Shown here piece by piece: positions 1-64,000 of a stretch of 64,000 bases of DNA. The position numbers were made by a program, and so were the translations under genes. Origin of the DNA: Bradyrhizobium amphicarpaeae (GTDB lineage Bacteria; Pseudomonadota; Alphaproteobacteria; Rhizobiales; Xanthobacteraceae); assembly GCF_002266435.3 (NCBI RefSeq), contig NZ_CP029426.2:806001-870000 (forward strand), in the 5' to 3' direction. The notes beneath the pieces are model-generated. The model saw nothing but the letters and a program-made list of their open reading frames with translations, searched no databases and was not told where the DNA came from. Position 1 is the stretch's first letter, and every line of letters begins with the position of its first letter.

Positions 1-198
1 GACGACGAGATCGTAGGCGGTGCGATCGGCGGGCGTCGTCGCGTCTTTCTCGACCGAGCCGAACAGCACCAGCTCCTCGCCGGAATAGTTTGGGGTCACC
101 GTGACGCGGTGGTTGGAGACTGACACGATCAGCCGCTCGGCGCGCGCGGCGGAGCCGAGCAGCAGGATGACACAGAAAATGAGAAGCGCGCGCATCAT
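1..198 (-). CDS. TIGR02186-like exported/membrane protein, N-terminal part only
   Basis: The reverse strand opens with MMRALLIFCVILLLGSAARA, a clear signal peptide or anchor, followed by ERLIVSVSNHRVTVTPNYSG. The frame stays open to the window edge, so only about 66 residues are visible. The start pattern and the position directly after a TauE/SafE gene match the TIGR02186 family of putative membrane proteins, which commonly follows a sulfite exporter; that assignment is from family knowledge and its function is unknown. The ATG at 198 overlaps the TGA of the upstream tauE-like gene (ATGA arrangement), so the two are probably translationally coupled. A second ATG lies at 195. Confidence 0.7.
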   Translation of the reverse strand, partial: MMRALLIFCVILLLGSAARAERLIVSVSNHRVTVTPNYSGEELVLFGSVEKDATTPADRTAYDLVV

Positions 199-1112
199 CC
201 GCTCGCCCCCAACTCGCGGATAGTGAAGAGATCCGAGGGTTGGATCACCAGTTCGACCGCGAAGCGGATCCCGACCGAGAGGATCAGAAGTCCGAGCAGC
301 AGCCGCAGTTGCTCGCCGCGAATCTTCTGTCCGGCACGGACGCCGAACTGCGCGCCGGTGACGCCGCCGACCATCAGGATCAGCGCCAGCACGGCATCGA
401 CGAGATGATTGGTCACCGCGTGCAGCATGGTCGCGAACAGCATCGTGACCAGCGTCAGCACCATCGAGGTTCCGATCACCGTCGAGGTCGGCACCCGCAG
501 GAGATAAATCATGATCGGCACCAGGATGAAGCCGCCGCCGATACCCATGATGGCGCCGATGAAGCCGATCATGATGCCGACGATCACCACCGGGATGACC
601 GAGAGATAGATCTTGGAGCGCTTGAACCGCATCTTCAGCGGCAGGCCGTGGATCCAGTTGTGGGTGCGTCGCGGCGGCAGCGCGCCGCGCCGGGTCCGCA
701 TCAGGGCGCGCAGTCCTTCCGAAAACATCAGGCTGCCGACGGTGGTGAGCAGCACGACGTAGGAGAGCGCGATCATCAGGTCGAGCTGGCCGAGCGCGCG
801 CAGCTGCGTGAAGGTCCACACCCCCAGCGCCGTGCCGGTCACGCCGCCGGAGAGCAACACGCCCGCCAGCGCCGGATCGATCGCGCGCCGCCGCCAGTAG
901 GACAGCGCGCCGGAAAACGAGGAAGCCGCGATGTGGCTCGCAACCGAGGCGACCGCCACCGCCGGCGTGATGCCGATGAAGATCAGCAGCGGCGTCATCA
1001 GGAAGCCGCCGCCGATTCCGAACATGCCCGAGACGAAGCCGACCGCGGCGCCCATCGCCAGCACCAGGAAGACGTTGACCGGAAGATCGGCAATGGGGAG
1101 GTAGAGCTGCAT
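195..1112 (-). CDS. Sulfite exporter TauE/SafE family permease
   Basis: A 305-residue, strongly hydrophobic protein built as two homologous halves, each with the glycine-rich TauE/SafE signature: GMFGIGGGF near residues 29-37 and GAIMGIGGGF near 186-195. The family exports sulfite, sulfoacetate or related organosulfonates through the inner membrane; the substrate cannot be read here. A TTG-initiated extension to 1190 is open, but the ATG at 1112 puts the hydrophobic segment close to the N-terminus as is usual, so I chose it. It is coupled by ATGA overlap to the exported protein downstream. The family call is secure, the substrate is not. Confidence 0.88.
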   Translation of the reverse strand: MQLYLPIADLPVNVFLVLAMGAAVGFVSGMFGIGGGFLMTPLLIFIGITPAVAVASVASHIAASSFSGALSYWRRRAIDPALAGVLLSGGVTGTALGVWTFTQLRALGQLDLMIALSYVVLLTTVGSLMFSEGLRALMRTRRGALPPRRTHNWIHGLPLKMRFKRSKIYLSVIPVVIVGIMIGFIGAIMGIGGGFILVPIMIYLLRVPTSTVIGTSMVLTLVTMLFATMLHAVTNHLVDAVLALILMVGGVTGAQFGVRAGQKIRGEQLRLLLGLLILSVGIRFAVELVIQPSDLFTIRELGASG

Positions 1113-1450
1113 CGAGAGACCACGCTCCGGCGGGACGGATCGATTGCGCAATGCCCGCCGGATGGTCGGAACGATTGCCGCGTCCTTCAATAGCGGAATT
1201 CGGAGCGGGGAGGGACGGGGAATGTCGGGCGTGGTGAATGGGTGAAGAAAAGAGGAAAAAGAGACTCGATCGTTTCGACACCGGTGGTGCGCTCCCTCCC
1301 CCGCCTGCGGGGGAGGGTTGGGGAGAGGGTATTTCAGCAGTGGGACTGCCCAGAGGAGAGAACCCCCACCCGCCGCGCTTCGCGCGTCGACATCCCCCGC
1401 AAGCGCGAGAGGTGCACCGAGTGCGCGGCTCGTTTCGTTCTATTTAAAGT
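1113..1450. repeat. Intergenic stretch with a GC-rich palindromic repeat
   Basis: This gap holds no convincing gene. At 1294-1317 an 11-bp perfect inverted repeat (CCCTCCCCCGC / GCGGGGGAGGG, 2-nt loop) starts a longer region of runs such as GGGGAGAGGG and CCCCCACCCGCC that reaches about 1412. This is the style of dispersed palindromic repeat common in Bradyrhizobium intergenic DNA. It lies between the 5' end of the tauE-like gene and the 3' end of the podJ-like gene and could act as a terminator for the latter, though no T-run follows. Confidence 0.6.
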
Positions 1451-4400
1451 TTAATGCGCCGCCGAGGCCGACTTCTTGCTTGCAACCGCCTTCGGTGCCG
1501 GCTTGGCGCTTGCCTGCGGCGCGCTGTCCCAGCCGCCGTTCGGGGCCGCAACGTTGACGGCGTCGTCGGGCTGCGGCTCGGCGCTGAAGGTCTGGATCGC
1601 AAGCTTGGCCGCGGCGAGCGATTGCGGGTCGAGGCGCTTGGCGACGTCGTCGCGCTTGCCGGACGCGTCAGTATCGCCCTGCGCGGCGGCCAGGCTGAAC
1701 CATTTGTAGGATTCGGCGAGGTTCTGCTCCACGCCGATGCCGCGGGCATAGAGGATGCCGAGGTTGAACTGGCTGTCGGCGACGCCGCGATCGGCGGCCT
1801 TGCGGAACCACTGTGCCGCGCTCTTGTAGTTGGCGCCGCGCCCGCCGCCATCGGCGTCGAGTACCGCAAGATTGTGCATCGCCTTGGCGTTGCCGCGCTC
1901 GGCGGCCTGGGTGTAGTAGCGGCGGGCGACGTCGGCGTCCTTCTTCACGCCGAGGCCCTTCTCGTAGAGCGTGCCGAGGCGGAAGGTCGCCGGCACCACG
2001 CCGGCCTGCGCCGCGCGGTCGTACCATTTGGCCGCTTCGTCGTAATTCGTGGCAACACCCTTGCCTTCGGCAAAGCGCAGGCCGATCTCGTAGGCCGCGG
2101 TCGCATCGCCCTTCATCGCGGCGGTGCGCAGCAGCGGGCCGCCGATGCCGTCGGGCAGCTTTTCGCTCGACGGCACCTGGATCATGCCGAGCTTGGCGCG
2201 GCTCGTGCCCGACAGCGCGCCGGTGACGTCGCTGCTCGCGGCAGGCGGCGGCACGGCTGCGGCGGGCGCGGGCGGAATTTCAACCGAGGCCGAGCTGCCC
2301 GGGGCCGGAGCGGCGTTGTTCTGGGATTGCCGGCCGATCGGCGTCGGCGAGGTCATCGAGGGCGTGACCTGCTCGGGCGTGGCGGGCTTGTTCTCGATCA
2401 CCGGCGGCGGCGGAGCCTGCGGCGCGGGCTGGCTCAGCGTATTGTCCATGGCCTGCGGCGCCGGCGGCGGGCTGCCCTCCAGCAGGTTCATCGCCATCTT
2501 GAAGGTGCCGAGCACGATCACGACCACGCTCGCGCCGACCAGCAGCGAGCGGATCTTCGAAGTGATGGTCGAGCCGCCGTCCTTGCCCTTGTCCTTGGCG
2601 CGATCGGCGCCGGCCTTCGCACTGCCCTTGGCACCGCGGGCCGGCTTTTCCGGCTGCGCGGCGGCGGCCTGAGCGGCACGGCGGGCGGCTGCGATGAAGC
2701 TCGACGACGACACCGGCTCCTTCGCGGCGGCGGGAATGTCGCTGATCGCGCTCTCGGAGGCGGCGATGCGTTCCGACGGCGTGGCAACGCGCCCACCGGG
2801 CCGTGTGCCCGGCTCGAGCGGATGATCCGGCGGCAATTCCGGCGCGAGCGCGGCGCGCGCGGGCACCGTGTGCGGCTCGAGGATCTCGCTGATCGCGCGC
2901 GGCGGGACCGGTGGTGCCGATGGCACCGGCGGCGGCGCGGCGGGGGCCGCGGCATGGAATTCACGCGGCGCGGCGGAGAAGGCGCCTTGTGAGAAGGCGC
3001 TTTGGCCGTGTTGCTGCGCGGCGGGGTTCGGCAGCTCGGGCTTCGGATCGTATTTCGGCTGCTGGGCCTGCGGCCGCGGCTCACGCGCCATCGGCGGCGC
3101 GGGCTCCATGGGAGCGGCCATCGGCATCGGCTGCACTGCAGGGGCCGGCGGCGCGGTGCGCACCGCGCGCAGATCGCCCTCGATCATGGAAAGGCGGTCG
3201 ACGACATGGCCGAGCGCACTGTGGACGGCGTCGAGCGAGTCCTGGGTGCTGCGGGTGGTCTCGGCCTGGCTGAAGCGGATGTCGGACAGTTCGCGCTTGA
3301 CCAGATCGACCATTCCGGAATCGGCCGGGGCCGCGGAACTGCGGCTCTCGGCCAGCGCGGAATAGGTCGCCTGCTGCCGCTCGAGGTGCCTGAGGATGTC
3401 GTGCAGCCCGTCCTCGACGCGGCTCAAATTGCCGTTGCGCGGATCGGCGGCGGCTTCGATCCGCTCCAGCAGATACGAGACGCGCTGTTCGAGATGGGCA
3501 AAGGTCGAGGCCGAATCGTTGCCGACCTGCATGCGGTCGAAGCGGTCCGACAGCGCGCGGATGGCGGATTCCAGGTGCTCGGTGCTCTCGGTGGCCTGCG
3601 GCCGCTCGCGCGTTTCCAGCGCCGCGGTGAGCGCCGCGATGCGCTGCTCCAACACCGCAAAGCTGTCGCCCTGGCCGGAGGCGCGGGTGACCTGGTCGAC
3701 CTTGGACGACAGCATCTGCACGTCTTCGGACAGGCGTGCGAGCGCTTCGTTGGAGGCGACGTTGGAGACGATGCCGCGCAGCGCTGCGATCGCGCTTTCG
3801 AGCTGATGCACCGTCGAGGGATCGTCATTGGCGCGCAGGATCAGGTCGAGCTTGGCGCCGAGATTGCGGATCGCCTCGTCATAGCCGGTGAGCTGCTCCG
3901 CCGGCGTCAGCGTGCGCAGCACCTGCTTGATGTCGGACAGCGCGTGCTCGATACCCGACAGCACCTGGCCGTCGGTGCCGTTGGAACGCGTCTCGTCGAT
4001 CCGTCGGTGCAGCGAGCGGATCTCGTTCTCGATCGACTCGATCGCGCGCCGCGGCATCGCCTCGGTGATGGCATTGCGGATCTCGGCAAGCTCGCTGCGG
4101 AACGCATCGATCGCCTGCTCGGTATTGTCGGGGCGCTGCAGCGACTCGATCTGGCTCGTGATCTTGAGCAGATGGCGCTCGAGCGCGGAAAAATCCGGCC
4201 CCGGCTGCGGTGGCGGCGGAGCATAGGCTGGCGCGGGCGGCGCCATCGGAGGTGCGACAGGGGCGGCCCAGGGAGCGGCGTTGGGCGCGATCGAGGGCGC
4301 GGCACGCGGCGGCATTTGCCGCGGCGTAAAGCCGTCGAGCTCGCTTTGCCGCGCGGTGATCTCGGCGACGGCGACGTCGAACGACGCGGGGCTCAGGGGC

Positions 4401-4921
4401 GGGGCGTTGCGATAGACCTGCGCTGCCGCGCGCTCGACCGCATCGGCCTGGCGCTGGCGCGCGTCGGCCGGCGCGGGGCGCGGAGCCGGAGGCTGCTGCG
4501 GTTGAGGCTGCGGCGGCCTGGAGATTTGCGACAGCCGCGCATCGAGCCGCGAGATCGCATCGTTGAGCTGGCGCGCAACGCCCTGCTCGCGCGCGACGTC
4601 TGGCCGCGAAGGGTCCTGCCGCGATGAATCCTGTCGTGACGAATCCCGGCGCTGCGCGGGCTTGGAGATCCGTTCGATCTGCTGGGTGATCGCGTCGAGC
4701 CGCTGGTGGATGTCGGCGACTTCGCGGCTTTCCTGGCTCGGAGCGGGCGGAGCTTGCGGCCGCTGGTCGTAAGGTTCGCGAAAGTTCGGGGGAGCAGTCT
4801 CGCCGAGGGTGGAGTTCAGCCAATCGTTGAGTGACATGCCGGCACGACGCGCAGCAGCTTCGGCCCGCTCCCTGACGGATGGATCGATGCCGTCAACACT
4901 CCACGATACGCGCGAATTCAT
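1451..4921 (-). CDS. PodJ-like polar localisation protein with SEL1 repeats
   Basis: A 1156-residue protein. The N-terminus (MNSRVSWSVDGIDPSVRERA, then GMSLNDWLN) is the conserved opening of PodJ-like proteins. Residues about 60-650 are Gln/Ala/Pro-rich with long coiled-coil heptads. A proline-rich stretch leads to one membrane segment at about 790-812 (SLLVGASVVVIVLGTFKMAM), and the periplasmic C-terminus carries about four SEL1/TPR-like repeats at about 936-1094 (for example AAYEIGLRFAEGKGV, FNLGILYARGIGV). In Caulobacter this architecture organises the new pole. No peptidoglycan-binding domain is visible at the C-terminus. The ATG at 4921 was preferred over 4990 because the family motif begins there. 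Long antisense frames across it are composition artefacts. Confidence 0.82.
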   Translation of the reverse strand: MNSRVSWSVDGIDPSVRERAEAAARRAGMSLNDWLNSTLGETAPPNFREPYDQRPQAPPAPSQESREVADIHQRLDAITQQIERISKPAQRRDSSRQDSSRQDPSRPDVAREQGVARQLNDAISRLDARLSQISRPPQPQPQQPPAPRPAPADARQRQADAVERAAAQVYRNAPPLSPASFDVAVAEITARQSELDGFTPRQMPPRAAPSIAPNAAPWAAPVAPPMAPPAPAYAPPPPQPGPDFSALERHLLKITSQIESLQRPDNTEQAIDAFRSELAEIRNAITEAMPRRAIESIENEIRSLHRRIDETRSNGTDGQVLSGIEHALSDIKQVLRTLTPAEQLTGYDEAIRNLGAKLDLILRANDDPSTVHQLESAIAALRGIVSNVASNEALARLSEDVQMLSSKVDQVTRASGQGDSFAVLEQRIAALTAALETRERPQATESTEHLESAIRALSDRFDRMQVGNDSASTFAHLEQRVSYLLERIEAAADPRNGNLSRVEDGLHDILRHLERQQATYSALAESRSSAAPADSGMVDLVKRELSDIRFSQAETTRSTQDSLDAVHSALGHVVDRLSMIEGDLRAVRTAPPAPAVQPMPMAAPMEPAPPMAREPRPQAQQPKYDPKPELPNPAAQQHGQSAFSQGAFSAAPREFHAAAPAAPPPVPSAPPVPPRAISEILEPHTVPARAALAPELPPDHPLEPGTRPGGRVATPSERIAASESAISDIPAAAKEPVSSSSFIAAARRAAQAAAAQPEKPARGAKGSAKAGADRAKDKGKDGGSTITSKIRSLLVGASVVVIVLGTFKMAMNLLEGSPPPAPQAMDNTLSQPAPQAPPPPVIENKPATPEQVTPSMTSPTPIGRQSQNNAAPAPGSSASVEIPPAPAAAVPPPAASSDVTGALSGTSRAKLGMIQVPSSEKLPDGIGGPLLRTAAMKGDATAAYEIGLRFAEGKGVATNYDEAAKWYDRAAQAGVVPATFRLGTLYEKGLGVKKDADVARRYYTQAAERGNAKAMHNLAVLDADGGGRGANYKSAAQWFRKAADRGVADSQFNLGILYARGIGVEQNLAESYKWFSLAAAQGDTDASGKRDDVAKRLDPQSLAAAKLAIQTFSAEPQPDDAVNVAAPNGGWDSAPQASAKPAPKAVASKKSASAAH

Positions 4922-5229
4922 GACTCTGTCCGGTTCCGACTCCGGCGCCCCACCCGGCGCCTCCAGTCTCCCCACGCGTGCCGATTGCAAGACAATCGGA
5001 TTTGGCGCGGGTCGTCTGCCTCGAAAACCGACTTTTGTCCGTTACGGTAAATAACGGGTTAAGGAACGCGTTGACGGTGTCTTAAAGTTGGGCGGGGGGA
5101 ACCGGGGGGGCGTTTTCCAGCCGTGACGGGTAGGCCCCCGAGTACGCTAGAGCTTCTCGGCTTCCGGTGGTTTCTCCGGCATGCTGGCCCGACATGAGAC
5201 TGCTCTCAGGCAGCCTGTACACACGCGGT
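4922..5229. other. Intergenic region upstream of the podJ-like gene
   Basis: No gene is seen. Two small inverted repeats lie in the podJ-like leader: CCGATTG/CAATCGG at 4981-4999 and CCGTTA/TAACGG at 5039-5057, inside the only AT-richer stretch of the gap, a plausible promoter or operator zone for the minus-strand gene. From about 5090 the sequence is G-rich (runs of six Gs) and featureless up to the brnTA promoter. Confidence 0.45.
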
Positions 5230-5266
5230 TTGCGCGAGCCTCTCAAATTGTGTATACAAATTGCGA
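5230..5266 (+). promoter_or_regulatory. Candidate sigma70 promoter and operator of brnTA
   Basis: TTGCGC (5230-5235) and TATACA (5253-5258) are separated by 17 nt, a good sigma70-like pair. The -10 overlaps a small palindrome centred on GTATAC within TTGTGTATACAA, a plausible operator, since BrnA proteins are known to autorepress their operon. The predicted transcription start falls within a few bases of the brnT ATG at 5267, implying a nearly leaderless transcript. Confidence 0.5.
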
Positions 5267-5556
5267 ATGCTTGATATCGAGTTTGACCTGAAAAAGGACG
5301 CGTCCAATCTCGACAAGCACGGGATTAGGCTCGCGCGAGCCCGCGAGTTCAGTCCGGTCAAGATCCTGCAGGACGACCGCAAGAACTACGGCGAGACCCG
5401 ATATCGCGGCTTTGGATTCATCGGCAAGGGTGCCTTTGTCCTCGCATTCACCGTCACGGAGCTGAGGACGGGTGCAAGAGGGTCCGGGCGATCAGCCTTC
5501 GCCCCGCCACCGAAAAGGAGATTGAGCAATATGGTCTCACGAAAAAAGGTCGTTGA
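5267..5556 (+). pseudogene. brnT: BrnT-type ribonuclease toxin, frameshifted
   Basis: The 5' frame reads MLDIEFDLKKDASNLDKHGI, then a typical DUF497/BrnT body up to GAFVLAFTVTE near 5461. The expected C-terminal strand, VRAISLRPATEKEIEQYGLT, is present in a different frame from 5482 and ends at the TGA at 5554-5556. Removing five bases around 5462-5466 (CTGAG) joins the halves as ...FTVTEDGCKRVRAIS, which fits the family spacing. As it stands the upstream frame instead runs on into the brnA frame, predicting a 201-residue BrnT'-BrnA fusion. In intact loci BrnT is an RNA-cleaving toxin neutralised by BrnA. Family recognition is firm; whether the shift is a mutation, sequencing error or programmed event is open. 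Confidence 0.78.
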
Positions 5557-5872
5557 TGATCCGGAGAACCCGGAGTGGACCGCAGCGGATTTTGCTCGGG
5601 CGAAGAACCCGGAAGAGGTGCTGTCGCCAGATGTTTTGTCGGTATTTGGACGAAAGCGAGGGCCTCAGAGAGCGCCTAAGAAAGTTCCGGTATCGATCCG
5701 CTTGAGCCCTGAGGTTGTTGGCTTCTTTAGGAAGAAGGGCCGTGGCTGGCAGTCGGAGATCGACACGACCCTCAAAAAGATCGTTCTTCGAAGCGACAAG
5801 CGCACCCATAAGGACCCGGTCCCAGCTGGAAAGCGGAAAGCCATCACGCCCAAGCGCGCGGCGGGGCGCTGA
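5531..5872 (+). CDS. brnA: BrnA-type antitoxin
   Basis: A 113-residue basic protein from the ATG at 5531. It has the BrnA pattern: WTAADFARAKNPEEVLSPDV, a linker with RKRGPQRAPKKVPVSIRLSPEVVGFFR (ribbon-helix-helix-like DNA-binding region) and GWQSEIDTTLKKIV. BrnA binds BrnT and represses the operon. The start lies 26 nt inside the ancestral brnT frame, the usual overlapping arrangement. The frame is also open upstream through the broken brnT, so a read-through fusion could be made. The C-terminal tail (from about residue 85) is Lys/Arg-rich and longer than in most BrnA proteins. Confidence 0.8.
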   Translation: MVSRKKVVDDPENPEWTAADFARAKNPEEVLSPDVLSVFGRKRGPQRAPKKVPVSIRLSPEVVGFFRKKGRGWQSEIDTTLKKIVLRSDKRTHKDPVPAGKRKAITPKRAAGR

Positions 5873-5977
5873 GGTCTGTACTGGTCGTACCGGTCCCTAG
5901 CGGGCGCCGATGTCACCGCGTCCAGTCCGGCAGAGATAGGTCTCGGGCTCCAAGACCCGCTCGCGCCTCGCGAGCGC

Positions 5978-6568
5978 CTACCCCTTCCCCTCGCGCTTGC
6001 CGTCTTCCAACGGCACCACCGTGCCCCTGCCGGTCATCGCCGACAGCGCATCGAGCGTCTCTTCGCAGAAGTCGGCCACCATCTGCTCATGCCGGGCGCC
6101 CAAGCGGAGCAGGAGCAGGTTTCCGAGGTCGAGCCGTCCCTCGGCGGTGCCCTCAGGGAAGCGCTTCTTCAGGATGCGCTCGTAATTGGCGTGGCGGTCG
6201 CGGTGGTGTTCCAGGCGGGCCATCAGATCGGTGCGCAATGGCTCGATGTCGATGCTGTCGAGCGCATGGAGGCGGACCAGCAGGTCGTCCTTGGTCGAGG
6301 CCGGCGTGCTTGGCCGCGCGGCCCAGTGCCGCAGCGCTGTTCGACCCTCCGGAGTGAGCGTATAAACCAGCTTGTTGGGCTTGCCTGTTTGCACGACCTC
6401 GCGGCCCTGGATGTGGCCGCGGTCGCGCAGCTTGGAGAGTTCGCGGTAGATCTGCTGGTGGTCGGCCTTCCAGAAGAAGCCGATCGAGGAGTCGAATGTC
6501 TTGGCGAGCTCGTAGCCCGTCATCGGGCGTTCCGTCAGGCATGCGAGGATTGCGTCGCCCAGTGCCAT
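5978..6568 (-). CDS. PadR family transcriptional regulator
   Basis: A 196-residue protein with the PadR winged helix at about residues 1-80 (MALGDAILACLTERPMTGYE, then FWKADHQQIYRELSKLRDRG and YTLTPEGRTAL) and the C-terminal helical dimerisation domain of the PadR-s2 type. A strong ribosome-binding site (AAGGAGG) sits just before the ATG. It is divergent from the fatty-acid oxidation operon that starts at 6761, with two palindromes in the shared gap, so it most likely represses both itself and that operon in response to a phenolic, acyl or related ligand. The ligand is unknown. Confidence 0.88.
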   Translation of the reverse strand: MALGDAILACLTERPMTGYELAKTFDSSIGFFWKADHQQIYRELSKLRDRGHIQGREVVQTGKPNKLVYTLTPEGRTALRHWAARPSTPASTKDDLLVRLHALDSIDIEPLRTDLMARLEHHRDRHANYERILKKRFPEGTAEGRLDLGNLLLLRLGARHEQMVADFCEETLDALSAMTGRGTVVPLEDGKREGKG

Positions 6569-6606
6569 GACCGGCCTCCTTCTCCAGTATCGAACTCGCT
6601 TGACTT

Positions 6607-6641
6607 TATGCGTATCCGCGCATATGCGTCAATGTGCATAT
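6607..6641. promoter_or_regulatory. Twin palindromes, probable PadR operators
   Basis: Two overlapping dyads lie between padR and the NTF2-like gene: TATGCG-N6-CGCATA at 6607-6624 and ATATGC-N8-GCATAT at 6622-6641. Both share the ATGC/GCAT core described for PadR-family operators. The placement about 40 nt upstream of padR and 120 nt upstream of the catabolic operon suits control of both transcription units. Confidence 0.6.
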
Positions 6642-6760
6642 GAAGCGTGCAGGGCGGTGTCAAAATCCGGCCTGTAAAAGCTCAACGAAATCAATCAGCT
6701 CGCTACTGTGCATGGGGTTGTTTTCGCATTTTGATAAGGCCTTGAGGGAGGCACCCGAGA

Positions 6761-7147
6761 ATGACCGGTCTCGACTCCTGGTACGCCTACATGAAGTCTC
6801 ACGACCGCGCCGCGCTGTGGGACCTGCTGCACCCCGATGCCGTCTTCGAAAGCCCTGTCGTGCATTCGCCGCAGCGCGGACGCGACATCACCTTCAAATA
6901 CCTCTCCAGCGCCGAGCAAGTGCTCGGCGGTCCCGGCTTCACCTATGTCGGTGAATGGCGCAGCGACAACGGCGCCGTGCTCGAATTCAAGAATGTCATC
7001 GACGGTATCGAGATCAACGGCGTCGACATCATCAGCTTCGATGCCGAGGGACACATCACCCATTTCAAGGTGATGGTGCGTCCGCTCAAGGCGATCAACA
7101 TGCTGCACCGCCTGATGGCGGAGCAGCTTGCCGCCGCCCAATCATAA
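6761..7147 (+). CDS. NTF2/SnoaL-like domain protein
   Basis: A 128-residue cone-shaped-fold protein of the nuclear transport factor 2 superfamily (MTGLDSWYAYMKSHDRAALW, LHPDAVFESPVVHSPQRGR, then alternating strands ending FKVMVRPLKAINMLHRLM). Such proteins are small hydrolases, isomerases or ligand carriers; no catalytic residues specific enough to choose are visible. It is the first gene of the run NTF2-like / acyl-CoA dehydrogenase / fadA / fadB, 40 nt before the dehydrogenase, so a role with an acyl-CoA or hydroxyacyl intermediate is likely by context only. Confidence 0.8.
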   Translation: MTGLDSWYAYMKSHDRAALWDLLHPDAVFESPVVHSPQRGRDITFKYLSSAEQVLGGPGFTYVGEWRSDNGAVLEFKNVIDGIEINGVDIISFDAEGHITHFKVMVRPLKAINMLHRLMAEQLAAAQS

Positions 7148-7187
7148 GCCCAACATCATCCTTCAAGCCCTCTGCCGGGAGACCGCA

Positions 7188-8978
7188 ATGCCGATCTACA
7201 AAGCCCCCGTCGAAGACGTGAACTTCCTGCTCAACGACGTCTTCCAGATCGACCGCTACGACAATCTGGCCGGCTTCTCCGACGCCTCGAGCGACGTGCG
7301 CGAAGCCATTCTCGGCGAAGCCGCCAAGCTCGCCGAAGAGGTGCTGCAGCCGCTCAATCGCGTCGGCGATCTTGAAGGCTGCAAGCGCGCCGATGACGGC
7401 AGCGTCACCACACCGAAGGGTTTCAAGGAAGCGTTCAAGCAGGTCGCGGAGGGCGGCTGGCTCGGTCTGTCGGCGCCGACCGAGTTCGGCGGCCAGGGCC
7501 TGCCGGTGACGCTCTCGCAGGCCGTCAACGAATTCCAGATCTCCGCCAACATGGCGTTCTCGATGTATGGCGGCCTCACCATGGGCGCGACCGCGGCGCT
7601 GATCGTTCATGGTTCGCCCGAGCAGAAGCAGACCTACGTGCCCAAGATGGTCGCCGGCGAATGGACCGGCACCATGAACCTGACCGAGCCGCATTGCGGC
7701 ACCGATCTCGGCATGCTCCGCACCAAGGCGGTGCGGCAGGCCGACGGCAGCTTCAAGATCACGGGCACCAAGATCTTCATCTCGGCCGGCGAGCATGACC
7801 TCGCCCCCAACATCATCCACCTCGTGCTCGCGCGCATCGAGGGCGCACCCGCCGGCATCAAGGGCGTGTCGCTGTTCGTGGTGCCCAAGTTCCTTGTGAA
7901 TCCGGATGGCTCAGTCGGCGCCCGCAACGGCGTCGTCTGCGGCTCGATCGAGCACAAGATGGGCATCCACGGCAATTCGACCTGCGTGATGAACTACGAC
8001 AACGCCACCGGCTGGCTGATCGGCGAAGAGAACAAGGGCATGCAGGGCATGTTCGTGATGATGAACGAGGCGAGGCTCGGCGTTGCCGTGCAGGGCCTCG
8101 CGCAGTCCGAGGTCGCTTATCAGAACGCGGTCGCCTATGCCCGCGAGCGCATCCAGGGCCGTTCGCTGACCGGGGCCAAGGCGCCGGACAAGCAGGCCGA
8201 TCCGATCATCGTTCACCCCGACGTGCGCCGCACGCTGCTCTCGATCCGTTCCTTCAACGAAGCCGCGCGCGCCTTCGTGATGTGGACCGCGCTGAAGAGC
8301 GACGTCGCCCACCGCTCCGAGGACCCCAAAGATCGCCAGGCCGCCGACGATCACATGGGCCTGATGACGCCGGTGCTGAAGGGCTTCCTCACCGATTACG
8401 GCTTCGCCAACGCGGTGCAGGCGCAGCAGATGTATGGCGGCCACGGCTACATCGCCGAGCACGGCATGGAGCAGTTCGTGCGCGATGCGCGCATCGCCAT
8501 GATCTATGAAGGCGCCAACGGCATCCAGGCGCTCGATCTGGTCGGCCGCAAGCTGCCGCGCGACGGCGGCCGCGCCATCATGGCCTTCTTCGGCGAAGTC
8601 ATGGCCTTCGCCAAGGAGAACGGCGGCGACGAGGCGCTGAAGCCGTTCATCACGCCGCTGTCGACCTCGCTCGGCCATCTCCAGCAGGCCACGACCTGGC
8701 TGATGCAGAACGCGATGGCGAAGCCCGACAATGCCGGCGCCGCCGCAACCGATTACCTGAATCTCTTCGGCTTCGTCGCGCTCGGCTACATGTGGGCCAA
8801 GATGGCCAAGGTGACGAATGCCAAGATTGCCGAGAGCGGGGCGACGCCCTATCTCTCGACCAAGCTCGTCACCGGCCGTTTCTTCATGGAGCGGATGCTG
8901 CCGGAGACCGCCGCCAATCTCGCCCGCATCCAGTCCGGCTGCGCCACCATCATGGAATTGCCGGCGGAAGCGTTCTGA
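7188..8978 (+). CDS. Acyl-CoA dehydrogenase, long form
   Basis: A 596-residue flavoenzyme that would introduce the alpha-beta double bond in acyl-CoA. It has the N-terminal helical domain, the middle beta domain (GTMNLTEPHCGTDLG around residues 160-175) and the C-terminal helical bundle with MIYEGANGIQALDL near residue 440, where the YEG(T/A)NGIQ glutamate is the usual catalytic base. The extra C-terminal domain explains the length, well beyond the 380-400 residues of short-chain types. The ATG at 7188 follows GGGAGACCGCA and gives the family start MPIYKAPVEDV; an upstream in-frame start at 7128 would overlap the preceding gene. Chain-length specificity is not readable. Confidence 0.92.
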   Translation: MPIYKAPVEDVNFLLNDVFQIDRYDNLAGFSDASSDVREAILGEAAKLAEEVLQPLNRVGDLEGCKRADDGSVTTPKGFKEAFKQVAEGGWLGLSAPTEFGGQGLPVTLSQAVNEFQISANMAFSMYGGLTMGATAALIVHGSPEQKQTYVPKMVAGEWTGTMNLTEPHCGTDLGMLRTKAVRQADGSFKITGTKIFISAGEHDLAPNIIHLVLARIEGAPAGIKGVSLFVVPKFLVNPDGSVGARNGVVCGSIEHKMGIHGNSTCVMNYDNATGWLIGEENKGMQGMFVMMNEARLGVAVQGLAQSEVAYQNAVAYARERIQGRSLTGAKAPDKQADPIIVHPDVRRTLLSIRSFNEAARAFVMWTALKSDVAHRSEDPKDRQAADDHMGLMTPVLKGFLTDYGFANAVQAQQMYGGHGYIAEHGMEQFVRDARIAMIYEGANGIQALDLVGRKLPRDGGRAIMAFFGEVMAFAKENGGDEALKPFITPLSTSLGHLQQATTWLMQNAMAKPDNAGAAATDYLNLFGFVALGYMWAKMAKVTNAKIAESGATPYLSTKLVTGRFFMERMLPETAANLARIQSGCATIMELPAEAF

Positions 8979-9026
8979 GGCTGCTTCCGCGTCTTCGAAA
9001 TTCGAACATCACATCAGGAGGGCGTC

Positions 9027-10235
9027 ATGCCTGAGGCATTCATCTACGACCACGTTCGGACCCCCCGCGGCCGCGGCAAGGCGGACGGCGCGCTGCACGA
9101 AGTCACCGCGCTCGCGCTCGCGACCGTGCCGCTTAAGGCGCTGAAGGACCGCAACAACCTGCCGCAAGACTCCGTCGACGACGTCATCCTCGGCGTGGTC
9201 GATCCGGTCGGCGAAGCCGGCTCCGACATCGCGCGCTTCGCCGCACTGAAGGCCGGTCTCGGCGAAGCCGTGCCCGGCGTGCAGATCAGCCGCTTCTGCG
9301 CCTCCGGCCTCGACGCCGTGAACTTTGCGGCCGCGCAGGTGATGAGCGGCCAGCATGAGCTGGTGATCGGCGGCGGCGCCGAATCGATGAGCCGCGTCGG
9401 CATCGGCGCCTCCGGCGGCGCCTGGCCGATGGATCCGTCGATGGCCGTGCCGGCCTATTTCATGCCGCAGGGCGTCTCGGCCGATCTGATCGCCACCAAA
9501 TACGGTTTTTCGCGCGATGACGTCGATGCTTACGCGGTGCAGAGCCAGCAGCGCGCCGCGAAGTCCTGGGAGGAAGGCCGCTTCGACAAATCCGTGGTGC
9601 CGGTGAAGGACATCAACGGACTCACCATCCTCGCCAAGGACGAGCACATGCGTCCCTCGACGACGATGCAGTCGCTGGCGCAGCTGCAGCCCTCGTTCAC
9701 GATGATGGCGCAGATGGGCGGCTTCGACGGCGTCGCGATCCAGTCCCATCCGGAGATCGAGCGCGTCAATTACGTGCATCATGCCGGCAATTCGTCGGGC
9801 ATCGTCGATGGCGCCGGCGCCGTGCTGCTCGGCAGCAAGGAAGCCGCTAGCAAATACGGCTTGAAGCCGCGCGCAAAAATCCGCGCGTTTGCGAACATCG
9901 GCTCCGAGCCGGCGATGATGCTGACCGGTCCGGTCGACGTCACCGAAAAGCTGTTCGCGCGCTCCGGCATGAAGAAGTCGGACATCGACCTGTTCGAGCT
10001 CAACGAGGCCTTCGCCTCGGTCGTGCTGCGCTACATCCAGGCCTTCGACATCGACAATGCCAAGATCAACGTCAATGGCGGCGCCATCGCGCTCGGCCAT
10101 CCGCTCGGGGCGACGGGCGCGATGATCCTCGGCACCGTGCTCGACGAGCTCGAGCGCACCAACAAATCCACCGCCCTGGTCACGCTGTGTATCGGCGGCG
10201 GCATGGGCACCGCGACCATCATCGAGCGGGTGTGA
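9027..10235 (+). CDS. fadA: Acetyl-CoA C-acyltransferase (thiolase)
   Basis: A 402-residue thiolase carrying all three active-site blocks: the nucleophilic Cys in [12 protein letters not shown] (near residue 91), [18 protein letters not shown] with the catalytic His, and [10 protein letters not shown] with the second Cys. It cleaves 3-ketoacyl-CoA with CoA and completes the beta-oxidation turn begun by the neighbouring dehydrogenase and FadB. A GGAGGGCGTC ribosome-binding site precedes the ATG. The gene belongs to the same plus-strand run as the genes on both sides. Confidence 0.94.
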
Positions 10236-10245
10236 CGAGCAGGTC

Positions 10246-10335
10246 CGTAGGGTGGGCAAAGCGAAGCGTGCCCACCATTGATATCTCCGCAAGTGACGGT
10301 GGGCACGGCGCTAGAGCGCCTTTGCCCACCCTACG
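10246..10335. repeat. Long inverted repeat inside the fadA-fadB gap
   Basis: A 90-bp palindromic element bounded by perfect 15-bp arms (CGTAGGGTGGGCAAA at 10246-10260 and its complement at 10321-10335). An inner pair also matches (GTGCCCACC near 10268 and GGTGGGCAC near 10299). A close relative lies at 38294-38392 and a more distant one at 16108-16224. It would form a long hairpin in the polycistronic fad mRNA between fadA and fadB. Confidence 0.85.
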
Positions 10336-10391
10336 AGATCACCATCAACCGCCGCGCCGAACACTGGCTGCTGGCACCGAGGGAGCACCAC

Positions 10392-12605
10392 ATGTCGTAC
10401 AAGAACTTCAGGGTTGAGACCGACGCAGACGGCATCGCGCTCGTCACCTGGGACATCCCAGGCCGTTCGATGAACGTGCTCGACGAGACCTCGACCAGCG
10501 AGCTCGACGCGATCGTCAAGGCGACAACGGCCGACGCCGCGGTGAAGGGCGTCGTCATCACCTCCGCCAAGGACGCGTTCTGCGCCGGCGCCGACCTGTC
10601 GATGCTCGAAGGCATGAACCAGGCTTACGCCAAGGTGTTCAAGGAGCAGGGCGAGACCGCGGCGAACCAGATGCTGTTCGACCAGAGCCGCCGCTTCTCG
10701 CTGGTGCTGCGCTCGATCGAGACCTCGGGCAAGCCGTGGGCGGCCGCGATCAACGGGCTCGCGCTCGGCGGCGGTTTCGAGATCACGCTGTGCTGCCACT
10801 ATCGTGTCGCCGCGGAGAATCCCAAGACCCGCCTCGGCCTGCCCGAGGTCAAGGTCGGCCTGTTCCCCGGCGCCGGCGGCACGCAGCGCGTACCGCGCCT
10901 GGTGCCGCCGCAGGACGCGATGACGATCCTGCTCAAGGGCGATCCTGTCACGGTCGAGAAGGCCAAGGCGCTGAACCTGATCCACGCCATCGTTCCCGCC
11001 GCCGATCTCGTCAAGGCCGCGAAGGACTGGATCAAGGGCGGCGGCAAGGCGGTCGCGCCCTGGGACGAGAAGGGCTTCAAGCTGCCCGGCGGCCCGGTGT
11101 TCTCCAAGGCCGGCATGATGATGTTCCCGGCCGGCAACGCGATCTATCGCCGCGAGACCTACGACAATTATCCGGCCGCGCGCGCGATCATGAGCTGCGT
11201 CTATGAAGGCCTGCAGTTGCCGATCGACGCCGCGCTGCGCGTGGAGTCGCGCTACTTCACCTCGGTGCTGCGCTCGAAGGAAGCGGCGGCGATGATCCGC
11301 AGCCTGTTCCTGTCGATGCAGGAGCTCAACAAGGGAGCGCGCCGGCCCAAGGACGTGCCCGCAACCAAGGTGAAGAAGATCGCCGTGATCGGCGCCGGCT
11401 TCATGGGCGCCAGCGTCGGCTATGTCTCGGCCCGCGCCGGGCTCGACGTCGTCCTGATCGACCGCGACCAGGAGAGCGCCGACAAGGGCAAGGCGCATGC
11501 GCAGAAGGTGATCGAGGAGCAGATCAAGAAGGGCCGCGCCAAGCCCGCGGATGCCGAAGCGCTGCTCGCGCGTATCACGCCGACCGCGGACTATGCGGCG
11601 CTGAAGGACGTCGACCTCGTCATCGAGGCGGTGTTCGAGGACCGCAAGGTCAAGGCTGATACCTTCGCCAAGGCGCAGGAGCACATGAAGCCGGACGTGA
11701 TCTTCGCGTCGAACACCTCGACGCTGCCGATCACCTCGCTGGCCGAGTCCTTCAAGGACCAGGGTCGTTTCGTCGGCATCCATTTCTTCTCGCCGGTCGA
11801 GAAGATGATGCTGGTCGAGATCATCAAGGGCAAGAACACCGGCGACCTCGCGCTTGCGACCGCGCTCGACTACGTCCGGCAGATCGGCAAGACGCCGATC
11901 GTCGTCAACGACTCCAGGGGCTTCTTCGCCAACCGCTGCGTCGGCCGCTACGTCGCCGAAGGCAACGAGATGTTCCTGGAGGGCGTGCCGCCCGCGATGA
12001 TCGAGAACTGCGCCAAGATGGCCGGCATGCCGGTTGGCCCGCTCTCGCTCTCCGACGAAGTCGCGCTCGATCTCGGCCTCAAGATCATGAAGGCGACCGA
12101 AGCCGATCTCGGCCCCAACGCCATCAACCCCGACCAGAAGAAGCTGATGGTGGAGATGGTCGAGAAGCAGGGCCGCCTCGGCCGCAAGAACAGCAAGGGC
12201 TTCTACGACTATCCCGAGAAGGGCAAGGGCTCGAAGAGCCTGTGGCCGGGCCTGTCGGCGCTGCAGCCGAAGCAGCTCGACCCCGACACGCTCAATATCG
12301 AGGAACTGAAGCAGCGCTTCCTGGTCGTGCAGGCGGTGGAGGCCGCGCGCACGGTCGAGGACCACGTCATCACCGATCCGCGCGAGGCCGATGTCGGCTC
12401 GATCCTCGGCTTCGGCTTCGCGCCGTTCACCGGCGGCACGCTGTCCTATATCGACTTCATGGGCGCGAAGAAGTTCGTCGAGCTCTGCCGCAAGCTGGAA
12501 GCGAAGTATGGCTCGCGCTTCACCCCGCCGAAACTGCTCGAGGAGATGGCGGCGAAGGGCGAAACCTTCTACGGCCGCTTCGCGCCGAAGAAGGCGGCGG
12601 CCTGA
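10392..12605 (+). CDS. fadB: Bifunctional enoyl-CoA hydratase / 3-hydroxyacyl-CoA dehydrogenase
   Basis: A 737-residue multifunctional beta-oxidation protein. The N-terminal crotonase domain (about 1-250) has [12 protein letters not shown] and the oxyanion-hole region [13 protein letters not shown]. The NAD-binding domain starts near residue 330 with [20 protein letters not shown], followed by the C-terminal dehydrogenase domains ([28 protein letters not shown]). It hydrates enoyl-CoA and oxidises the 3-hydroxyacyl-CoA for FadA. The start at 10392 follows GGGAGCACCAC; upstream in-frame codons lie within the palindromic repeat and were rejected. Confidence 0.94.
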
Positions 12606-12628
12606 GAGCGCGCGTCCGCAAGATAAAG

Positions 12629-12660
12629 AAAGGCCGGATCGTCGATCCGGCCTTTCGCTT
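12629..12660. terminator. Bidirectional rho-independent terminator
   Basis: A perfect 12-bp stem (AAAGGCCGGATC / GATCCGGCCTTT) with a 3-nt loop, flanked by A and T runs on both sides, lies between the convergent ends of fadB and gstA. Confidence 0.85.
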
Positions 12661-12675
12661 TTGGAGGAGCCTTGC

Positions 12676-13290
12676 TTACTTCGCCTGCGCGAGGCCTTCC
12701 TTCTTCAGGGCTTCCTGCACCTGCGGGCGCGCCGCGACGCGGGCCTTGTAGGCGGCAAGGTTCGGCATCGCCGAGAAGTCGAACTTCATCCGGTCGCCCC
12801 AGGTCAGCATCGTGAACAGATAGCCGTCGGCGACCGTGAACTGCTTGCCCATGAGGTAGTCGCGGCCGGCAAGCTGGCTGTCGATATATTTCAGCTTGCC
12901 CATGACGCGGTCTTTGAAGAAGGCCTTGGCCTCGTCGTTCAGGGCGGGTGCGAACATCGGCCCGAAGCTCTTGTGCACCTCGGAGGTGAGGAAGTTCAGC
13001 CACTCCAGCAGCTTGTAGCGCTCGGAACTGCCATGGGCGGGTGCCAGCGCCTTGGCGGCAGCCTGATCGGCGATCATCTGGACAATGACCGGACCTTCGG
13101 TCACGATCTCACCGCTGTCGAGGCCCAGCGCAGGGACCTGGCCCTTGGGGTTCAGCTTCAGATAATCCTCACCATTTTCGAGCTTCTTGGCCCGGAGATC
13201 GACCTTGACCAGTTCGTAGGGCAGGCCGGCTTCCAGGAGCGCGATGTGGGGGGACAGCGAGCAGGCACCGGGCGAGTAATAGAGTTTCAT
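12676..13290 (-). CDS. gstA: Beta-class glutathione S-transferase
   Basis: A 204-residue protein closely resembling the bacterial beta-class enzyme: MKLYYSPGACSLSPHIALLE with the active-site Cys10, NPKGQVPAL with the cis-proline, and the helical C-domain motif FTVADGYLFTML. It conjugates or reduces electrophiles with glutathione. The gene is divergent from a MarR regulator across a palindrome-bearing gap, and gshA, which makes the glutathione precursor, follows the regulator, so the group reads as a glutathione-linked detoxification unit. Confidence 0.93.
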   Translation of the reverse strand: MKLYYSPGACSLSPHIALLEAGLPYELVKVDLRAKKLENGEDYLKLNPKGQVPALGLDSGEIVTEGPVIVQMIADQAAAKALAPAHGSSERYKLLEWLNFLTSEVHKSFGPMFAPALNDEAKAFFKDRVMGKLKYIDSQLAGRDYLMGKQFTVADGYLFTMLTWGDRMKFDFSAMPNLAAYKARVAARPQVQEALKKEGLAQAK

Positions 13291-13334
13291 GGAATTTCCT
13301 CCTCTTGACGCTTGGTTGGGGCGAAAGAACGACT

Positions 13335-13379
13335 ACATGCGCTTGCATGAAATAGTCAAGATTGATGCAGCTGCATCAA
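13335..13379. promoter_or_regulatory. Probable MarR operators between gstA and marR
   Basis: A perfect 18-bp palindrome, TTGATGCAGCTGCATCAA, occupies 13362-13379. A second, imperfect dyad (CATGCGCTTGCATG) lies at 13335-13348. Both sit in the 126-bp gap between the divergent gstA and marR starts, the position expected for autoregulatory MarR operators that also control the target gene. Confidence 0.7.
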
Positions 13380-13416
13380 ATGGGGTAAGAGACGGGCGAC
13401 GAGCTTGAGCGGGACC

Positions 13417-13914
13417 ATGAAACGCAAACCATCGACCGAGGCGACTTCCGCCTGGATCCGCCTCATGCGGGTGCAGAGCCGCGTGCTCGATTGCGTCGAG
13501 CAGGATCTGAAGAAGGCCGGCTTCCCGCCGCTGGCATGGTACGACGCCCTGCTCGAATTGTCGCGGGCGCCGTCGGGCGAGCTGAGGCCGGTGGAACTCG
13601 AACGGCAGATGCTGATCCCGCAATATTCCACCTCGCGCCTGATCGACCGCCTGGTCGACGAGGGCCTGGCTTCGCGGCGCGAATGCAAGATCGACAAGCG
13701 CGGCCAGTTCGTCGAGATCACGGAAGCCGGCCGCGAGTTGCAGAAGCGGATGTGGGGCGCCTATTCGGCCGCGATCGAGAAATATGTCGGTTCGAAACTG
13801 TCCGATGCCGATGCCGTCAAGCTCAGCGGTCTGCTCGACCGCCTCGGCTGCTCGTGCGGCGAGATGAAACTGCCGCCAGTCGCCAACCTCAACGAAACCT
13901 CGCCGTCGCGATGA
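13417..13914 (+). CDS. MarR family transcriptional regulator
   Basis: A 165-residue winged-helix protein. The DNA-binding core is at about residues 50-110 (LRPVELERQMLIPQYSTSRL, then LVDEGLASRRECKIDKRGQF, the wing with the DxR-type turn, then VEITEAGREL). Two cysteines near the C-terminus (CSCGEMKLP) could make it redox-sensitive, as in OhrR-like relatives, but that is inference. It is divergent from gstA and lies 99 nt upstream of gshA. The ATG at 13417 was preferred to a TTG at 13405. Confidence 0.88.
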   Translation: MKRKPSTEATSAWIRLMRVQSRVLDCVEQDLKKAGFPPLAWYDALLELSRAPSGELRPVELERQMLIPQYSTSRLIDRLVDEGLASRRECKIDKRGQFVEITEAGRELQKRMWGAYSAAIEKYVGSKLSDADAVKLSGLLDRLGCSCGEMKLPPVANLNETSPSR

Positions 13915-14013
13915 TCGCGCGGCACACCAGCTCGTCCGTGCGCCCGATGGGTTCGCGGACCATCCCGTCACCCGCGCGCGTTCGATCGAAGCGCCTTTTG
14001 ATTAGAGTTTGAT

Positions 14014-15384
14014 ATGGCGCGAGACCAGATCGATATGACGCCGCTGCAATCGCGCGACGAGCTCGTTTCGTGGTTCGAGGCAGGCTGCAAGCCGCCGTCC
14101 GAGTGGCGAATGGGCACCGAGCACGAGAAGACGCCGTTCACGCTCGAAGGCCACCGCCCCGTGCCTTACGAGGGTGCGCGCGGCATCGGCGCGCTGCTCG
14201 AAGGCATGAAGCTCCTGCTCGGCTGGGAGCCGATCATGGAGAAGGGCAACATCATCGGCCTCTACGACGTCACCGGCGGCGGGGCGATCTCGCTCGAGCC
14301 CGGCGGACAGTTCGAGCTCTCCGGCGCGCCGGTCGAGAACGTGCACCAGACCCAGAGCGAGCTGATGGCGCATCTGGCGCAGGTGCGCGAGATCGCAACG
14401 CCGCTCGGCATCGGCTTCCTCGGTCTCGGCATGACGCCGTCCTGGTCGCGCGCCGACATCCCGGTGATGCCCAAGGGCCGCTACAAGATCATGACCAATT
14501 ACATGCCGAAGGTCGGCCAGTACGGCCTCGACATGATGTACCGGACCTGCACCGTGCAGACCAATCTCGACTTCTCCTCCGAAGCCGACATGGTCAAGAA
14601 GCTGCGCGTCTCGCTCGCGCTGCAGCCGGTCGCAACCGCCTTGTTCGCCAATTCGCCGTTCACCGAAGGCAAGCCGAACGGCTTCCTCTCCTTCCGCTCC
14701 GAGATCTGGCGCGACACCGACAATGCGCGTGCCGGCATGATGCCGTGGGCGTTCGAGGACGGCATGGGCTTCGAGCGCTATGTCGATTATGCGCTCGACG
14801 TGCCCATGTATTTCGTCAAGCGCGACGAGGACTACATCGACGTTTCGGGCTCCTCGTTCCGCGCGTTCTTCGAGGGCCGCAACAACAACCTTCCCGGCGA
14901 GCGTCCGACGTTGTCGGACTGGGCCAACCATCTCTCGACGATCTTCCCTGAGGTGCGCCTCAAGCGCTATCTCGAGATGCGCGGTTCCGACGGAGGCCCG
15001 TGGGGCCGCCTGCCCGCGCTGTCCGCGTTCTGGGCCGGGCTGCTCTACGACGATGTGTCGCTCGACGCGGCCTGGGATATTGCGAAGCACTGGACCGCGC
15101 CCGAGCGTCAGTCGCTGCGCGACGACGTGCCGCGCTTCGGCTTCAAGGCGCGCATCAAGGACCGTTATCTGTTCGAGATCGCCAAGGAATGCCTCGTTCT
15201 GGCACATGCCGGCCTGCGCCGGCGCGGCCGGATCGACCAGCTCGGTCGCGACGAAACGCGGCACCTGGAGCCGCTCGACCGCATCATCGACTCAGGCCGG
15301 ACGCCGGCCGAGGAGATGCTCGAAAAGTTCAACGGTCCCTGGCAGGGCTCGGTGGAACCGGCCTATGCGGAATACGCGTTCTAG
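14014..15384 (+). CDS. gshA: Glutamate-cysteine ligase, plant/alphaproteobacterial type
   Basis: A 456-residue enzyme that makes gamma-glutamylcysteine, the first step of glutathione synthesis. Diagnostic blocks are WRMGTEHEKTPF (near residue 31), GGGAISLEPGGQFELSGAP, TPSWSRADIPVMPKGRYKIM, TVQTNLDFSSEADM and RGSDGGPWGRLPALSAFW. The length and motifs fit the plant-like class rather than the E. coli class. It follows the MarR gene and the divergent gstA, linking glutathione supply to its use. Confidence 0.93.
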   Translation: MARDQIDMTPLQSRDELVSWFEAGCKPPSEWRMGTEHEKTPFTLEGHRPVPYEGARGIGALLEGMKLLLGWEPIMEKGNIIGLYDVTGGGAISLEPGGQFELSGAPVENVHQTQSELMAHLAQVREIATPLGIGFLGLGMTPSWSRADIPVMPKGRYKIMTNYMPKVGQYGLDMMYRTCTVQTNLDFSSEADMVKKLRVSLALQPVATALFANSPFTEGKPNGFLSFRSEIWRDTDNARAGMMPWAFEDGMGFERYVDYALDVPMYFVKRDEDYIDVSGSSFRAFFEGRNNNLPGERPTLSDWANHLSTIFPEVRLKRYLEMRGSDGGPWGRLPALSAFWAGLLYDDVSLDAAWDIAKHWTAPERQSLRDDVPRFGFKARIKDRYLFEIAKECLVLAHAGLRRRGRIDQLGRDETRHLEPLDRIIDSGRTPAEEMLEKFNGPWQGSVEPAYAEYAF

Positions 15385-15496
15385 GCCGATCGGCTGACGA
15401 CCACGACCTGAGCCGTTCATCGCCCGTACAGGTTTGCGGCGATCAAATGACCGGCTGAAAAAGCTGAGCGTCGTCAATAACTCGAAAGCTGTTCCG

Positions 15497-16099
15497 ATGT
15501 GGAAGGGCCGCCTGTCCGGCGCCGTCATGGCAAAGGTCATGGCAAAGGTCTTGGCAAAAGTCCCGGCAAGCGTCGTGGCATGTGCCACGCTGCTTTCGCT
15601 CGCATGCGCGGGCGTGCCGGTGCGCGCCCAGACTGCGTTCGACCGGCCCGGCGGCGACTATTTCAGCTCGCCGGTCGCGTCGGGCGATCCCGAGGATTGT
15701 GCGCTGCTGTGCGAGCGCGACCGCCGCTGCCGCTCGTGGAGCTTCAGCTATCCCGACGTCGAAGGCGGCGCAGCGGTGTGCTGGCTGAAGAACACCGTGC
15801 CGGCACGGGTGCCCGGCAGTTGCTGCATCTCGGGTGTGCGTGGCGCCGGCGTGATCGAGCCGCGGGTCGAGGGCGTGGAGACCTCGATCGACCGCCCCGG
15901 TGGCGATCTGCGCAATTTCGAGCTCAAGAACGGCGAGGGCGAAGAGGCCTGCAAGGCCGCCTGCACCGCCGACAACAAATGCCGCGCCTTCACCTACGCC
16001 CGCCCCGGCTACACCGGACGCGAGGCGCGCTGCTTCCTGAAAAAGGAAATCAAGCCGCCGCGACGGAAGGCGGGATTCACGTCGGGCGTGGTGCGGTGA
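15497..16099 (+). CDS. Exported protein with two PAN/Apple domains
   Basis: A 200-residue predicted secreted protein. After a signal peptide ending near AGVPVRAQ come two cysteine-rich PAN/Apple-type repeats (FDRPGGDYFSSPVASGDPED...CRSWSFSY and IDRPGGDLRNFELKNGEGEE...CRAFTYARPG), each with the paired cysteines of this adhesive fold. PAN modules bind proteins or carbohydrates; no target is implied. The start is uncertain: a TTG at 15434, ATG at 15497 or ATG at 15527 are in frame, and four degenerate 12-bp repeats (15527-15574, encoding MAKV MAKV LAKV PASV) form the signal-peptide n-region. Confidence 0.75.
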   Translation: MWKGRLSGAVMAKVMAKVLAKVPASVVACATLLSLACAGVPVRAQTAFDRPGGDYFSSPVASGDPEDCALLCERDRRCRSWSFSYPDVEGGAAVCWLKNTVPARVPGSCCISGVRGAGVIEPRVEGVETSIDRPGGDLRNFELKNGEGEEACKAACTADNKCRAFTYARPGYTGREARCFLKKEIKPPRRKAGFTSGVVR

Positions 16100-16107
16100 T
16101 GCCGTCG

Positions 16108-16224
16108 GTAGGGTGGGTAAGTTAGCAGGCGGCTGCGCAAAGCGCAGACGCCTGCGTAACCCACCATTTTTGGTTGCTGCCGGAAACGACAGAGGTGGAT
16201 TACGCTTCGCCAATCCACCCTACG
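16108..16224. repeat. Composite palindromic repeat between the PAN gene and lepB
   Basis: GTAGGGTGGGTAA at 16108 and AATCCACCCTAC ending at 16223 form outer arms. Inside are a second dyad (GGTGGATTACGCTTCGCCAATCCACC) and an internal hairpin (GCAGGCG...CGCCTGC). It resembles the elements at 10246 and 38294 but is more diverged and may be two elements fused. It lies between the convergent ends of the PAN gene and lepB. Confidence 0.75.
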
Positions 16225-16227
16225 ACT

Positions 16228-17007
16228 CTAATGCACGGCGGTGAAGAACCGGCCGAGCCGGAAGCCGGAGAGCCAAGTGTATACCGGCTGGCCGCGCATG
16301 CCGAGATCCCAGGAGCCGAGCACCGCATCGGCACGGCCGATCAGATTGTCGATCGGCAACAGGCCGACGCCGCCGGACCGCAGCGACACACGGCTGTCGG
16401 CGGAATTGTCGCGGTTGTCGCCGAGCACGAAGAGATGGCCGGCCGGCACCGTCACTTCGGGTGTGTTGTCGAGCGGGCCGTTGTCGCGCATCTTGAAGAT
16501 CAGGTGCGAGACGCCGTTCGGCAGCGTCTCGACATAGCGATAGGCGGGTTCGCTGCCGCCATTGTCGTCCTCGGCGGCGCCGACGCCGTCCGGCTTGAGC
16601 TCGGCGGGGCGGTCGTTGATGAAGAGCTGGCCCTGCCGCATCTGGATGCGATCGCCGGGCAGACCGACGACGCGCTTGACCCAGGCCTGCGAGCGATCGC
16701 CGGGCCAGCGGAACACCACGACGTCGCCCTGCTTCGGCGTCTCCGCGAAGACGCGGCCGCTCTCGGGCAGGCTGATCTGGATCGGCAACGACGAGGTACC
16801 GTAGCCGTAGGGGAATTTCGAGGCGAGCAGCGCATCGCCGATCAGCAGCGTCGGCTCCATCGAGCCCGACGGCACGTAGAACGGTTCGGCAAGCGCGCCC
16901 TTGGCGATGAAGACGGCGGCGACGATGCCGGCGAGCTGTGCGATCTGCCCGGCCCAGCCGCTGCTCTTGCGCTTGGGGGTGACTGAGACCTTTTCTTCCA
17001 TGCTCAT
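16228..17007 (-). CDS. lepB: Signal peptidase I
   Basis: A 259-residue inner-membrane peptidase that cleaves exported preproteins. One N-terminal membrane segment (about 20-40, IAQLAGIVAAVFIAKGALA) is followed by PFYVPSGSMEPTLLIGD with catalytic Ser49, then KRVVGLPGD with general-base Lys111, and GHLFVLGDNRDNSADSR. The ATG at 17007 overlaps the TGA of tldD (ATGA), indicating coupled translation. The variable region between the boxes (about 125-190) is Asp/Gly-rich. Another lepB usually exists next to rnc in this group, so this may be a paralogue with its own substrates; that is inference. Confidence 0.92.
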   Translation of the reverse strand: MSMEEKVSVTPKRKSSGWAGQIAQLAGIVAAVFIAKGALAEPFYVPSGSMEPTLLIGDALLASKFPYGYGTSSLPIQISLPESGRVFAETPKQGDVVVFRWPGDRSQAWVKRVVGLPGDRIQMRQGQLFINDRPAELKPDGVGAAEDDNGGSEPAYRYVETLPNGVSHLIFKMRDNGPLDNTPEVTVPAGHLFVLGDNRDNSADSRVSLRSGGVGLLPIDNLIGRADAVLGSWDLGMRGQPVYTWLSGFRLGRFFTAVH

Positions 17008-18431
17008 GCGCCGGTTCCACCCACGGTGATGCGCTCCATCAGCAACGACGGCTGGCCGACGCCGACAGGCACGCCCTGTCCGTTCTTGCCGCAGGTGCCG
17101 ATGCCGGTATCGAGCGCGAGGTCGTTGCCGATCATGCGGATGCGATGCAAATCGGTCGGCCCGTTGCCGATCAGCATGGCGCCCTTCAGCGGCGCACCCA
17201 GCTTGCCGTTCTCGATCTTGTAGGCCTCGGTGCACTGGAACACGTACTTGCCCGATGTGATGTCGACCTGGCCGCCGCCGAAATTCGCGGCGAAGACGCC
17301 ATTCTTCACCGACGCCAGGATCTCGGCCGGATCGCGGTCGCCCGCGAGCATGTAGGTGTTCGTCATGCGCGGCATCGGCACATGGGCATAGCCCTGGCGG
17401 CGGCCGTTGCCGGTCGGCTTCATGTTCATCAATCGCGCGTTCTGGCGGTCCTGCATGTAGCCGACCAGGATGCCGTCCTCGATCAGCACGGTGCGGTTGG
17501 TCGGCGTGCCCTCGTCGTCGATCGACAGCGAGCCGCGGCGCGAGGCCATGGTGCCGTCGTCGACCACGGTGACGCCCTTGGCCGCGACCTGCTGGCCCAT
17601 CAGGCCGGCAAATGCAGAGGTCTTCTTGCGGTTGAAGTCGCCTTCGAGGCCGTGGCCGACCGCTTCATGCAGCATCACGCCGGGCCAGCCGGCCCCGAGC
17701 ACGACGTCCATCTCGCCGGCGGGGGCGGGAATGGATTCCAGATTGACCAGTGCCTCGCGCAGCGCGCCGTCGGCGGCATCGCGCCAGTTCTTGCTTTCGA
17801 TGAATTCGGCATAGCCGGCGCGGCCGCCATAGCCCTTGCTGCCGCTCTCCTGACGGTCGCCCTGGCCGGCGACCACGGAGACGTTGACGCGCACGAGCGG
17901 ACGGATGTCGCGATAGCTCTCGCCGTCGGGCCGCAGGATCTCGACCACCTGCCAGGTCGCACCCAGGCTGACGCTGACCTGCCGCACCCGCGGATCCTTG
18001 TCGCGCAGGTAGGCGTCGATCTCGGCAAGCAGTTTTACTTTTGTCTCGAAGCCCGGGGCATCGAGCGGGTTGTCATCGCCATAGAGCCGTGCATTGGTAT
18101 GCGGCGGTGGCGCGGCGAAGCTGCCGGAATAGCCGCCACGCACGGCCGCGACGGCATCGGCAGCGCGAATCAGCGCCGGAAGCGACACGTCGGAGGAATG
18201 GGCGTAGCCCACGGCATCGTCCTTGACCGCACGCAAGCCGAAGCCTTGCGAGGTGTCATAGGTCGCCTGCTTCAGCCGCCCATTGTCGAACATCAGCGCT
18301 TCGGTCTGGCTGTACTCCAGGAACAGCTCACCGTCGTCGGCACCGGAAAGCCCGCGCGCGATCTCGTGGCGAACCTGGTCGCGGTCGAGATTGGCGCGGT
18401 CGAGCAGGGAGGTCGTGGCTGGGTTGGTCAT
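17004..18431 (-). CDS. tldD: TldD metalloprotease subunit
   Basis: A 475-residue protein of the TldD/PmbA family. The zinc-binding HExxxH motif is in VMLHEAVGHGLEGDF, followed by KGVTVVDDGTM, the conserved C-terminal block YKIENGKLGAPLKGAMLIGN and the glycine-rich end CGKNGQGVPVGVGQPSLLM. TldD with TldE processes peptide substrates such as microcin precursors and CcdA; the TldE partner is not in the window. I chose the ATG at 18431 (MTNPATTSLLDRA); another is at 18443. It is coupled to lepB downstream. Confidence 0.92.
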   Translation of the reverse strand: MTNPATTSLLDRANLDRDQVRHEIARGLSGADDGELFLEYSQTEALMFDNGRLKQATYDTSQGFGLRAVKDDAVGYAHSSDVSLPALIRAADAVAAVRGGYSGSFAAPPPHTNARLYGDDNPLDAPGFETKVKLLAEIDAYLRDKDPRVRQVSVSLGATWQVVEILRPDGESYRDIRPLVRVNVSVVAGQGDRQESGSKGYGGRAGYAEFIESKNWRDAADGALREALVNLESIPAPAGEMDVVLGAGWPGVMLHEAVGHGLEGDFNRKKTSAFAGLMGQQVAAKGVTVVDDGTMASRRGSLSIDDEGTPTNRTVLIEDGILVGYMQDRQNARLMNMKPTGNGRRQGYAHVPMPRMTNTYMLAGDRDPAEILASVKNGVFAANFGGGQVDITSGKYVFQCTEAYKIENGKLGAPLKGAMLIGNGPTDLHRIRMIGNDLALDTGIGTCGKNGQGVPVGVGQPSLLMERITVGGTGA

Positions 18432-18644
18432 GCGTCCGTCCATTAGCGGAAGATGTGGGGCAAGATAATGGTTTCGGACCGCTTCCGCGAGGGGGCGGGG
18501 CGTCACATTACGGAAACGATAGGATGGGGTTGCCCGGCGTGACGACACGAGGCGGGGTGGTGCAAGCGATCAAATGGCCTGACTGGCGTGGACGGCGGCC
18601 CGTCCGCGCCCTGCGATCGAAAGGGCGAGCCGCCGTCCGAGGTG

Positions 18645-19523
18645 CTATTTCAGCGGCAGGAAAACGTCCGCGACCGTCTCATGCTCCGGCACCTCCGGAA
18701 AGAAGCTCAGCCGCTGGCAATAGATCGGAAAGTCGCGTGCTTCCTCGCCGCTGGCCGGAAGCCAGTCGCGGTAAAGGTAGAGCGCGGCGGGCTCCAGATT
18801 GTCGGTGTAGCCGACGACCCGCAGCACCGCGCAGCGTCCGCCGGGGATCTCGCCGATCTTGATCTCCTCGCCATTCGCCTCGATCGGCCGGTCGGTCCCG
18901 ACACAGAGATCCGTGCTGTAGGCGGCGGGCGAGGAAGGACGTCGCTCGGACCGCCAGACGTTGAAGGTCGGACTGGTCTTGGGGTGCAGGCCAGCGGCCC
19001 TGCGCCATGCGATGAACCGCCGGATGGTGGCGCCCAGCGTCGCCGGGTCGCCCCGATGCTCCATAATCGCCACCTTCGTGGGGGCTACGTCGCGTATCGT
19101 CACGTCGTCAGTGGTAAAGGTCTTCATGAGCTTGCTCCTCGCGTTGTCGAGAGGCCCGAAGGCCGCAAGCCACGGTTCCCATTCGGGAGAGTTGCGGAAC
19201 GACGACGGCGATTGCCCGAACCGTTGCCGAAAGGCGCGGGCGAAGGCATCCGGGGCATCGTAACCGGCATCCATCGCGATGTTCGTGACGCTTTGGGCGT
19301 CCGCGTAGGCCAGCAGGTAGGAAGCACGCTTCATGCGGGCCAACTGGACATAGCGATGCACGGACAGCCCGAAGGTCGCGGTGAACTGCCGATGGAAATG
19401 AAATTTTGAGAAGGCCGCAACGCCGCTCAGCACTTCCAGGTCCAGATCAGCGTCGAGATGCCGGTCGATGTGATCCAGCACGCGCCGCATCCGGGCATGG
19501 TAGTGTTCGAGTGCCGCCTTCAT
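18645..19523 (-). CDS. AraC-type regulator with GyrI-like effector domain
   Basis: A 292-residue regulator. The N-terminal AraC-type double helix-turn-helix spans about residues 8-105 (VLDHIDRHLDADLDLEVLSG; FSKFHFHRQFTATFGLSVHR; SVTNIAMDAGYDAPDAFARA) and is followed by a GyrI-like small-molecule-binding domain from about 125 (VTIRDVAPTKVAIMEHRGDP ... HETVADVFLPL). This is the Rob/SbmC-like architecture, in which a cationic or hydrophobic compound is sensed. The ATG at 19523 has an excellent GGAGGAAGG site; upstream codons do not. No obvious target gene is adjacent. Confidence 0.88.
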   Translation of the reverse strand: MKAALEHYHARMRRVLDHIDRHLDADLDLEVLSGVAAFSKFHFHRQFTATFGLSVHRYVQLARMKRASYLLAYADAQSVTNIAMDAGYDAPDAFARAFRQRFGQSPSSFRNSPEWEPWLAAFGPLDNARSKLMKTFTTDDVTIRDVAPTKVAIMEHRGDPATLGATIRRFIAWRRAAGLHPKTSPTFNVWRSERRPSSPAAYSTDLCVGTDRPIEANGEEIKIGEIPGGRCAVLRVVGYTDNLEPAALYLYRDWLPASGEEARDFPIYCQRLSFFPEVPEHETVADVFLPLK

Positions 19524-19679
19524 CGTTCCTTCCTCCGTGGCGAGGCCAGTTAGGCGCTCACGGACATCGCGTGCTCGACCGATATTGCGGTTCGGACAGA
19601 TCAAAGGCGGCTGCCGGCAACCGCTCGCGAGCGGCTCAGGATCACGGGATCGACAACGATTATCCGGAAAAAAAGCGTC

Positions 19680-20225
19680 CTACGGCAGCTTGTCGTAACC
19701 CTCGCCGAGCCCATTCAGGCTGAGCGGGAAGCCGATGCCTTCTTCGGGGGTCTCGAAGATGATGAAGGTCGCGGTCTTGGCGGTGCGGAGCTGGCCGAGC
19801 AGCTTGTCGTCCATAACGACTTCGGCGACGCAGCCATTAGGCAGGCAGCGGACGAAGCCGGCGCGGCCGACGTCCTGGTTGTCGAGCTTCAGGCCGAGGC
19901 CGGAGGGCAGCAAGACCCCCAAGGGTGCCACCACGCGCATCAGGCGGCTCTTCTGGTCGGCGGTCTTGAGCACGATGACGGTCAGGCCGGCGTTGGAGCG
20001 GTCTTCGGCTACCACGCTCTGGATCAGGGCGCATTGCTCGGTCTGGGCGCCCGGCGGGGTGTCGCAACGGATCTGCCAGTCGCCATGGACGGAGCGCACT
20101 GCGCCCTGCGCATGGGCGAGGCCGGGAAGTGCCAGAAGGGCGATCGCAGCCAGCAGGCCGGTCAGCGCCGGGAGGCGGGTGCCTTGCCTTCTAGCCAGCC
20201 TTGCCATCGATCTCGAAAACCCCAT
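19680..20225 (-). CDS. Invasion-associated locus B (IalB) family protein
   Basis: A 181-residue exported protein. The signal peptide (about 1-38, TGLLAAIALLALPGLAHAQ) is followed by the IalB fold: VRSVHGDWQIRCDTPPGAQTEQCALIQSV, with paired cysteines, and VRCLPNGCVAEVVMDDKLL with a second Cys pair. IalB was named in Bartonella, where it promotes erythrocyte entry, but homologues are widespread in free-living alphaproteobacteria and their general role is unclear. It is divergent from the cox operon, sharing a 442-bp gap with it. The ATG at 20225 is chosen; upstream frames have no signal peptide. Confidence 0.85.
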   Translation of the reverse strand: MGFSRSMARLARRQGTRLPALTGLLAAIALLALPGLAHAQGAVRSVHGDWQIRCDTPPGAQTEQCALIQSVVAEDRSNAGLTVIVLKTADQKSRLMRVVAPLGVLLPSGLGLKLDNQDVGRAGFVRCLPNGCVAEVVMDDKLLGQLRTAKTATFIIFETPEEGIGFPLSLNGLGEGYDKLP

Positions 20226-20667
20226 CGGGTCGGTCCCTCTGCTCGCCTTCCTCGCACGCGCTTGGCGAACTAATCTGGCGGACTGATACGGGAATGACGG
20301 CGTCTTGAAGGCAATTCCCAAGCAAATTCCACGCCGCCTCGTGCCGCCGCCGCCCGCACGAATCAGGTTCCTGCGCGGCCATCTGCCTGTGCCTACCGCG
20401 GGCAATTCCGCTGTCAAGCGGCAGCATCCCGGGAAACGGTATTTTTGTTTGATCTTACTAGGAAATATCTTGCGGGTGATCGCTGGCAGTGCGCACTGAA
20501 GACTGCATTGCGATAGATCAAAAATTATGGTTTGAGAGGCTTGATTTCGGCGTTCTCACGATCTGGCCCCAATTCCTCTTAGAGGTATTCTTGCGCGGCG
20601 GTTGTCAGGCGGGCGGATCGAATAAGCGTTTCCCGCAAACAGGGGGAACGCACTTGGGGTGATTTCG
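20226..20667 (+). promoter_or_regulatory. Control region of the cox operon with a FixK/FNR-like box
   Basis: This gap holds no gene. At 20508-20521 the sequence TTGCGATAGATCAA fits the FixK consensus TTG(A/C)-N6-(T/G)CAA. A weak -10 candidate, TATGGT (20526-20531), lies just downstream, which would place the box over the promoter core at about -23, a repressing rather than activating position. The transcription start is not known, so the direction of control is inference. The region 20300-20500 is AT-richer than the surroundings, with no other clear motif. Confidence 0.45.
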
Positions 20668-21525
20668 ATGGGGAGCGCGAACGGCATGAAGATGTCGATG
20701 GGCCGGGTCGGCCGGCACTTGCTGGGATTGGCCGTGGCGGGTCTGACGCTGGCGACGGGCGGCGCCGCATTTGCCGAGCTCGGGCAGCCGAAGCCTTGGG
20801 AGTATACTCTGCAGGAGTCCGGCTCCCCGGTGATGGATAACATCGTCTGGTTCCACAACTTCCTGTTCGTGCTGATCACGCTGATCACGCTGTTCGTCCT
20901 GGCGCTGCTCGTGGTCGTGGTCGTCAAGTTCAACGCGCGGGCCAATCCGGTGCCGTCGCGGACCACTCACAACACGCTGATCGAGGTGGCCTGGACGCTG
21001 GTTCCGGTGCTGATCCTGGTCGGCATCTCGGTGCCGTCGTTCCGGCTGCTGTTCCTCGAGCTCGACGTGCCGAAGGCGGATATCACCATCAAGGCGACCG
21101 GCAAGCAGTGGTACTGGTCCTACGCCTATCCCGATAACGGCAAGTTCGAGTTCGACTCGCTGATGGCGCAGGACAAGCAGCCCCGCCTGCTCGGTGTCGA
21201 CAACGAGATGGTGGTGCCGGTCAACAAGGTGATTCGCGTCCAGGTCACCGGCGCAGACGTCATTCATGCCTTTGCGTTGCCGGCTTTCGGCGTCAAGATC
21301 GACGCCATTCCTGGGCGCCTGAACGAGACCTGGTTCAAGGCTACCAAGACCGGCATGTTCTACGGCCAGTGCTCGGAGCTGTGCGGCAAGGACCACGCCT
21401 TCATGCCGATCGCCATACGTGTGGTGAACGACCAGGAGTTCGCCTCCTGGGTCGAGACGGCGAAGAAGAAATTTGCGAGCGGCGGCACCAGCACCTACGC
21501 CTCCGCAGCCGGCCCGACGCAGTAA
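20668..21525 (+). CDS. coxB: Cytochrome c oxidase (aa3) subunit II
   Basis: A 285-residue subunit that takes electrons from cytochrome c through its CuA centre. A signal peptide ends near GGAAFAEL, two membrane helices follow (about 58-85 and 97-125), and the periplasmic cupredoxin domain carries ATGKQWYWSYAYPD and the CuA ligands: the His in DVIHAFALPAFGVK and CSELCGKDHAFM (C-x3-C-x3-H-x2-M). GTG at 20659 and ATG at 20686 or later are alternative starts. It leads the oxidase operon. Confidence 0.95.
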   Translation: MGSANGMKMSMGRVGRHLLGLAVAGLTLATGGAAFAELGQPKPWEYTLQESGSPVMDNIVWFHNFLFVLITLITLFVLALLVVVVVKFNARANPVPSRTTHNTLIEVAWTLVPVLILVGISVPSFRLLFLELDVPKADITIKATGKQWYWSYAYPDNGKFEFDSLMAQDKQPRLLGVDNEMVVPVNKVIRVQVTGADVIHAFALPAFGVKIDAIPGRLNETWFKATKTGMFYGQCSELCGKDHAFMPIAIRVVNDQEFASWVETAKKKFASGGTSTYASAAGPTQ

Positions 21526-21564
21526 GCGTCGGGTGACGGCTTTCAGGGACTGAAAGCGACATAA

Positions 21565-23232
<1,668 letters not shown>

Positions 23233-23240
23233 TCGATCTC

Positions 23241-23275
23241 CCGCGGCGCTCGTGACGGGCGCCGCGGCTTTATAA
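23241..23275 (+). terminator. Intercistronic hairpin between coxA and ctaB
   Basis: A 9-bp GC-only stem (CCGCGGCGC / GCGCCGCGG) with a 9-nt loop followed by CTTTAT. It has no full T-run, so it probably attenuates read-through or protects the 3' end of the coxBA message, lowering ctaB expression relative to the structural subunits. Confidence 0.5.
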
Positions 23276-23293
23276 CGAAGCGAGTTGAATTTA

Positions 23294-24238
23294 GTGTCCG
23301 TCCTCGACCACAACGCCATCGACATCAATCCCCGCATCTCCGAAGCGGAGGTCGGCGACTACGTCGCGCTCTTGAAGCCGCGGGTGATGTCGCTGGTGAT
23401 CTTCACCGCGCTGGTCGGGATGGCAATGGCGCCCGGGCGTTTCCACTGGGTGCTGGCGATCACCTCGCTGCTCTGCATCGCCGTCGGTGCCGGCGCCTCC
23501 GGCGCGCTCAACATGGCGCTGGAAGGCGACATCGATTCCAAGATGTCGCGCACCGCGAACCGGCCGATTCCGCGCGGCCGCATCACCCGCCCCGAAGCCA
23601 TGGCGTTCGGCCTGACGCTGTCCTTCTTCTCGGTGATGACGCTCGGTATCCTCGTCAACTGGATCGCGGGCGCGCTGCTCGCCTTCACCATCTTCTTCTA
23701 CGTCGTGATCTACACGATGGGCCTGAAGCGCTGGACCGCGCAGAACATCGTGATCGGCGGTGCCGCCGGCGCGCTGCCGCCGGTGGTGGCGTGGGCGGCG
23801 GTCACGGGCACGGTCGACGTCGAGCCGCTGCTGTTGTTCGCCATCATCTTTTTCTGGACGCCGCCGCACTTCTGGGCGCTGGCCCTGTTCCGCTCCGACG
23901 ATTACGCGCGCGCCGGCATTCCGATGCTGCCCAATGTCGCCGGTCCCGACGCGACGCGGCTGCAGATCCTGCTTTACACCGTCGTGCTGATCGCAGTCGC
24001 CGCCGCGCCCTGGGCGCTCGGCTATTTCGACGCCGTCTACGGCATCGTCTCGCTGATCCTCGGCGCCGGCATGCTGGTGCTCGCGATCAACGTCTACATG
24101 CGCCGCGAGCGAACTGCGTCGCTGCGCGCGACCCGCAAGCTGTTCGCCTTCTCGATCCTCTATCTGTTCGTGCTGTTTGCGACCCTCTTGCTCGAGGTCG
24201 TATTCCGCGCGCTGGCTCCTATGGTCTGGGGCGTATGA
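23294..24238 (+). CDS. ctaB: Protoheme IX farnesyltransferase (haem o synthase)
   Basis: A 314-residue UbiA-superfamily prenyltransferase that makes haem o, the haem a precursor needed by CoxA. Conserved blocks are [20 protein letters not shown], the first Asp-rich region around [17 protein letters not shown], and the second around [30 protein letters not shown]. About nine membrane helices are present. The GTG at 23294 gives [10 protein letters not shown]; a TTG at 23285 is also in frame. The stop overlaps the start of the next small gene (ATGA). Confidence 0.94.
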
Positions 24239-24411
24239 TCACCGCGATGGCCGACAAACCCGAGCTAGATGGAATCGTCCTCACCGAGGCGCAGAAGAAG
24301 AGCCGTCGTCAGCGCTCGATCGCGATCGCGCTGGCGCTCGGCGTGCTGGTGGTGCTGTTCTTCGCCGTCACCATGGTCAAGGGGCCGGCAGTTCTCGTGC
24401 GGCCGATGTAG
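24235..24411 (+). CDS. CoxF-like small membrane protein
   Basis: A 58-residue protein ([20 protein letters not shown], then [30 protein letters not shown] as one membrane helix, ending RPM). Small single-helix proteins of this type lie between ctaB and ctaG in alphaproteobacterial cox operons and are often named CoxF; their molecular role is unsettled. The ATG at 24235 overlaps the ctaB stop and 24247 is an alternative. ctaG begins 4 nt after the stop, so it is firmly part of the operon. Confidence 0.8.
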
Positions 24412-24415
24412 GAAC

Positions 24416-25069
24416 ATGGATCACGAGCCCACCATATCGCAGGATGTCAGCGTCAAGCCGGCCAATCGTGAGCCGGCCAAGCGCCGCGGGCTCGGCCGCG
24501 ACGTGGTGGTTGCTTCCATCTGCGGCGGCGTGGTCGCGCTGATGGTCGGCGCCTCCTACGCGGCGGTGCCGTTCTACAACTGGTTCTGCCGTGCCACCGG
24601 CTTCAACGGCACGACCCAGGTCGCGACCTCCGCGCCCGCCACCGGCCCGATCGCGCGGAAGATCTCGGTGCGCTTCGATTCCAACGTCGCGCCCGGCCTG
24701 CCCTGGAAGTTCGAGCCGGAGCAGAGCGAGATCGAGGTCAATATCGGCCAGGTCGTGACCATCTTCTACACCGTGACCAACCAGGCCGCGCGCACCACGT
24801 CCGCGCAGGCCGCCTACAATGTCGCGCCGCTGACGGTCGGCTCCTATTTCCAGAAGATCAACTGCTTCTGCTTCACCGAGCAGACCATGGCGCCGGGCGA
24901 GAAGCGCGAGATGCCGGTGGTGTTCTACGTCGATCCGTCGATCGCCGACGATCACGATAACGACGGGCTTAACACCATCACGCTGTCCTACACGTTCTAT
25001 CCGGTGAAGGATCCCGTGGTGAAGCCGCTGGCATCGGGCGAAGGCGACAAGCGCAAGGGAAATCTCTGA
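24416..25069 (+). CDS. ctaG: Cytochrome c oxidase assembly protein CtaG/Cox11
   Basis: A 217-residue copper chaperone that delivers Cu to the CuB site of CoxA. One N-terminal membrane anchor (about 30-50, [20 protein letters not shown]) is followed by [19 protein letters not shown] with the conserved Cys, and the copper-binding CFCF motif in [17 protein letters not shown]. The C-terminal immunoglobulin-like fold ends LSYTFYPV. It starts 4 nt after the CoxF-like gene. Confidence 0.95.
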
Positions 25070-25148
25070 CCGCCGGGCTCACGCCCGGAAGGTTGGACAC
25101 AAGGGGATAAGTGCCCGACAGGCACGGGATTGAGGAGAGAGACCGCAA

Positions 25149-26045
25149 ATGGCAACGGCGCACACCAAACATCACGACTATCACCTGGTCGATCCGTCGC
25201 CCTGGCCGGCCGTCGGTTCGGTCTCGGCCTTCATCATGGCGGTCGGTGCGATCACCTGGATGCATCACATGTTCTCGGCTGCGCCGATCGTGTTCGGCGT
25301 CGGCACGGTGGGCGTGCTCTACACCATGGCGAGCTGGTGGGGCGACGTGATCAAGGAAGCCCAGTACAAGGGCGATCACACCCGCGTCGTGCAGCTGCAC
25401 CACCGCTACGGCATGATCCTGTTCATCGCCTCCGAGGTGATGTTCTTCGTCGCCTGGTTCTGGGCCTATTTCAACGCGGCGCTGTTCCCGGCGGACGCGG
25501 TCCACGCCACGCGCGATGCAGTGTTCGGCTGCGGCCTCGGCACTGCGGCCGGCGCCTGTGCCGTCCCCGGCACCTGGCCGCCGCATGGCATCGAGACCTT
25601 CGATCCCTGGCACCTGCCGCTCCTGAACACGCTGATCCTGCTCACCTCGGGCACCACGGTGACCTGGGCTCACCATGCGCTGCTGGAGAACGACCGCCAG
25701 GGCCTGAAATACGGCCTGATCCTCACCGTCGTGCTCGGCGCGCTCTTCACCTGCGTGCAGGCCTATGAGTACAGCCATGCGGCGTTCTCGTTCGGCGGCA
25801 ACGTCTATGGCGCGACCTTCTTCATGGCGACCGGCTTCCACGGTTTCCACGTGCTGGTCGGCACCATCTTCCTGCTGGTGTGCCTGTTCCGCGCCTATGC
25901 CGGGCATTTCACGCCGACGCAGCATCTCGGTTTCGAGTTTGCCGCCTGGTACTGGCACTTCGTCGACGTGGTCTGGCTGTTCCTGTTCCTCTGCATCTAT
26001 GTCTGGGGACACGGCGCCGAGACCATGGCCCACGGCGCGCACTGA
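25149..26045 (+). CDS. coxC: Cytochrome c oxidase (aa3) subunit III
   Basis: A 298-residue, seven-helix subunit. Recognisable blocks are HHDYHLVDPSPWPAVGSV, RYGMILFIASEVMFFVAWFWAYFNAALFP and FHGFHVLVGTIFLLVCLFR, ending WYWHFVDVVWLFLFLCIYVWG. It stabilises the catalytic core during turnover. An insertion rich in Ala/Gly and Cys (VFGCGLGTAAGACAVPGTWP, near residues 125-145) sits in the loop before helix 4. It has a strong GAGGAG site and is the last structural gene before a terminator. Confidence 0.96.
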   Translation: MATAHTKHHDYHLVDPSPWPAVGSVSAFIMAVGAITWMHHMFSAAPIVFGVGTVGVLYTMASWWGDVIKEAQYKGDHTRVVQLHHRYGMILFIASEVMFFVAWFWAYFNAALFPADAVHATRDAVFGCGLGTAAGACAVPGTWPPHGIETFDPWHLPLLNTLILLTSGTTVTWAHHALLENDRQGLKYGLILTVVLGALFTCVQAYEYSHAAFSFGGNVYGATFFMATGFHGFHVLVGTIFLLVCLFRAYAGHFTPTQHLGFEFAAWYWHFVDVVWLFLFLCIYVWGHGAETMAHGAH

Positions 26046-26064
26046 ACCGCGACGCTTGGATCAG

Positions 26065-26098
26065 AAAGGGCGGCCGCCGGGCCGCCCTTTCGCTTTTC
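26065..26098 (+). terminator. Rho-independent terminator after coxC
   Basis: An 11-bp perfect stem (AAAGGGCGGCC / GGCCGCCCTTT, loop GCCG) followed by CGCTTTTC. It closes the coxB-coxC transcript and separates it from the DUF983-surf1 pair. Confidence 0.8.
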
Positions 26099-26143
26099 GG
26101 GCCGCCGGAAAGTTTCGGCGGAAACTATGATAGAGTCACTTTC

Positions 26144-26545
26144 ATGAACGACACCGCCGCCAAGCCCGAGCCTGAAACCACCGTCCTGCAAAGCGCGCTG
26201 CGCGGGCTTGCCTGCAGATGTCCGCGCTGCGGCCAGGGCAAGCTCTATGCGGGCTTCCTGACGCTCGCGCCCGCCTGCGACCGCTGCGGTCTGGACTACG
26301 CCTTCATCGATACCGGCGACGGGCCGGCGATCTTCATCATCATGCTGGCCGGCGGGATCGTGGTGGCGGCCGCACTCATCGTCGAGGTCAAATACCAGCC
26401 GCCTTACTGGCTGCATGCGGCGCTGTGGTTGCCGCTGATCCTGGTCACCACGCTGTTGCCGTTGCGTGCGATGAAGTCGCTGCTGATCGCGCTGCAATTC
26501 CATCACAAGGCGGCGCCGGGCCGGTTGGTCGACCGCGCGAAATGA
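26144..26545 (+). CDS. DUF983 membrane protein
   Basis: A 133-residue protein with two CxxC pairs at the N-terminus (CRCPRCGQGKLYAGF and CDRCGLDYAF), a zinc-ribbon-like module, and two membrane helices (about 60-82 and 88-110). DUF983 proteins are regular neighbours of cox assembly genes in alphaproteobacteria; no biochemical function is established. The stop overlaps the surf1 start (ATGA), pointing to coupled translation and a joint role in oxidase biogenesis. Confidence 0.85.
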   Translation: MNDTAAKPEPETTVLQSALRGLACRCPRCGQGKLYAGFLTLAPACDRCGLDYAFIDTGDGPAIFIIMLAGGIVVAAALIVEVKYQPPYWLHAALWLPLILVTTLLPLRAMKSLLIALQFHHKAAPGRLVDRAK

Positions 26546-27294
26546 ACCAGCCTGCGCGCAAGCCCCGCGTGGCCGGCTTCGCGCTGTTCACGCTGTTCCT
26601 CGCGGCCGTCTTCGTCGCGCTCGGTGCCTGGCAATTGCAGCGCCGGACCGCAAAGCACGCGCTGGTCGCAGCCCTCACCGAGCGCCTCGCAGACGTGCCC
26701 ATCGCGCTGCCGCCGCCTTCGCAATGGGCCGCACTCAATCCCGCGCGCGACGAATTCCGCCGTGTCAGCTTCACCGCGACCTACGCGGCCCTGCCGGATG
26801 CGATGGTTTATTCCTCGGGCTCCGCGGTGCGCAAGGACGCCTCCGGCCCCGGCACCTGGGCGTTCCTGCCGGCGCGACTTCCCGGCGGCGAGACGGTCGT
26901 GATCGATGCGGGCTTCGTCGAGAACACGATGCAGGATCGCAGCGTCGAGGATCGCGCGGTGAAGAAGCTCGTCACCGGACAGCCAGTCGCGCTCACCGGT
27001 TATCTGCGCTTTCCCGAGCCGCCCGGCTGGCTGACGCCGGCGGAGAACCGCGACAAGCGGCTCTGGTTCGTGCGCGATCATCCGGCGATCGCAAACGCGC
27101 TCGGCTGGGGCACGGTCGCACCGTTTTATGTCGACCTCGAGCAGCCCGCGCCCGAGAACGGCATTCCGCGCCCGGGGCCGCTCGACGTGCATCTGAAGGA
27201 CGATCACCTGCAATACGCCGTCACCTGGTTCATGCTCGCAGGCGCCGTGCTGATCGCCTTCGCCGTGTGGGCACGAGGCCGGCGGCAGAGCTGA
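26542..27294 (+). CDS. surf1: SURF1 family oxidase assembly protein
   Basis: A 250-residue protein with the SURF1 topology: an N-terminal helix (about 10-30), a soluble periplasmic domain and a C-terminal helix (about 225-245). Signature blocks are ALGAWQLQRRTAKHAL, FRRVSFTATY, DAGFVENTMQD, GYLRFPEPPGW and HLQYAVTWFMLAGAVL. SURF1 assists haem a insertion into CoxA. It is translationally coupled to DUF983. Confidence 0.93.
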   Translation: MNQPARKPRVAGFALFTLFLAAVFVALGAWQLQRRTAKHALVAALTERLADVPIALPPPSQWAALNPARDEFRRVSFTATYAALPDAMVYSSGSAVRKDASGPGTWAFLPARLPGGETVVIDAGFVENTMQDRSVEDRAVKKLVTGQPVALTGYLRFPEPPGWLTPAENRDKRLWFVRDHPAIANALGWGTVAPFYVDLEQPAPENGIPRPGPLDVHLKDDHLQYAVTWFMLAGAVLIAFAVWARGRRQS

Positions 27295-27411
27295 ACTCGT
27301 CCGTAGATTCCCCGAGGGAACCCGGTATCGCACGGGGTTTACCATTCAGCACACATTCACGAGTGTGGTCCTAAGCCGCGACCGATTTTCCGCGGCAGAC
27401 AGGATTGCGGC

Positions 27412-27777
27412 GTGAGTGATTTCGACCAGATGGGAATTGTCGTCGATTGGGTGGACGCCTGCCGGAAGGGCGACCTTAGGACGTTGCTCGACCTCTATGC
27501 GGACGACGCCCAGGTCGAATGCACCTGCAACGGCGCGCAGAGTTATCGCGGCCGCAGCGAGCTCGAGGCCTATTGGGGCCCGCGGCTCACCGCATTCTCC
27601 TCGGCGGGCTTCGGCCTTGAGGAGATCAATCCCGTGCCGAACGGCGTTGATCTCGAATATTCCGTCGCGGGCTCACTGCGCATTCACGCCTCGTTTCGCT
27701 TCAGTGCGGAAGGCAAGATCGACAGAACTCTGTGCGAGCCGGCGCGACAGAACGCGCACAAGGGCTGCGTGTGTTAG
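27412..27777 (+). CDS. NTF2/SnoaL-like domain protein
   Basis: A 121-residue protein from a GTG start: MGIVVDWVDACRKGDLRTLL, then LYADDAQVECTCNGAQSYRG, SELEAYWGPRL and IHASFRFSAEGKIDRT. This is the ketosteroid-isomerase-like cone fold. Five cysteines, four of them in two short motifs (ECTC and CVC at the very end), are unusual for the fold and might bind metal or form disulfides. Its last codons overlap by 4 nt the 3' end of the convergent histidine kinase. No pathway can be assigned. Confidence 0.75.
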   Translation: MSDFDQMGIVVDWVDACRKGDLRTLLDLYADDAQVECTCNGAQSYRGRSELEAYWGPRLTAFSSAGFGLEEINPVPNGVDLEYSVAGSLRIHASFRFSAEGKIDRTLCEPARQNAHKGCVC

Positions 27778-29135
27778 GGCAGGGCTGATGGGTCGTGCGC
27801 ATCTCCGATGGGCAGGCGGCAGCGCACATAGGTTCGTCCGTCCGCGCGCAGCAGTGACAGCGATCCGCTGAGCGCGCGTGCGCGCTCGTGCATGCCGGTC
27901 AGGCCGCGGCCGAAGACGTTGTCGGCGGGAAAGCCGCCGCCGTCGTCGGAGATCTCGATCGCGAGCATATCACCGGTGACGGCCGCCTTCACATCCACGC
28001 TGCTCGCTTCGGCATGGCGCAATACGTTGGTCAGCGCCTCCTGGATCACGCGATAGACCGTTTGCGCGAGCGGCCCGTCGACGCCATTGAGGTCGGAACC
28101 GATCGTGTCCGTCAGGACGATATGCGGTGCCTGCTTGCGAAAGTTCTGGAGCAGCGTCTGCACGCTGGTCTCCAGCCCCAGATCCTCGATGTAGAGCGGC
28201 CGCAGCCGGTCGAGGATGCGGCGGTTGGTCTGCTGGAGCGCTTCGACCGATTGCAGCATCTGCTCGGCCGGATTGCCGAGATTTCCCGCCTGCGGTGCGG
28301 CGTCGACCAGTGCGATCGTACTGGCGCGGATGCTGAACAGCAGCGGCCCGAGCTCGTCGTGCAATTCGCGGGCGAGATCGCGCCGCTCGTCGTCCTGCAG
28401 CGACACCAGGCGGTGCATCAGATTGCGATTGTCCTGGCTGAGTTGCGCCAGCGTTGCCGCCAAGGCATTTGCTTCCTCACAGCTTTGCCGGATTTCGGGC
28501 GGTCCTCCCACCGGGATCGGAGTTGCGTAATCGCCGCGCCGGATGCGGGTGAGCCCGCTGCCGAGATGTTGCAACGGCCGCAAGGCCGAACCGGCGAAGA
28601 GATAGGCAATGGTACCGGTAAGCAGCATCAGCGCGGCGACGAGGCTGGCCAGCGCGAGGAAGCCGATCCACTTCTCGAACAGGTCGGCGGAGAGGTCCGG
28701 GAGGAACACGAGATTGCCTACATGCTTGCCGTCAATCACGACAGGCGAGGCACTATCCATGTCCGGTATGGTCAACAGGTTGACGAACCAGCCTGGAACC
28801 AATTTCAGGTTGCGAATGTCCTCCCTCGGGGAGGGCAACGGACCCTCTTCGACACGACGGAATTGAATATTGGAGGACGTGTCCAGCAACTGGACGAAGG
28901 CATCCAGCGTCTTCTGCGGATTGTCCGAGGCGCTCAGCGTGTTGTTGAGCGCGGCGGCGACGATCCCGGTGGAGCGTCGCGCCGGCTCGCTTTCATCGGC
29001 CAGCTGAATTGTTGCAAAAAGCTGCAACAATATACCGCCCAGGATCAGCGCGACGAGAAAGCTCGCGCCGAGCGGAAGAAACAGTTGCGTTCTGAACGAG
29101 AGTCGTTGCCACATTAGGTCAATTCTAACGCGCAT
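27774..29135 (-). CDS. NarL-type sensor histidine kinase
   Basis: A 453-residue membrane kinase: helix 1 at about 15-40, a periplasmic sensor of about 115 residues, helix 2 at about 156-182, a HAMP segment, then the HisKA_3 dimerisation box with phospho-acceptor His259 (DDERRDLARELHDELGPLLF) and an HATPase domain (VIQEALTNVLRHAEA N-box; ISDDGGGFP). The partner is almost certainly the LuxR-type regulator at 29201, which is divergent with starts 65 nt apart. The signal is unknown. A second ATG at 29114 (MWQRLSF) is possible. Confidence 0.9.
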   Translation of the reverse strand: MRVRIDLMWQRLSFRTQLFLPLGASFLVALILGGILLQLFATIQLADESEPARRSTGIVAAALNNTLSASDNPQKTLDAFVQLLDTSSNIQFRRVEEGPLPSPREDIRNLKLVPGWFVNLLTIPDMDSASPVVIDGKHVGNLVFLPDLSADLFEKWIGFLALASLVAALMLLTGTIAYLFAGSALRPLQHLGSGLTRIRRGDYATPIPVGGPPEIRQSCEEANALAATLAQLSQDNRNLMHRLVSLQDDERRDLARELHDELGPLLFSIRASTIALVDAAPQAGNLGNPAEQMLQSVEALQQTNRRILDRLRPLYIEDLGLETSVQTLLQNFRKQAPHIVLTDTIGSDLNGVDGPLAQTVYRVIQEALTNVLRHAEASSVDVKAAVTGDMLAIEISDDGGGFPADNVFGRGLTGMHERARALSGSLSLLRADGRTYVRCRLPIGDAHDPSALP

Positions 29136-29200
29136 CGGCGGGATTTGCTCTTTCCATTTGTTCCCGCCGGTCTATGAGTCGAAAAACAAGAGAGTGCGCG

Positions 29201-29845
29201 ATGCAAGATACTGCCAAACCGGGGACCCGGGTCCTGATTGTCGACGACCATCCCGTGGTGCTGTCCGGTTGCCGCACCCTGTTCGCTTCGGACCATTCGA
29301 TCCGTATCGATGAGGCGACCGACGCCAAATCCGGCCATCGCGCCTATGTCAGCAAGCGGCCCGATGTCACCGTGATCGACATCAGCCTGCCCGACGTCTC
29401 CGGCTTCGAGTTGATGCGACGCATCCGCAAGGACGATCCCGACGCCAAGATCATCATGTTCAGCATGAATGACGATCCGGCCTTCGTGGTGCGGGCGGTT
29501 GAGCTCGGGGCGCAGGGCTACGTCTCCAAGGGCGACGATCCCCGGATCCTGCTGAAAGCGGTGCGCAAGGTGGTGGCGGGCGACAATTTCATCTCACCGC
29601 AACTCGCGGAAGCCGTGACGTTCTCCGGCGCGGCGATCAAGGCCAACCCGGCCTCGCAGATGACGCCGCGGGAACTCGAAATTCTCCGCCTGCTCGGACG
29701 CGGCGACAAGATCGTCGAAGTCGCCGAGGCACTCGGCATCTCCTACAAGACCGTCGCCAACACCACGTCCCTGCTCAAGCAGAAGCTGGGGGCCAAGAAC
29801 CATTCCGACCTGATCAGGATCGCGGTCGAAATCGGGATGAACTGA
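29201..29845 (+). CDS. NarL/LuxR-type response regulator
   Basis: A 214-residue regulator. The receiver domain has acidic residues in VLIVDDHPVVLSG, the phospho-acceptor Asp60 in VTVIDISLPDVSGFEL and the conserved Lys in GYVSKGD. The C-terminal LuxR helix-turn-helix (about 150-210) reads MTPRELEILRLLGRGDKIVEVAEALGISYKTVANTTSLL. It is divergent from its presumed kinase. An in-frame ATG at 29174 would add nine residues. Confidence 0.9.
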   Translation: MQDTAKPGTRVLIVDDHPVVLSGCRTLFASDHSIRIDEATDAKSGHRAYVSKRPDVTVIDISLPDVSGFELMRRIRKDDPDAKIIMFSMNDDPAFVVRAVELGAQGYVSKGDDPRILLKAVRKVVAGDNFISPQLAEAVTFSGAAIKANPASQMTPRELEILRLLGRGDKIVEVAEALGISYKTVANTTSLLKQKLGAKNHSDLIRIAVEIGMN

Positions 29846-29892
29846 ATCTACATTTGCTCGCCCGCGCGTTTCCCGGGGCTGACACCCGCGCA

Positions 29893-29926
29893 CCGAACCG
29901 GCTGCTCCAGGACGCAGCCGGTTCGG
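29893..29926 (+). terminator. Terminator-like hairpin after the response regulator
   Basis: A perfect 13-bp stem (CCGAACCGGCTGC / GCAGCCGGTTCGG) with an 8-nt loop, 48 nt past the response-regulator stop. No T-run follows, so termination is likely but not assured. Confidence 0.6.
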
Positions 29927-30141
29927 CGCGGATTGATGTCGGCGCGCAGCCGGGCAATGCATGAACATCGCCGACACCCGTCCGCCGGCCCAGCGGGGAG
30001 CGCCGAGATGCGTTCCGCGACACGTCGAGGCTTCAGGAAAAAGTGGCAAATCTTTCAAGTTTTCTCCCAGTGTTAGGCTCGCTCAAACTCGATTTGGTCG
30101 GGAAAACCTGGAACATTCTGGCACGCTCGTCGTTTTCGCCC

Positions 30142-30281
30142 TTGACGGTTTCGTGACGGGCGACGCAAGGTTGCGGGAACAGTTTTCGACGGGTCGGCGA
30201 CCCGGACGAGGAAACCGGTCTGCACACAATAACGACAGACCTTCCAAGAGGAGGGCTGCGGCATCGCCGCAGCCCTTTTTC
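30142..30281 (+). ncRNA. Candidate small RNA ending in a strong terminator
   Basis: Within the 582-bp gap before thrC, a textbook rho-independent terminator lies at 30254-30281 (10-bp stem GGGCTGCGGC / GCCGCAGCCC, loop ATC, five Ts) although no convincing gene precedes it. TTGACG at 30142-30147 is the best -35 candidate upstream; the matching -10 is poor, so the 5' end is a guess. A transcript of roughly 90-110 nt would result. Alternatively it could terminate a minor upstream transcript or a short leader ORF. The remainder of the gap (29927-30141, 30282-30427) shows nothing clear. Confidence 0.35.
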
Positions 30282-30427
30282 GTTGGACCGGGCAGAGGCG
30301 GGAAGCGGTTTCCTGATGCCGCAAAACACTTTATGGTGGCCCAAAGCCTCTGGCTGTTGACAAGTAATTTCGTAAAATCAAAGGCTTAGCAAGTGGGCTC
30401 AGGTCCGGTCGGCCTTTGGAGGGCAGT

Positions 30428-31846
30428 TTGACTCGTTATATCTCGACCCGGGGCGAGGCCCCCGAACTCGGCTTCTGCGACGTGATGCTGACCGGGCTTG
30501 CCCGCGACGGCGGCCTGTACGTGCCGACCATCTGGCCGCAGCTCTCCACGGAAGCCATCGCCGGATTCTTCGGCCGCCCCTATTGGGAGGTCGCGGTCGA
30601 CGTGATCCGTCCGTTTGTCGGCGGCGAGATTTCGGATGCCGAACTCGGCCGCATGGCGAACGAGGCCTATGCAACCTTCCGCCATCCGGCGGTGGTGCCG
30701 CTGCGCCAGATGTCGCCGCACCAGTTCGTGCTGGAGCTGTTCCACGGTCCGACGCTCGCCTTCAAGGACGTGGCGATGCAGCTGATCTCGCGGCTGATGG
30801 ACCATGTGCTCGCCAAGCGTGGCCAGCGCACCACCATCGTGGTCGCCACATCAGGCGACACCGGCGGCGCCGCGGTCGACGCCTTCGCAGGGCTCGAGAA
30901 TGTCGACCTCATCGTGCTGTTTCCGCACGGCCGCATCTCCGAGGTGCAGCAGCGCATGATGACGACGACGGGCGCGGCCAATGTCCACGCGCTCGCCATC
31001 GAAGGCAATTTCGACGACTGCCAGGCGCTGGTGAAGGGGATGTTCAACAACCATCGCTTTCGCGACGCGACCTCGCTGTCGGGCGTCAATTCGATCAACT
31101 GGGCGCGCATCGTCGCCCAGGTGGTCTATTATTTCACCTCCGCCGTCGCAGTCGGCGCACCGGCGCGCGCGGTGGATTTCGTCGTGCCGACCGGCAATTT
31201 CGGCGACATCTTCGCCGGCTATGTCGCCAAGCGGATGGGGCTGCCGGTGCGGACCCTGCGCATCGCCGCCAACGTCAACGACATCCTGGCGCGCACGCTG
31301 AAGACGGGGATCTACGAGGTGCGCGAGGTGCATGCGACGGCATCGCCCTCGATGGACATCCAGATCTCGTCGAATTTCGAAAGGCTGCTGTTCGATGCCG
31401 GCAAGCGCGACGCGGCCGGCGTGCGCCGCCTGATGGATTCGCTGAAGCAATCCGGACGTTTCGTGCTTCCGGATGCGATGCTGGCCGCGATCCGCGAGGA
31501 GTTCGACGCCGGGCGCGCCGACGAGACCGAGACCGCGGCTGCGATCCGCGCCGGCTGGCGCGAGGCAGGCGAACTGATCGATCCCCATACGGCGGTGGCG
31601 CTCGCCGTCGCCGACCGCGACATCACCAACACGCGGGTGCCGAGCATCGTGCTCTCCACTGCCCATCCGGCCAAATTCCCCGATGCCGTCGAAGCGGCGT
31701 GCGGCCAGCGGCCGCAACTGCCGGCCTGGCTCGACGGATTGATGACCAAATCCGAACACATGAAGGTGATGAAGAACGATCAGGGCGAGGTCGAGCGGTT
31801 CGTGCTGTCGGTCAGCCGCGCCGCAAAGCAAGGAGTTGCCGGATGA
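30428..31846 (+). CDS. thrC: Threonine synthase
   Basis: A 472-residue PLP enzyme converting O-phosphohomoserine to threonine. The PLP-binding lysine is Lys113 in LFHGPTLAFKDVAMQLI; further blocks are ATSGDTGGAAVDAF, FPHGRISEVQQRMMTT, SLSGVNSINWARI and VPTGNFGDIFAGYVAKRMG. The TTG start at 30428 is preceded by GGAGGGCAG and gives the typical MTRYISTRG opening. The stop overlaps the M16 peptidase start (ATGA), a pairing I recognise from related alphaproteobacteria. Confidence 0.95.
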   Translation: MTRYISTRGEAPELGFCDVMLTGLARDGGLYVPTIWPQLSTEAIAGFFGRPYWEVAVDVIRPFVGGEISDAELGRMANEAYATFRHPAVVPLRQMSPHQFVLELFHGPTLAFKDVAMQLISRLMDHVLAKRGQRTTIVVATSGDTGGAAVDAFAGLENVDLIVLFPHGRISEVQQRMMTTTGAANVHALAIEGNFDDCQALVKGMFNNHRFRDATSLSGVNSINWARIVAQVVYYFTSAVAVGAPARAVDFVVPTGNFGDIFAGYVAKRMGLPVRTLRIAANVNDILARTLKTGIYEVREVHATASPSMDIQISSNFERLLFDAGKRDAAGVRRLMDSLKQSGRFVLPDAMLAAIREEFDAGRADETETAAAIRAGWREAGELIDPHTAVALAVADRDITNTRVPSIVLSTAHPAKFPDAVEAACGQRPQLPAWLDGLMTKSEHMKVMKNDQGEVERFVLSVSRAAKQGVAG

Positions 31847-33132
31847 GCGTCGAGATTTCCAAGCTTGCGTCCGGCCTGACCGTCGTCACCGACAAGATGC
31901 CCCATCTGGAGACTGCGGCGCTCGGCGTCTGGGCCGGCGTCGGCGGACGCGACGAGAAGCCGAACGAGCACGGCATCTCGCATCTGCTCGAGCACATGGC
32001 ATTCAAGGGCACGACCAAGCGCTCTTCGCGCGAGATCGTCGAGGAGATCGAGGCGGTCGGCGGCGACCTCAATGCCGGCACCTCGACCGAGACCACGTCC
32101 TATTACGCGCGGGTGCTGAGGGCCGACGTGCCGCTGGCGCTCGACGTGCTCGCCGACATCCTCGCCAATCCCGCCTTCGAGCCCGATGAGCTCGAACGCG
32201 AGAAGAACGTCATCGTGCAGGAGATCGGTGCCGCGCAGGACACGCCCGACGACGTCGTGTTCGAGCACCTCAACGAGCTCTGCTATCCCGACCAGCCGAT
32301 GGGCCGTTCGCTGCTCGGCACCGCCAAGACGCTGCGCGCCTTCAATCGCGATTCGCTGTGCGACTATCTCTCGACGCATTATCGCGGGCCCGACATGGTG
32401 GTGGCCGCGGCCGGCGCGGTCGATCACAAGCAGGTGGTCGCCGAGGTCGAGAAGCGCTTCGCAAGTTTTGAGGGAACGCCGGGTCCCAAACCGCAGGCGG
32501 CTATGTTCGGCAAGGGCGGTACCAAGGTGGTGCATCGCGAGCTCGAGCAGGCGCATCTGACGCTGGCGCTCGAGGGCGTGCCGCAGAACGATCTGTCGCT
32601 GTTCTCGCTCCAGGTCTTCACCAACATCCTCGGCGGCGGAATGTCGTCGCGCCTGTTCCAGGAGGTCCGCGAGAAGCGCGGCCTCTGCTACTCCATCTAT
32701 TCGTTCCACGCGCCCTATACCGACACCGGCTTCTTCGGCCTCTACACCGGCACCGACCCGGCCGATGCGCCGGAGATGATGGAGGTCGTGGTCGACATCA
32801 TGAATGATTCGGTGGAGACGCTGACCGAGGCCGAGATCGCGCGGGCCAAGGCGCAGATGAAGGCCGGCCTCTTGATGGCGCTGGAGAGCTGCTCGTCCCG
32901 CGCCGAGCAGCTGGCACGCCACGTGCTGGCCTATGGCCGGCCGCAGACGGTCGAGGAGCTGGTGGGCCGGATCGATGCCGTCAGCGTCGAATCGACCCGG
33001 GATGCTGCGCGTGCGCTGCTGTCGCGCAGCCGGCCTGCGGTTGTCGCATTAGGCAGTGGCAGGGGTCTGGACACGGCGGTGTCTTTTGCGGAAGGATTGA
33101 CGCGGGCACGTGCCAAGGCGCGGCTGCATTAG
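31843..33132 (+). CDS. M16 family zinc peptidase (mitochondrial processing peptidase-like)
   Basis: A 429-residue pitrilysin/M16B protease. The inverted zinc motif HxxEH is at His47-Leu-Leu-Glu50-His51 (ISHLLEHMAFKG), with the distal glutamate region ELEREKNVIVQEIGAAQD near 120-140. The C-terminal half carries the companion fold with GGGMSSRLFQEVREKRGLCYS. It resembles the beta subunit of mitochondrial processing peptidase. Start and ribosome-binding site (AAGGAG) lie inside the thrC 3' end. The physiological substrate is unknown. Confidence 0.93.
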   Translation: MSVEISKLASGLTVVTDKMPHLETAALGVWAGVGGRDEKPNEHGISHLLEHMAFKGTTKRSSREIVEEIEAVGGDLNAGTSTETTSYYARVLRADVPLALDVLADILANPAFEPDELEREKNVIVQEIGAAQDTPDDVVFEHLNELCYPDQPMGRSLLGTAKTLRAFNRDSLCDYLSTHYRGPDMVVAAAGAVDHKQVVAEVEKRFASFEGTPGPKPQAAMFGKGGTKVVHRELEQAHLTLALEGVPQNDLSLFSLQVFTNILGGGMSSRLFQEVREKRGLCYSIYSFHAPYTDTGFFGLYTGTDPADAPEMMEVVVDIMNDSVETLTEAEIARAKAQMKAGLLMALESCSSRAEQLARHVLAYGRPQTVEELVGRIDAVSVESTRDAARALLSRSRPAVVALGSGRGLDTAVSFAEGLTRARAKARLH

Positions 33133-33171
33133 GAGTCGCGTGCGGGCCGAGCTGCCCCGGGAAGCATCACC

Positions 33172-33759
33172 ATGGCCCTCTTTCGCCTGCCGTCCAGTGG
33201 ACCCGCCGCCCTCGCGCCGCGCGGCAACGGGCTGTTGCTGCGCGCGCCGCAGATGTCGGACTTCCTGCAATGGGCGCATTTGCGCGAAACCAGCCGCGAT
33301 TACCTGACCCCCTGGGAGCCGATCTGGCCGTCGGATGACCTGACCCGCTCCGGCTTCCGCCGCCGACTGCGCCGCTATTCCGAGGACATTTCCGCGGACC
33401 GTTCCTATCCCTTTCTGGTCTTCCGCGAGCTCGATGGCGCCATGGTCGGCGGCATCACGCTGGCCAATGTCAGGCGCGGCATCGTGCAGGCCGGCACCAT
33501 CGGCTATTGGGTCGGGCAACCCCATGCCCATCGCGGCTACATGACGGCGGCGCTCCGGGTGCTGCTCCCGACGCTGTTCGGCGAGCTCAATCTGCACCGG
33601 GTGGAGGCCGCCTGCATCCCCACCAATGCGCCGTCGATCCGGGTGCTGGAGAAGTGCGGTTTCTCCCGCGAGGGCCTGGCGCGGCGCTATCTCTGCATCA
33701 ACGGGGTCTGGCAGGATCATCTGCTGTTTGGCCTGCTGCATGAGGACTTCCGCGGCTGA
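33172..33759 (+). CDS. GNAT N-acetyltransferase, RimJ/RimL type
   Basis: A 195-residue acetyltransferase with the GNAT fold: LLLRAPQMSDFLQWAHLRE, VGGITLANVRRGIVQAGTIG, the acetyl-CoA loop near YWVGQPHAHRGYMTAALRVL, and NLHRVEAACIPTNAPSIRVLEKCGFSREG. This is the RimJ subgroup that modifies protein N-termini such as ribosomal S5, though the true substrate cannot be read. It lies 39 nt after the M16 gene and probably shares its transcript. Confidence 0.88.
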   Translation: MALFRLPSSGPAALAPRGNGLLLRAPQMSDFLQWAHLRETSRDYLTPWEPIWPSDDLTRSGFRRRLRRYSEDISADRSYPFLVFRELDGAMVGGITLANVRRGIVQAGTIGYWVGQPHAHRGYMTAALRVLLPTLFGELNLHRVEAACIPTNAPSIRVLEKCGFSREGLARRYLCINGVWQDHLLFGLLHEDFRG

Positions 33760-33882
33760 GCCGCTCGATTGATGTGGCCAAATCCCCCTTTTTGCTGCCT
33801 TGGGTTCGCCGATTTTGGCGATATAACCCCGCATGTCCTGGCCGGTGATCGGCCGGGATCTTGTCATGGAGTACGGGCTTTG

Positions 33883-34533
33883 GTGGTGAAGCAGCTTCGG
33901 TCATCGGGGAATGTGCTGCGGCGGGTGCCGGCGATCGCGCTTGTCTTGTCGATGTCGTTCGCGGCGGCTTCGCCGGCGGCCGCCCAGTCCTTGACCGACC
34001 GCTTCAAGAACCTGTTCGGCGGCAAGTCGGATGAGCCGGCACCCCCCAAGCCCGCCCCCGCGCCTGGTCAGCCGGCGGAAGACGACCTCGATTGCCCGCA
34101 GGTGACAGTGCGCGCCGGCGCATCGACCTACGCGGTTGGGGTGACCGGCAAGCCGGCCGTCGGCAACGAGATCCGCTTCCAGGCCTCGATCACCAAGATG
34201 GCGCGCGAATGCGCCCGCAGCGGCGCCGGCATCACGGCCCGGATCGGAATCCAGGGCCGCGTCATCGCCGGTCCCGCCGGCGCGCCCTCCACCGTCGAGG
34301 TCCCCTTGCGTGTCGCGGTGGTGCAGGGCGGTGTCGGCGAGAAAGTGATCGCCTCGAAGGCTTACCGGACCACGGTCGAGATGACGGATGGCGGCAGCGT
34401 GCCGTTCTCCTTCATCGTCGAGGATCTGTCTTATCCGACGCCCTCGGCCGCGGTTGCCGATTCCTATGTCTTCTATGTCGGCTTCGACCCGCAGGCGCTC
34501 TCGCCCGAGCCGAAGGGGCGGAAGAAGAAGTAG
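33883..34533 (+). CDS. Exported protein of unknown function
   Basis: A 216-residue protein not matched to a characterised family. It has a signal peptide (VLRRVPAIALVLSMSFAAAS, cleavage near AAAQS), a short Pro/Ala-rich linker (residues about 50-65) and a compact domain beginning DDLDCPQVTVRAGASTYAVG, with a second Cys at ECARSG, ending VADSYVFYVGFDP and a basic RKKK tail. The two cysteines probably form a disulfide in the periplasm. Starts TTG 33880, GTG 33883 and GTG 33886 are all possible, with GGAG at 33868-33871. Confidence 0.75.
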   Translation: MVKQLRSSGNVLRRVPAIALVLSMSFAAASPAAAQSLTDRFKNLFGGKSDEPAPPKPAPAPGQPAEDDLDCPQVTVRAGASTYAVGVTGKPAVGNEIRFQASITKMARECARSGAGITARIGIQGRVIAGPAGAPSTVEVPLRVAVVQGGVGEKVIASKAYRTTVEMTDGGSVPFSFIVEDLSYPTPSAAVADSYVFYVGFDPQALSPEPKGRKKK

Positions 34534-34558
34534 GCGAGGTCTTGCGGCAAGCTGAGCT

Positions 34559-34654
34559 GTCATTGCCCGCGAAGGCGGGCAATCCAGTATGCCAGAGGCC
34601 GCAGTGCTTGAACCGAGAAGCCTCGGCGTACTGGATCACCCGCCTTCGCGGGTG
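34559..34654. repeat. Palindromic repeat of the CCCGCGAAGGCGGG type
   Basis: Outer arms CCCGCGAAGGCGGG (34566-34579) and CCCGCCTTCGCGGG (34639-34652) are perfect complements, continued inward by AATCCAGTATGCC against GGCGTACTGGAT. It lies between the exported-protein gene and the Fo operon, which converge here. Confidence 0.8.
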
Positions 34655-34692
34655 CTGACGCCGCGATCGTGGATGCTGTTACCCGACAAATA

Positions 34693-34723
34693 AAAAAGCC
34701 GGCGCTCATCGCGCCGGCTTTTT
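34693..34723. terminator. Bidirectional terminator at the end of the Fo operon
   Basis: A perfect 13-bp stem (AAAAAGCCGGCGC / GCGCCGGCTTTTT) with a 5-nt loop, giving a T-run on either strand. It lies 20 nt beyond the atpF stop and serves the minus-strand Fo operon. Confidence 0.88.
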
Positions 34724-34743
34724 GATTGGTGAAGGGGAGGCCT

Positions 34744-35229
34744 TCAGTTCAGCTTTTGCCGGACCTCGGTGATGCCCTTGGCGAGCAGGTCGTCGGCGAC
34801 CGAGCCCTTGACCGACTGCGACAGGATGGTCGAGGCGGCCTGGACGGCGGCTTCCGCGGCTGCGGCGCGGACATCGGCGACAGCCTGGGCCTCGGCGAGC
34901 GCGATCTTGCTTTCCGCGGTCTTGGTGCGGCGGGCGACGAAGTCTTCCATCTTCGCCTTGGCCTCGGTCGCGATGCGCTCGGCTTCGGCCTTGGCGTTGG
35001 CGATGATGTCGGCAGCTTCGCGCTCGGCCGTGGCACTGCGCGCCTTGTAGTCGGCGAGCACCTTGGCCGCTTCCTGCTTGAGGCGCGTCGCGTCGTCGAG
35101 CTCGGCCTTGATGCGGGCGGCACGATGGTCCAGCGCAGCCATCGCTTTCTTGAAGACCCCGAGATAGCCGAACAGGACCATCAGGATCACGAAGGCGATG
35201 GCGACCCAGGTTTCAGGATCGAAGAACAT
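34744..35229 (-). CDS. atpF: F0F1 ATP synthase subunit b
   Basis: A 161-residue stator subunit: one N-terminal helix (about 8-28, [20 protein letters not shown]), then a long charged Ala/Glu/Lys coiled coil ([20 protein letters not shown] ... [20 protein letters not shown]) and a C-terminal dimerisation segment. It holds F1 against the Fo rotor. Last gene of atpI-atpB-atpE-b'-b, 5 nt after the b' gene. Confidence 0.95.
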
Positions 35230-35234
35230 CTCGA

Positions 35235-35798
35235 CTAACCTTTCAGGGACGCATCGACCGCGGCATTGACCGACGCAGCGTCGGGAACGACGCCGGTAAG
35301 CTGCTGCACGATCTGACCTGCCGCATCGGCCGCGATGCCGCGGACGTTGCTCATGGCGGTGGCGCGGGTCGAGGCGATGGTCTTCTCCGCCCCGGCGAGC
35401 TTGGCCGCCAATTGTTCTTCCAGCGTCTTGCGCTCGGCTTCCGCCGCCGCATTCGCCTTGTCGCGGGATTCGTTGCCGATCGCCTGTGCCCGCGCGCGCG
35501 CCGAAGCGAGCTCGGTTTCATAGGCTTTCAGCGCCGCGTCGGACTGGTCCTTCAGCTTCTGCGCCTCGGCGAGGTCACCCTCGATCTTGTTCTGACGCGC
35601 CTCGATCGCACCGCCGACCTTCGGCAGAGCAAGCTTGGACACGATCACGTAAAGCGCGACGAAGAAGATCGCGAGCCACACCAGCTGCGAAGCGTAGGTG
35701 CTGCTCTCGAACGGCGGAAAACCACCACCATGACCGCCTTCGGCCCCGGTGTGGGCGCCCGCCGCCGGACTTTTCGCCCCGCCATGACTTTCAGCCAT
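35235..35798 (-). CDS. atpF2: F0F1 ATP synthase subunit b'
   Basis: A 187-residue second b-type stator subunit typical of alphaproteobacteria, phototrophs and chloroplasts. A Gly/His/Ala-rich N-terminus (about 1-30) precedes one membrane helix (about 37-57, [20 protein letters not shown]) and a long coiled coil ([20 protein letters not shown] ...). It pairs with the shorter b subunit encoded next. Confidence 0.94.
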
Positions 35799-35858
35799 GG
35801 ATTACTCCTGTTGCCGTCATGCGCGCCGCTTCGGTTGAAGCGGCGCGAAACTTCGTCC

Positions 35859-36089
35859 TCAGAGCGGAACGAACAGCAGCAACAGCGCGATCAGCAGCGA
35901 GAAAATGCCGAGCGCTTCGGTCACGGCGAAGCCGAAGATCAGATTGCCGAACTGGCCCTGAGCGGCCGAGGGGTTGCGAACGGCTGCGGCGAGGTAGTTG
36001 CCGAAGATCACGCCGACGCCGACGCCCGCGCCGCCCATGCCGATGCATGCGATGCCCGCGCCGATAAGTTTTGCTGCTGCCGGATCCAT
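35859..36089 (-). CDS. atpE: F0F1 ATP synthase subunit c
   Basis: A 76-residue hairpin proteolipid. Helix 1 has the packed glycine motif [14 protein letters not shown], the polar loop is RNPSAAQGQ, and helix 2 carries the proton-binding Glu58 in [15 protein letters not shown]. The ring of c subunits turns with proton flow. A strong AAGGAG site precedes the ATG at 36089, suiting its high copy requirement. Confidence 0.97.
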
Positions 36090-36142
36090 TTTAGACTCCT
36101 TGGAAGAAAGATTGGGTTGTGGGTGGAAATTCCCCGGACCGC

Positions 36143-36892
36143 TCAGTGTCCCGGATGAATGGCGTCGTTGAGGTAGATGCAGGTCAGGATCGCAAACACA
36201 TAGGCTTGCAGGAACGCGACCAGAATCTCGAGCGCGTACAGCGCGACCGTGAGAGCCAGCGGCAGCACGCCGCCGACCCAGCCCAGCGCCCCGAGCGAGA
36301 AGCCGAGCATGGCGACGAAGCCCGCGAACACCTTCAGCGCGATGTGGCCGGCCAGCATGTTGGCGAACAGACGGACGCTGTGGGAGACCGGCCGCAGGAA
36401 GAACGACAGGATCTCGATGAACATCACCAGCGGCAGGATGTAGCCGGGGACGCCGTGGGGTACGAAGATCGAGAAGAACTTCAGACCGTTCTTGGCGACG
36501 CCGTAGATCAGGACCGTGAAGAAGACCAGAAGCGCGAGCGCTGCCGTCACGATCAGATGGCTCGAGATCGTGAAGGTGTAGGGGATGATGCCGACCAGGT
36601 TCGAAACGCAGATGAACATGAACAGCGAGAAGATCAGCGGGAAGAACTTCATGCCTTCCGAGCCGGCGGTCGAGCGGATGGTCGAAGCCACGAACTCGTA
36701 CGAAATCTCGGCGACCGACTGAAGACGCCCGGGAACCAACTGCGTTCCGCTGGCGAGCATCAGGAGCGAGATGATCGCGATCGTCACCAGCATGTAGAGC
36801 GACGAATTGGTAAAGGCGATCGTGTGATTGCCGATATGGCCCAGGGTGAAGAGAGGCTCGATGTTGAACTGGTGGATCGGGTCGATTTTCAT
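36143..36892 (-). CDS. atpB: F0F1 ATP synthase subunit a
   Basis: A 249-residue membrane subunit forming the proton half-channels. The essential arginine lies in [20 protein letters not shown]; other landmarks are HQFNIEPLF at the N-terminus, [20 protein letters not shown], and the C-terminal helices ending [20 protein letters not shown]. The length and motifs are typical. Confidence 0.96.
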
Positions 36893-37003
36893 CAGCGCGG
36901 CATCTCTTGGTCTGCCGGGCGATGCCGGCGGGTCTCGGTCTGCCGGCCGGGCCGGCCCGTACCGGCGAAGCCGGCACGATCATTCCTCTCCAGGGCGGAT
37001 TAC

Positions 37004-37378
37004 CTAGGAACCACCGCGCCTGCTTTGACCCGCGCCCGCCGTTCTCACCACATTCACCACGCCGGCTACGAAGCCCAGCAGCAGGAACACGATAAATCCG
37101 AAAGGCGACGTCGACAGCAAGCGGTCGAACCCCCAGCCAATCCCCGCTCCGACAACGACCCCGGCGATCAACTCGGAGGATAACCGGAAACCAAGGGCCA
37201 TCGCCGAAGCTCTGGCCGCTCTGTCTTCACCGTCACCTGCGGGTTGCTCGGTCTTGATTCGCCGGTCCCGGAATTCGGACAACCGCTGATCAAGATTTCC
37301 GAGCCGTTCGGAAAGCGCAGCTTCCTCGGACGATCTATCGCGATCCCCATTCTCGCCGTGTCCCGTGCCCTGTGTCAT
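37004..37378 (-). CDS. atpI: AtpI family protein
   Basis: A 124-residue protein with a charged N-terminal half (about 1-60) and two membrane helices (about 65-85 and 92-112: [20 protein letters not shown] and [20 protein letters not shown]). AtpI proteins head atp operons and help c-ring assembly or ion supply without being required for ATP synthase function. First gene of the minus-strand Fo operon, 111 nt upstream of atpB. Confidence 0.88.
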
Positions 37379-37444
37379 GCAACGAAGACCCGAAACGCCG
37401 CGGCTGAATGGAAATTGCGCCCGCCACCCTCAAAAGCCGCGCGG

Positions 37445-37473
37445 ACCATACTGATGGCCCATAATCAAGTCAA
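37445..37473 (-). promoter_or_regulatory. Candidate sigma70 promoter of the Fo operon
   Basis: On the minus strand TTGACT (37473-37468) and TATGGT (37450-37445) are separated by exactly 17 nt. The start site would be near 37438, giving a leader of about 60 nt before atpI. The -35 matches five of six consensus bases. Confidence 0.55.
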
Positions 37474-37738
37474 GCCGAGTCACGATTGCGTCGCTTTCGG
37501 TTATGTGACTGATTTATTTGATGATATTGGCGTGCGCGGCAGCGCTGCACACAGCGTGACGCCGCACCGCAGCAGCTCGCCTCAGGATCGGCGAATGGTG
37601 CCGCCCTTTCGCCACGCTGCCGGGATCGAAGATGCCTCCGCGATCGTTGATACGGTTGCGTGTTTTGGGCGGCGGATCGCCCCACCGGGGTGTAGAATTT
37701 TGCCAGGGTGCCACCTTTACGTCGTGGCGGAGAGTGCG
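37474..37738. other. Intergenic region between the atp promoter and an exported-protein gene
   Basis: No gene is supported. The long open frame that starts at 37244 crosses it but lacks coding character until the ATG at 37739. The stretch 37500-37535 is AT-rich (ATGTGACTGATTTATTTGAT) and 37693-37698 reads TAGAAT, a possible -10 for the downstream gene without a good -35. Confidence 0.4.
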
Positions 37739-38260
37739 ATGAGACCAGTGACGTCATCCACAACATCATGGCTTGCGGTGGCGGCGTTCGCCGCCGCGAT
37801 GGCGATCGGCGGCGACCTCGCGGCCGCGCAATCCACGCCGGACGGCGAGAATGGCCGCTACAGCATGACCCCGATCCCCGAGGGGGTCCTGCGGCTCGAC
37901 ACCCGCACCGGCACGGTATCGACCTGCACCAAGAACGGCGCCGGCTGGGCCTGCTACGCGGTGCCCGACGAACGGACCGCGCTCGACGCCGAGATCGGCA
38001 GGCTACAGGCCGAGGTCGAGAGGTTGAAGGGACAGCTCGCGGCCGGGCCGACGGTGTCGGGCAAGATCGACGACGCGCTGCCGAAATCCGATCCGCTGAA
38101 GAAAGCCGAGCCCAAGGTCGCCGAGGGCGAGCGCAAGATCGAGATCCCGCTGCCGAGCGACCAGGACGTCGACCGCGTGATGTCGTTTCTGGAAAAGGCC
38201 TGGCGGCGGCTGATCGACATGGCCAATCGGGTACAGAGGGACGTGTCGGGGAAGATTTGA
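37739..38260 (+). CDS. Exported coiled-coil protein of unknown function
   Basis: A 173-residue protein with a signal peptide (SSTTSWLAVAAFAAAMAIGG, cleavage near LAAAQ), a small domain with two cysteines (SMTPIPEGVLRLDTRTGTVS, CTKNGAGWACYAVPDERT), a short heptad segment (DAEIGRLQAEVERLKGQLAA) and an amphipathic C-terminus (VDRVMSFLEKAWRRLIDMAN). I recognise it only as a conserved-hypothetical type seen in Bradyrhizobium. The ATG at 37739 has GGAGAG upstream and gives the signal peptide. Confidence 0.78.
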   Translation: MRPVTSSTTSWLAVAAFAAAMAIGGDLAAAQSTPDGENGRYSMTPIPEGVLRLDTRTGTVSTCTKNGAGWACYAVPDERTALDAEIGRLQAEVERLKGQLAAGPTVSGKIDDALPKSDPLKKAEPKVAEGERKIEIPLPSDQDVDRVMSFLEKAWRRLIDMANRVQRDVSGKI

Positions 38261-38293
38261 GGACCCCTTCGCGCCATCCACGCGTTGAGCTCT

Positions 38294-38392
38294 CGTAAGG
38301 TGGGCAAAGGCGTTCTTACGCCGTGCCCACGGGCCTCTACAACGGTGAAGAAAGACGTGGGCACGGCGCTTCGCGCCTTTGCCCACCTTACG
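38294..38392. repeat. Long inverted repeat immediately upstream of yjbQ
   Basis: A 99-bp element bounded by perfect 19-bp arms (CGTAAGGTGGGCAAAGGCG at 38294-38312, complement at 38374-38392), with inner matching GTGCCCACG / CGTGGGCAC. It is the same family as the element at 10246-10335. Its right end is only 18 nt before the yjbQ ATG. Confidence 0.88.
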
Positions 38393-38410
38393 GCAGTGCA
38401 GCGAGACCTT

Positions 38411-38893
38411 ATGATGACATCAGCCAAATCCATCACGCGCTCGGCGCCATCGTCAGGGCAAGCCACCACGGTCGCGTCGTCGATGTTGACCGTGCAGACG
38501 CCGGGCTGCGGCTTCATCGATCTCACCGGCGAGGCTGCCAAGTTCGTCGCCGAGGTCCGTGCGCGCGATGGCGCGCTGACGCTGTTCATCCGTCATACCT
38601 CGGCTTCGCTGACGATCCAGGAGAATGCCGACCCTTCCGTGCTCGTCGATCTCACCACGGCGCTGGCGCGGTTCGCGCCGGACGATGAAGATGCAGGCTG
38701 GACTCACGACACCGAAGGGCCGGACGACATGCCGGCGCACGTCAAGACCATGCTGACGGGGACTTCGCTCCACGTGCCGGTCCTGGACGGCAAGCTCGCG
38801 CTCGGGACGTGGCAGGCAATCTATCTGATCGAGCATCGGACCCGTCCGCATCGCCGCGAGGTCGTGCTGCAATTCGTCGGCGCGTCGCGGTGA
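38411..38893 (+). CDS. yjbQ: YjbQ/UPF0047 family protein
   Basis: A 160-residue protein of the secondary thiamine-phosphate synthase family. Signature blocks are FIDLTGEAAKFVAEV, LTLFIRHTSASLTIQENADP, EGPDDMPAHVKTMLTGTSLH and LALGTWQAIYLIEHR, the last typical of the YjbQ trimer core. Weak thiamine-phosphate synthase activity has been described for the family, with uncertain physiology. A second ATG follows directly at 38414. The ribosome-binding site is weak because the gene starts just after a palindromic repeat. Confidence 0.87.
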   Translation: MMTSAKSITRSAPSSGQATTVASSMLTVQTPGCGFIDLTGEAAKFVAEVRARDGALTLFIRHTSASLTIQENADPSVLVDLTTALARFAPDDEDAGWTHDTEGPDDMPAHVKTMLTGTSLHVPVLDGKLALGTWQAIYLIEHRTRPHRREVVLQFVGASR

Positions 38894-38902
38894 CCAAAGC
38901 AA

Positions 38903-38929
38903 AACCGGCCGCGGAGACCGCGGCCGGTT
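38903..38929. terminator. Terminator-like hairpin between convergent genes
   Basis: A 12-bp perfect stem (AACCGGCCGCGG / CCGCGGCCGGTT) with loop AGA, between the ends of yjbQ and the MHS transporter. The T-run is weak on the plus strand and a short AAAA flank gives four Ts on the minus strand. Confidence 0.65.
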
Positions 38930-38956
38930 CGTATTGGTTGCGATCGGTGCTTTCGA

Positions 38957-40621
38957 TCAGGTCGCCTTGATGTCGACGTCCTTGGTCTCCGGCAGGAAGA
39001 ACAAGCCGATCACGACGGTGATCGATGCGAAGATGACCGGATACCAGAGACCGGCATAGATATCGCCGGTCGAGGCCACGATGGCGAAGGCCGTCGCCGG
39101 CAACAGGCCGCCGAACCAGCCGTTGCCGATGTGGTAGGGCAGCGACATCGAGGTGTAGCGGATGCGGGTCGGAAACAGTTCGACCAGCATCGCGGCGATC
39201 GGGCCGTACACCATGGTGACGAACAGCACCAGGACGAACAGCAGCCCGACGACCGCGGCCACCTGCGGACGGAAGATGTCGAACGGATGTGCCATCTTCA
39301 CGATGCCGGCGTCGCCGGCCTTCGGATAGCCGGCGGCCTGCACGGCGGCGAGGACTGCCGGGTTGCCGTCCTTGGCGTTGGCGTAGGCGACATCCTTGCC
39401 ATTGACCATCACCTTCACGCCCGAGCCGGCGGCGCCTGGGCTGGTCGAGTACTTGACCGACGACTGCGACAGGAAGGCACGTGCGGTGTCGCAAGGCGCG
39501 GTGAAGACGCGGGTGCCGACCGGGTTGAACAGGTCGCCGCAGCCCGCGGGATCAGCCACCACCTCGACCTTGACCGATTCGATCGCCTTTTCCAGCGCCG
39601 GGTTGGCGTTGGTGGTGATCATCTTGAAGATCGGGAAGAAGGTCAGCGCCGCGATCAGGCAGCCGCCGAGGATGATCGGCTTGCGGCCGATCTTGTCGGA
39701 CAGCATGCCGAACACGATGAAGAAGCCGGTGCCGAGCAGCAGCGACCAGGCGATCAGGAGGTTGGCGGTGTAGCCGTCGACCTTCAGGATCGATTGCAGG
39801 AAGAACAGCGCGTAGAACTGGCCGGTGTACCAGACCACGCCCTGGCCCATCACGCCGCCGAGCAGCGCGAGCAGCACGAGCTTGCCGTTCTGCCAGTTGC
39901 CGAAGGCTTCCGTCAGCGGCGCCTTCGAGCTCTTGCCCTCGTCCTTCATCTTCTGGAAGATCGGCGATTCGTTCAGCCGCAGCCGGATCCAGACCGAGAC
40001 GCCGAGCAGCAGCACCGAGACCAGGAACGGAATGCGCCAGCCCCAGGCCGCAAACTCGGTTTCGCCGAGTGCGGAGCGGGTGAACAGGATCACCAGCAGC
40101 GACAGGAACAGGCCGAGCGTCGCCGTCGTCTGGATGAAGGAGGTGTAATAGCCCCGCTTGCCGTTCGGAGCATGCTCCGCGACGTAAGTGGCCGCACCGC
40201 CATATTCACCGCCGAGCGCCAGACCCTGGGCGAGGCGCAGCGCGATCAGGATGATCGGGGCCGCGATGCCGATGGTCGCCGCGTTGGGCAGCAGGCCGAC
40301 GATGAAGGTCGACAGGCCCATGATCAGGATGGTGACGAGAAAGGTGTATTTGCGGCCGACGATGTCGCCGACCCGGCCGAACACGATGGCGCCGAACGGA
40401 CGCACGAGGAAGCCGGCGGCGAAAGCCAGCAGCGCGAAGATGTCGCGGGTTGCCGGCGGATAGGCCGAGAAGAACTGCGCGCCGATGATGCCGGCCAGCG
40501 ATCCGTAAAGATAGAAATCGTACCATTCGAAAACGGTACCAAGCGAGGAGGCGAGAATGACGAACCGTTCGTCCTTCGTCATCCCTCCCGCACGTGTTTG
40601 AGACACAGCCATTGTCGACAT
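38957..40621 (-). CDS. MHS-family MFS transporter with a large inserted loop
   Basis: A 554-residue major facilitator of the metabolite:proton symporter type (ProP/KgtP/ShiA relatives). Family blocks are FVILASSLGTVFEWYDFYLYG, FGRVGDIVGRKYTFLVTI, RLAQGLALGGEYGGAATYVA and SDKIGRKPIILGG. Between helices in the C-terminal half an insert of about 100 residues (about 344-447) carries two cysteines (PAGCGDLF, TAPCDTAR). Such inserts are known in a subgroup of MHS carriers. The substrate, probably an organic acid, cannot be read. The ATG at 40621 follows GGGGAG; 40612 is an alternative. Confidence 0.88.
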   Translation of the reverse strand: MSTMAVSQTRAGGMTKDERFVILASSLGTVFEWYDFYLYGSLAGIIGAQFFSAYPPATRDIFALLAFAAGFLVRPFGAIVFGRVGDIVGRKYTFLVTILIMGLSTFIVGLLPNAATIGIAAPIILIALRLAQGLALGGEYGGAATYVAEHAPNGKRGYYTSFIQTTATLGLFLSLLVILFTRSALGETEFAAWGWRIPFLVSVLLLGVSVWIRLRLNESPIFQKMKDEGKSSKAPLTEAFGNWQNGKLVLLALLGGVMGQGVVWYTGQFYALFFLQSILKVDGYTANLLIAWSLLLGTGFFIVFGMLSDKIGRKPIILGGCLIAALTFFPIFKMITTNANPALEKAIESVKVEVVADPAGCGDLFNPVGTRVFTAPCDTARAFLSQSSVKYSTSPGAAGSGVKVMVNGKDVAYANAKDGNPAVLAAVQAAGYPKAGDAGIVKMAHPFDIFRPQVAAVVGLLFVLVLFVTMVYGPIAAMLVELFPTRIRYTSMSLPYHIGNGWFGGLLPATAFAIVASTGDIYAGLWYPVIFASITVVIGLFFLPETKDVDIKAT

Positions 40622-40924
40622 GTTTGAATCGCTCCCCGAAATGCGTTTCCTCGCGCCCTGGATGTCCGGCCATGCCGGATCAACCCAAGTCTTGCCCACA
40701 AGGTAACATCGGCGTGAAACCCGCCCCAATACGACTTTCGGCCTTGCGCACTGACGCGTAGCTGACGCAGCGGTATCGGGCGCTGGTGGGCAGCCGTGCG
40801 GCTTGGGGATTAACCCCTCTGCGGCAAAGGAATAATGTGCCCTTGCATGCCACGGCTGCTCAGGGAAGAATTGGGAGGCTGCGGCGTTGACTCGCCGCCC
40901 GGCGTGAACGACAGCAAGAGAACG

Positions 40925-41596
40925 ATGAACGCTCCCTCGACCCATCTCGTCATCGCCGATGACCATCCGCTTTTCCGGGACGCGCTGCGACAGGCGGTGG
41001 CCGGCGTCCTGACCACGGCCAGGATCGACGAAGCCGGGTCGTTCGAGGATCTGACCAAGCTCCTGGAACAGACCTCGGGTGTCGACCTGATCCTGCTCGA
41101 CCTCTCGATGCCCGGGATCTCGGGCTTTTCCGGCCTGATCTATCTGCGCGCGCAATATCCGGCGATCCCGGTGGTGATCGTCTCGGCGTCGGACGACAGC
41201 CCCACGATCCGCCGCTCCCTCGATTTCGGCGCCTCCGGCTTCATTCCGAAGCGTTTTGGCGTCGAGACCCTGCGCGATGCCATCCTCAAGGTGATGGAGG
41301 GCGACGTCTGGGTTCCCGCCGATACCGATCTGTCGGCGGCGGCCGATCCCGACATGACGCGCCTGCGCGACCGCCTGGTGACTCTGACGCCGCAGCAGGT
41401 CCGCGTGCTGATGATGCTGTCGGAAGGGTTGCTCAACAAGCAGATCGCTTACGAGCTCGGCGTCTCCGAGGCCACCATCAAGGCGCATGTCTCGGCCATC
41501 CTGCAAAAGCTCGGCGTCGAGAGCCGGACGCAGGCGGTTATCGCCGCAGCGAAGATCGCCGGCGGGCAGTGGAAGCAGGGCACGCCGGCGGGGTGA
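40925..41596 (+). CDS. Orphan LuxR-type response regulator
   Basis: A 223-residue regulator with a receiver domain (HLVIADDHPLFRDALRQAVA; phospho-acceptor Asp59 in VDLILLDLSMPGISGFSGL; GASGFIPKRFG with the conserved Lys) and a C-terminal LuxR helix-turn-helix (LTPQQVRVLMMLSEGLLNKQ, ELGVSEATIKAHVSAILQKL). No kinase is adjacent. The symporter-fused hybrid kinase at 47605 belongs to a class that in other bacteria signals to LuxR-type regulators of this kind, so it is a candidate partner by inference. It is divergent from the MHS transporter. Confidence 0.9.
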   Translation: MNAPSTHLVIADDHPLFRDALRQAVAGVLTTARIDEAGSFEDLTKLLEQTSGVDLILLDLSMPGISGFSGLIYLRAQYPAIPVVIVSASDDSPTIRRSLDFGASGFIPKRFGVETLRDAILKVMEGDVWVPADTDLSAAADPDMTRLRDRLVTLTPQQVRVLMMLSEGLLNKQIAYELGVSEATIKAHVSAILQKLGVESRTQAVIAAAKIAGGQWKQGTPAG

Positions 41597-41601
41597 GGCT
41601 G

Positions 41602-44442
41602 CTACAGCGTCCTCAGGAGCGCATCCGCGGCCCCGATATCTTCAGTCTCGGAACCTGCAGCGAAACCGTCGCGCGCCGATTGGAGCAATAGCCTTGCGTC
41701 CTGATGACGACGCCGGACGACAAGAAGCTGCGCCAGATCGGTTGCCGCACGCAACTCCCACGCTTTCGCCCCCTTCGTGCGGCTGAGGTCCAACGCCTGC
41801 ATCAGGCAGGCCTCGGCCTTGTCGATCCGCGGTACCAACTGGTGCGACAGGACCTTGCCCTTCATGCGCAGCAGTTCGGGCATGTAGAGGTGATCGCCAC
41901 TTCGCGCGACGAGGCGGATCGCGTCGTCGATCAGGCCTGCGCTCTGCTCGATCCGACCGAGTACCAACAGGCCTTGGACCAGCGCGATGTTGAACGTCGT
42001 GGTGAGCAGCTCGTAGCCCGCATCGTGGAGTTCGCGCAGGCAGGCCCTGATCGTCTCGACGCCATCGGTCGCATTTCCGCGTCGGATCGCGATCTCGCCT
42101 TTGACGCCGCGACCGACCGCGAGATAGGGACCCATCGAACGCGAATTGGCATGCGCGATGAAACGGTCGATGTTCGTTTCGGCGCCGTCGAGGTCGCCAT
42201 TCCACAGATCGATCGAGACCGCCCAGATCAGCGCGATGCAGAGTGTGATCGGATGATCCATCTGCGCGGCTTCGTCGATGGTCTGACGCGCCAGCCGCTG
42301 TGCATCCGCGGGCCGGCCCTGGAGCCAGAGTTCGCGCGCGAGCGAGATGCCGGCGCGATTGCGATGATCGAAGCCGTGGACCGTGCTGATCCGTTCTGTG
42401 CCCGGCCCCCGCCAGGCAGTCTCCAGCATGGCCATCGCTTCGCGATGCTCGCCGGCCAGATGCAAGGACACGCCCAGCAGCGAATGAGCGAGGGCGATCG
42501 AGTCGGCATCGCCGAGCGTTTGGGCGACCGCGAGACTTTGCTGGGCGTAACCGAGCGCGGCGTCGAACTGTCCCATCCGCTCGTGAAAGATATGCATGCG
42601 GCCGAGCAACTGGAGCTGGTTCGGCGCATCGCCGCGCGCCTCGGCGAGCGCAAGGGCCCTGCGCAACGCAGCATGCGCCGCCTCGCTGCCGCCGCGGGTG
42701 AACATCAAGGTCAGCCCGAGCGCAGCCTGGATGTGCATCTCCTCGGCGCTGCCGCGCGAGGACGGATCTATCGCAAGCAAGCTCCGTTCCGACCAGCGGC
42801 GGCATTCGGTCAGCAGCGACATCGCAAGGAAGATCGGTGCCGCAGCGGCGGCAAGCGCGATGCCGGCAACGATGTCGCCGCTTGCGCCGAAGCACCAGTC
42901 GAGCGCCGCCCGAACATTGTGAAGCGCGGAGAAGTGGACCGCGCGCTCGTCGGCGCTCGGCAGCGTCGCCCATGTCGTGCCGGCCTGTTCCAGCCACTGT
43001 CGGTAATAGGTCGCGTGGCGGGCGGAGAGTGCGGCGTCGAAAGGATCGATCTCGAGCAGATAGGCGCGCGTGGTGTCGAGCAGGCGGTAGCGCATCATGG
43101 CGCCGATCGGGCGCGGCGCAACCATCGACTTGGCGACGAGACCGTCGATGGCGTCGAACAGGCGGGAGCGGTCGACGCGGTCGTCCGGCACCACCTCGAG
43201 GGCGGCGTCGATGGTGAAGTGACCGGCAAAAACCGCGAGCCGGCGCAGCACGAGCCGCTCGGTGTCGGACAGGAGGCTGTAGCTCCAGTCCAGCGTCGCG
43301 TGCAGCGTCTTCTGCCGCGGCGGCGCGGTGCGTTGGCCCTGCCAGACCAGATTGAGGCGTTCGTCGAGCAGCGCCGCCGTCTGCTCCAGGCCGTAGGCTT
43401 CGACCCGGCCGGCGGCGAGCTCGATTGCCAGCGCCATTCCGTCGAGCTTGCGGCAGATGTTCGCGATGATCGCAGCATTTGCATCGTCGAGTAAGATCTG
43501 CGCGCCGCCGGCCGTCGCACGTTCGAGGAACAATTGCAATGCTGGATAGGTCTGGGCCGACGCGGCTGTCATCCCGGCATCGTCGGGCGGAACGGCAAGT
43601 GGCGCCAGCCGATACACCTGTTCGCCCTCGACGCGCAGAGACTCGCGGCTCGTGGCGAGGATGTGGACATGCGGTGCGCCGTGAAAGATCTCCGCCGCCA
43701 ACGGTGCCGCTGCGCCGATGACGTGCTCGCAATTGTCCAGAATGAGCAGCATCCGTTTGTCCCGGAGATGCGCAAGCAATGCGGGGAGAGGATCGTCGGT
43801 CTGCGCCGGCAGGCCCAGCATCAGCAGAATCGAGGTGATCACGAGATCGGGATCGCTGAGCGCGGCAAGATCAACGAAATGCGCGGCGTCGCAGAATGTT
43901 TCGAGGAGGTCGTGAGCGATCGCCACCGCGACGGCGGTCTTGCCGACGCCGCCGGGGCCTGCGATTGTGACGAAACGGGAGGCGATAAGCCTGTCCGAGA
44001 TGGCGGCGATTGCTTCCTCGCGCCCGACCATCCGGAGCAGACGGTTGGGGAGTTTTACGGGTGGCGGATCCAGGTTTGGCGTCGCGCGCGGCTCTGCGCG
44101 AATCTCCGTTTGCTCAATCGGTGCGACGAAACAATAGCCTCGGCCCGAGAGCGTGGTGATGTAGCGGGCGCCGTCCTTGCCGTCGCCGAGCGCCTTGCGC
44201 AGTGCGGCGACGTGGAAGCGCAAATTGGCTTCATCAACGGTGATGCCGGGCCACACCAGTGCCATCAGATCCCATTTGCTGACGACTGCGTTCGGCCGCG
44301 ACATCAGCGCGATCAGCGTGTCGAAGGCTTTTGCGCCGAGCGGCAGCGCAACGCCATTGCGCGCAACGAGCCGCTCATGTGGCGTTACGGTGAACGGCCC
44401 GAACGATAAAGTTCCCGTCGCGGTACTGGCCGGCTCGGTCAT
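41602..44442 (-). CDS. Winged-helix STAND (NB-ARC) regulator with TPR-like C-terminus
   Basis: A 946-residue regulator. Residues about 10-108 form an OmpR/PhoB-type winged helix (LSFGPFTVTPHERLVARNGV; LMALVWPGITVDEANLRFHV; YITTLSGRGYCFVAP). A STAND ATPase follows, with the P-loop GPGGVGKTAV at 162-171, a Walker-B-like strand MLLILDNCEH at 231-240 and the LATSRESLRVEGEQVYRL sensor region. From about 480 to the end the protein is helical repeats of TPR type. STAND proteins oligomerise on ligand and ATP binding. It is divergent from the ohr-led operon at 44640, its likely target. The ligand is unknown. Confidence 0.88.
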   Translation of the reverse strand: MTEPASTATGTLSFGPFTVTPHERLVARNGVALPLGAKAFDTLIALMSRPNAVVSKWDLMALVWPGITVDEANLRFHVAALRKALGDGKDGARYITTLSGRGYCFVAPIEQTEIRAEPRATPNLDPPPVKLPNRLLRMVGREEAIAAISDRLIASRFVTIAGPGGVGKTAVAVAIAHDLLETFCDAAHFVDLAALSDPDLVITSILLMLGLPAQTDDPLPALLAHLRDKRMLLILDNCEHVIGAAAPLAAEIFHGAPHVHILATSRESLRVEGEQVYRLAPLAVPPDDAGMTAASAQTYPALQLFLERATAGGAQILLDDANAAIIANICRKLDGMALAIELAAGRVEAYGLEQTAALLDERLNLVWQGQRTAPPRQKTLHATLDWSYSLLSDTERLVLRRLAVFAGHFTIDAALEVVPDDRVDRSRLFDAIDGLVAKSMVAPRPIGAMMRYRLLDTTRAYLLEIDPFDAALSARHATYYRQWLEQAGTTWATLPSADERAVHFSALHNVRAALDWCFGASGDIVAGIALAAAAAPIFLAMSLLTECRRWSERSLLAIDPSSRGSAEEMHIQAALGLTLMFTRGGSEAAHAALRRALALAEARGDAPNQLQLLGRMHIFHERMGQFDAALGYAQQSLAVAQTLGDADSIALAHSLLGVSLHLAGEHREAMAMLETAWRGPGTERISTVHGFDHRNRAGISLARELWLQGRPADAQRLARQTIDEAAQMDHPITLCIALIWAVSIDLWNGDLDGAETNIDRFIAHANSRSMGPYLAVGRGVKGEIAIRRGNATDGVETIRACLRELHDAGYELLTTTFNIALVQGLLVLGRIEQSAGLIDDAIRLVARSGDHLYMPELLRMKGKVLSHQLVPRIDKAEACLMQALDLSRTKGAKAWELRAATDLAQLLVVRRRHQDARLLLQSARDGFAAGSETEDIGAADALLRTL

Positions 44443-44639
44443 GGTGAAATCTGATCCCTTCGAACCGACCGGATAGCCAGATGGCGACGACCGGGCAAGT
44501 GCGCACCTGCATCGGCATCAGACCGCGCATGCAGGCCTTGTGAGGCGCCCGCGTGACGACCTCATAATTTCTCACAAGTCCAAACGGGTATGCTCGGACG
44601 GTCGCTGCTAGTCATTGCTTCGACGGCAAGGAGACGTTC

Positions 44640-45059
44640 ATGACACAAGCGGCGAAAACACTCTACACGGCCATGACCCACACCAGCGGCGGGCGACACG
44701 ACGGCATATCACGCAGCTCCGATGGCCGCCTCGACGTCAGGCTGTCGCCGCCGGGTGGCGCAGGCATCGGCACCAATCCCGAGCAATTGTTCGCGGCCGG
44801 CTGGTCGGCCTGCTTCGAAGGCGCGATGGAGGTTGCCGCGCGCAAGCGGAAAATCGTGCTTCCGAGAAAAAGCGCGATCGATGCGGAAATCGATCTTCTC
44901 CTCGATGAGGGCACCTTCTCTCTAAGGGCGCGCCTCAATGTCAGCCTGCCGGGGCTCGATCCCGAGGTCGCGCGCGGGATCATCGATGATGCCCACCAGA
45001 CCTGTCCTTACTCCGTCGCCGTGCGCGGCAATATCGACGTCACGGTTGCACTGATCTGA
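44640..45059 (+). CDS. Ohr/OsmC family peroxide-reducing protein
   Basis: A 139-residue thiol peroxidase-like protein. The catalytic pair is Cys58 (AAGWSACFEGAM) and Cys122 (DDAHQTCPYSVAVRGN), the arrangement of organic hydroperoxide resistance proteins, and the N-terminus LYTAMTHTSGGRHDGISRSS also fits Ohr. It would reduce organic hydroperoxides with dihydrolipoyl-type electron donors. First gene of a plus-strand run with an alpha/beta hydrolase, a P460-type cytochrome and an SDR; a strong AAGGAG site precedes it. No OhrR-type MarR gene is adjacent. Confidence 0.88.
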   Translation: MTQAAKTLYTAMTHTSGGRHDGISRSSDGRLDVRLSPPGGAGIGTNPEQLFAAGWSACFEGAMEVAARKRKIVLPRKSAIDAEIDLLLDEGTFSLRARLNVSLPGLDPEVARGIIDDAHQTCPYSVAVRGNIDVTVALI

Positions 45060-45091
45060 CGCGCCACCAACGACCAACGAGGTACACCACC

Positions 45092-46120
45092 ATGAAGCAA
45101 ATCATCGATCGGAACCGCCGCAAATTCTTTGGCGTCGCCGCAGGAACCGTCACTGTCGGTCTCGGCATCGTCGACTTCGCCCGCGCCGAGACGGAAGCGC
45201 CGGGCCCTTCGGTATCGAATGCGTCGTTCGGAACGATCAAGCAGATCGACGCCGGCGTTCTCAATGTCGGCTATGCCGAGGCCGGCCCGTCCATCGGTCC
45301 CGTCGCGATCCTGCTGCATGGCTGGCCCTACGACATTCACGCCTTCGTCGATGTTGCGCCGATCCTCGCCAAGGCCGGCTATCGCGTCATCATTCCTTAT
45401 CTGCGCGGTTACGGATCGACGCATTTCCTCTCCGGCGAGACGCTGCGCAATGGCGAGCCCGCCGCCATGGCGGCGGACATCATCGCGCTGATGGACAAGC
45501 TCGACATCAAGAAGGCGGTCGTCGCCGGCTTCGACTGGGGCGCGCGCACCGCCGACATCATCGCCGCGCTGTGGCCGGAGCGCTGCCGCGCGCTGGTGTC
45601 AGTCAGCGGCTATCTGATCTCCAGCCAGGCCGCCGGCAACGCGCCGCTGCCGCCATCGGCCGAGCTGCAATGGTGGTATCAGTTCTATTTCGCGACTGAG
45701 CGTGGCCGGGCCGGATACGAGAAGTACACGCACGATTTCGCAAAACTGATCTGGAAGCTCGCTTCCCCGCAATGGAAGTTCGACGACGCCACCTTCGCCC
45801 GGAGCGCGGCGTCGCTCGACAACAAGGATCATGTCGCGATCACGATCCACAATTACCGCTGGCGGCTGGGGCTCGCCAAGGGTGAAGCGAAATACGAGGA
45901 GCTTGAAAAGAAACTCGCGGCAGTTCCAGTCATCAACGTCCCGACGATCACGATGGAAGGCGACGCCAACGGTGCACCGCACCCCGACCCCAGCGCCTAT
46001 GCCAAGAAATTTTCCGGCCGATACGAATTTCGGCTGATCACCGGCGGTATCGGCCACAATCTGCCGCAGGAGGCGCCGCAGGCCTTTGCCAAGGCTGTCA
46101 TCGACGCCGACGGCGCTTGA
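45092..46120 (+). CDS. Tat-exported alpha/beta hydrolase, epoxide hydrolase/dehalogenase-like
   Basis: A 342-residue protein. The N-terminus carries a twin-arginine signal (RNRRKFFGVAAGTVTVGLGI) cleaved near ARAE. The alpha/beta hydrolase core has the oxyanion HGW at 76-78, the nucleophile elbow GFDWG with Asp148 (Asp, not Ser, as in epoxide hydrolases and haloalkane dehalogenases) and the catalytic His322 in GGIGHNLPQEAP. The cap domain (about 175-260) is Trp/Tyr-rich. Folding before export fits Tat use. Starts 32 nt after ohr. The substrate is unknown. Confidence 0.85.
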   Translation: MKQIIDRNRRKFFGVAAGTVTVGLGIVDFARAETEAPGPSVSNASFGTIKQIDAGVLNVGYAEAGPSIGPVAILLHGWPYDIHAFVDVAPILAKAGYRVIIPYLRGYGSTHFLSGETLRNGEPAAMAADIIALMDKLDIKKAVVAGFDWGARTADIIAALWPERCRALVSVSGYLISSQAAGNAPLPPSAELQWWYQFYFATERGRAGYEKYTHDFAKLIWKLASPQWKFDDATFARSAASLDNKDHVAITIHNYRWRLGLAKGEAKYEELEKKLAAVPVINVPTITMEGDANGAPHPDPSAYAKKFSGRYEFRLITGGIGHNLPQEAPQAFAKAVIDADGA

Positions 46121-46192
46121 GTAATCGTCAGTGCCTCGGTCCAGCCTCGCCTGGATCGAGGACATTCGTTAATCCCACCCCGGTGAAACATC

Positions 46193-46756
46193 ATGACGTC
46201 GACTGAAACTGAAGAGAAGAGATCGTCGTTCCCGACGGTGATCGTGCTCGCTGCGATTGTGATCGTGGTTCTCCTGACATGCGTGCCCTATCTCGTTACG
46301 GTCGCGCTTGCGGAGGAGGCGGCGGAACGTGCTACGACCGACGCGTCGCCGATCTTCGGTGTCACGCTTCCGCCCGGCTACAAGCAGTGGGAGTTGATCG
46401 CGCCGGCAGAGGAGGCCGCCCCGCTCGACGAGCTTCGCGCTGTCGTCGGCAACCAGACCGCAATCGACGCCTATCAGGCCGGAAAGCTGCCGTTCCCCGA
46501 CGGCACCATCCTGGTCAAGCGCGCTTGGAAGCGGAAGCAATCGTCTGATTTCGCATCCGCGACGGTTCCTGGCGCCGCGACCACCGTGCAGGTGATGGTC
46601 AAGGATTCCCAAAAATATGCCGCGACCGGCGGCTGGGGTTTCGGCCGTTTCATCAACGGCAAGCCGGTCGACGAGGCCCAGCACCGTACCTGCTTCGCCT
46701 GCCACGAAGCGCGGGTCAAGAACCGGGATTACGTCTTCACGCGGCTGGCGCCGTGA
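46193..46756 (+). CDS. Cytochrome P460-type c-haem protein
   Basis: A 187-residue protein with an N-terminal membrane anchor or signal (about 14-40, TVIVLAAIVIVVLLTCVPYL) and a periplasmic domain containing GTILVKRAWKRK, TTVQVMVKDSQKYAATGGWG and the c-type haem motif Cys167-Phe-Ala-Cys170-His171. This pattern is that of the cytochrome P460 family; well-studied members oxidise hydroxylamine, but many homologues are uncharacterised. Its stop overlaps a GTG (46753) that could initiate the SDR. Confidence 0.82.
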   Translation: MTSTETEEKRSSFPTVIVLAAIVIVVLLTCVPYLVTVALAEEAAERATTDASPIFGVTLPPGYKQWELIAPAEEAAPLDELRAVVGNQTAIDAYQAGKLPFPDGTILVKRAWKRKQSSDFASATVPGAATTVQVMVKDSQKYAATGGWGFGRFINGKPVDEAQHRTCFACHEARVKNRDYVFTRLAP

Positions 46757-46773
46757 AGCGCCCGGAAACGATA

Positions 46774-47598
46774 ATGTCGAAGACCTGGTTCATCAGCGGC
46801 AGCTCGCGCGGACTTGGCCGCGCGCTCACGGAAGCTGCGCTCGCGGCGGGAAATCGTGTCGTCGCTTCCGCGCGCGACACGGTTCCGCTCGAACCCTTGC
46901 TTGAACGTTTCGGGGAGCGATTGCGGCTGGCAAAGCTCGACGTGACCGATGATGCCGCCGCGCAGGCCGCGATCGGTCTCGCCGTGGAGGCATATGGCGA
47001 CATCGATGTCGTCGTGAATAACGCCGGCTACGGCGAGCTCGGGTCGGTCGAGGACACCACCCTGGCGTCTTTCCGGCAGCAGATCGAGGTCAACCTGATC
47101 GGCACCATCATCGTCACCAAGGCGGCGATCCCCGTGCTGCGTCGTCAGCGCCGCGGCCATATCGTGCAGGTCTCGTCCGTCGGCGGACGGATCGGTGCTC
47201 CCGCCCGCGCCGCCTATTCCGCGGCGAAATGGGGCATCGAAGGCTTCTCGGAGTCGCTGGCGCGCGAGATGGCGCTGATTGGCGTCCACGTGACGATTGT
47301 CGAGCCCGGCGGTTTCAGGACCGGCTTCGCACAGACCGCGCACGCGACCGGAGAGGGGCGTACCGAGTATGATGCCGTCGTCGGCGCGGCCGTCAGGATG
47401 CAGCGAGACTACGACGGCCGCCAGCCCGGCGACCCCGCGAAGGCGGCAGCAGTTCTCCTGGAGATCGTCGAGATGGATCGACCACCCTTGCGCATCGCGC
47501 TCGGCAGCGATGCCGTCAACGCCATCTCCACGACTGACCGGAAACGTCTCGAAGAGCTCGAGAGCTGGCGCACACTCAGCGTGTCGACGGATTACTGA
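46774..47598 (+). CDS. Short-chain dehydrogenase/reductase
   Basis: A 274-residue classical SDR. The nucleotide-binding motif reads SGSSRGLGRAL (residues about 8-18), followed by LDVTDD, the NNAG motif (VVVNNAGYGE), the catalytic Ser in VQVSSVGGRIG and the YxxxK pair in YSAAKWGIEGF. The ATG at 46774 gives the canonical MSKTWFISGSSRG opening; a GTG at 46753 overlapping the cytochrome stop would add seven residues. Last gene of the ohr-led run. The substrate is unknown. Confidence 0.9.
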   Translation: MSKTWFISGSSRGLGRALTEAALAAGNRVVASARDTVPLEPLLERFGERLRLAKLDVTDDAAAQAAIGLAVEAYGDIDVVVNNAGYGELGSVEDTTLASFRQQIEVNLIGTIIVTKAAIPVLRRQRRGHIVQVSSVGGRIGAPARAAYSAAKWGIEGFSESLAREMALIGVHVTIVEPGGFRTGFAQTAHATGEGRTEYDAVVGAAVRMQRDYDGRQPGDPAKAAAVLLEIVEMDRPPLRIALGSDAVNAISTTDRKRLEELESWRTLSVSTDY

Positions 47599-47604
47599 AG
47601 CGCT

Positions 47605-50600
47605 TTACTCCGCCGCCACCATCTGCTGCGTGCGCCACTGCCCGAGCAGCGCGCGCAGCGACGCCGGCTTCACCGGCTTGTTCAGCACCGCGACCTTCTC
47701 GTCGCGTGCGGCCACCTGCACGGCGGGGCTGCGGTCGGCGGTGATCAGGATCGCAGGGATTGCGTCGCCGAAACGGCGGCGGATCTCGCGGATGGCCGCG
47801 ATGCCGTTGCCGCGGTCGAGATGATAGTCGACAAGGAGACCGGTGACGCGCCGTCCGGCGGCTTCGATCGCGGCGATCGCGCCCTCGGGATCGGCGACCG
47901 CGATCACCTCGGCGTCCCAGGCCTTCAGCAGCGTGCGCATGCCGTCGAGGATCGCGGCGTCGTTCTCGATGCACACGATGAGCGCGCCCGAGATCGGCGT
48001 GCGCGCCAGCGGCGTCGCGCTGGTCACGGCGGCGGTGTGGGTGATCGCCTTCGCCGTCGGCACCGTCACGGAGAAGACCGAGCCACCGCTTTTATTGCCG
48101 TCGATGGCGATGCCGTGCTTGAGCACGCGCGCCAGCCGTTCGACGATCGACAGGCCGAGCCCCAGCCCGCGCGCGATCCGCGCGCCCTGCTCGAGGCGGT
48201 GGAATTCCTTGAAGATCTCGCCGCGCTTGACCTGTGGGATGCCGACGCCGGTGTCGTAGACGCAGATCTTGAGCGACGGGCCTTGCCGGCGGCAGCCGAC
48301 CAGCACGCGGCCGCGAGGGGTGTATTTGATCGCGTTCGAGATCAGGTTCTGCAGCAGGCGACGCAGCAGCAGCCGGTCCGATTCGACCGGCAGCGAGCAG
48401 GGCACGAACGCGAGCTTCAGATTCTTGGCGCGCGCGATCGGCGCGAACTCGATCTCCAGCGAGCGCATCAGGTCGGCCATCTTGAAACTCGAGATCGAGG
48501 TCGCCATCGCGCCGGCATCCAGCCGCGAGATGTCGAGCAGCGCGCCGAGGATTTCCTCGATCGCTTGCAGCGATTCGTCGATGTTCTCGACCAGCCGCGT
48601 CTCCTCGCCGCTGTGCTGTCGCTCGACCAGGCTCGTGACATAGAGCCGCGCCGCGTTCAGCGGCTGGAGAATGTCGTGGCTGGCCGCCGCAAGGAAGCGT
48701 GTCTTGGAGATGCTGGCGTCTTCCGCCGCGCTCTTGGCCAGTGCCAGCTCGGAGTTCAGCCGCGTCAATTCCTCGGTGCGGTCGCGCACGCGCTTTTCCA
48801 GCGTCGCATTGGCGCGCTCCAGCGCTTCCGCCGCCTCGAAGGTCGGCGTGACATCGGTGAAGGTGATGACGAAGCCGCTGCCCGGCATGCGGTTGGTGAG
48901 CACCTCGATCACCATGTGGCGTTCCGGCAGTCGTTCCAGATATGGCTCGCTGTCGGTGGTGTAGGCGGCGAGGCGCCGCTCCAGCATGGTCTCGCGCTCG
49001 ACCGGGTCGTCCGGATCGCTCACGCCGATGAATTCCAGGATCTCGCGCAGCGGCGTGCCGAACTGGACGATGTGCGGGGGCACGTTGAGGAGATCGCCGA
49101 ACTGCCGGTTGGAGCAGATCAGCTGCAGGTCGGCGTCGAACACGGCGATGCCCTGGCGCACGTGGTTGAGCGCGGTCTGCAGGATCTCGCGGTTGAAATG
49201 CAGGGCCGCGTGCGAGTCGTCGAGCAGTTTGAGCGCGGCCTTCGCCGAGACGGTGCGCTTGCGCAGCAACAGCGACATCACGAGGCGCGAGGAGGCAGCG
49301 CCGATCGAGGAGGCGATCAAATGCTCGGCGTGCTGCAGCAGCTCGAAATCGGCGGGCGCTCCGGTCTCCAGCCGAACGTTGCGCCGCGCCGAGAATGCCT
49401 CGAAGGAATGCCGGGCGCGCTCGGGTCCCAGATATTGCGCCACCGTGGTCTGGATGTCCTGCACGGTGACGGTGGTGCGCCAGCGGCGGAAGCTCGGCGA
49501 GATCGGCGCGAGCGTGTTGGGCACGAACAGATCGGCCTGCAACAGCTCGATGGACGACGGCCGGCGCGCCAGCGACAGCAGTACATAGGTCAGGATGTTG
49601 AGCGACAGCGACCAGATCACGCCGTGCATCAGGGGAGACAGATCGGCGCCGAACAGCGCCTGCGGCCGCAGCGCCTCGATGCCGAACGGGCCGTGCTGCA
49701 GCAGCAGGATGCCCGATGTCGAGGAATCCATGAAACTCGGGATGAACAGCGTGTAGAGCCACACGACGAAGCCGACCAGCATGCCGCCGATCGCGCCGCG
49801 CGCGGTCGCGCGCCGCCACAGCAGACCGCCGAAGAAGCTCGGCGCAAGCTGGGCGATGGCGGCAAAGGAGAGCAGGCCGATCGCCGCGAGCTGGGTATTG
49901 CCGAGCGCGCGGTAGTAGAAATAGGCCATCACCATGATGGCGAAGATCGCGAGCCGCCGCGAGCGCAGCAGGAAGTCGCTGAAATCGGCGCCGCCGGTGC
50001 GTCCCTCCGGCCGTCGCTGCAGCACCAGCGGCACCACGAGGTCGTTCGAGACCATGATCGAGAGCGCGACGCATTCGACGATCACCATCGCGGTCGCCGC
50101 CGACAGGCCGCCGACGAAAATGGCGACGCTGAGAAGCCCCGCACCGCCCTCCATCGGCAGCGCCAGTACGTACATATCGGGGTCGGCCGCGCCGAACGGG
50201 AAGCTGACGAGGCCGGCGAGCGCGATCGGGATCACGAACAGATTGATGGCGACGAGGTAGAGCGGGAACAGCCAGCGCGCGCGGCCGACCTCGGCGTCGG
50301 AGGAGTTCTCGACCACACTGACGTGGAACTGGCGCGGCAGCAGCATGATCGCGCAGAGCGACAGCAGCGTCATGGTGAGGAAGTTGCCGATCGACGGCGA
50401 ATAATTGATGGCGCGCACCGCTTCCGGCGTCTTCATGGCGCGCTCGATCAATTCGTGCGGTGAGAACATCCAGAAGGTGACGAAGATGCCGGCGGCGAGG
50501 AAGGCGACCAGCTTGATGATGGATTCGGTCGCCACCGCCAGCATCAATCCGTGCTGGTGCTCGGTGGCGTCGGTCTGCCGCGTGCCGAAAAGCACGGCGA

Positions 50601-51114
50601 AGGCCGCCATCGCCAGCGTCACCATCAGCGCGACGTCGCCGACGATCGGGATGTGGGAGAAGGCCTGGTCTTCGCTCAGGATCGTCTCAAGCGAGGACGC
50701 CACCGCCTTGAGCTGCAGTGCGATGTAGGGCACCGATCCGATGATCGCGATCAGCGCCACCGTCGCCGCCACCGCCTGGCTCTTGCCGTAGCGGGCCCCG
50801 ATGAAGTCGGCGATCGAGGTGATGTTGTGGGCCTTCGCCAGCTGGATTACGCGGCGGAGTACGCCGGCCCCCAGCCCGATCATCAGGATCGGGCCGACAT
50901 AGATGGCGAGGAAGTCGGTCGAGGTACGGGTGGCGAAGCCGACCGAGCCGAAAAATGTCCAGGAGGTGCAGTAGATCGCCAGCGAGAGCGGATAGATCAG
51001 CCCGGGGGCACGCCCGCGCCCGGCCGGCGAGCGGCGGTCGCCATGGCTCGCCACCAGGAACAGGAAGCCGATATAGCCGAAGGCGGCGGCGATCACGCCC
51101 CAGTCGTGCAGCAT
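47605..51114 (-). CDS. Hybrid histidine kinase fused to a sodium/solute symporter-like domain
   Basis: A 1169-residue protein. Residues 1 to about 500 form a twelve-helix SSS-type module (GLIYPLSLAIYCTSWTFFGS; FIGARYGKSQAVAATVALIA; NDLVVPLVLQRR). A PAS-like domain follows (about 640-760: GIAVFDADLQLICSNRQFGD), then a coiled coil, the HisKA domain with phospho-acceptor His813 (LAAASHDILQPLNAARLYV), an HATPase domain (LLQNLISNAIKYTPRGR; VYDTGVGIP; RGLGLGLSIVERLA) and a C-terminal receiver with Asp1096 (GLLVDYHLDRGNG). Related proteins such as CbrA couple a transport-like sensor to carbon metabolism. No partner regulator is adjacent; the orphan regulator at 40925 is a candidate. Confidence 0.92.
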   Translation of the reverse strand: MLHDWGVIAAAFGYIGFLFLVASHGDRRSPAGRGRAPGLIYPLSLAIYCTSWTFFGSVGFATRTSTDFLAIYVGPILMIGLGAGVLRRVIQLAKAHNITSIADFIGARYGKSQAVAATVALIAIIGSVPYIALQLKAVASSLETILSEDQAFSHIPIVGDVALMVTLAMAAFAVLFGTRQTDATEHQHGLMLAVATESIIKLVAFLAAGIFVTFWMFSPHELIERAMKTPEAVRAINYSPSIGNFLTMTLLSLCAIMLLPRQFHVSVVENSSDAEVGRARWLFPLYLVAINLFVIPIALAGLVSFPFGAADPDMYVLALPMEGGAGLLSVAIFVGGLSAATAMVIVECVALSIMVSNDLVVPLVLQRRPEGRTGGADFSDFLLRSRRLAIFAIMVMAYFYYRALGNTQLAAIGLLSFAAIAQLAPSFFGGLLWRRATARGAIGGMLVGFVVWLYTLFIPSFMDSSTSGILLLQHGPFGIEALRPQALFGADLSPLMHGVIWSLSLNILTYVLLSLARRPSSIELLQADLFVPNTLAPISPSFRRWRTTVTVQDIQTTVAQYLGPERARHSFEAFSARRNVRLETGAPADFELLQHAEHLIASSIGAASSRLVMSLLLRKRTVSAKAALKLLDDSHAALHFNREILQTALNHVRQGIAVFDADLQLICSNRQFGDLLNVPPHIVQFGTPLREILEFIGVSDPDDPVERETMLERRLAAYTTDSEPYLERLPERHMVIEVLTNRMPGSGFVITFTDVTPTFEAAEALERANATLEKRVRDRTEELTRLNSELALAKSAAEDASISKTRFLAAASHDILQPLNAARLYVTSLVERQHSGEETRLVENIDESLQAIEEILGALLDISRLDAGAMATSISSFKMADLMRSLEIEFAPIARAKNLKLAFVPCSLPVESDRLLLRRLLQNLISNAIKYTPRGRVLVGCRRQGPSLKICVYDTGVGIPQVKRGEIFKEFHRLEQGARIARGLGLGLSIVERLARVLKHGIAIDGNKSGGSVFSVTVPTAKAITHTAAVTSATPLARTPISGALIVCIENDAAILDGMRTLLKAWDAEVIAVADPEGAIAAIEAAGRRVTGLLVDYHLDRGNGIAAIREIRRRFGDAIPAILITADRSPAVQVAARDEKVAVLNKPVKPASLRALLGQWRTQQMVAAE

Positions 51115-51263
51115 GGCGAGGTGCGCTTCTCCCTGGGCGCCATCGCGCCCGATCTAATTTTCGCTGCAAACCTAGCGCGTTGGACGAGAGGAGGCGACAG
51201 CGAAATGCCGGCTGAAGGCGGGAACTGGGGGTGTCGTTAAGGTGAGGACGTGCGGCAGCGTCC

Positions 51264-51421
51264 TACCCTCCCCTGGAGGGGCAGGGTCGCTCGCGCGCAG
51301 CGCGAGCGGGCCGGGGTGATCTTTCCACACGGGTAGTCTTGGCGGGGAAAGACCTTCACCCCACCCCGTCTCACATTGCGCTACGCTTGACGTGAGCCGA
51401 CCCTCGCCCTCCAGGGAGGGT
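51264..51421. repeat. Large palindromic repeat, about 160 bp
   Basis: Outer arms (ACCCTCCCCTGGAGGG and CCCTCCAGGGAGGGT), inner arms (GGGCCGGGGTGA and TCACCCCACCCCG) and central matching segments (ATCTTTCCAC and GGGAAAGA) give a cruciform-capable element. It fills most of the 317-bp gap between the hybrid kinase and hemA. It is of the family commonly dispersed in Bradyrhizobium chromosomes and shares G/C-run style, but not sequence, with the 10246 and 38294 elements. Confidence 0.8.
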
Positions 51422-51431
51422 TGAAGAACGC

Positions 51432-52661
51432 CTACTCCGCCGCCAGCGACTTCGCGCGCAGCGGCAGGCCGAGACGGTCCCACACCTGCAGCAGGGCTTC
51501 GGCGAGCTGATCGATCAGGCCGTCGTCGTGATAGGGCGAGGGCGTGATGCGCAGCCGCTCGCTGCCCTTGGCGACCGTTGGATAGTTGATCGGCTGGATG
51601 TAGATGCCGTGCTCTTCCAGCAGCAGGTCGGACGCCTGCTTGCACTTCTCGGCATCGCCGATGAACAACGGTACGATGTGGGTGTCGCTCGACATCACAG
51701 GCAGGCCGGCGGCGTTGAGGATCGCCTTGACGCGGGCGGCACGATCCTGGTGGCGCTCGCGCTCCCAGTTCGAGGTCTTCAGATGCTTGATCGCGGCGGT
51801 CGCGGCCGAGCAGATCGCCGGTGGCAGCGCGGTGGTGAAGATGAAGCCAGGCGCATAGGAGCGCACGGCGTCGATGATCTGGCCGTTGGCGGCGATGTAG
51901 CCGCCGAGGCAGCCAAAGGCTTTCGCCAGCGTGCCTTCGAGGATGTCGATGCGATGCATGACGCCGTCACGCTCGGCAATGCCGCCGCCGCGCGGGCCGT
52001 ACATGCCGACCGCGTGGACCTCGTCGACATAAGTCATGGCGTCGTACTTCTCGGCGAGATCGCAGATCCTGGCGAGCGGAGCGACGTCGCCGTCCATGGA
52101 ATAGAGGCTCTCGCAGACGATCAGCTTCGGCCGCTTCGGGTCGGCCGCTTTCAACAGCTGCTCCAGATGCGCAACATCGTTGTGGCGGAACACGACACGC
52201 TCGCAGCCGGACTGGCGGATGCCTTCGATCATCGAATTGTGGTTGAGCTCGTCCGAGAGGATGAGGCAGTTCGGAAGGAGCTTTGCGATGGTCGGGATGC
52301 CGGTCTGGTTCGAGACATAGCCCGAGGTGAACAGCAGCGCGGCTTCCTTGCCGTGGAGATCGGCGAGCTCGGCCTCGAGCTGGACCAGCGGATGATGCGT
52401 GCCGGCGATGTTGCGGGTGCCGCCGGCGCCGGTGCCGACGCGCGTCGCGGTCTCGACCATGGCGCCGACCACCTTCGGGTGCTGGCCCATGCCGAGATAA
52501 TCGTTGGAGCACCAGATCACGACGTCGCTCTTGCCCTTGGGCGAGTGCCAGACCGCGTGCGGGAATCGGCCGGCCGTGCGCTCCAAGTCGGCGAAAACCC
52601 GGTAGCGGCGCTCGGCGTGGAGACGATCGAGGGCGGAATCGAAGAACTCGTTGTAATCCAT
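51432..52661 (-). CDS. hemA: 5-Aminolevulinate synthase
   Basis: A 409-residue PLP enzyme that condenses glycine with succinyl-CoA, the first step of tetrapyrrole synthesis in the alphaproteobacterial C4 pathway. Blocks are [52 protein letters not shown] and the PLP lysine Lys247 in [15 protein letters not shown]. Its upstream region carries a perfect FNR/FixK-type box at 52798-52811. In Bradyrhizobium hemA is known to respond to oxygen limitation through the FixLJ system, which the box would explain. Confidence 0.97.
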
Positions 52662-52797
52662 CGGCGAAAACCTAAGACGGAACTGACCAAGAGGGCCGCA
52701 TCTTCTTAGAGCTTTTCCAGCTCCAATGTCTATGCGCTATCCCACATTTGGCCGTGAGGAGCATTTGGGCAAAATGCCCTATCGTGCGATTTGAAAT

Positions 52798-52811
52798 TTG
52801 ATCCCGATCAA
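52798..52811. promoter_or_regulatory. Perfect FNR/FixK-type box upstream of hemA
   Basis: TTGATCCCGATCAA is a full dyad matching TTGAT-N4-ATCAA. Its centre is about 143 nt from the hemA start on one side and 197 nt from the aroQ start on the other. If it acts as a class II activator site, the hemA transcript would begin near 52763. The core promoter elements are not obvious on either strand. Confidence 0.7.
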
Positions 52812-53001
52812 GTTTGCGCAACATATGATGTTGCTCTGCAGCATCCGCGGGTGGCGGATTTTGGCCAGCTCGGTCTTCCTTGGCGGCCCCCGGCACGCGC
52901 TTTCCTTGACGCTGCTGCCGGCCCGATCAATCCGAATTTCGCAGCGCATGCGCCATTTGCCCGGAGAGCATGCTCAACCAGGTCTTCGAAAGGACCCTTC
53001 C

Positions 53002-53433
53002 ATGAAGCGCGTGATGATCCTCAACGGTCCCAACCTCAACATGCTCGGCATCCGCGAGCCGCACATCTACGGCATCACGACGCTCGCCGAGGTCAACGCG
53101 AACTGCGAGGCGGCTGCCGCACCGCTCGGGCTCCAGCTCGCCTTCCACCAATCCAACCATGAAGGCGTGCTGGTCGACCTGATCCAGTCGGCGCGGCAGG
53201 ACGCCGATGCCATCATCATCAATCCGGCCGGCTTCTCCTTCACCTCGGTCTCGATCATGGACGCGATCAAGACGTTCGAAGGTCCGGTGCTGGAAGTCCA
53301 CATCTCCAACATCCACGCCCGCGACGAATATCACCGCCACTCCAAGATTTCGTTCGTGGCGACCGGGGTGATTTGTGGGCTGGGCCCGTTCGGCTACATC
53401 GCGGCGCTGCACGCGATCGCGAACATGAAGTGA
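53002..53433 (+). CDS. aroQ: Type II 3-dehydroquinate dehydratase
   Basis: A 143-residue enzyme of the shikimate pathway. The catalytic Tyr23 lies in LGIREPHIYGITTL, followed by FHQSNHEGVLVDLIQSA, IINPAGFSFTSVSIMDAI and VEVHISN-type catalytic-His block EVHISNIHARDEYHRHS. It dehydrates 3-dehydroquinate to 3-dehydroshikimate. The ATG at 53002 has AAAGGA upstream; the frame is open back to 52798 but family alignment supports this start. The 190 nt after the FixK box that precede it show no other feature. An accB/accC pair often follows aroQ in other bacteria but not here. Confidence 0.95.
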   Translation: MKRVMILNGPNLNMLGIREPHIYGITTLAEVNANCEAAAAPLGLQLAFHQSNHEGVLVDLIQSARQDADAIIINPAGFSFTSVSIMDAIKTFEGPVLEVHISNIHARDEYHRHSKISFVATGVICGLGPFGYIAALHAIANMK

Positions 53434-53492
53434 GGTGTCTCAAGACCACGATGCGCTCCTCGCTCCGCAAGCGGGGAGAGGCGAAGAAAACC

Positions 53493-54554
53493 TTACGTCG
53501 TCTTGAACTGCAGCACGCCGTCCTTCGTCTCCGCCGTCAGCCGTCCTTCGACGATCATGTAGTTGACGTGCGCGACGAGCTCGCCGGCGGCAAAGCCCAT
53601 CTGGTGCTCGTCGAGCACATGCTTGTTGAACACGACGGGCACCAGCGCGCGCGAGGTCTGCGGCACCTCGCGGCAGGCTTCCGCGATCAGGCGGCAGCGC
53701 TCTTCATGGTGGTCGGCGAGTTGCTTGATGCGGGTCTTCAATCCGTAGAACGGCACGCCGTGGCCGGGCAGCACCAGGACGTCATAGGGCAGCGTCGTGG
53801 TGAGGCTGGCCAGCGAGGCCAGGTATTCGCCGAGCGAGTTCTGGTCGGGCTCGACCGCCCAGACGCTGACATTGGGCGAGATCTTGCTCAGCACCTGGTC
53901 GGCGGAGAGGAATAGCTTGTCGTCGGCGCAATACAGCATCACCTGGTCGAGCGCGTGGCCGCCGCCGGTGATCACCTTGAAGCGGCGCGTGCCGATTACG
54001 ACGTCCTCGCCGTGCGAGATGCGACGGTAGGAGGGCGGCAGTACCGAGACGCGCTTGAGATAGTCCTGGCCGCGGCCTAGCAGCTTTTCGGTGAGCGACT
54101 CGTCCATGCCGTGGCGACGGAAGAACAGCCGCTGCGCTTCCTGACGCTCCGCGGTGCCGCGGTTCTGGTGATAAACCGATTGCAGATATTCGACCTGCGA
54201 CATCACCAGCTGGCAGTTGAACCGCTCGACGACCCAGCCTGCAAGCCCGACATGGTCGGGGTGGGAGTGGGTGACGATCAGGCGCGTGATGTGGACGCCC
54301 TTCAGCGGTCCGTCGAACAGCTTGGTCCAGGCCTCGATCGTCTCCTCGTTGCCGAAGCCGGTGTCCACCATCGCATAGCCGTCGCCGTCGGCGAGCAGGT
54401 AGATGTTCACGTGGTTGAGGCGGAACGGCAGCTTCAGCCGCGCCCACAATACGCCGGGCCTGACCTCGACGACCTCGTCGTGGCCGGGGTGCTGTTCCCA
54501 GGGATAGCGCAGGGCCTCGGCCGAGGACTGCGCGGTGTCGGTTTTCGCGTTCAT
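53493..54554 (-). CDS. MBL-fold metallo-hydrolase
   Basis: A 353-residue metallo-beta-lactamase-fold protein with the metal motif HxHxDH in VTHSHPDHVGLAGW (about residues 95-100), the later metal residues in TGGGHALDQVMLY and LFLSADQVL, and the last His in VLPGHGVPFYG. The C-terminal helical extension (about 270-353) is of the type seen in many hydrolases of glyoxalase II or acyl-CoA thioester type. The substrate is not assignable. No operon partner is obvious. Confidence 0.88.
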   Translation of the reverse strand: MNAKTDTAQSSAEALRYPWEQHPGHDEVVEVRPGVLWARLKLPFRLNHVNIYLLADGDGYAMVDTGFGNEETIEAWTKLFDGPLKGVHITRLIVTHSHPDHVGLAGWVVERFNCQLVMSQVEYLQSVYHQNRGTAERQEAQRLFFRRHGMDESLTEKLLGRGQDYLKRVSVLPPSYRRISHGEDVVIGTRRFKVITGGGHALDQVMLYCADDKLFLSADQVLSKISPNVSVWAVEPDQNSLGEYLASLASLTTTLPYDVLVLPGHGVPFYGLKTRIKQLADHHEERCRLIAEACREVPQTSRALVPVVFNKHVLDEHQMGFAAGELVAHVNYMIVEGRLTAETKDGVLQFKTT

Positions 54555-54644
54555 GCTATCGGCTTAAACCCGCCGCGACCGGGGCGCCAGCCGAAAAAGG
54601 CTGCGCGGCCCGCTCGCATGGCGGTCATTCCGGGGCAGTTTTCC

Positions 54645-54678
54645 GTAGCCCGGATTACGCTCGCTCCATCCGGGCTAC
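54645..54678. repeat. Short palindromic repeat GTAGCCCGGAT
   Basis: A perfect 11-bp inverted repeat (GTAGCCCGGAT at 54645, ATCCGGGCTAC ending at 54678) around TACGCTCGCTCC. It is a compact REP-like element in the gap between the 5' end of the MBL gene and the 3' end of the chemoreceptor gene. Confidence 0.75.
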
Positions 54679-54689
54679 CGACGAACGGC

Positions 54690-56840
54690 TTACGCCGCCC
54701 GCATGTTGTTGAGGAACGCGTCGATTTCTCCGCGCAGCATGTCGGCTTCGCGCCGGAGCGCGTCGGAGGCGCTCAGCACTTCGTTTGCCGCGGCACCGGC
54801 TTCGGCGGAGGCGGTGGAGACGCCGACGATGTTGCTGGAGACCTCGCTGGTGCCGCCGGCCGCGTGCTGGATGTTGCGGGCGATCTCGCGGGTCGCCGCG
54901 CCCTGCTCCTCGACCGCGGCCGCAATCGTCGTGGTCACGTCGTCGATCTCGCCGATGATCCGGCCGATGCCCTGGATGGCGCCGACCGCCGACGTCGTGA
55001 TGTCCTGCATGCTGGCGATCTGGGTGCGGATCTCCTCCGTCGCCTTGGCGGTCTGGCTCGCGAGGCTCTTCACCTCGGAGGCGACCACCGCGAAGCCGCG
55101 GCCGGCCTCGCCCGCACGCGCCGCCTCGATGGTGGCGTTGAGCGCGAGCAGGTTGGTCTGCGAGGCGATGGTCTGGATCAGGTCGACCACGACGCTGATG
55201 CGGCTCGCGCTGTCGGCGAGGCCCTGCACCGTGGCGTCGGTCGCGCCGGCCTCGTCGACCGCCTTCTTGGCGATCGCGGCCGAGGTCACGACCTGCTTGC
55301 TGATCTCCTCGATCGAGGACGACAATTGCTCGGTCCCCGATGACACGGTCTGCACGTTGACCGAGGTCTCCTCGGCGGCGGAGGCGACTGCGTTGACCAG
55401 CGCGTTGGACTGATCGGCGGTGGTCGACATGCTCTGCGCGGTCGACTGCATCGAATTGGCCGACTGCGCCAGATTGTCGAGCGCCGAGCGCACCGTGTTT
55501 TCGAATTCGGCGATCTTGGCTTCCATGCGCGCGGCCCGCTCCGCCTTGGCGATCCGGTCCTTGTCCTGATCGGCGGCGAGCGCCCGGGCTTCGATCATGC
55601 TGTCGCGGAACACGGTCAGCGTGTCGTTCATCGCGCCGATCTCGTCATTGTTCTTGGCGCGCGCGATCTCGGTCTCGAGGTCGCCGGCCGAGAGCAACTG
55701 CATGGCGCGTTGCAGGCCGGTGATCCGGCGCAGGATGTTTCGGCCGACATAGAGCCAGACGAACAGCGCCGAGCCGACCAGCATCAAGGCCCCCAGCGCC
55801 AGCATCACGGTCGTCGCCAGCGAGGTCTCCTGCTGCGCCTGGGAGGTCGAGGCGTTGGTCTCCTTCTGCACGCCGTCGACGAGTTGCTGCACGCTGATGC
55901 CGAGGCCGACATTGAGCTTGCGGGTCTCGTCAAGGATGGTCTGGCCGTAGTCGACGGAGTCGAGCTCCTTCTCACGCAGATTGAACACGCCGGTCTTGCC
56001 GGTGCCGAGCGCGAGCAGCTTCTCCGCCGTCTCGCGCAGCATCTTGTTGCCCTGGTTGTCGGGCAGCAGATCGAGGTTGGAGCGCAGGCGGCCCTGGGCC
56101 GTCTTGAATCCCTTCTGGATGTCGTCGAGCTTGTCGCTGGTGTTGGCCGACAGCGCCGCACTCATGTCGGCGGCGGCGAGATTGCCGCTGGCGACGACGT
56201 TGCCGAGCTGGCCGACGGTCTGTGCGGCGTCGCTGGCATCCGCGGCGGACAGGTCGGCCGAGCCGAGAATGGCATTGACCCGGGTCTGGGCGTCCAGCAT
56301 GGCCGGGCTGGCCGCGCCGACGAAGGCGCCTTGCGCGTTGCGCAGCGCGTCATATTGCTTGTCGTGAAGGGCGGCAATGTCCAGCCGTTCGCGGGCGGCC
56401 TTGGCCAGGCTCTGGGCCGCCTCGTTGATGCTCTTCATCGTTTCGCTGAGGCCGGCGACGACGGTCTTGTCACCGCCGAGCTGGATGATCTCGGTCAGCT
56501 TCTGCTGGGTCTGCTCCTGCAATTCCTTGAGCTTCTTGGTGCGCTCGTTCAGGGCTTCCTCGTTTTGCGCCGCGAGCAGGGCCGGTCCTTGTGCCGCAAG
56601 GCTCGCACTCAATGCCGACAATTGCAGGCTGGCGGCTAGGCGCGGAATGTCCCGTCCGCTCAGTTCGGTCATCCGTCCGCCGAGATTCTGCAGCGCCAGG
56701 CCGGCGCCGGCCGCGATCACGAGGCCCATGCCCGCGACCACCGCAAAGGCCGCGAACAGGCTGCCACGCACGCCCCAGGCCGGCAGTTTGAAGCGAGGCA
56801 GAAAACGGCCCAAGCGGCCAAGCCCCAGACGGATCGCCAT
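54690..56840 (-). CDS. Methyl-accepting chemotaxis protein
   Basis: A 716-residue chemoreceptor. Helix 1 (about 25-50) and helix 2 (about 341-367, [21 protein letters not shown]) enclose a periplasmic helical sensor of about 290 residues, longer than the four-helix bundle of Tsr. A HAMP domain follows ([20 protein letters not shown]), then the signalling domain with the hairpin tip [20 protein letters not shown] at about 560-580. No C-terminal CheR-tethering pentapeptide is present; it ends [10 protein letters not shown]. The start at 56840 has GGGGGAA upstream. The ligand is unknown. Confidence 0.93.
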
Positions 56841-56944
56841 CGAAATTCCCCCAACATCTTGCTTCTGGTTGTGGCCGGCAGTATCCGCACCGCGGGTTAA
56901 AAATTCGCAATCTCCGCAAACGGTTGCGCCAGTTCCGCAGAGCG

Positions 56945-56974
56945 AAAAAAGGGCCGGCGAAAATCGCCGGCCCC
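56945..56974 (-). terminator. Rho-independent terminator of the outer-membrane protein gene
   Basis: On the minus strand a 10-bp stem (GGGCCGGCGA / TCGCCGGCCC, loop of three) is followed by a run of six Ts. It lies about 27 nt after the stop of the barrel gene and before the chemoreceptor start. Confidence 0.85.
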
Positions 56975-57000
56975 CTGTCATGGTAAGCTTGTGGTAACTA

Positions 57001-57723
57001 TCAGTAGCGCGCGACGGCCGGGCTTGCCCAGTTGAAGCGGTAGTTGACGCCCGCCTTGATGGTGTGGTCGTCGGTGGTGAAGCTGCCGGTGCCCGCGAGC
57101 GGACCGCCGGTGAAGCTCGCGTCACCGAAATTGTAGTACTGGTACTCGGCCTTGGCCGACCAGTTCGGGGCGAACATGTATTCGAGGCCGGCGCCGACGG
57201 TGTAGCCGTTGCGATGATCGCCGGTGATGACGAAGGCGGCCGGCACGCCGCCGACGGTCACCTTCTCGTTGTTGTCCGAATAGGCGTAGCCGCCCTTCAC
57301 ATAGACCAGGCCGGGGCCCCAGGTGTAGCCGACGCGGCCGGTGATCGAGCCGAGGCCACGCTGGTCGTTGGTGTAGACGCCGCCCGGAAACACGGCGCCG
57401 ACGCTGCCGGAGAGCCAGGAATACTGGCCTTCGACGCCGACCACGAAATTCGGGTGGAACTGCCAGTCGGCACCGACCTGCACGCCGCCGAGGAAACGGC
57501 CGTTGCCGTTGTTGCCGGTGGAGAGGCCGCTGAAATTGTTGTCGCTGGAGAACGCGCCGCCGACATGGCCGCCGATGTAGAAGCCGGTCCAGTTGTAGAT
57601 CGGCGCGGCATAGGCCGGCGCGGGCGACTTGTAATAGTTGCGGTTGCCGAGATCGGCGCCGACGGCCGGCGCAGCCGCGCCCACCACGAGCAGCGCAACG
57701 GTCGCAAACAAAATCTTCTTCAT
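57001..57723 (-). CDS. Outer-membrane beta-barrel protein (Omp31/RopB type)
   Basis: A 240-residue small porin-like barrel. The signal peptide [20 protein letters not shown] ends near VGADLG; the mature part begins [20 protein letters not shown], with alternating strands such as [63 protein letters not shown], and the last strand [12 protein letters not shown]. In rhizobia and Brucella these proteins are abundant envelope components. The ATG at 57723 was chosen for its signal peptide; the frame extends to 57825 without a plausible start. Confidence 0.92.
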
Positions 57724-57948
57724 CGTCTTGAACTCCGACACTTTAAGGTCCCCGGCAGGCGCGCTTTCCGCGCCGCATTGGTTTTGCAGATAGCTCCCTT
57801 TTGACGAAAATGCTGTCACATGCATGGCACAGCGGCACCCAACCTAACTTATTGGGCTGCAAATGATTTTCGTGCTTAATGCCGACTTAAGAAGCGGTGA
57901 AGGAAGGCTTAACTCCACGGCGCTTCGGTAACCTGCGAGCGTCCTTCG

Positions 57949-58269
57949 TTAACCAAGACGCCGTCGCGCCTCATCCCGCATCTGCTCGCGGAACGCCGCG
58001 CGCTTGGCGGGGCGGTCCTCCTCGCGCACGTCATGGCGATCGAAGATGTCGAACTTCTCCAGGATGGGATAGCGCTCGCTGGCCATCGCAAGCACGCGAA
58101 GCAGCTTCGTGGCCTCCGGCAAAGGACCGCTCACCTCCCAGCGCCGGATGGTGTCGCCGCCGCCCTTCTCCGGCAATCCGCAGAGCTTTGCCATGTCGGC
58201 CGCCGTGAGCTTCCGCTCGAGGGCATCGGAGAGGTCGGCGCGGAGTTGCTTCAGTTCGGGCCCGGTCAT
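57949..58269 (-). CDS. Small helix-turn-helix protein
   Basis: A 106-residue protein. The first 60 residues look like an XRE-style HTH (ELKQLRADLSDALERKLTAA, DMAKLCGLPEKGGGDTIRRWE, then SGPLPEATKLLRVLAMASER), with IRRWEVSGP corresponding to the usual recognition-helix end. The C-terminus is charged (FDRHDVREEDRPAKRAAFRE). The ATG at 58269 follows GAGG at a suitable distance; the frame is open upstream to 58380. It is divergent from the pair of tiny exported proteins and could regulate them, by context only. Confidence 0.7.
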   Translation of the reverse strand: MTGPELKQLRADLSDALERKLTAADMAKLCGLPEKGGGDTIRRWEVSGPLPEATKLLRVLAMASERYPILEKFDIFDRHDVREEDRPAKRAAFREQMRDEARRRLG

Positions 58270-58466
58270 GTCGCCTCGATACGCGAAGTCGATGAGGCAA
58301 TGCCCTAGCGCTGATTCGGGTCCATCCGAAGGCGGGTATGGATCCGTCCGAAGTGGTGGTGACGCCCGTTGCTTCGGCACAATCGCCTGCGCACGAAGTT
58401 ATGAACTCGTACCTATGGACATAGTCCGATCCATGAACACATGGCACAGCGACCGAGGGATCAACC

Positions 58467-58751
58467 ATGACAAGCATCAAACTTGCGATCGCCGCGCTCG
58501 TCACAACCGGGCTGCTTGCCGCGCCCTTCTCGGCTGAAGCGAAGAAGGCGCGGTCGAGCCGACATTACAGCACGAGCGTGGTGGCCCCGACCTATAGCGG
58601 TGCCGGCGCGCCCGCGGCGCAGCCGAGGGCGTCTTACGGCTCGTCCGGACAGACGGTCGGAACGGTCACGGCGCCCTCGGTCGGATCGTATAATTGGCCC
58701 TCGGTCGGCGTGACCAATGCGGTTCCGACCTGGAGCAACACGACGCGGTAG
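58467..58751 (+). CDS. Tiny exported protein, first of a related pair
   Basis: A 94-residue protein with a signal peptide (SIKLAIAALVTTGLLAAPFS, cleavage near AEAK) and a low-complexity mature part (RHYSTSVVAPTYSGAGAPAA) that ends in the motif YGSSGQTVGTVTAPSVGSYN followed by WPSVGVTNAVPTW. The same motif closes the next gene, so the two are paralogues. No function is known to me. A GAGGGATC site precedes the ATG. Confidence 0.75.
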   Translation: MTSIKLAIAALVTTGLLAAPFSAEAKKARSSRHYSTSVVAPTYSGAGAPAAQPRASYGSSGQTVGTVTAPSVGSYNWPSVGVTNAVPTWSNTTR

Positions 58752-58859
58752 GGGCGCCGATCGTCTTCCGTCCGCTCCGCCTCGCCAGACCCATGAGGCA
58801 CAATTTCGTCCACCACGCGTTGTTCGATGACCGATGCACTACATCCGAAAGGATCCTTC

Positions 58860-59132
58860 ATGACGAGAACGAGAATCTTGCTTGCCACGCTCGCTGCAGC
58901 CGGAGCTATGGCCCTGTCAGTCCCCGCCGGTGCGCAAACCTCCACGACGGGCGCCCAGAGCAACACCACCGGGACCCCAGGAGTGCCTTCGGCGCAGACC
59001 GCGCCCTACGGCAGCTCGGGACAGACCGTCGGAACGGTCACGGCTCCATCGGTGGGAAGCTACAATCGGCCTTCCGTCGGCGTGACCAATTCGGCCCCCA
59101 CGTGGGGCAACACCAATCCTTCCGCGAAATAG
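58860..59132 (+). CDS. Tiny exported protein, second of a related pair
   Basis: A 90-residue protein: signal peptide TRILLATLAAAGAMALSVPA (cleavage near GAQTS), a Ser/Thr/Gly-rich linker, and a C-terminal motif that matches the preceding gene (YGSSGQTVGTVTAPSVGSYN, RPSVGVTNSAPTW). Nucleotide identity in the motif is high, including GGAACGGTCACGGC, while the N-terminal halves differ, so either recent duplication or selection on the C-terminus is indicated. AAAGGATCC precedes the ATG at 58860. Confidence 0.75.
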   Translation: MTRTRILLATLAAAGAMALSVPAGAQTSTTGAQSNTTGTPGVPSAQTAPYGSSGQTVGTVTAPSVGSYNRPSVGVTNSAPTWGNTNPSAK

Positions 59133-59157
59133 GATCTCGCCGACGAGGGCTCAGTCG

Positions 59158-59456
59158 GCCGGCGCGCGCTCTTTCCGTCCACCGCCGCCAGCAGCTCGCG
59201 CGTATAGTGATGCTCGGGCGCTGCGAACAGTTGCGCGGTCGGCTTCAGCTCGACGACGGCGCCGCGCTGCATCACCGCGATGCGGTCGCATATCTGGGCG
59301 GCGACGCGCAAATCGTGGGTGATGAACAGCATCGAGAGGCCGAGTCGCGCCTTGAGGTCTTCGAGCAGCCGCAAGACCTGCGCCTGCACGGAGACGTCGA
59401 GGGCGGAGACCGCTTCGTCCGCGACGATGATCTCGGGCTCGAGCGCGAGCGCGCGC
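59158..59456 (-). pseudogene. Truncated 3' copy of the ABC ATPase gene
   Basis: These 299 bp are a near-identical direct repeat of 60832-61134, the 3' end of the intact ABC ATPase gene. It encodes about 100 residues (ALALEPEIIVADEAVSALDV, SVQAQVLRLLEDLKARLGLS, MLFITHDLRVAAQICDRIAV) but lacks the P-loop and the SGGQ signature. A 4-bp indel near the 3' end changes its last residues. The match ends abruptly at about 59456 within a GCGC run. It cannot encode a working ATPase. Confidence 0.85.
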
Positions 59457-59681
59457 ACCCTGCCTTGCATCCCGCTCGTCGGGCATCCTGGCGTAGCGCA
59501 TGCTACGCCGCCACGACGTCTTGCGCAGAACCTCTTCAAGCCCGTGCACGAAGCAACTGTCGGAGCGCGCGAACAGGGGCTTCGCCCGCGCTCCGTCAAG
59601 AATGCGTCGCGCCTCTTGCAATCCCTCATTGTTGTGAGCTACCGTCTAAGCCTTTGCGGGTATTTTTTGAGAGATTTTTGC
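59457..59681. other. Junction DNA between the truncated ATPase copy and the foreign-looking gene
   Basis: No gene is recognised. A perfect hairpin GGCGTAGC-GCAT-GCTACGCC lies at about 59492-59511, close to the repeat boundary, and the last 50 nt before 59682 are T-rich. A minus-strand frame here encodes Arg/Cys-rich residues continuing into the truncated ATPase and has no family resemblance I can identify. Confidence 0.45.
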
Positions 59682-60758
59682 ATGTGGCGATTATTGGCCG
59701 CTTTGATTCTCGGGATTCAGGTCAGTTCGGTTTCGGCACAATTGCTTCCGCTGCCCATACCCGGTCCGCCGGCAACTACCGCAGAACCAACGCCTCAGGA
59801 AGTTGAAGCGAGCGCAAATGAGTTGAGCAAGCAACCAGTGCCCGATAAGGACGCCCTGCTCTTACGAGAATTAGATCGGTTGGATGCCGAAATTTCCCGC
59901 GCGACCCAGCAGTTCCAAAGAGCCAACAGTTTCAAAAATCAGCAGTCTGTCATGGCGGCCGCGGGCGACCGTCTTATGGCGCAGGCCAAGGTGTTGTCTC
60001 AGTTCGATTGCGCCAACAACATCGCCAAATTTCCTCAGGCTTTGAACTCTTACTTCCGTGCATTCGGTGAACTGACTACCGTCGCCGCCAGCAGTTCGTT
60101 GGGCAATCTCGACTTCACGCCTTTCTTTTTTCAGAACGATCCCAATCCCGCCACGTCATGCGCTGAGGCGAAGACGAAGTTCGGGTCATCCGACTATCTT
60201 GAGGCGCAAGCTCAGGTGCTTTCAGGAACCCAAAAGGCTCTGGCCGATTTCGTCGCGGCCCAGACAAACCTCGCTAACGCGGAAACAAGGTACCTGGAGG
60301 CTTTGAAGAAGCGAAGGGCTTCGGTTCAGGACAAGCTGAACGCTTCGCAGCCGGCGGCTCAGATTGGCAGCAATTTATGGCTTCTCCTCCTGATATTGGC
60401 GATCGCATGCGTCGCGACAATTCTCGGAATCAAATTGTTCGAGCCCGAGCTCCAGATGGAATGGGTAGCCTCGGGTCAGGTCATCCAGTTTGTGACTGTG
60501 ATGATCCTGCTCAGTGTGATCCTGGCGCTCGGTTTGTCCGGAAAGCTGCTAGAGAACACTCTGGGAACGCTTCTTGGCGGGATTGCGGGCTACGTCCTTG
60601 CGCAGGGCGTTGGCCGGTCAGCAGCAAGGAATGTTGCCAACGCTGCGGCTGCAGCAAGTGTACCCGCGCCGCCAGCACCTCCATCACCGGCGCCGGCGGC
60701 AGCGCGCGTGCCTCCTGCACCGCCAGCACCTCTCCCGCCTGCACCCGCGGCTCCGTGA
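59682..60758 (+). CDS. Unrecognised membrane protein with proline-rich tail
   Basis: A 358-residue protein of no family I recognise. It has a signal peptide (MWRLLAALILGIQVSSVSAQ), a helical, Gln/Ala-rich periplasmic region (about 40-225; LLRELDRLDAEISRATQQFQ, then TNLANAETRYLEALKKRRAS as coiled coil), three hydrophobic segments (about 229-253, 267-290 and 295-310) and a Pro/Ala tail (PAPPAPPSPAPAAARVPPAP). Its base composition is visibly less GC-rich than the neighbours and uses more A/T third positions. It lies between the two direct repeats of the ABC ATPase 3' end, suggesting acquisition. The ATG at 59682 gives a signal peptide; the frame is open upstream. Confidence 0.72.
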   Translation: MWRLLAALILGIQVSSVSAQLLPLPIPGPPATTAEPTPQEVEASANELSKQPVPDKDALLLRELDRLDAEISRATQQFQRANSFKNQQSVMAAAGDRLMAQAKVLSQFDCANNIAKFPQALNSYFRAFGELTTVAASSSLGNLDFTPFFFQNDPNPATSCAEAKTKFGSSDYLEAQAQVLSGTQKALADFVAAQTNLANAETRYLEALKKRRASVQDKLNASQPAAQIGSNLWLLLLILAIACVATILGIKLFEPELQMEWVASGQVIQFVTVMILLSVILALGLSGKLLENTLGTLLGGIAGYVLAQGVGRSAARNVANAAAAASVPAPPAPPSPAPAAARVPPAPPAPLPPAPAAP

Positions 60759-60823
60759 CGCCAAATCCCCGCAAGTAGAGCTAACATCTCGAGGGGCATT
60801 TGCTCGCGGCAGCTTGGTACTGC

Positions 60824-62443
60824 CTACACCGCCGGCGCGCGCTCTTTCCGTCCGGGCACCGCCGCCAGCAGCTCGCGCGTATAGGCATGCTCGGGCGCCG
60901 CGAACAGCTGTGCGGTCGGCTTCAACTCGACGACGGCGCCGCGCTGCATCACCGCGATGCGGTCGCAGATCTGGGCGGCGACGCGCAAATCGTGGGTGAT
61001 GAACAGCATCGAGAGGCCGAGTCGCGCCTTGAGGTCTTCGAGCAGCCGCAAGACCTGCGCCTGCACGGAGACGTCGAGGGCGGAGACGGCTTCGTCCGCG
61101 ACGATGATCTCGGGCTCGAGCGCGAGCGCGCGCGCAATGCCGATGCGCTGGCGCTGGCCGCCGGAGAATTCATGCGGATAGCGCTCGAGTGCGCCGGCAT
61201 CGAGGCCCACCATCTTGAGCAGATCGCGGGCGCGGTCGAACGCCGCCTTCGGATCAAGGCCGGCTGCGATCGGGCCGTCGGCAATGATGTGGCCGACCTT
61301 GCGGCGCGGATTGAGCGAGGCGAACGGGTCCTGGAAGATCATCTGGATGCGATGGCGCTCGGCGCGCAGCGCCTTGCCCGAGAGCGAGGTGAGTTCTGTA
61401 TCGCCGATCCACACCGTGCCGCGGTCGGCCTCGATCAGCCGCATCACCAGCCGCGCCACCGACGATTTGCCCGAGCCGGATTCGCCGACCAGGCCGAGCG
61501 TCTCGCCCTTGAGGATGTTGAAATTGACCGCGCGCGCGGCATCGACGCGGCGGTCCTCGCGGAACCAGCCGCCCGAGGTGACATAGGTCTTGTCGAGCCC
61601 GATCACCTCGACCGCCCTGGCCCTGTCGTCGAGCGGCGCGCGTGCCGGCGGGTCCATCGACGGCACGGCAGCGAGCAGCGCCTTGGTATAGTTGTGCTGC
61701 GGCGCGTTGAATACCGTTGCGGCCGGGCCTTCCTCGACCACCTTGCCGTGTCGGAGCACGACGACCTGGTCGGCGATGTCGGCGACGACACCGAAATCGT
61801 GGGTGATGAACATCACCGCCATGTTGCGATTGCGCTGCAGGTTGCGGATCAGCTTGAGGATCTGCGCCTGCGTGGTGACGTCGAGCGCGGTGGTGGGCTC
61901 GTCCGCGACCAGCACGGCCGGCTCGAGCGCGAGCGCCATCGCGATCATGGCGCGCTGGCGCTGGCCGCCGGAGAGCTGGTGCGGATAGGCGCGCACGATT
62001 CGTTCGGGGTCGGGCAGCCCGACCTCGCGCGCCAGCGACAGCGCCTTGGCGCGCCGTTCCCTCGGCGTCAGCAGGCCATGGGCCTCGAACATCTCCGCCA
62101 TCTGGTCGCCGATCCGCATCAACGGATTGAGCGCGGTCATCGGCTCCTGGAAGATCATCGCGAAACGGCGGCCGCGCAGATCGCGCCAGCCGTCGTCGTC
62201 GAGCTTGAGCAGGTCGCGTCCCTCGAACTGGATCTCGCCGGAGGCGACCGAGACCGTATCGGGCAACAGGCCCATCAGCGCATGCGCGCACATCGACTTG
62301 CCCGAACCGGACTCGCCGACGACGCAGACGATCTTGCCGGGCCGCAAGTCGAGCGAGACGCCATCGACGGCAAACGGACGCTCGGCGCCCTCAGGCAGCG
62401 CGATCCGCAAGTTCTTGATGGAGACGGCGGGCGGAGCGGTCAT
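60824..62443 (-). CDS. Peptide-type ABC importer ATPase with two nucleotide-binding domains
   Basis: A 539-residue double ATPase of the Dpp/Opp/YejF type. Domain 1 has the P-loop VGESGSGKSMCAHALMG (near residue 41), the signature LSGGQRQRAM and Walker B VLVADEPTTALD. Domain 2 repeats these: VGESGSGKSSVARLVM (near 320), FSGGQRQRIGIARA and IIVADEAVSALD. It powers uptake by the two permeases encoded just upstream; the gap to the first permease is 2 nt. The 3' end exists again as a truncated copy at 59158. The substrate, a peptide, nickel chelate or similar, is not resolvable without the binding protein. Confidence 0.93.
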   Translation of the reverse strand: MTAPPAVSIKNLRIALPEGAERPFAVDGVSLDLRPGKIVCVVGESGSGKSMCAHALMGLLPDTVSVASGEIQFEGRDLLKLDDDGWRDLRGRRFAMIFQEPMTALNPLMRIGDQMAEMFEAHGLLTPRERRAKALSLAREVGLPDPERIVRAYPHQLSGGQRQRAMIAMALALEPAVLVADEPTTALDVTTQAQILKLIRNLQRNRNMAVMFITHDFGVVADIADQVVVLRHGKVVEEGPAATVFNAPQHNYTKALLAAVPSMDPPARAPLDDRARAVEVIGLDKTYVTSGGWFREDRRVDAARAVNFNILKGETLGLVGESGSGKSSVARLVMRLIEADRGTVWIGDTELTSLSGKALRAERHRIQMIFQDPFASLNPRRKVGHIIADGPIAAGLDPKAAFDRARDLLKMVGLDAGALERYPHEFSGGQRQRIGIARALALEPEIIVADEAVSALDVSVQAQVLRLLEDLKARLGLSMLFITHDLRVAAQICDRIAVMQRGAVVELKPTAQLFAAPEHAYTRELLAAVPGRKERAPAV

Positions 62444-62445
62444 CG

Positions 62446-63285
62446 TCAGCGTCCCTCCCGCGACAGGCGCGGGTTGAGCGCGTCGTTGAGGCCTTCGCCG
62501 ATCAGGTTCAGCCCGAGCACCGAGATCAGGATGGCGACACCGGGAAACACCGTGATCCACCAGGCCTGGCGGATCACCGTGCGGCCGGCGCCGACCATGT
62601 AGCCCCAGGAGATCAGATTGGGATCGCCGAGGCCGAGGAACGACAGCGAGGATTCCAGCAGGATCGCGGTCGCCACCATCAGCGAGGCCAGCACGATCAC
62701 CGGCGACAGCGCGTTGGGCAGGATCTCGCGCATGATGATCCAGGCGTTGCTCTGGCCGGTGACGACAGCGGCCTGGACATATTCGCGCGTCCGCAGCGAC
62801 AGCACCTCGCCGCGCACGAGGCGGGCGACCGGCGGCCAGCTCACCAGCGCGATCGAGGTCACGATCGAATAGATCGAGGGCTGCAGGATCGCGACCAGCA
62901 CGATCGCGAGCGCGAAGCTCGGGATAGTCTGGAAGAACTCGGTGAAGCGCATCAGGGCGTCGTCGACCCTGCCGCCGAAATAGCCGGCCATGGCGCCGAT
63001 GGGAATGCCGACGATCAGCGCAACCAGCGTGGAGACCAGGCCGACGAGCAGCGAGACGCGCGCGCCAAAAATCATGCCGGCGAACACGTCGCGGCCGAGC
63101 GCGTCGGTGCCGAGCGGCACGGTCGAGAGCGTGAATGGCGGGAGGAACGGCCGCTGCACCATGCGCCAGGGCGAGTTCGGGAACAGCATCGGCCCGAACA
63201 GTGCAACCGAGATCGCGAGCAGCAGGATGATGAGCCCGATGACGCCGCTCGGACTCTTCAGCATCGATTTCCAGAACTGTTTCAT
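62446..63285 (-). CDS. ABC transporter permease, DppC/OppC type
   Basis: A 279-residue inner-membrane permease with an N-terminal OppC-N segment (KSPSGVIGLIILLLAISVAL), the PLGTDALGRDVFAGMIFGAR signature and five further helices. The ATPase-contacting EAA loop is EYVQAAVVTGQSNAWIIMREILPNAL. The start overlaps the stop of the first permease gene (ATGA), and the ATPase follows after 2 nt, so the three are one operon. Confidence 0.94.
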   Translation of the reverse strand: MKQFWKSMLKSPSGVIGLIILLLAISVALFGPMLFPNSPWRMVQRPFLPPFTLSTVPLGTDALGRDVFAGMIFGARVSLLVGLVSTLVALIVGIPIGAMAGYFGGRVDDALMRFTEFFQTIPSFALAIVLVAILQPSIYSIVTSIALVSWPPVARLVRGEVLSLRTREYVQAAVVTGQSNAWIIMREILPNALSPVIVLASLMVATAILLESSLSFLGLGDPNLISWGYMVGAGRTVIRQAWWITVFPGVAILISVLGLNLIGEGLNDALNPRLSREGR

Positions 63286-64000
63286 GAGGCGAATTCGATG
63301 CGCGGATCGACCAGGCGATAGACCAGATCGGTGATGAGGTTGAAGATCAGGACCATGGCCGAGCAGATCACGAAGACGCCGAGCAGCAGATTATAGTCGC
63401 GCTGCAACAGCGCGTCGTACATCAGGCGCCCGATGCCGGGCCAGGCGAACACGGTCTCGGTGATGACGGCGCCGCCGATCAGCGTTCCCGAATGCACGCC
63501 GGCCAGCGTCACGACGGGCAGCAGCGCGTTGCGCAGCACGTGGCGGCGCTGGATCACGGCGTCGGAAAGGCCCTTCGCGCGCGCGGTCTTGACGAAGTCG
63601 AGCCGCTTCACCTCCAGCATCGAGGCGCGCGTCATGCGGGTATAGGTCGCCATGAAGAACAGGCCGAGCGTCATCGCCGGCATGATCAGGTGTTTTCCGA
63701 CGTCGACCGCGTGGGCAAGGCCGGTCAGATTGGCGCCGACCGTCTCGTAACCGAAACTCGGCAGCCAATCCATGGTGACCGAGAACAGCAGGATGCCCAT
63801 CAACGCCACCCAGAACAGCGGCATGGCGTAGAAGATCAGTGCGAACACGGTGATGGCGGTGTCGAGGAAGGTTCCGGCAAAGCGCGCGGCGAAGGTGCCG
63901 AACATAACGCCGAGCACGAGCGAGATCGCAAATGCCGTCAGCGTCAACAGCAACGTCGCCGGCAGCCGCTCGCCGATCAGCTTGGCGACCGGCGCCTGCT
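63282..64000 (-). CDS. ABC transporter permease, DppB/OppB type, truncated by the window edge
   Basis: About 239 residues are visible and the frame stays open to base 64000 (reading QAPVAKLIGERLPATLLLTL inward), so the N-terminal helix lies outside. Family blocks are FVKTARAKGLSDAVIQRRHV (EAA loop), NALLPVVTLAGVHSGTLIGG, VFAWPGIGRLMYDALLQRDY and ITDLVYRLVDPRI. It pairs with the OppC-type permease downstream. The periplasmic binding protein gene is probably just outside the window. Confidence 0.93.
   Translation of the reverse strand, partial: QAPVAKLIGERLPATLLLTLTAFAISLVLGVMFGTFAARFAGTFLDTAITVFALIFYAMPLFWVALMGILLFSVTMDWLPSFGYETVGANLTGLAHAVDVGKHLIMPAMTLGLFFMATYTRMTRASMLEVKRLDFVKTARAKGLSDAVIQRRHVLRNALLPVVTLAGVHSGTLIGGAVITETVFAWPGIGRLMYDALLQRDYNLLLGVFVICSAMVLIFNLITDLVYRLVDPRIEFAS

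Follow-up and report, generated by a model that had tools for sequence, protein, structure and literature searches.

A segment of apparently foreign DNA carrying a single intact gene, termed X, adjoins the 3' end of an ABC transporter ATPase gene in a 64-kb stretch of the Bradyrhizobium amphicarpaeae chromosome (the window; positions below are those of the window unless another genome is named). Insertion of foreign DNA at this locus was supported by an empty site in the closest sampled relative (genome G163), by the absence of X from 194 other sampled genomes of the genus and by a codon adaptation of X that was the lowest among the genes compared. The site is empty in relatives, whereas in this strain an insertion is accompanied by duplication of the ATPase gene end, with the native end on the left copy (L) and a different end on the right copy (R).

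The ATPase gene (60824-62443, minus strand) is intact and matched ABC_tran twice, corresponding to two ATPase domains, and oligo_HPY once. A repeat-finding tool paired L (59156-59455) with R (60833-61132) as a direct repeat of 300 nt, 94% identical without gaps and with a spacing of 1677, and gapped alignment placed the block at 59158-59456 for L against 60832-61134 for R (both minus strand), with 4 bp missing from L. Both copies match the 3' end of the same ATPase gene. Scoring of the best 40 among 175 first-look candidates across the genome gave, as the strongest further match to the repeat stretch, 80% over 213 bp, presumably a paralogous ATPase, and the two copies at about 94% are thus two copies of one gene end. 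R forms the end of the intact gene while L, the frame of which is broken because of the 4-bp loss, is a displaced and decaying native end that also bears private substitutions relative to the panel of relatives. We take L to hold only the portion of the gene end that follows the ABC signature motif. Repeat search and alignment therefore agreed with the near-duplication reported in the initial annotation, and the intact gene and frameshifted L bore out its description of an ATPase left whole on one side and a displaced 3' fragment on the other.

The assignment of the native end to L was evident from the terminal bases of the gene. The native stop codon and last bases are kept on L (59151-59157, minus strand), and all 8 bases from 59151 to 59158 were the same as in G163, whereas only 3 of 8 were the same at R (60824-60831, minus strand), where the present stop is TAG. 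The R stop stands at the homologous codon position, at which random DNA would yield a stop in about 3 of 64 cases. Since the R end differs yet keeps the homologous stop, an ATPase end was probably supplied by the incoming DNA itself. Among 69 relatives, in a tally by fixed offset that also includes R and L (the latter misread by the offset), the stop was TGA in 61, TAA in 6, TAG in 1 and unread in 1. The R bases at 60827 and 60830 differ from those of G163 and are the commonest in the panel (47/69 and 52/69, respectively); the base at 60828 was seen in 0/69, so that the R end matches no sampled donor. Differences between L and R comprised 6 of 105 outer sites, 2 of 193 inner sites and 5 of the 8 end bases. 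The contrast between outer sites plus end (11/113) and inner sites gave a Fisher probability of 0.00046, or 0.025 without the end; with panel variability allowed for, the chance was 0.0035 with the gene end and 0.064 without it, for a split point picked post hoc. The test of uneven divergence is weakened by greater variability of the outer part among the relatives themselves (mean pairwise difference 0.124 vs 0.093). Uneven divergence of this kind would suggest either that the inner parts were homogenised or that L is native throughout.

L and R enclose 1.37 kb of mostly lower-GC DNA in which X is the one intact gene. The left part of the inserted DNA (59457-59681), which joins the ATPase fragment at about 59456-59463, had no long match elsewhere: none was found in 194 other genomes of the genus or in plasmids, and three of the 295 other genomes of the family gave matches of 36-48 bases. 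No second copy of 59450-59690 or of X was found in the genome. A right non-coding part (60759-60823), delimited by sequence, comparison with G163 and search of the genus genomes, separates X from the ATPase gene. The X open reading frame (plus strand) extends from an ATG at 59682 to 60758, 358 codons; the frame is open further upstream to 59280, inside L, and family members start near the equivalent of 59682. In agreement with the lower GC content noted earlier, X had a GC of 0.577 and a GC3 of 0.620, compared with means of 0.651 (minimum 0.581) and 0.835 (minimum 0.608) for 40 proxy genes of the window; X was thus below the proxy minimum for GC but above the lowest proxy gene for GC3. Codon adaptation to the window was 0.372 for X, under all 40 proxy genes (minimum 0.428), a comparison biased by the mechanical choice of proxy genes with a score favouring high GC3.

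G163 is about 96% identical to this strain on both sides of the locus except in the adjacent 1.1-kb left flank (85%). In that genome 58400-59464 aligned with 841940-843004 and 60831-61699 with 842694-843562, the two overlapping in one single copy of the repeat. One repeat copy was likewise present in 9/9 relatives whose locus was compared, and the junction of the ATPase gene with gene 2, a small exported protein gene (58827-59132, plus strand), was found without X in G163, G159 and G179. A protein search with X matched 2 of 195 genus genomes, this strain (G000) and G081; the latter was rejected as an artefact, as the weak match was only to a proline/alanine-rich stretch of another protein, leaving X absent from the 194 other genomes. 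DNA from 59457-60826 matched 23 of these 194, with every listed match inside the stretch coding for the proline-rich tail. At the level of the order, X was full-length in 1/397 genomes (G000) and matched in short part in 6 others. A donor with X beside this ATPase was not found in samples of 195 genus, 397 order and 398 phylum genomes. All genome sets were samples, and the first-look candidates scored per genome numbered 10 for X in the genus, 2 for the G163 site and for the inserted DNA in genus and family, and 5 for order and phylum.

Identity of the left flank (58344-59464) to G163 was 84-85%, compared with near 96% for the sequence on both sides. Import of this flank with the donor DNA was considered and rejected, as gene 2 still scored best against G163 (78%) and G159 (75%) when matched to the 195 genomes; shorter pieces of the gene matched other genomes at up to 84%. 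The low identity is tentatively read, from sequence comparison, as that of a fast-evolving gene rather than of donor DNA. Other tracts of low identity to G163 lie in the window at about 41.5-44, 27.5-28.8 and 15.4 kb. No tRNA genes were found within the 64-kb window.

The predicted 358-residue X protein comprises a signal-peptide-like helix, a helical domain with two invariant cysteines (C110 and C160), a hyper-conserved C-terminal membrane module (about residues 225-325) and a proline-rich tail, and is a full-length member, kept as an intact gene, of a sporadic and uncharacterised family marked by the signal peptide, the helical domain with its cysteines and the membrane module. The C-terminal module is nearly invariant among records named Rhizobium, Lysobacter, Nitrospira and Pyrinomonadaceae. 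One homologue, P0002, lies on a contig of 84,964 bases and shows 68% identity. Scanning of genome contigs with the family alignment recovered six X-family loci, while a scan with X alone recovered none; no X was found in plasmids and phages by tblastn (E 1e-5) and no family member in viral contigs by two peptide patterns. The protein had been called unrecognised in the initial annotation. The AlphaFold2 model (mean pLDDT 84, pTM 0.61 for the whole protein) had no Foldseek match at E 0.001 among PDB and viral models, and sequence search of PDB gave a best E of 0.085. VIA structural matches to the model were mostly helical bundles, including chemoreceptor ligand domains, flagellins and receptors, and no fold is claimed from them. 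NCBIfam gave no match to X and, for 55 members of the family, 48 weak families with a best value of 1e-8, and PADLOC defence models gave no match to X at E 0.1 and 18 weak families among the 55, each with at most 3 members. The family resembles bestrophin-like PF14023 in that 14 of 55 members match it across the helix and membrane part with E values of at most 0.1, and PF14023 appears in precomputed database annotation of P0079 and P0100; however, the four members with scores seen fell below the curated cut-off (best 28.8 vs 32 bits) and X itself was unmatched at E 0.1. In a Sphingomonas MAG (L059), a repeat of 300 nt close to an X homologue was set aside as coincidence, as it reflects a pair of genes, chemoreceptor-like from their translations, that do not enclose X. 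Judged by the model and by its conservation, X would most likely encode a protein of the inner membrane whose periplasmic domain serves for sensing or as a scaffold.

We give roughly an even chance to an origin by circularisation of a linear donor fragment followed by integration through one crossover. A foreign chromosomal fragment in which X adjoined the 3' terminus of an ATPase gene orthologous to the resident one would have entered the cell, and its ends would have been trimmed and joined into a small circle, with the joint at about 59456/59457. RecA-mediated recombination of the circle with the resident ATPase gene, once and inside the shared stretch of about 300 bp, would then have displaced the native gene end as the decaying remnant L, followed by X and by the resident ATPase closed by the last codons of the donor (R). 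Consistent with expectation for a single crossover, the empty site holds one repeat copy in G163 and in the nine relatives, direct repeats of host sequence frame the insert, and the L end is native with a putatively donor-borne R end; even divergence of L and R would also be expected, whereas the observed differences were concentrated in the outer part. Integration of a circular molecule with a 3' fragment, as the initial annotation proposed, is thus the best-supported mechanism from the empty site and the two gene ends, but is unproven against the one-sided joining considered below. The three Ku genes of the genome are also in keeping with this reading. In E. coli, 56/60 selected clones yielded the PCR band expected of a partially duplicated lacZ, and 14 sequenced clones had partial-gene duplications of 109-950 bp; the authors attributed these to a circular molecule, some of its homology lost, that had integrated by a single crossover (PMC3240628). 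The present locus resembles those integrants in foreign DNA framed by direct partial duplication of a homologous gene, and 300 bp falls within their range; that system, as described there, was plasmid-based and selected, whereas this is a natural event in a rhizobium, without a selection marker and with a decayed displaced copy. In a thin literature search, none of the papers listed named Bradyrhizobium.

The main rival to the single crossover is homology-facilitated illegitimate recombination, or interchromatid joining, in which homologous recombination on the right would have linked a linear donor to the ATPase gene, while illegitimate joining attached the donor's other end within the sister chromosome's copy of that gene. 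L would then be all native and R donor-derived only in its outer 110 bp or so, which accounts for the near-identity of the inner parts against the 11 differences in outer part and end; the variability of the outer part among relatives weakens this argument, and such events, according to PMC3240628, generally leave a deletion rather than a duplication. A similar process has been proposed for effector genes displaced within the T6SS arrays of Vibrio (PMC5361080), where a conserved stretch likewise anchors the recombination and a foreign gene comes to lie next to it; there, however, replacement or deletion results, whereas here the anchor is a transporter gene, a duplication results and no effector or immunity gene is evident. 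In pneumococcus transformation, duplications through alternative pairing of sister chromosomes are described at about 100-900 kb (PMC3784515). One-sided joining is possible at this locus, although rather unlikely. Capture by end joining at a staggered break, with fill-in from two nicks separated by 300 bp and ligation of foreign DNA between the identical copies by Ku and ligase, appears improbable. The genome has three Ku genes, and stress-inducible bacterial end joining is reportedly linked to acquisition of heterologous DNA, but this mechanism predicts random insert DNA at the R end, whereas R closes with a stop in the homologous codon position and carries the panel-commonest bases at 60827 and 60830, albeit with the unmatched base at 60828.

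A site-specific or transposing element that targets and restores the ATPase 3' end, also raised in the initial annotation, is very improbable and had no positive support beyond the geometry of an intact gene on one side and a displaced native end on the other. The initial annotation saw no integrase; a genome search covering the PF00589 family found just two matches, located at 401 kb and 658 kb, of which the closer lies some 207 kb from the locus. Usual attachment cores are shorter than the shared block of 300 bp, neither X nor 59450-59690 has a second genomic copy, and X homologues in six other genomes sit elsewhere, with no framing repeats within the extent of their loci. With regard to transposition, the duplication is 300 bp, not short, and no inverted pair of at least 20 nt was found at the insert ends. 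An ancient X lost in all relatives is scarcely credible, with nothing beyond logic in its favour, and is opposed by the distribution of X in genus and order, by its poor codon adaptation and by the X-less junction shared by G163, G159 and G179.

Clean excision of about 1.67 kb by recombination between the repeats, as previously suggested, is not expected, since the 4-bp loss and private substitutions of L mean that recombination could leave a gene end of mixed origin. The acquisition is of an ordinary, known kind, and the X family is mildly interesting. It is a doubtful but conceivable proposal that the family consists of lone accessory genes, encoding a periplasmic helical sensor with a disulphide, a hyper-conserved three-helix membrane module and a variable tail or IPT/TIG domain, which would have spread singly across phyla through passive capture of DNA and its homologous joining rather than on mobile elements, and be kept for cell protection or envelope sensing. 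At this locus the gain of one gene, with no mobile element in evidence, has left a legible natural record, its visible traces being the empty site, the native remnant, the changed gene end and the unusual codon usage. Screening for scars of this type, in which the partial 3' end of a housekeeping gene lies by an odd gene, could help to gauge how often plain recombination and end joining bring new genes into bacteria.

The intact ABC ATPase gene, which encodes two ATPase domains as well as oligo_HPY domains, occupied 60824-62443 on the minus strand of the window (806001-870000 of the 7.03 Mb, single-contig genome), and its 3' end, designated R (60832-61134), was approximately 94% identical to a second minus-strand stretch, designated L (59158-59456), a piece of ATPase gene without a start and with a 4-bp loss. 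L and R are copies of one gene end, and the DNA between them comprised 225 bp without a match, the 358-codon gene X (59682-60758) and a non-coding stretch of 65 bp next to R. The layout described in the initial annotation, that is, one gene framed by near-duplicate ATPase 3' ends, with an intact ATPase gene on one side and a displaced 3' fragment on the other, was thus confirmed.

The empty site that had been sought in related strains was found in G163, the closest sampled relative, where the flank and the ATPase gene joined in a single copy of the gene end (58400-59464 mapped to 841940-843004 and 60831-61699 to 842694-843562). One gene-end copy was noted in each of the nine relatives from which the locus was fetched (9/9), and the junction without X between the ATPase end and the adjoining small gene (gene 2) was also present in G159 and G179. 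Identity to G163 was 95.5% across 55001-58344, 95.9% across 60831-64000 and 84.7% in the adjacent left flank. The X segment is an insertion at the ATPase end. Matches to the X protein were noted in 2 of 195 genus genomes, G000 (the host genome) itself and G081, the latter being rejected as a weak match to a different protein, in a segment rich in proline and alanine. No long match to the inserted DNA was obtained from the 194 other genus genomes, 23 of which gave short ones, every one of those listed falling in the part of X that codes for its proline-rich tail; in 3 of 295 other family genomes, the left part of the insert was matched over 36-48 bases. Codon adaptation of X (0.372) was lower than in any of the 40 proxy genes from the window (minimum 0.428), whereas its GC3 (0.620) was not, at least one proxy gene being lower (minimum 0.608), in a comparison affected by the lean of these proxy genes to high GC3.

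The terminal eight bases of L (59151-59158) were identical to those of G163 (8/8) while those of R (60824-60831) agreed at 3/8. Bases 60827 and 60830 of R differed from G163, yet were the commonest (47/69 and 52/69, respectively) in a panel of the 69 best-matching relatives out of 194 other genomes searched; the R base at 60828 was present in 0/69. The stop codon of R sits exactly at the homologous codon, where the panel had TGA in 61, TAA in 6 and TAG in 1 (G146), with 1 unread by fixed offset. Because random insert DNA would be expected to supply a stop there in only about 3 in 64 cases, it is most likely that the ATPase end on R arrived with the insert. L, in turn, has decayed; the bases lost in its 4-bp deletion were present in 69/69 relatives, and its base opposite R 60968 was seen in 0/69.

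The locus bears the genuine, well-preserved scar of a recombination event that brought in a single gene. Single crossover of a circularised donor fragment accounts for it best, a reading to which we assign about an even chance. We infer that the ends of a linear fragment would have been joined into a circle, a step that is plausible given the three Ku genes in the genome, and that this molecule would then have recombined once within the shared ATPase gene end to leave a partial duplication. This kind of acquisition event is already known. In a study of E. coli with DNA cleavable in the cell, a PCR product of partial homologous-gene duplication was obtained from 56 of 60 selected clones, the duplications in 14 sequenced clones spanned 109-950 bp, and the authors' account was single crossover of a circular molecule missing part of the homology (PMC3240628). 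The remaining 4/60 clones had arisen by true homology-facilitated illegitimate recombination and carried deletions, the usual outcome of that process according to the same paper (PMC3240628). As in the single-crossover clones so described, the present locus has a duplication, of 300 bp, and undeleted native sequence, and it fits that class.

The main rival, one-sided joining in which L is wholly native, seems less likely to us but draws on the uneven divergence of L and R, which differed at 6/105 positions in the outer part of the repeat (toward the gene end), 2/193 in the inner part and 5/8 end bases. The chance of such unevenness given panel variability was 0.064 without the end and 0.0035 with it, and simple Fisher tests gave 0.025 and 0.00046, all of these being too small by some amount since the split at 60940 was picked post hoc from the differences. 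The pattern indicates either later homogenisation of the inner parts or a one-sided event with L native. Single-crossover integration of a circular molecule carrying a 3' fragment, one of two routes initially proposed, is favoured by the duplication without deletion, but this unevenness counts against its plain form.

To the left of L, two small exported-protein genes, gene 1 (58467-58751) and gene 2 (58827-59132), were paralogues with 78% identity across 120 nt. Within 58344-59157, identity to G163 fell to 70-85% around gene 2 as compared with approximately 96% in the surroundings, and gene 2 seems to evolve unusually fast or to have been exchanged. An extra gene, which we take from its sequence to be permease-like, was present between gene 1 and the ATPase gene in G179, G005, G067, G011 and G002 and absent from G000, G163 and G159 through a local deletion. 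Elsewhere, 250-base stretches at 41500-44000, 27500-28800 and around 15400 were only about 67-83% identical to G163 and are possible recombination tracts.

Matches to X were found in 7 of 397 genomes of the order sample (G000 in full and six by short or partial stretches) and in 4 of 398 of the phylum sample (G000, the distant relatives G1054 and G1164, and G970). A scan of genome contigs with two peptide patterns revealed at least six X-family loci. GC of the X-homologue frame was below that of its own locus by at least 0.05 in 5 of 6 named loci and approximately equal in L061 (0.63 versus 0.638). Neighbours, judged by open reading frames only, varied among the six loci, and no framing repeats were seen in them, two (L060 and L062) ending close to the gene. 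A Sphingomonas MAG locus contained tandem chemoreceptor-like genes (L059:7480-9491) with 643 nt in common at 92%, a pair rejected as a frame since it lies near, but not around, the X homologue. Searches of plasmids, phages and viral contigs for X found none.

At E 0.001, 288 relatives of X were obtained from the 7992 best candidates scored. The 120 listed were mostly from short contigs, with named proteins hypothetical or under a few other automatic names, and included Rhizobium isolates at 36-37% identity; the closest among them were P0002 (68%) and P0003 (72%). In the 55 of these that were aligned, C110 and C160 were invariant, as were W261, G265, Q266, Q269, F270, G295-G300, G303-L306 and Q308-G311 toward the C-terminus. 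The predicted structure comprised an N-terminal helix (a putative signal peptide), a helical bundle (approximately 38-222) and helices at 232-251, 266-285 and, the long one, 291-325, which are read as putative membrane helices. Residues 228-322 alone retrieved 333 proteins at E 0.01, the 120 listed being largely of the same family and some having IPT/TIG domains. Distant relatives at L074:1453-2337 and L075:853-1953 had a helical part and a C-terminal membrane hairpin with a comparable G-x-(S/A)GY motif rich in glycine, features that may point to a wider superfamily. X matched no Pfam family above the cut-off; the strongest of the weak hits were DUF4126 and DUF5693 (E 0.08-0.1). Bestrophin-like PF14023 matched 14 of 55 family members weakly and scored under its cut-off in all four members scored, yet is precomputed in the database for two members. 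The X family is uncharacterised and merits a functional test.
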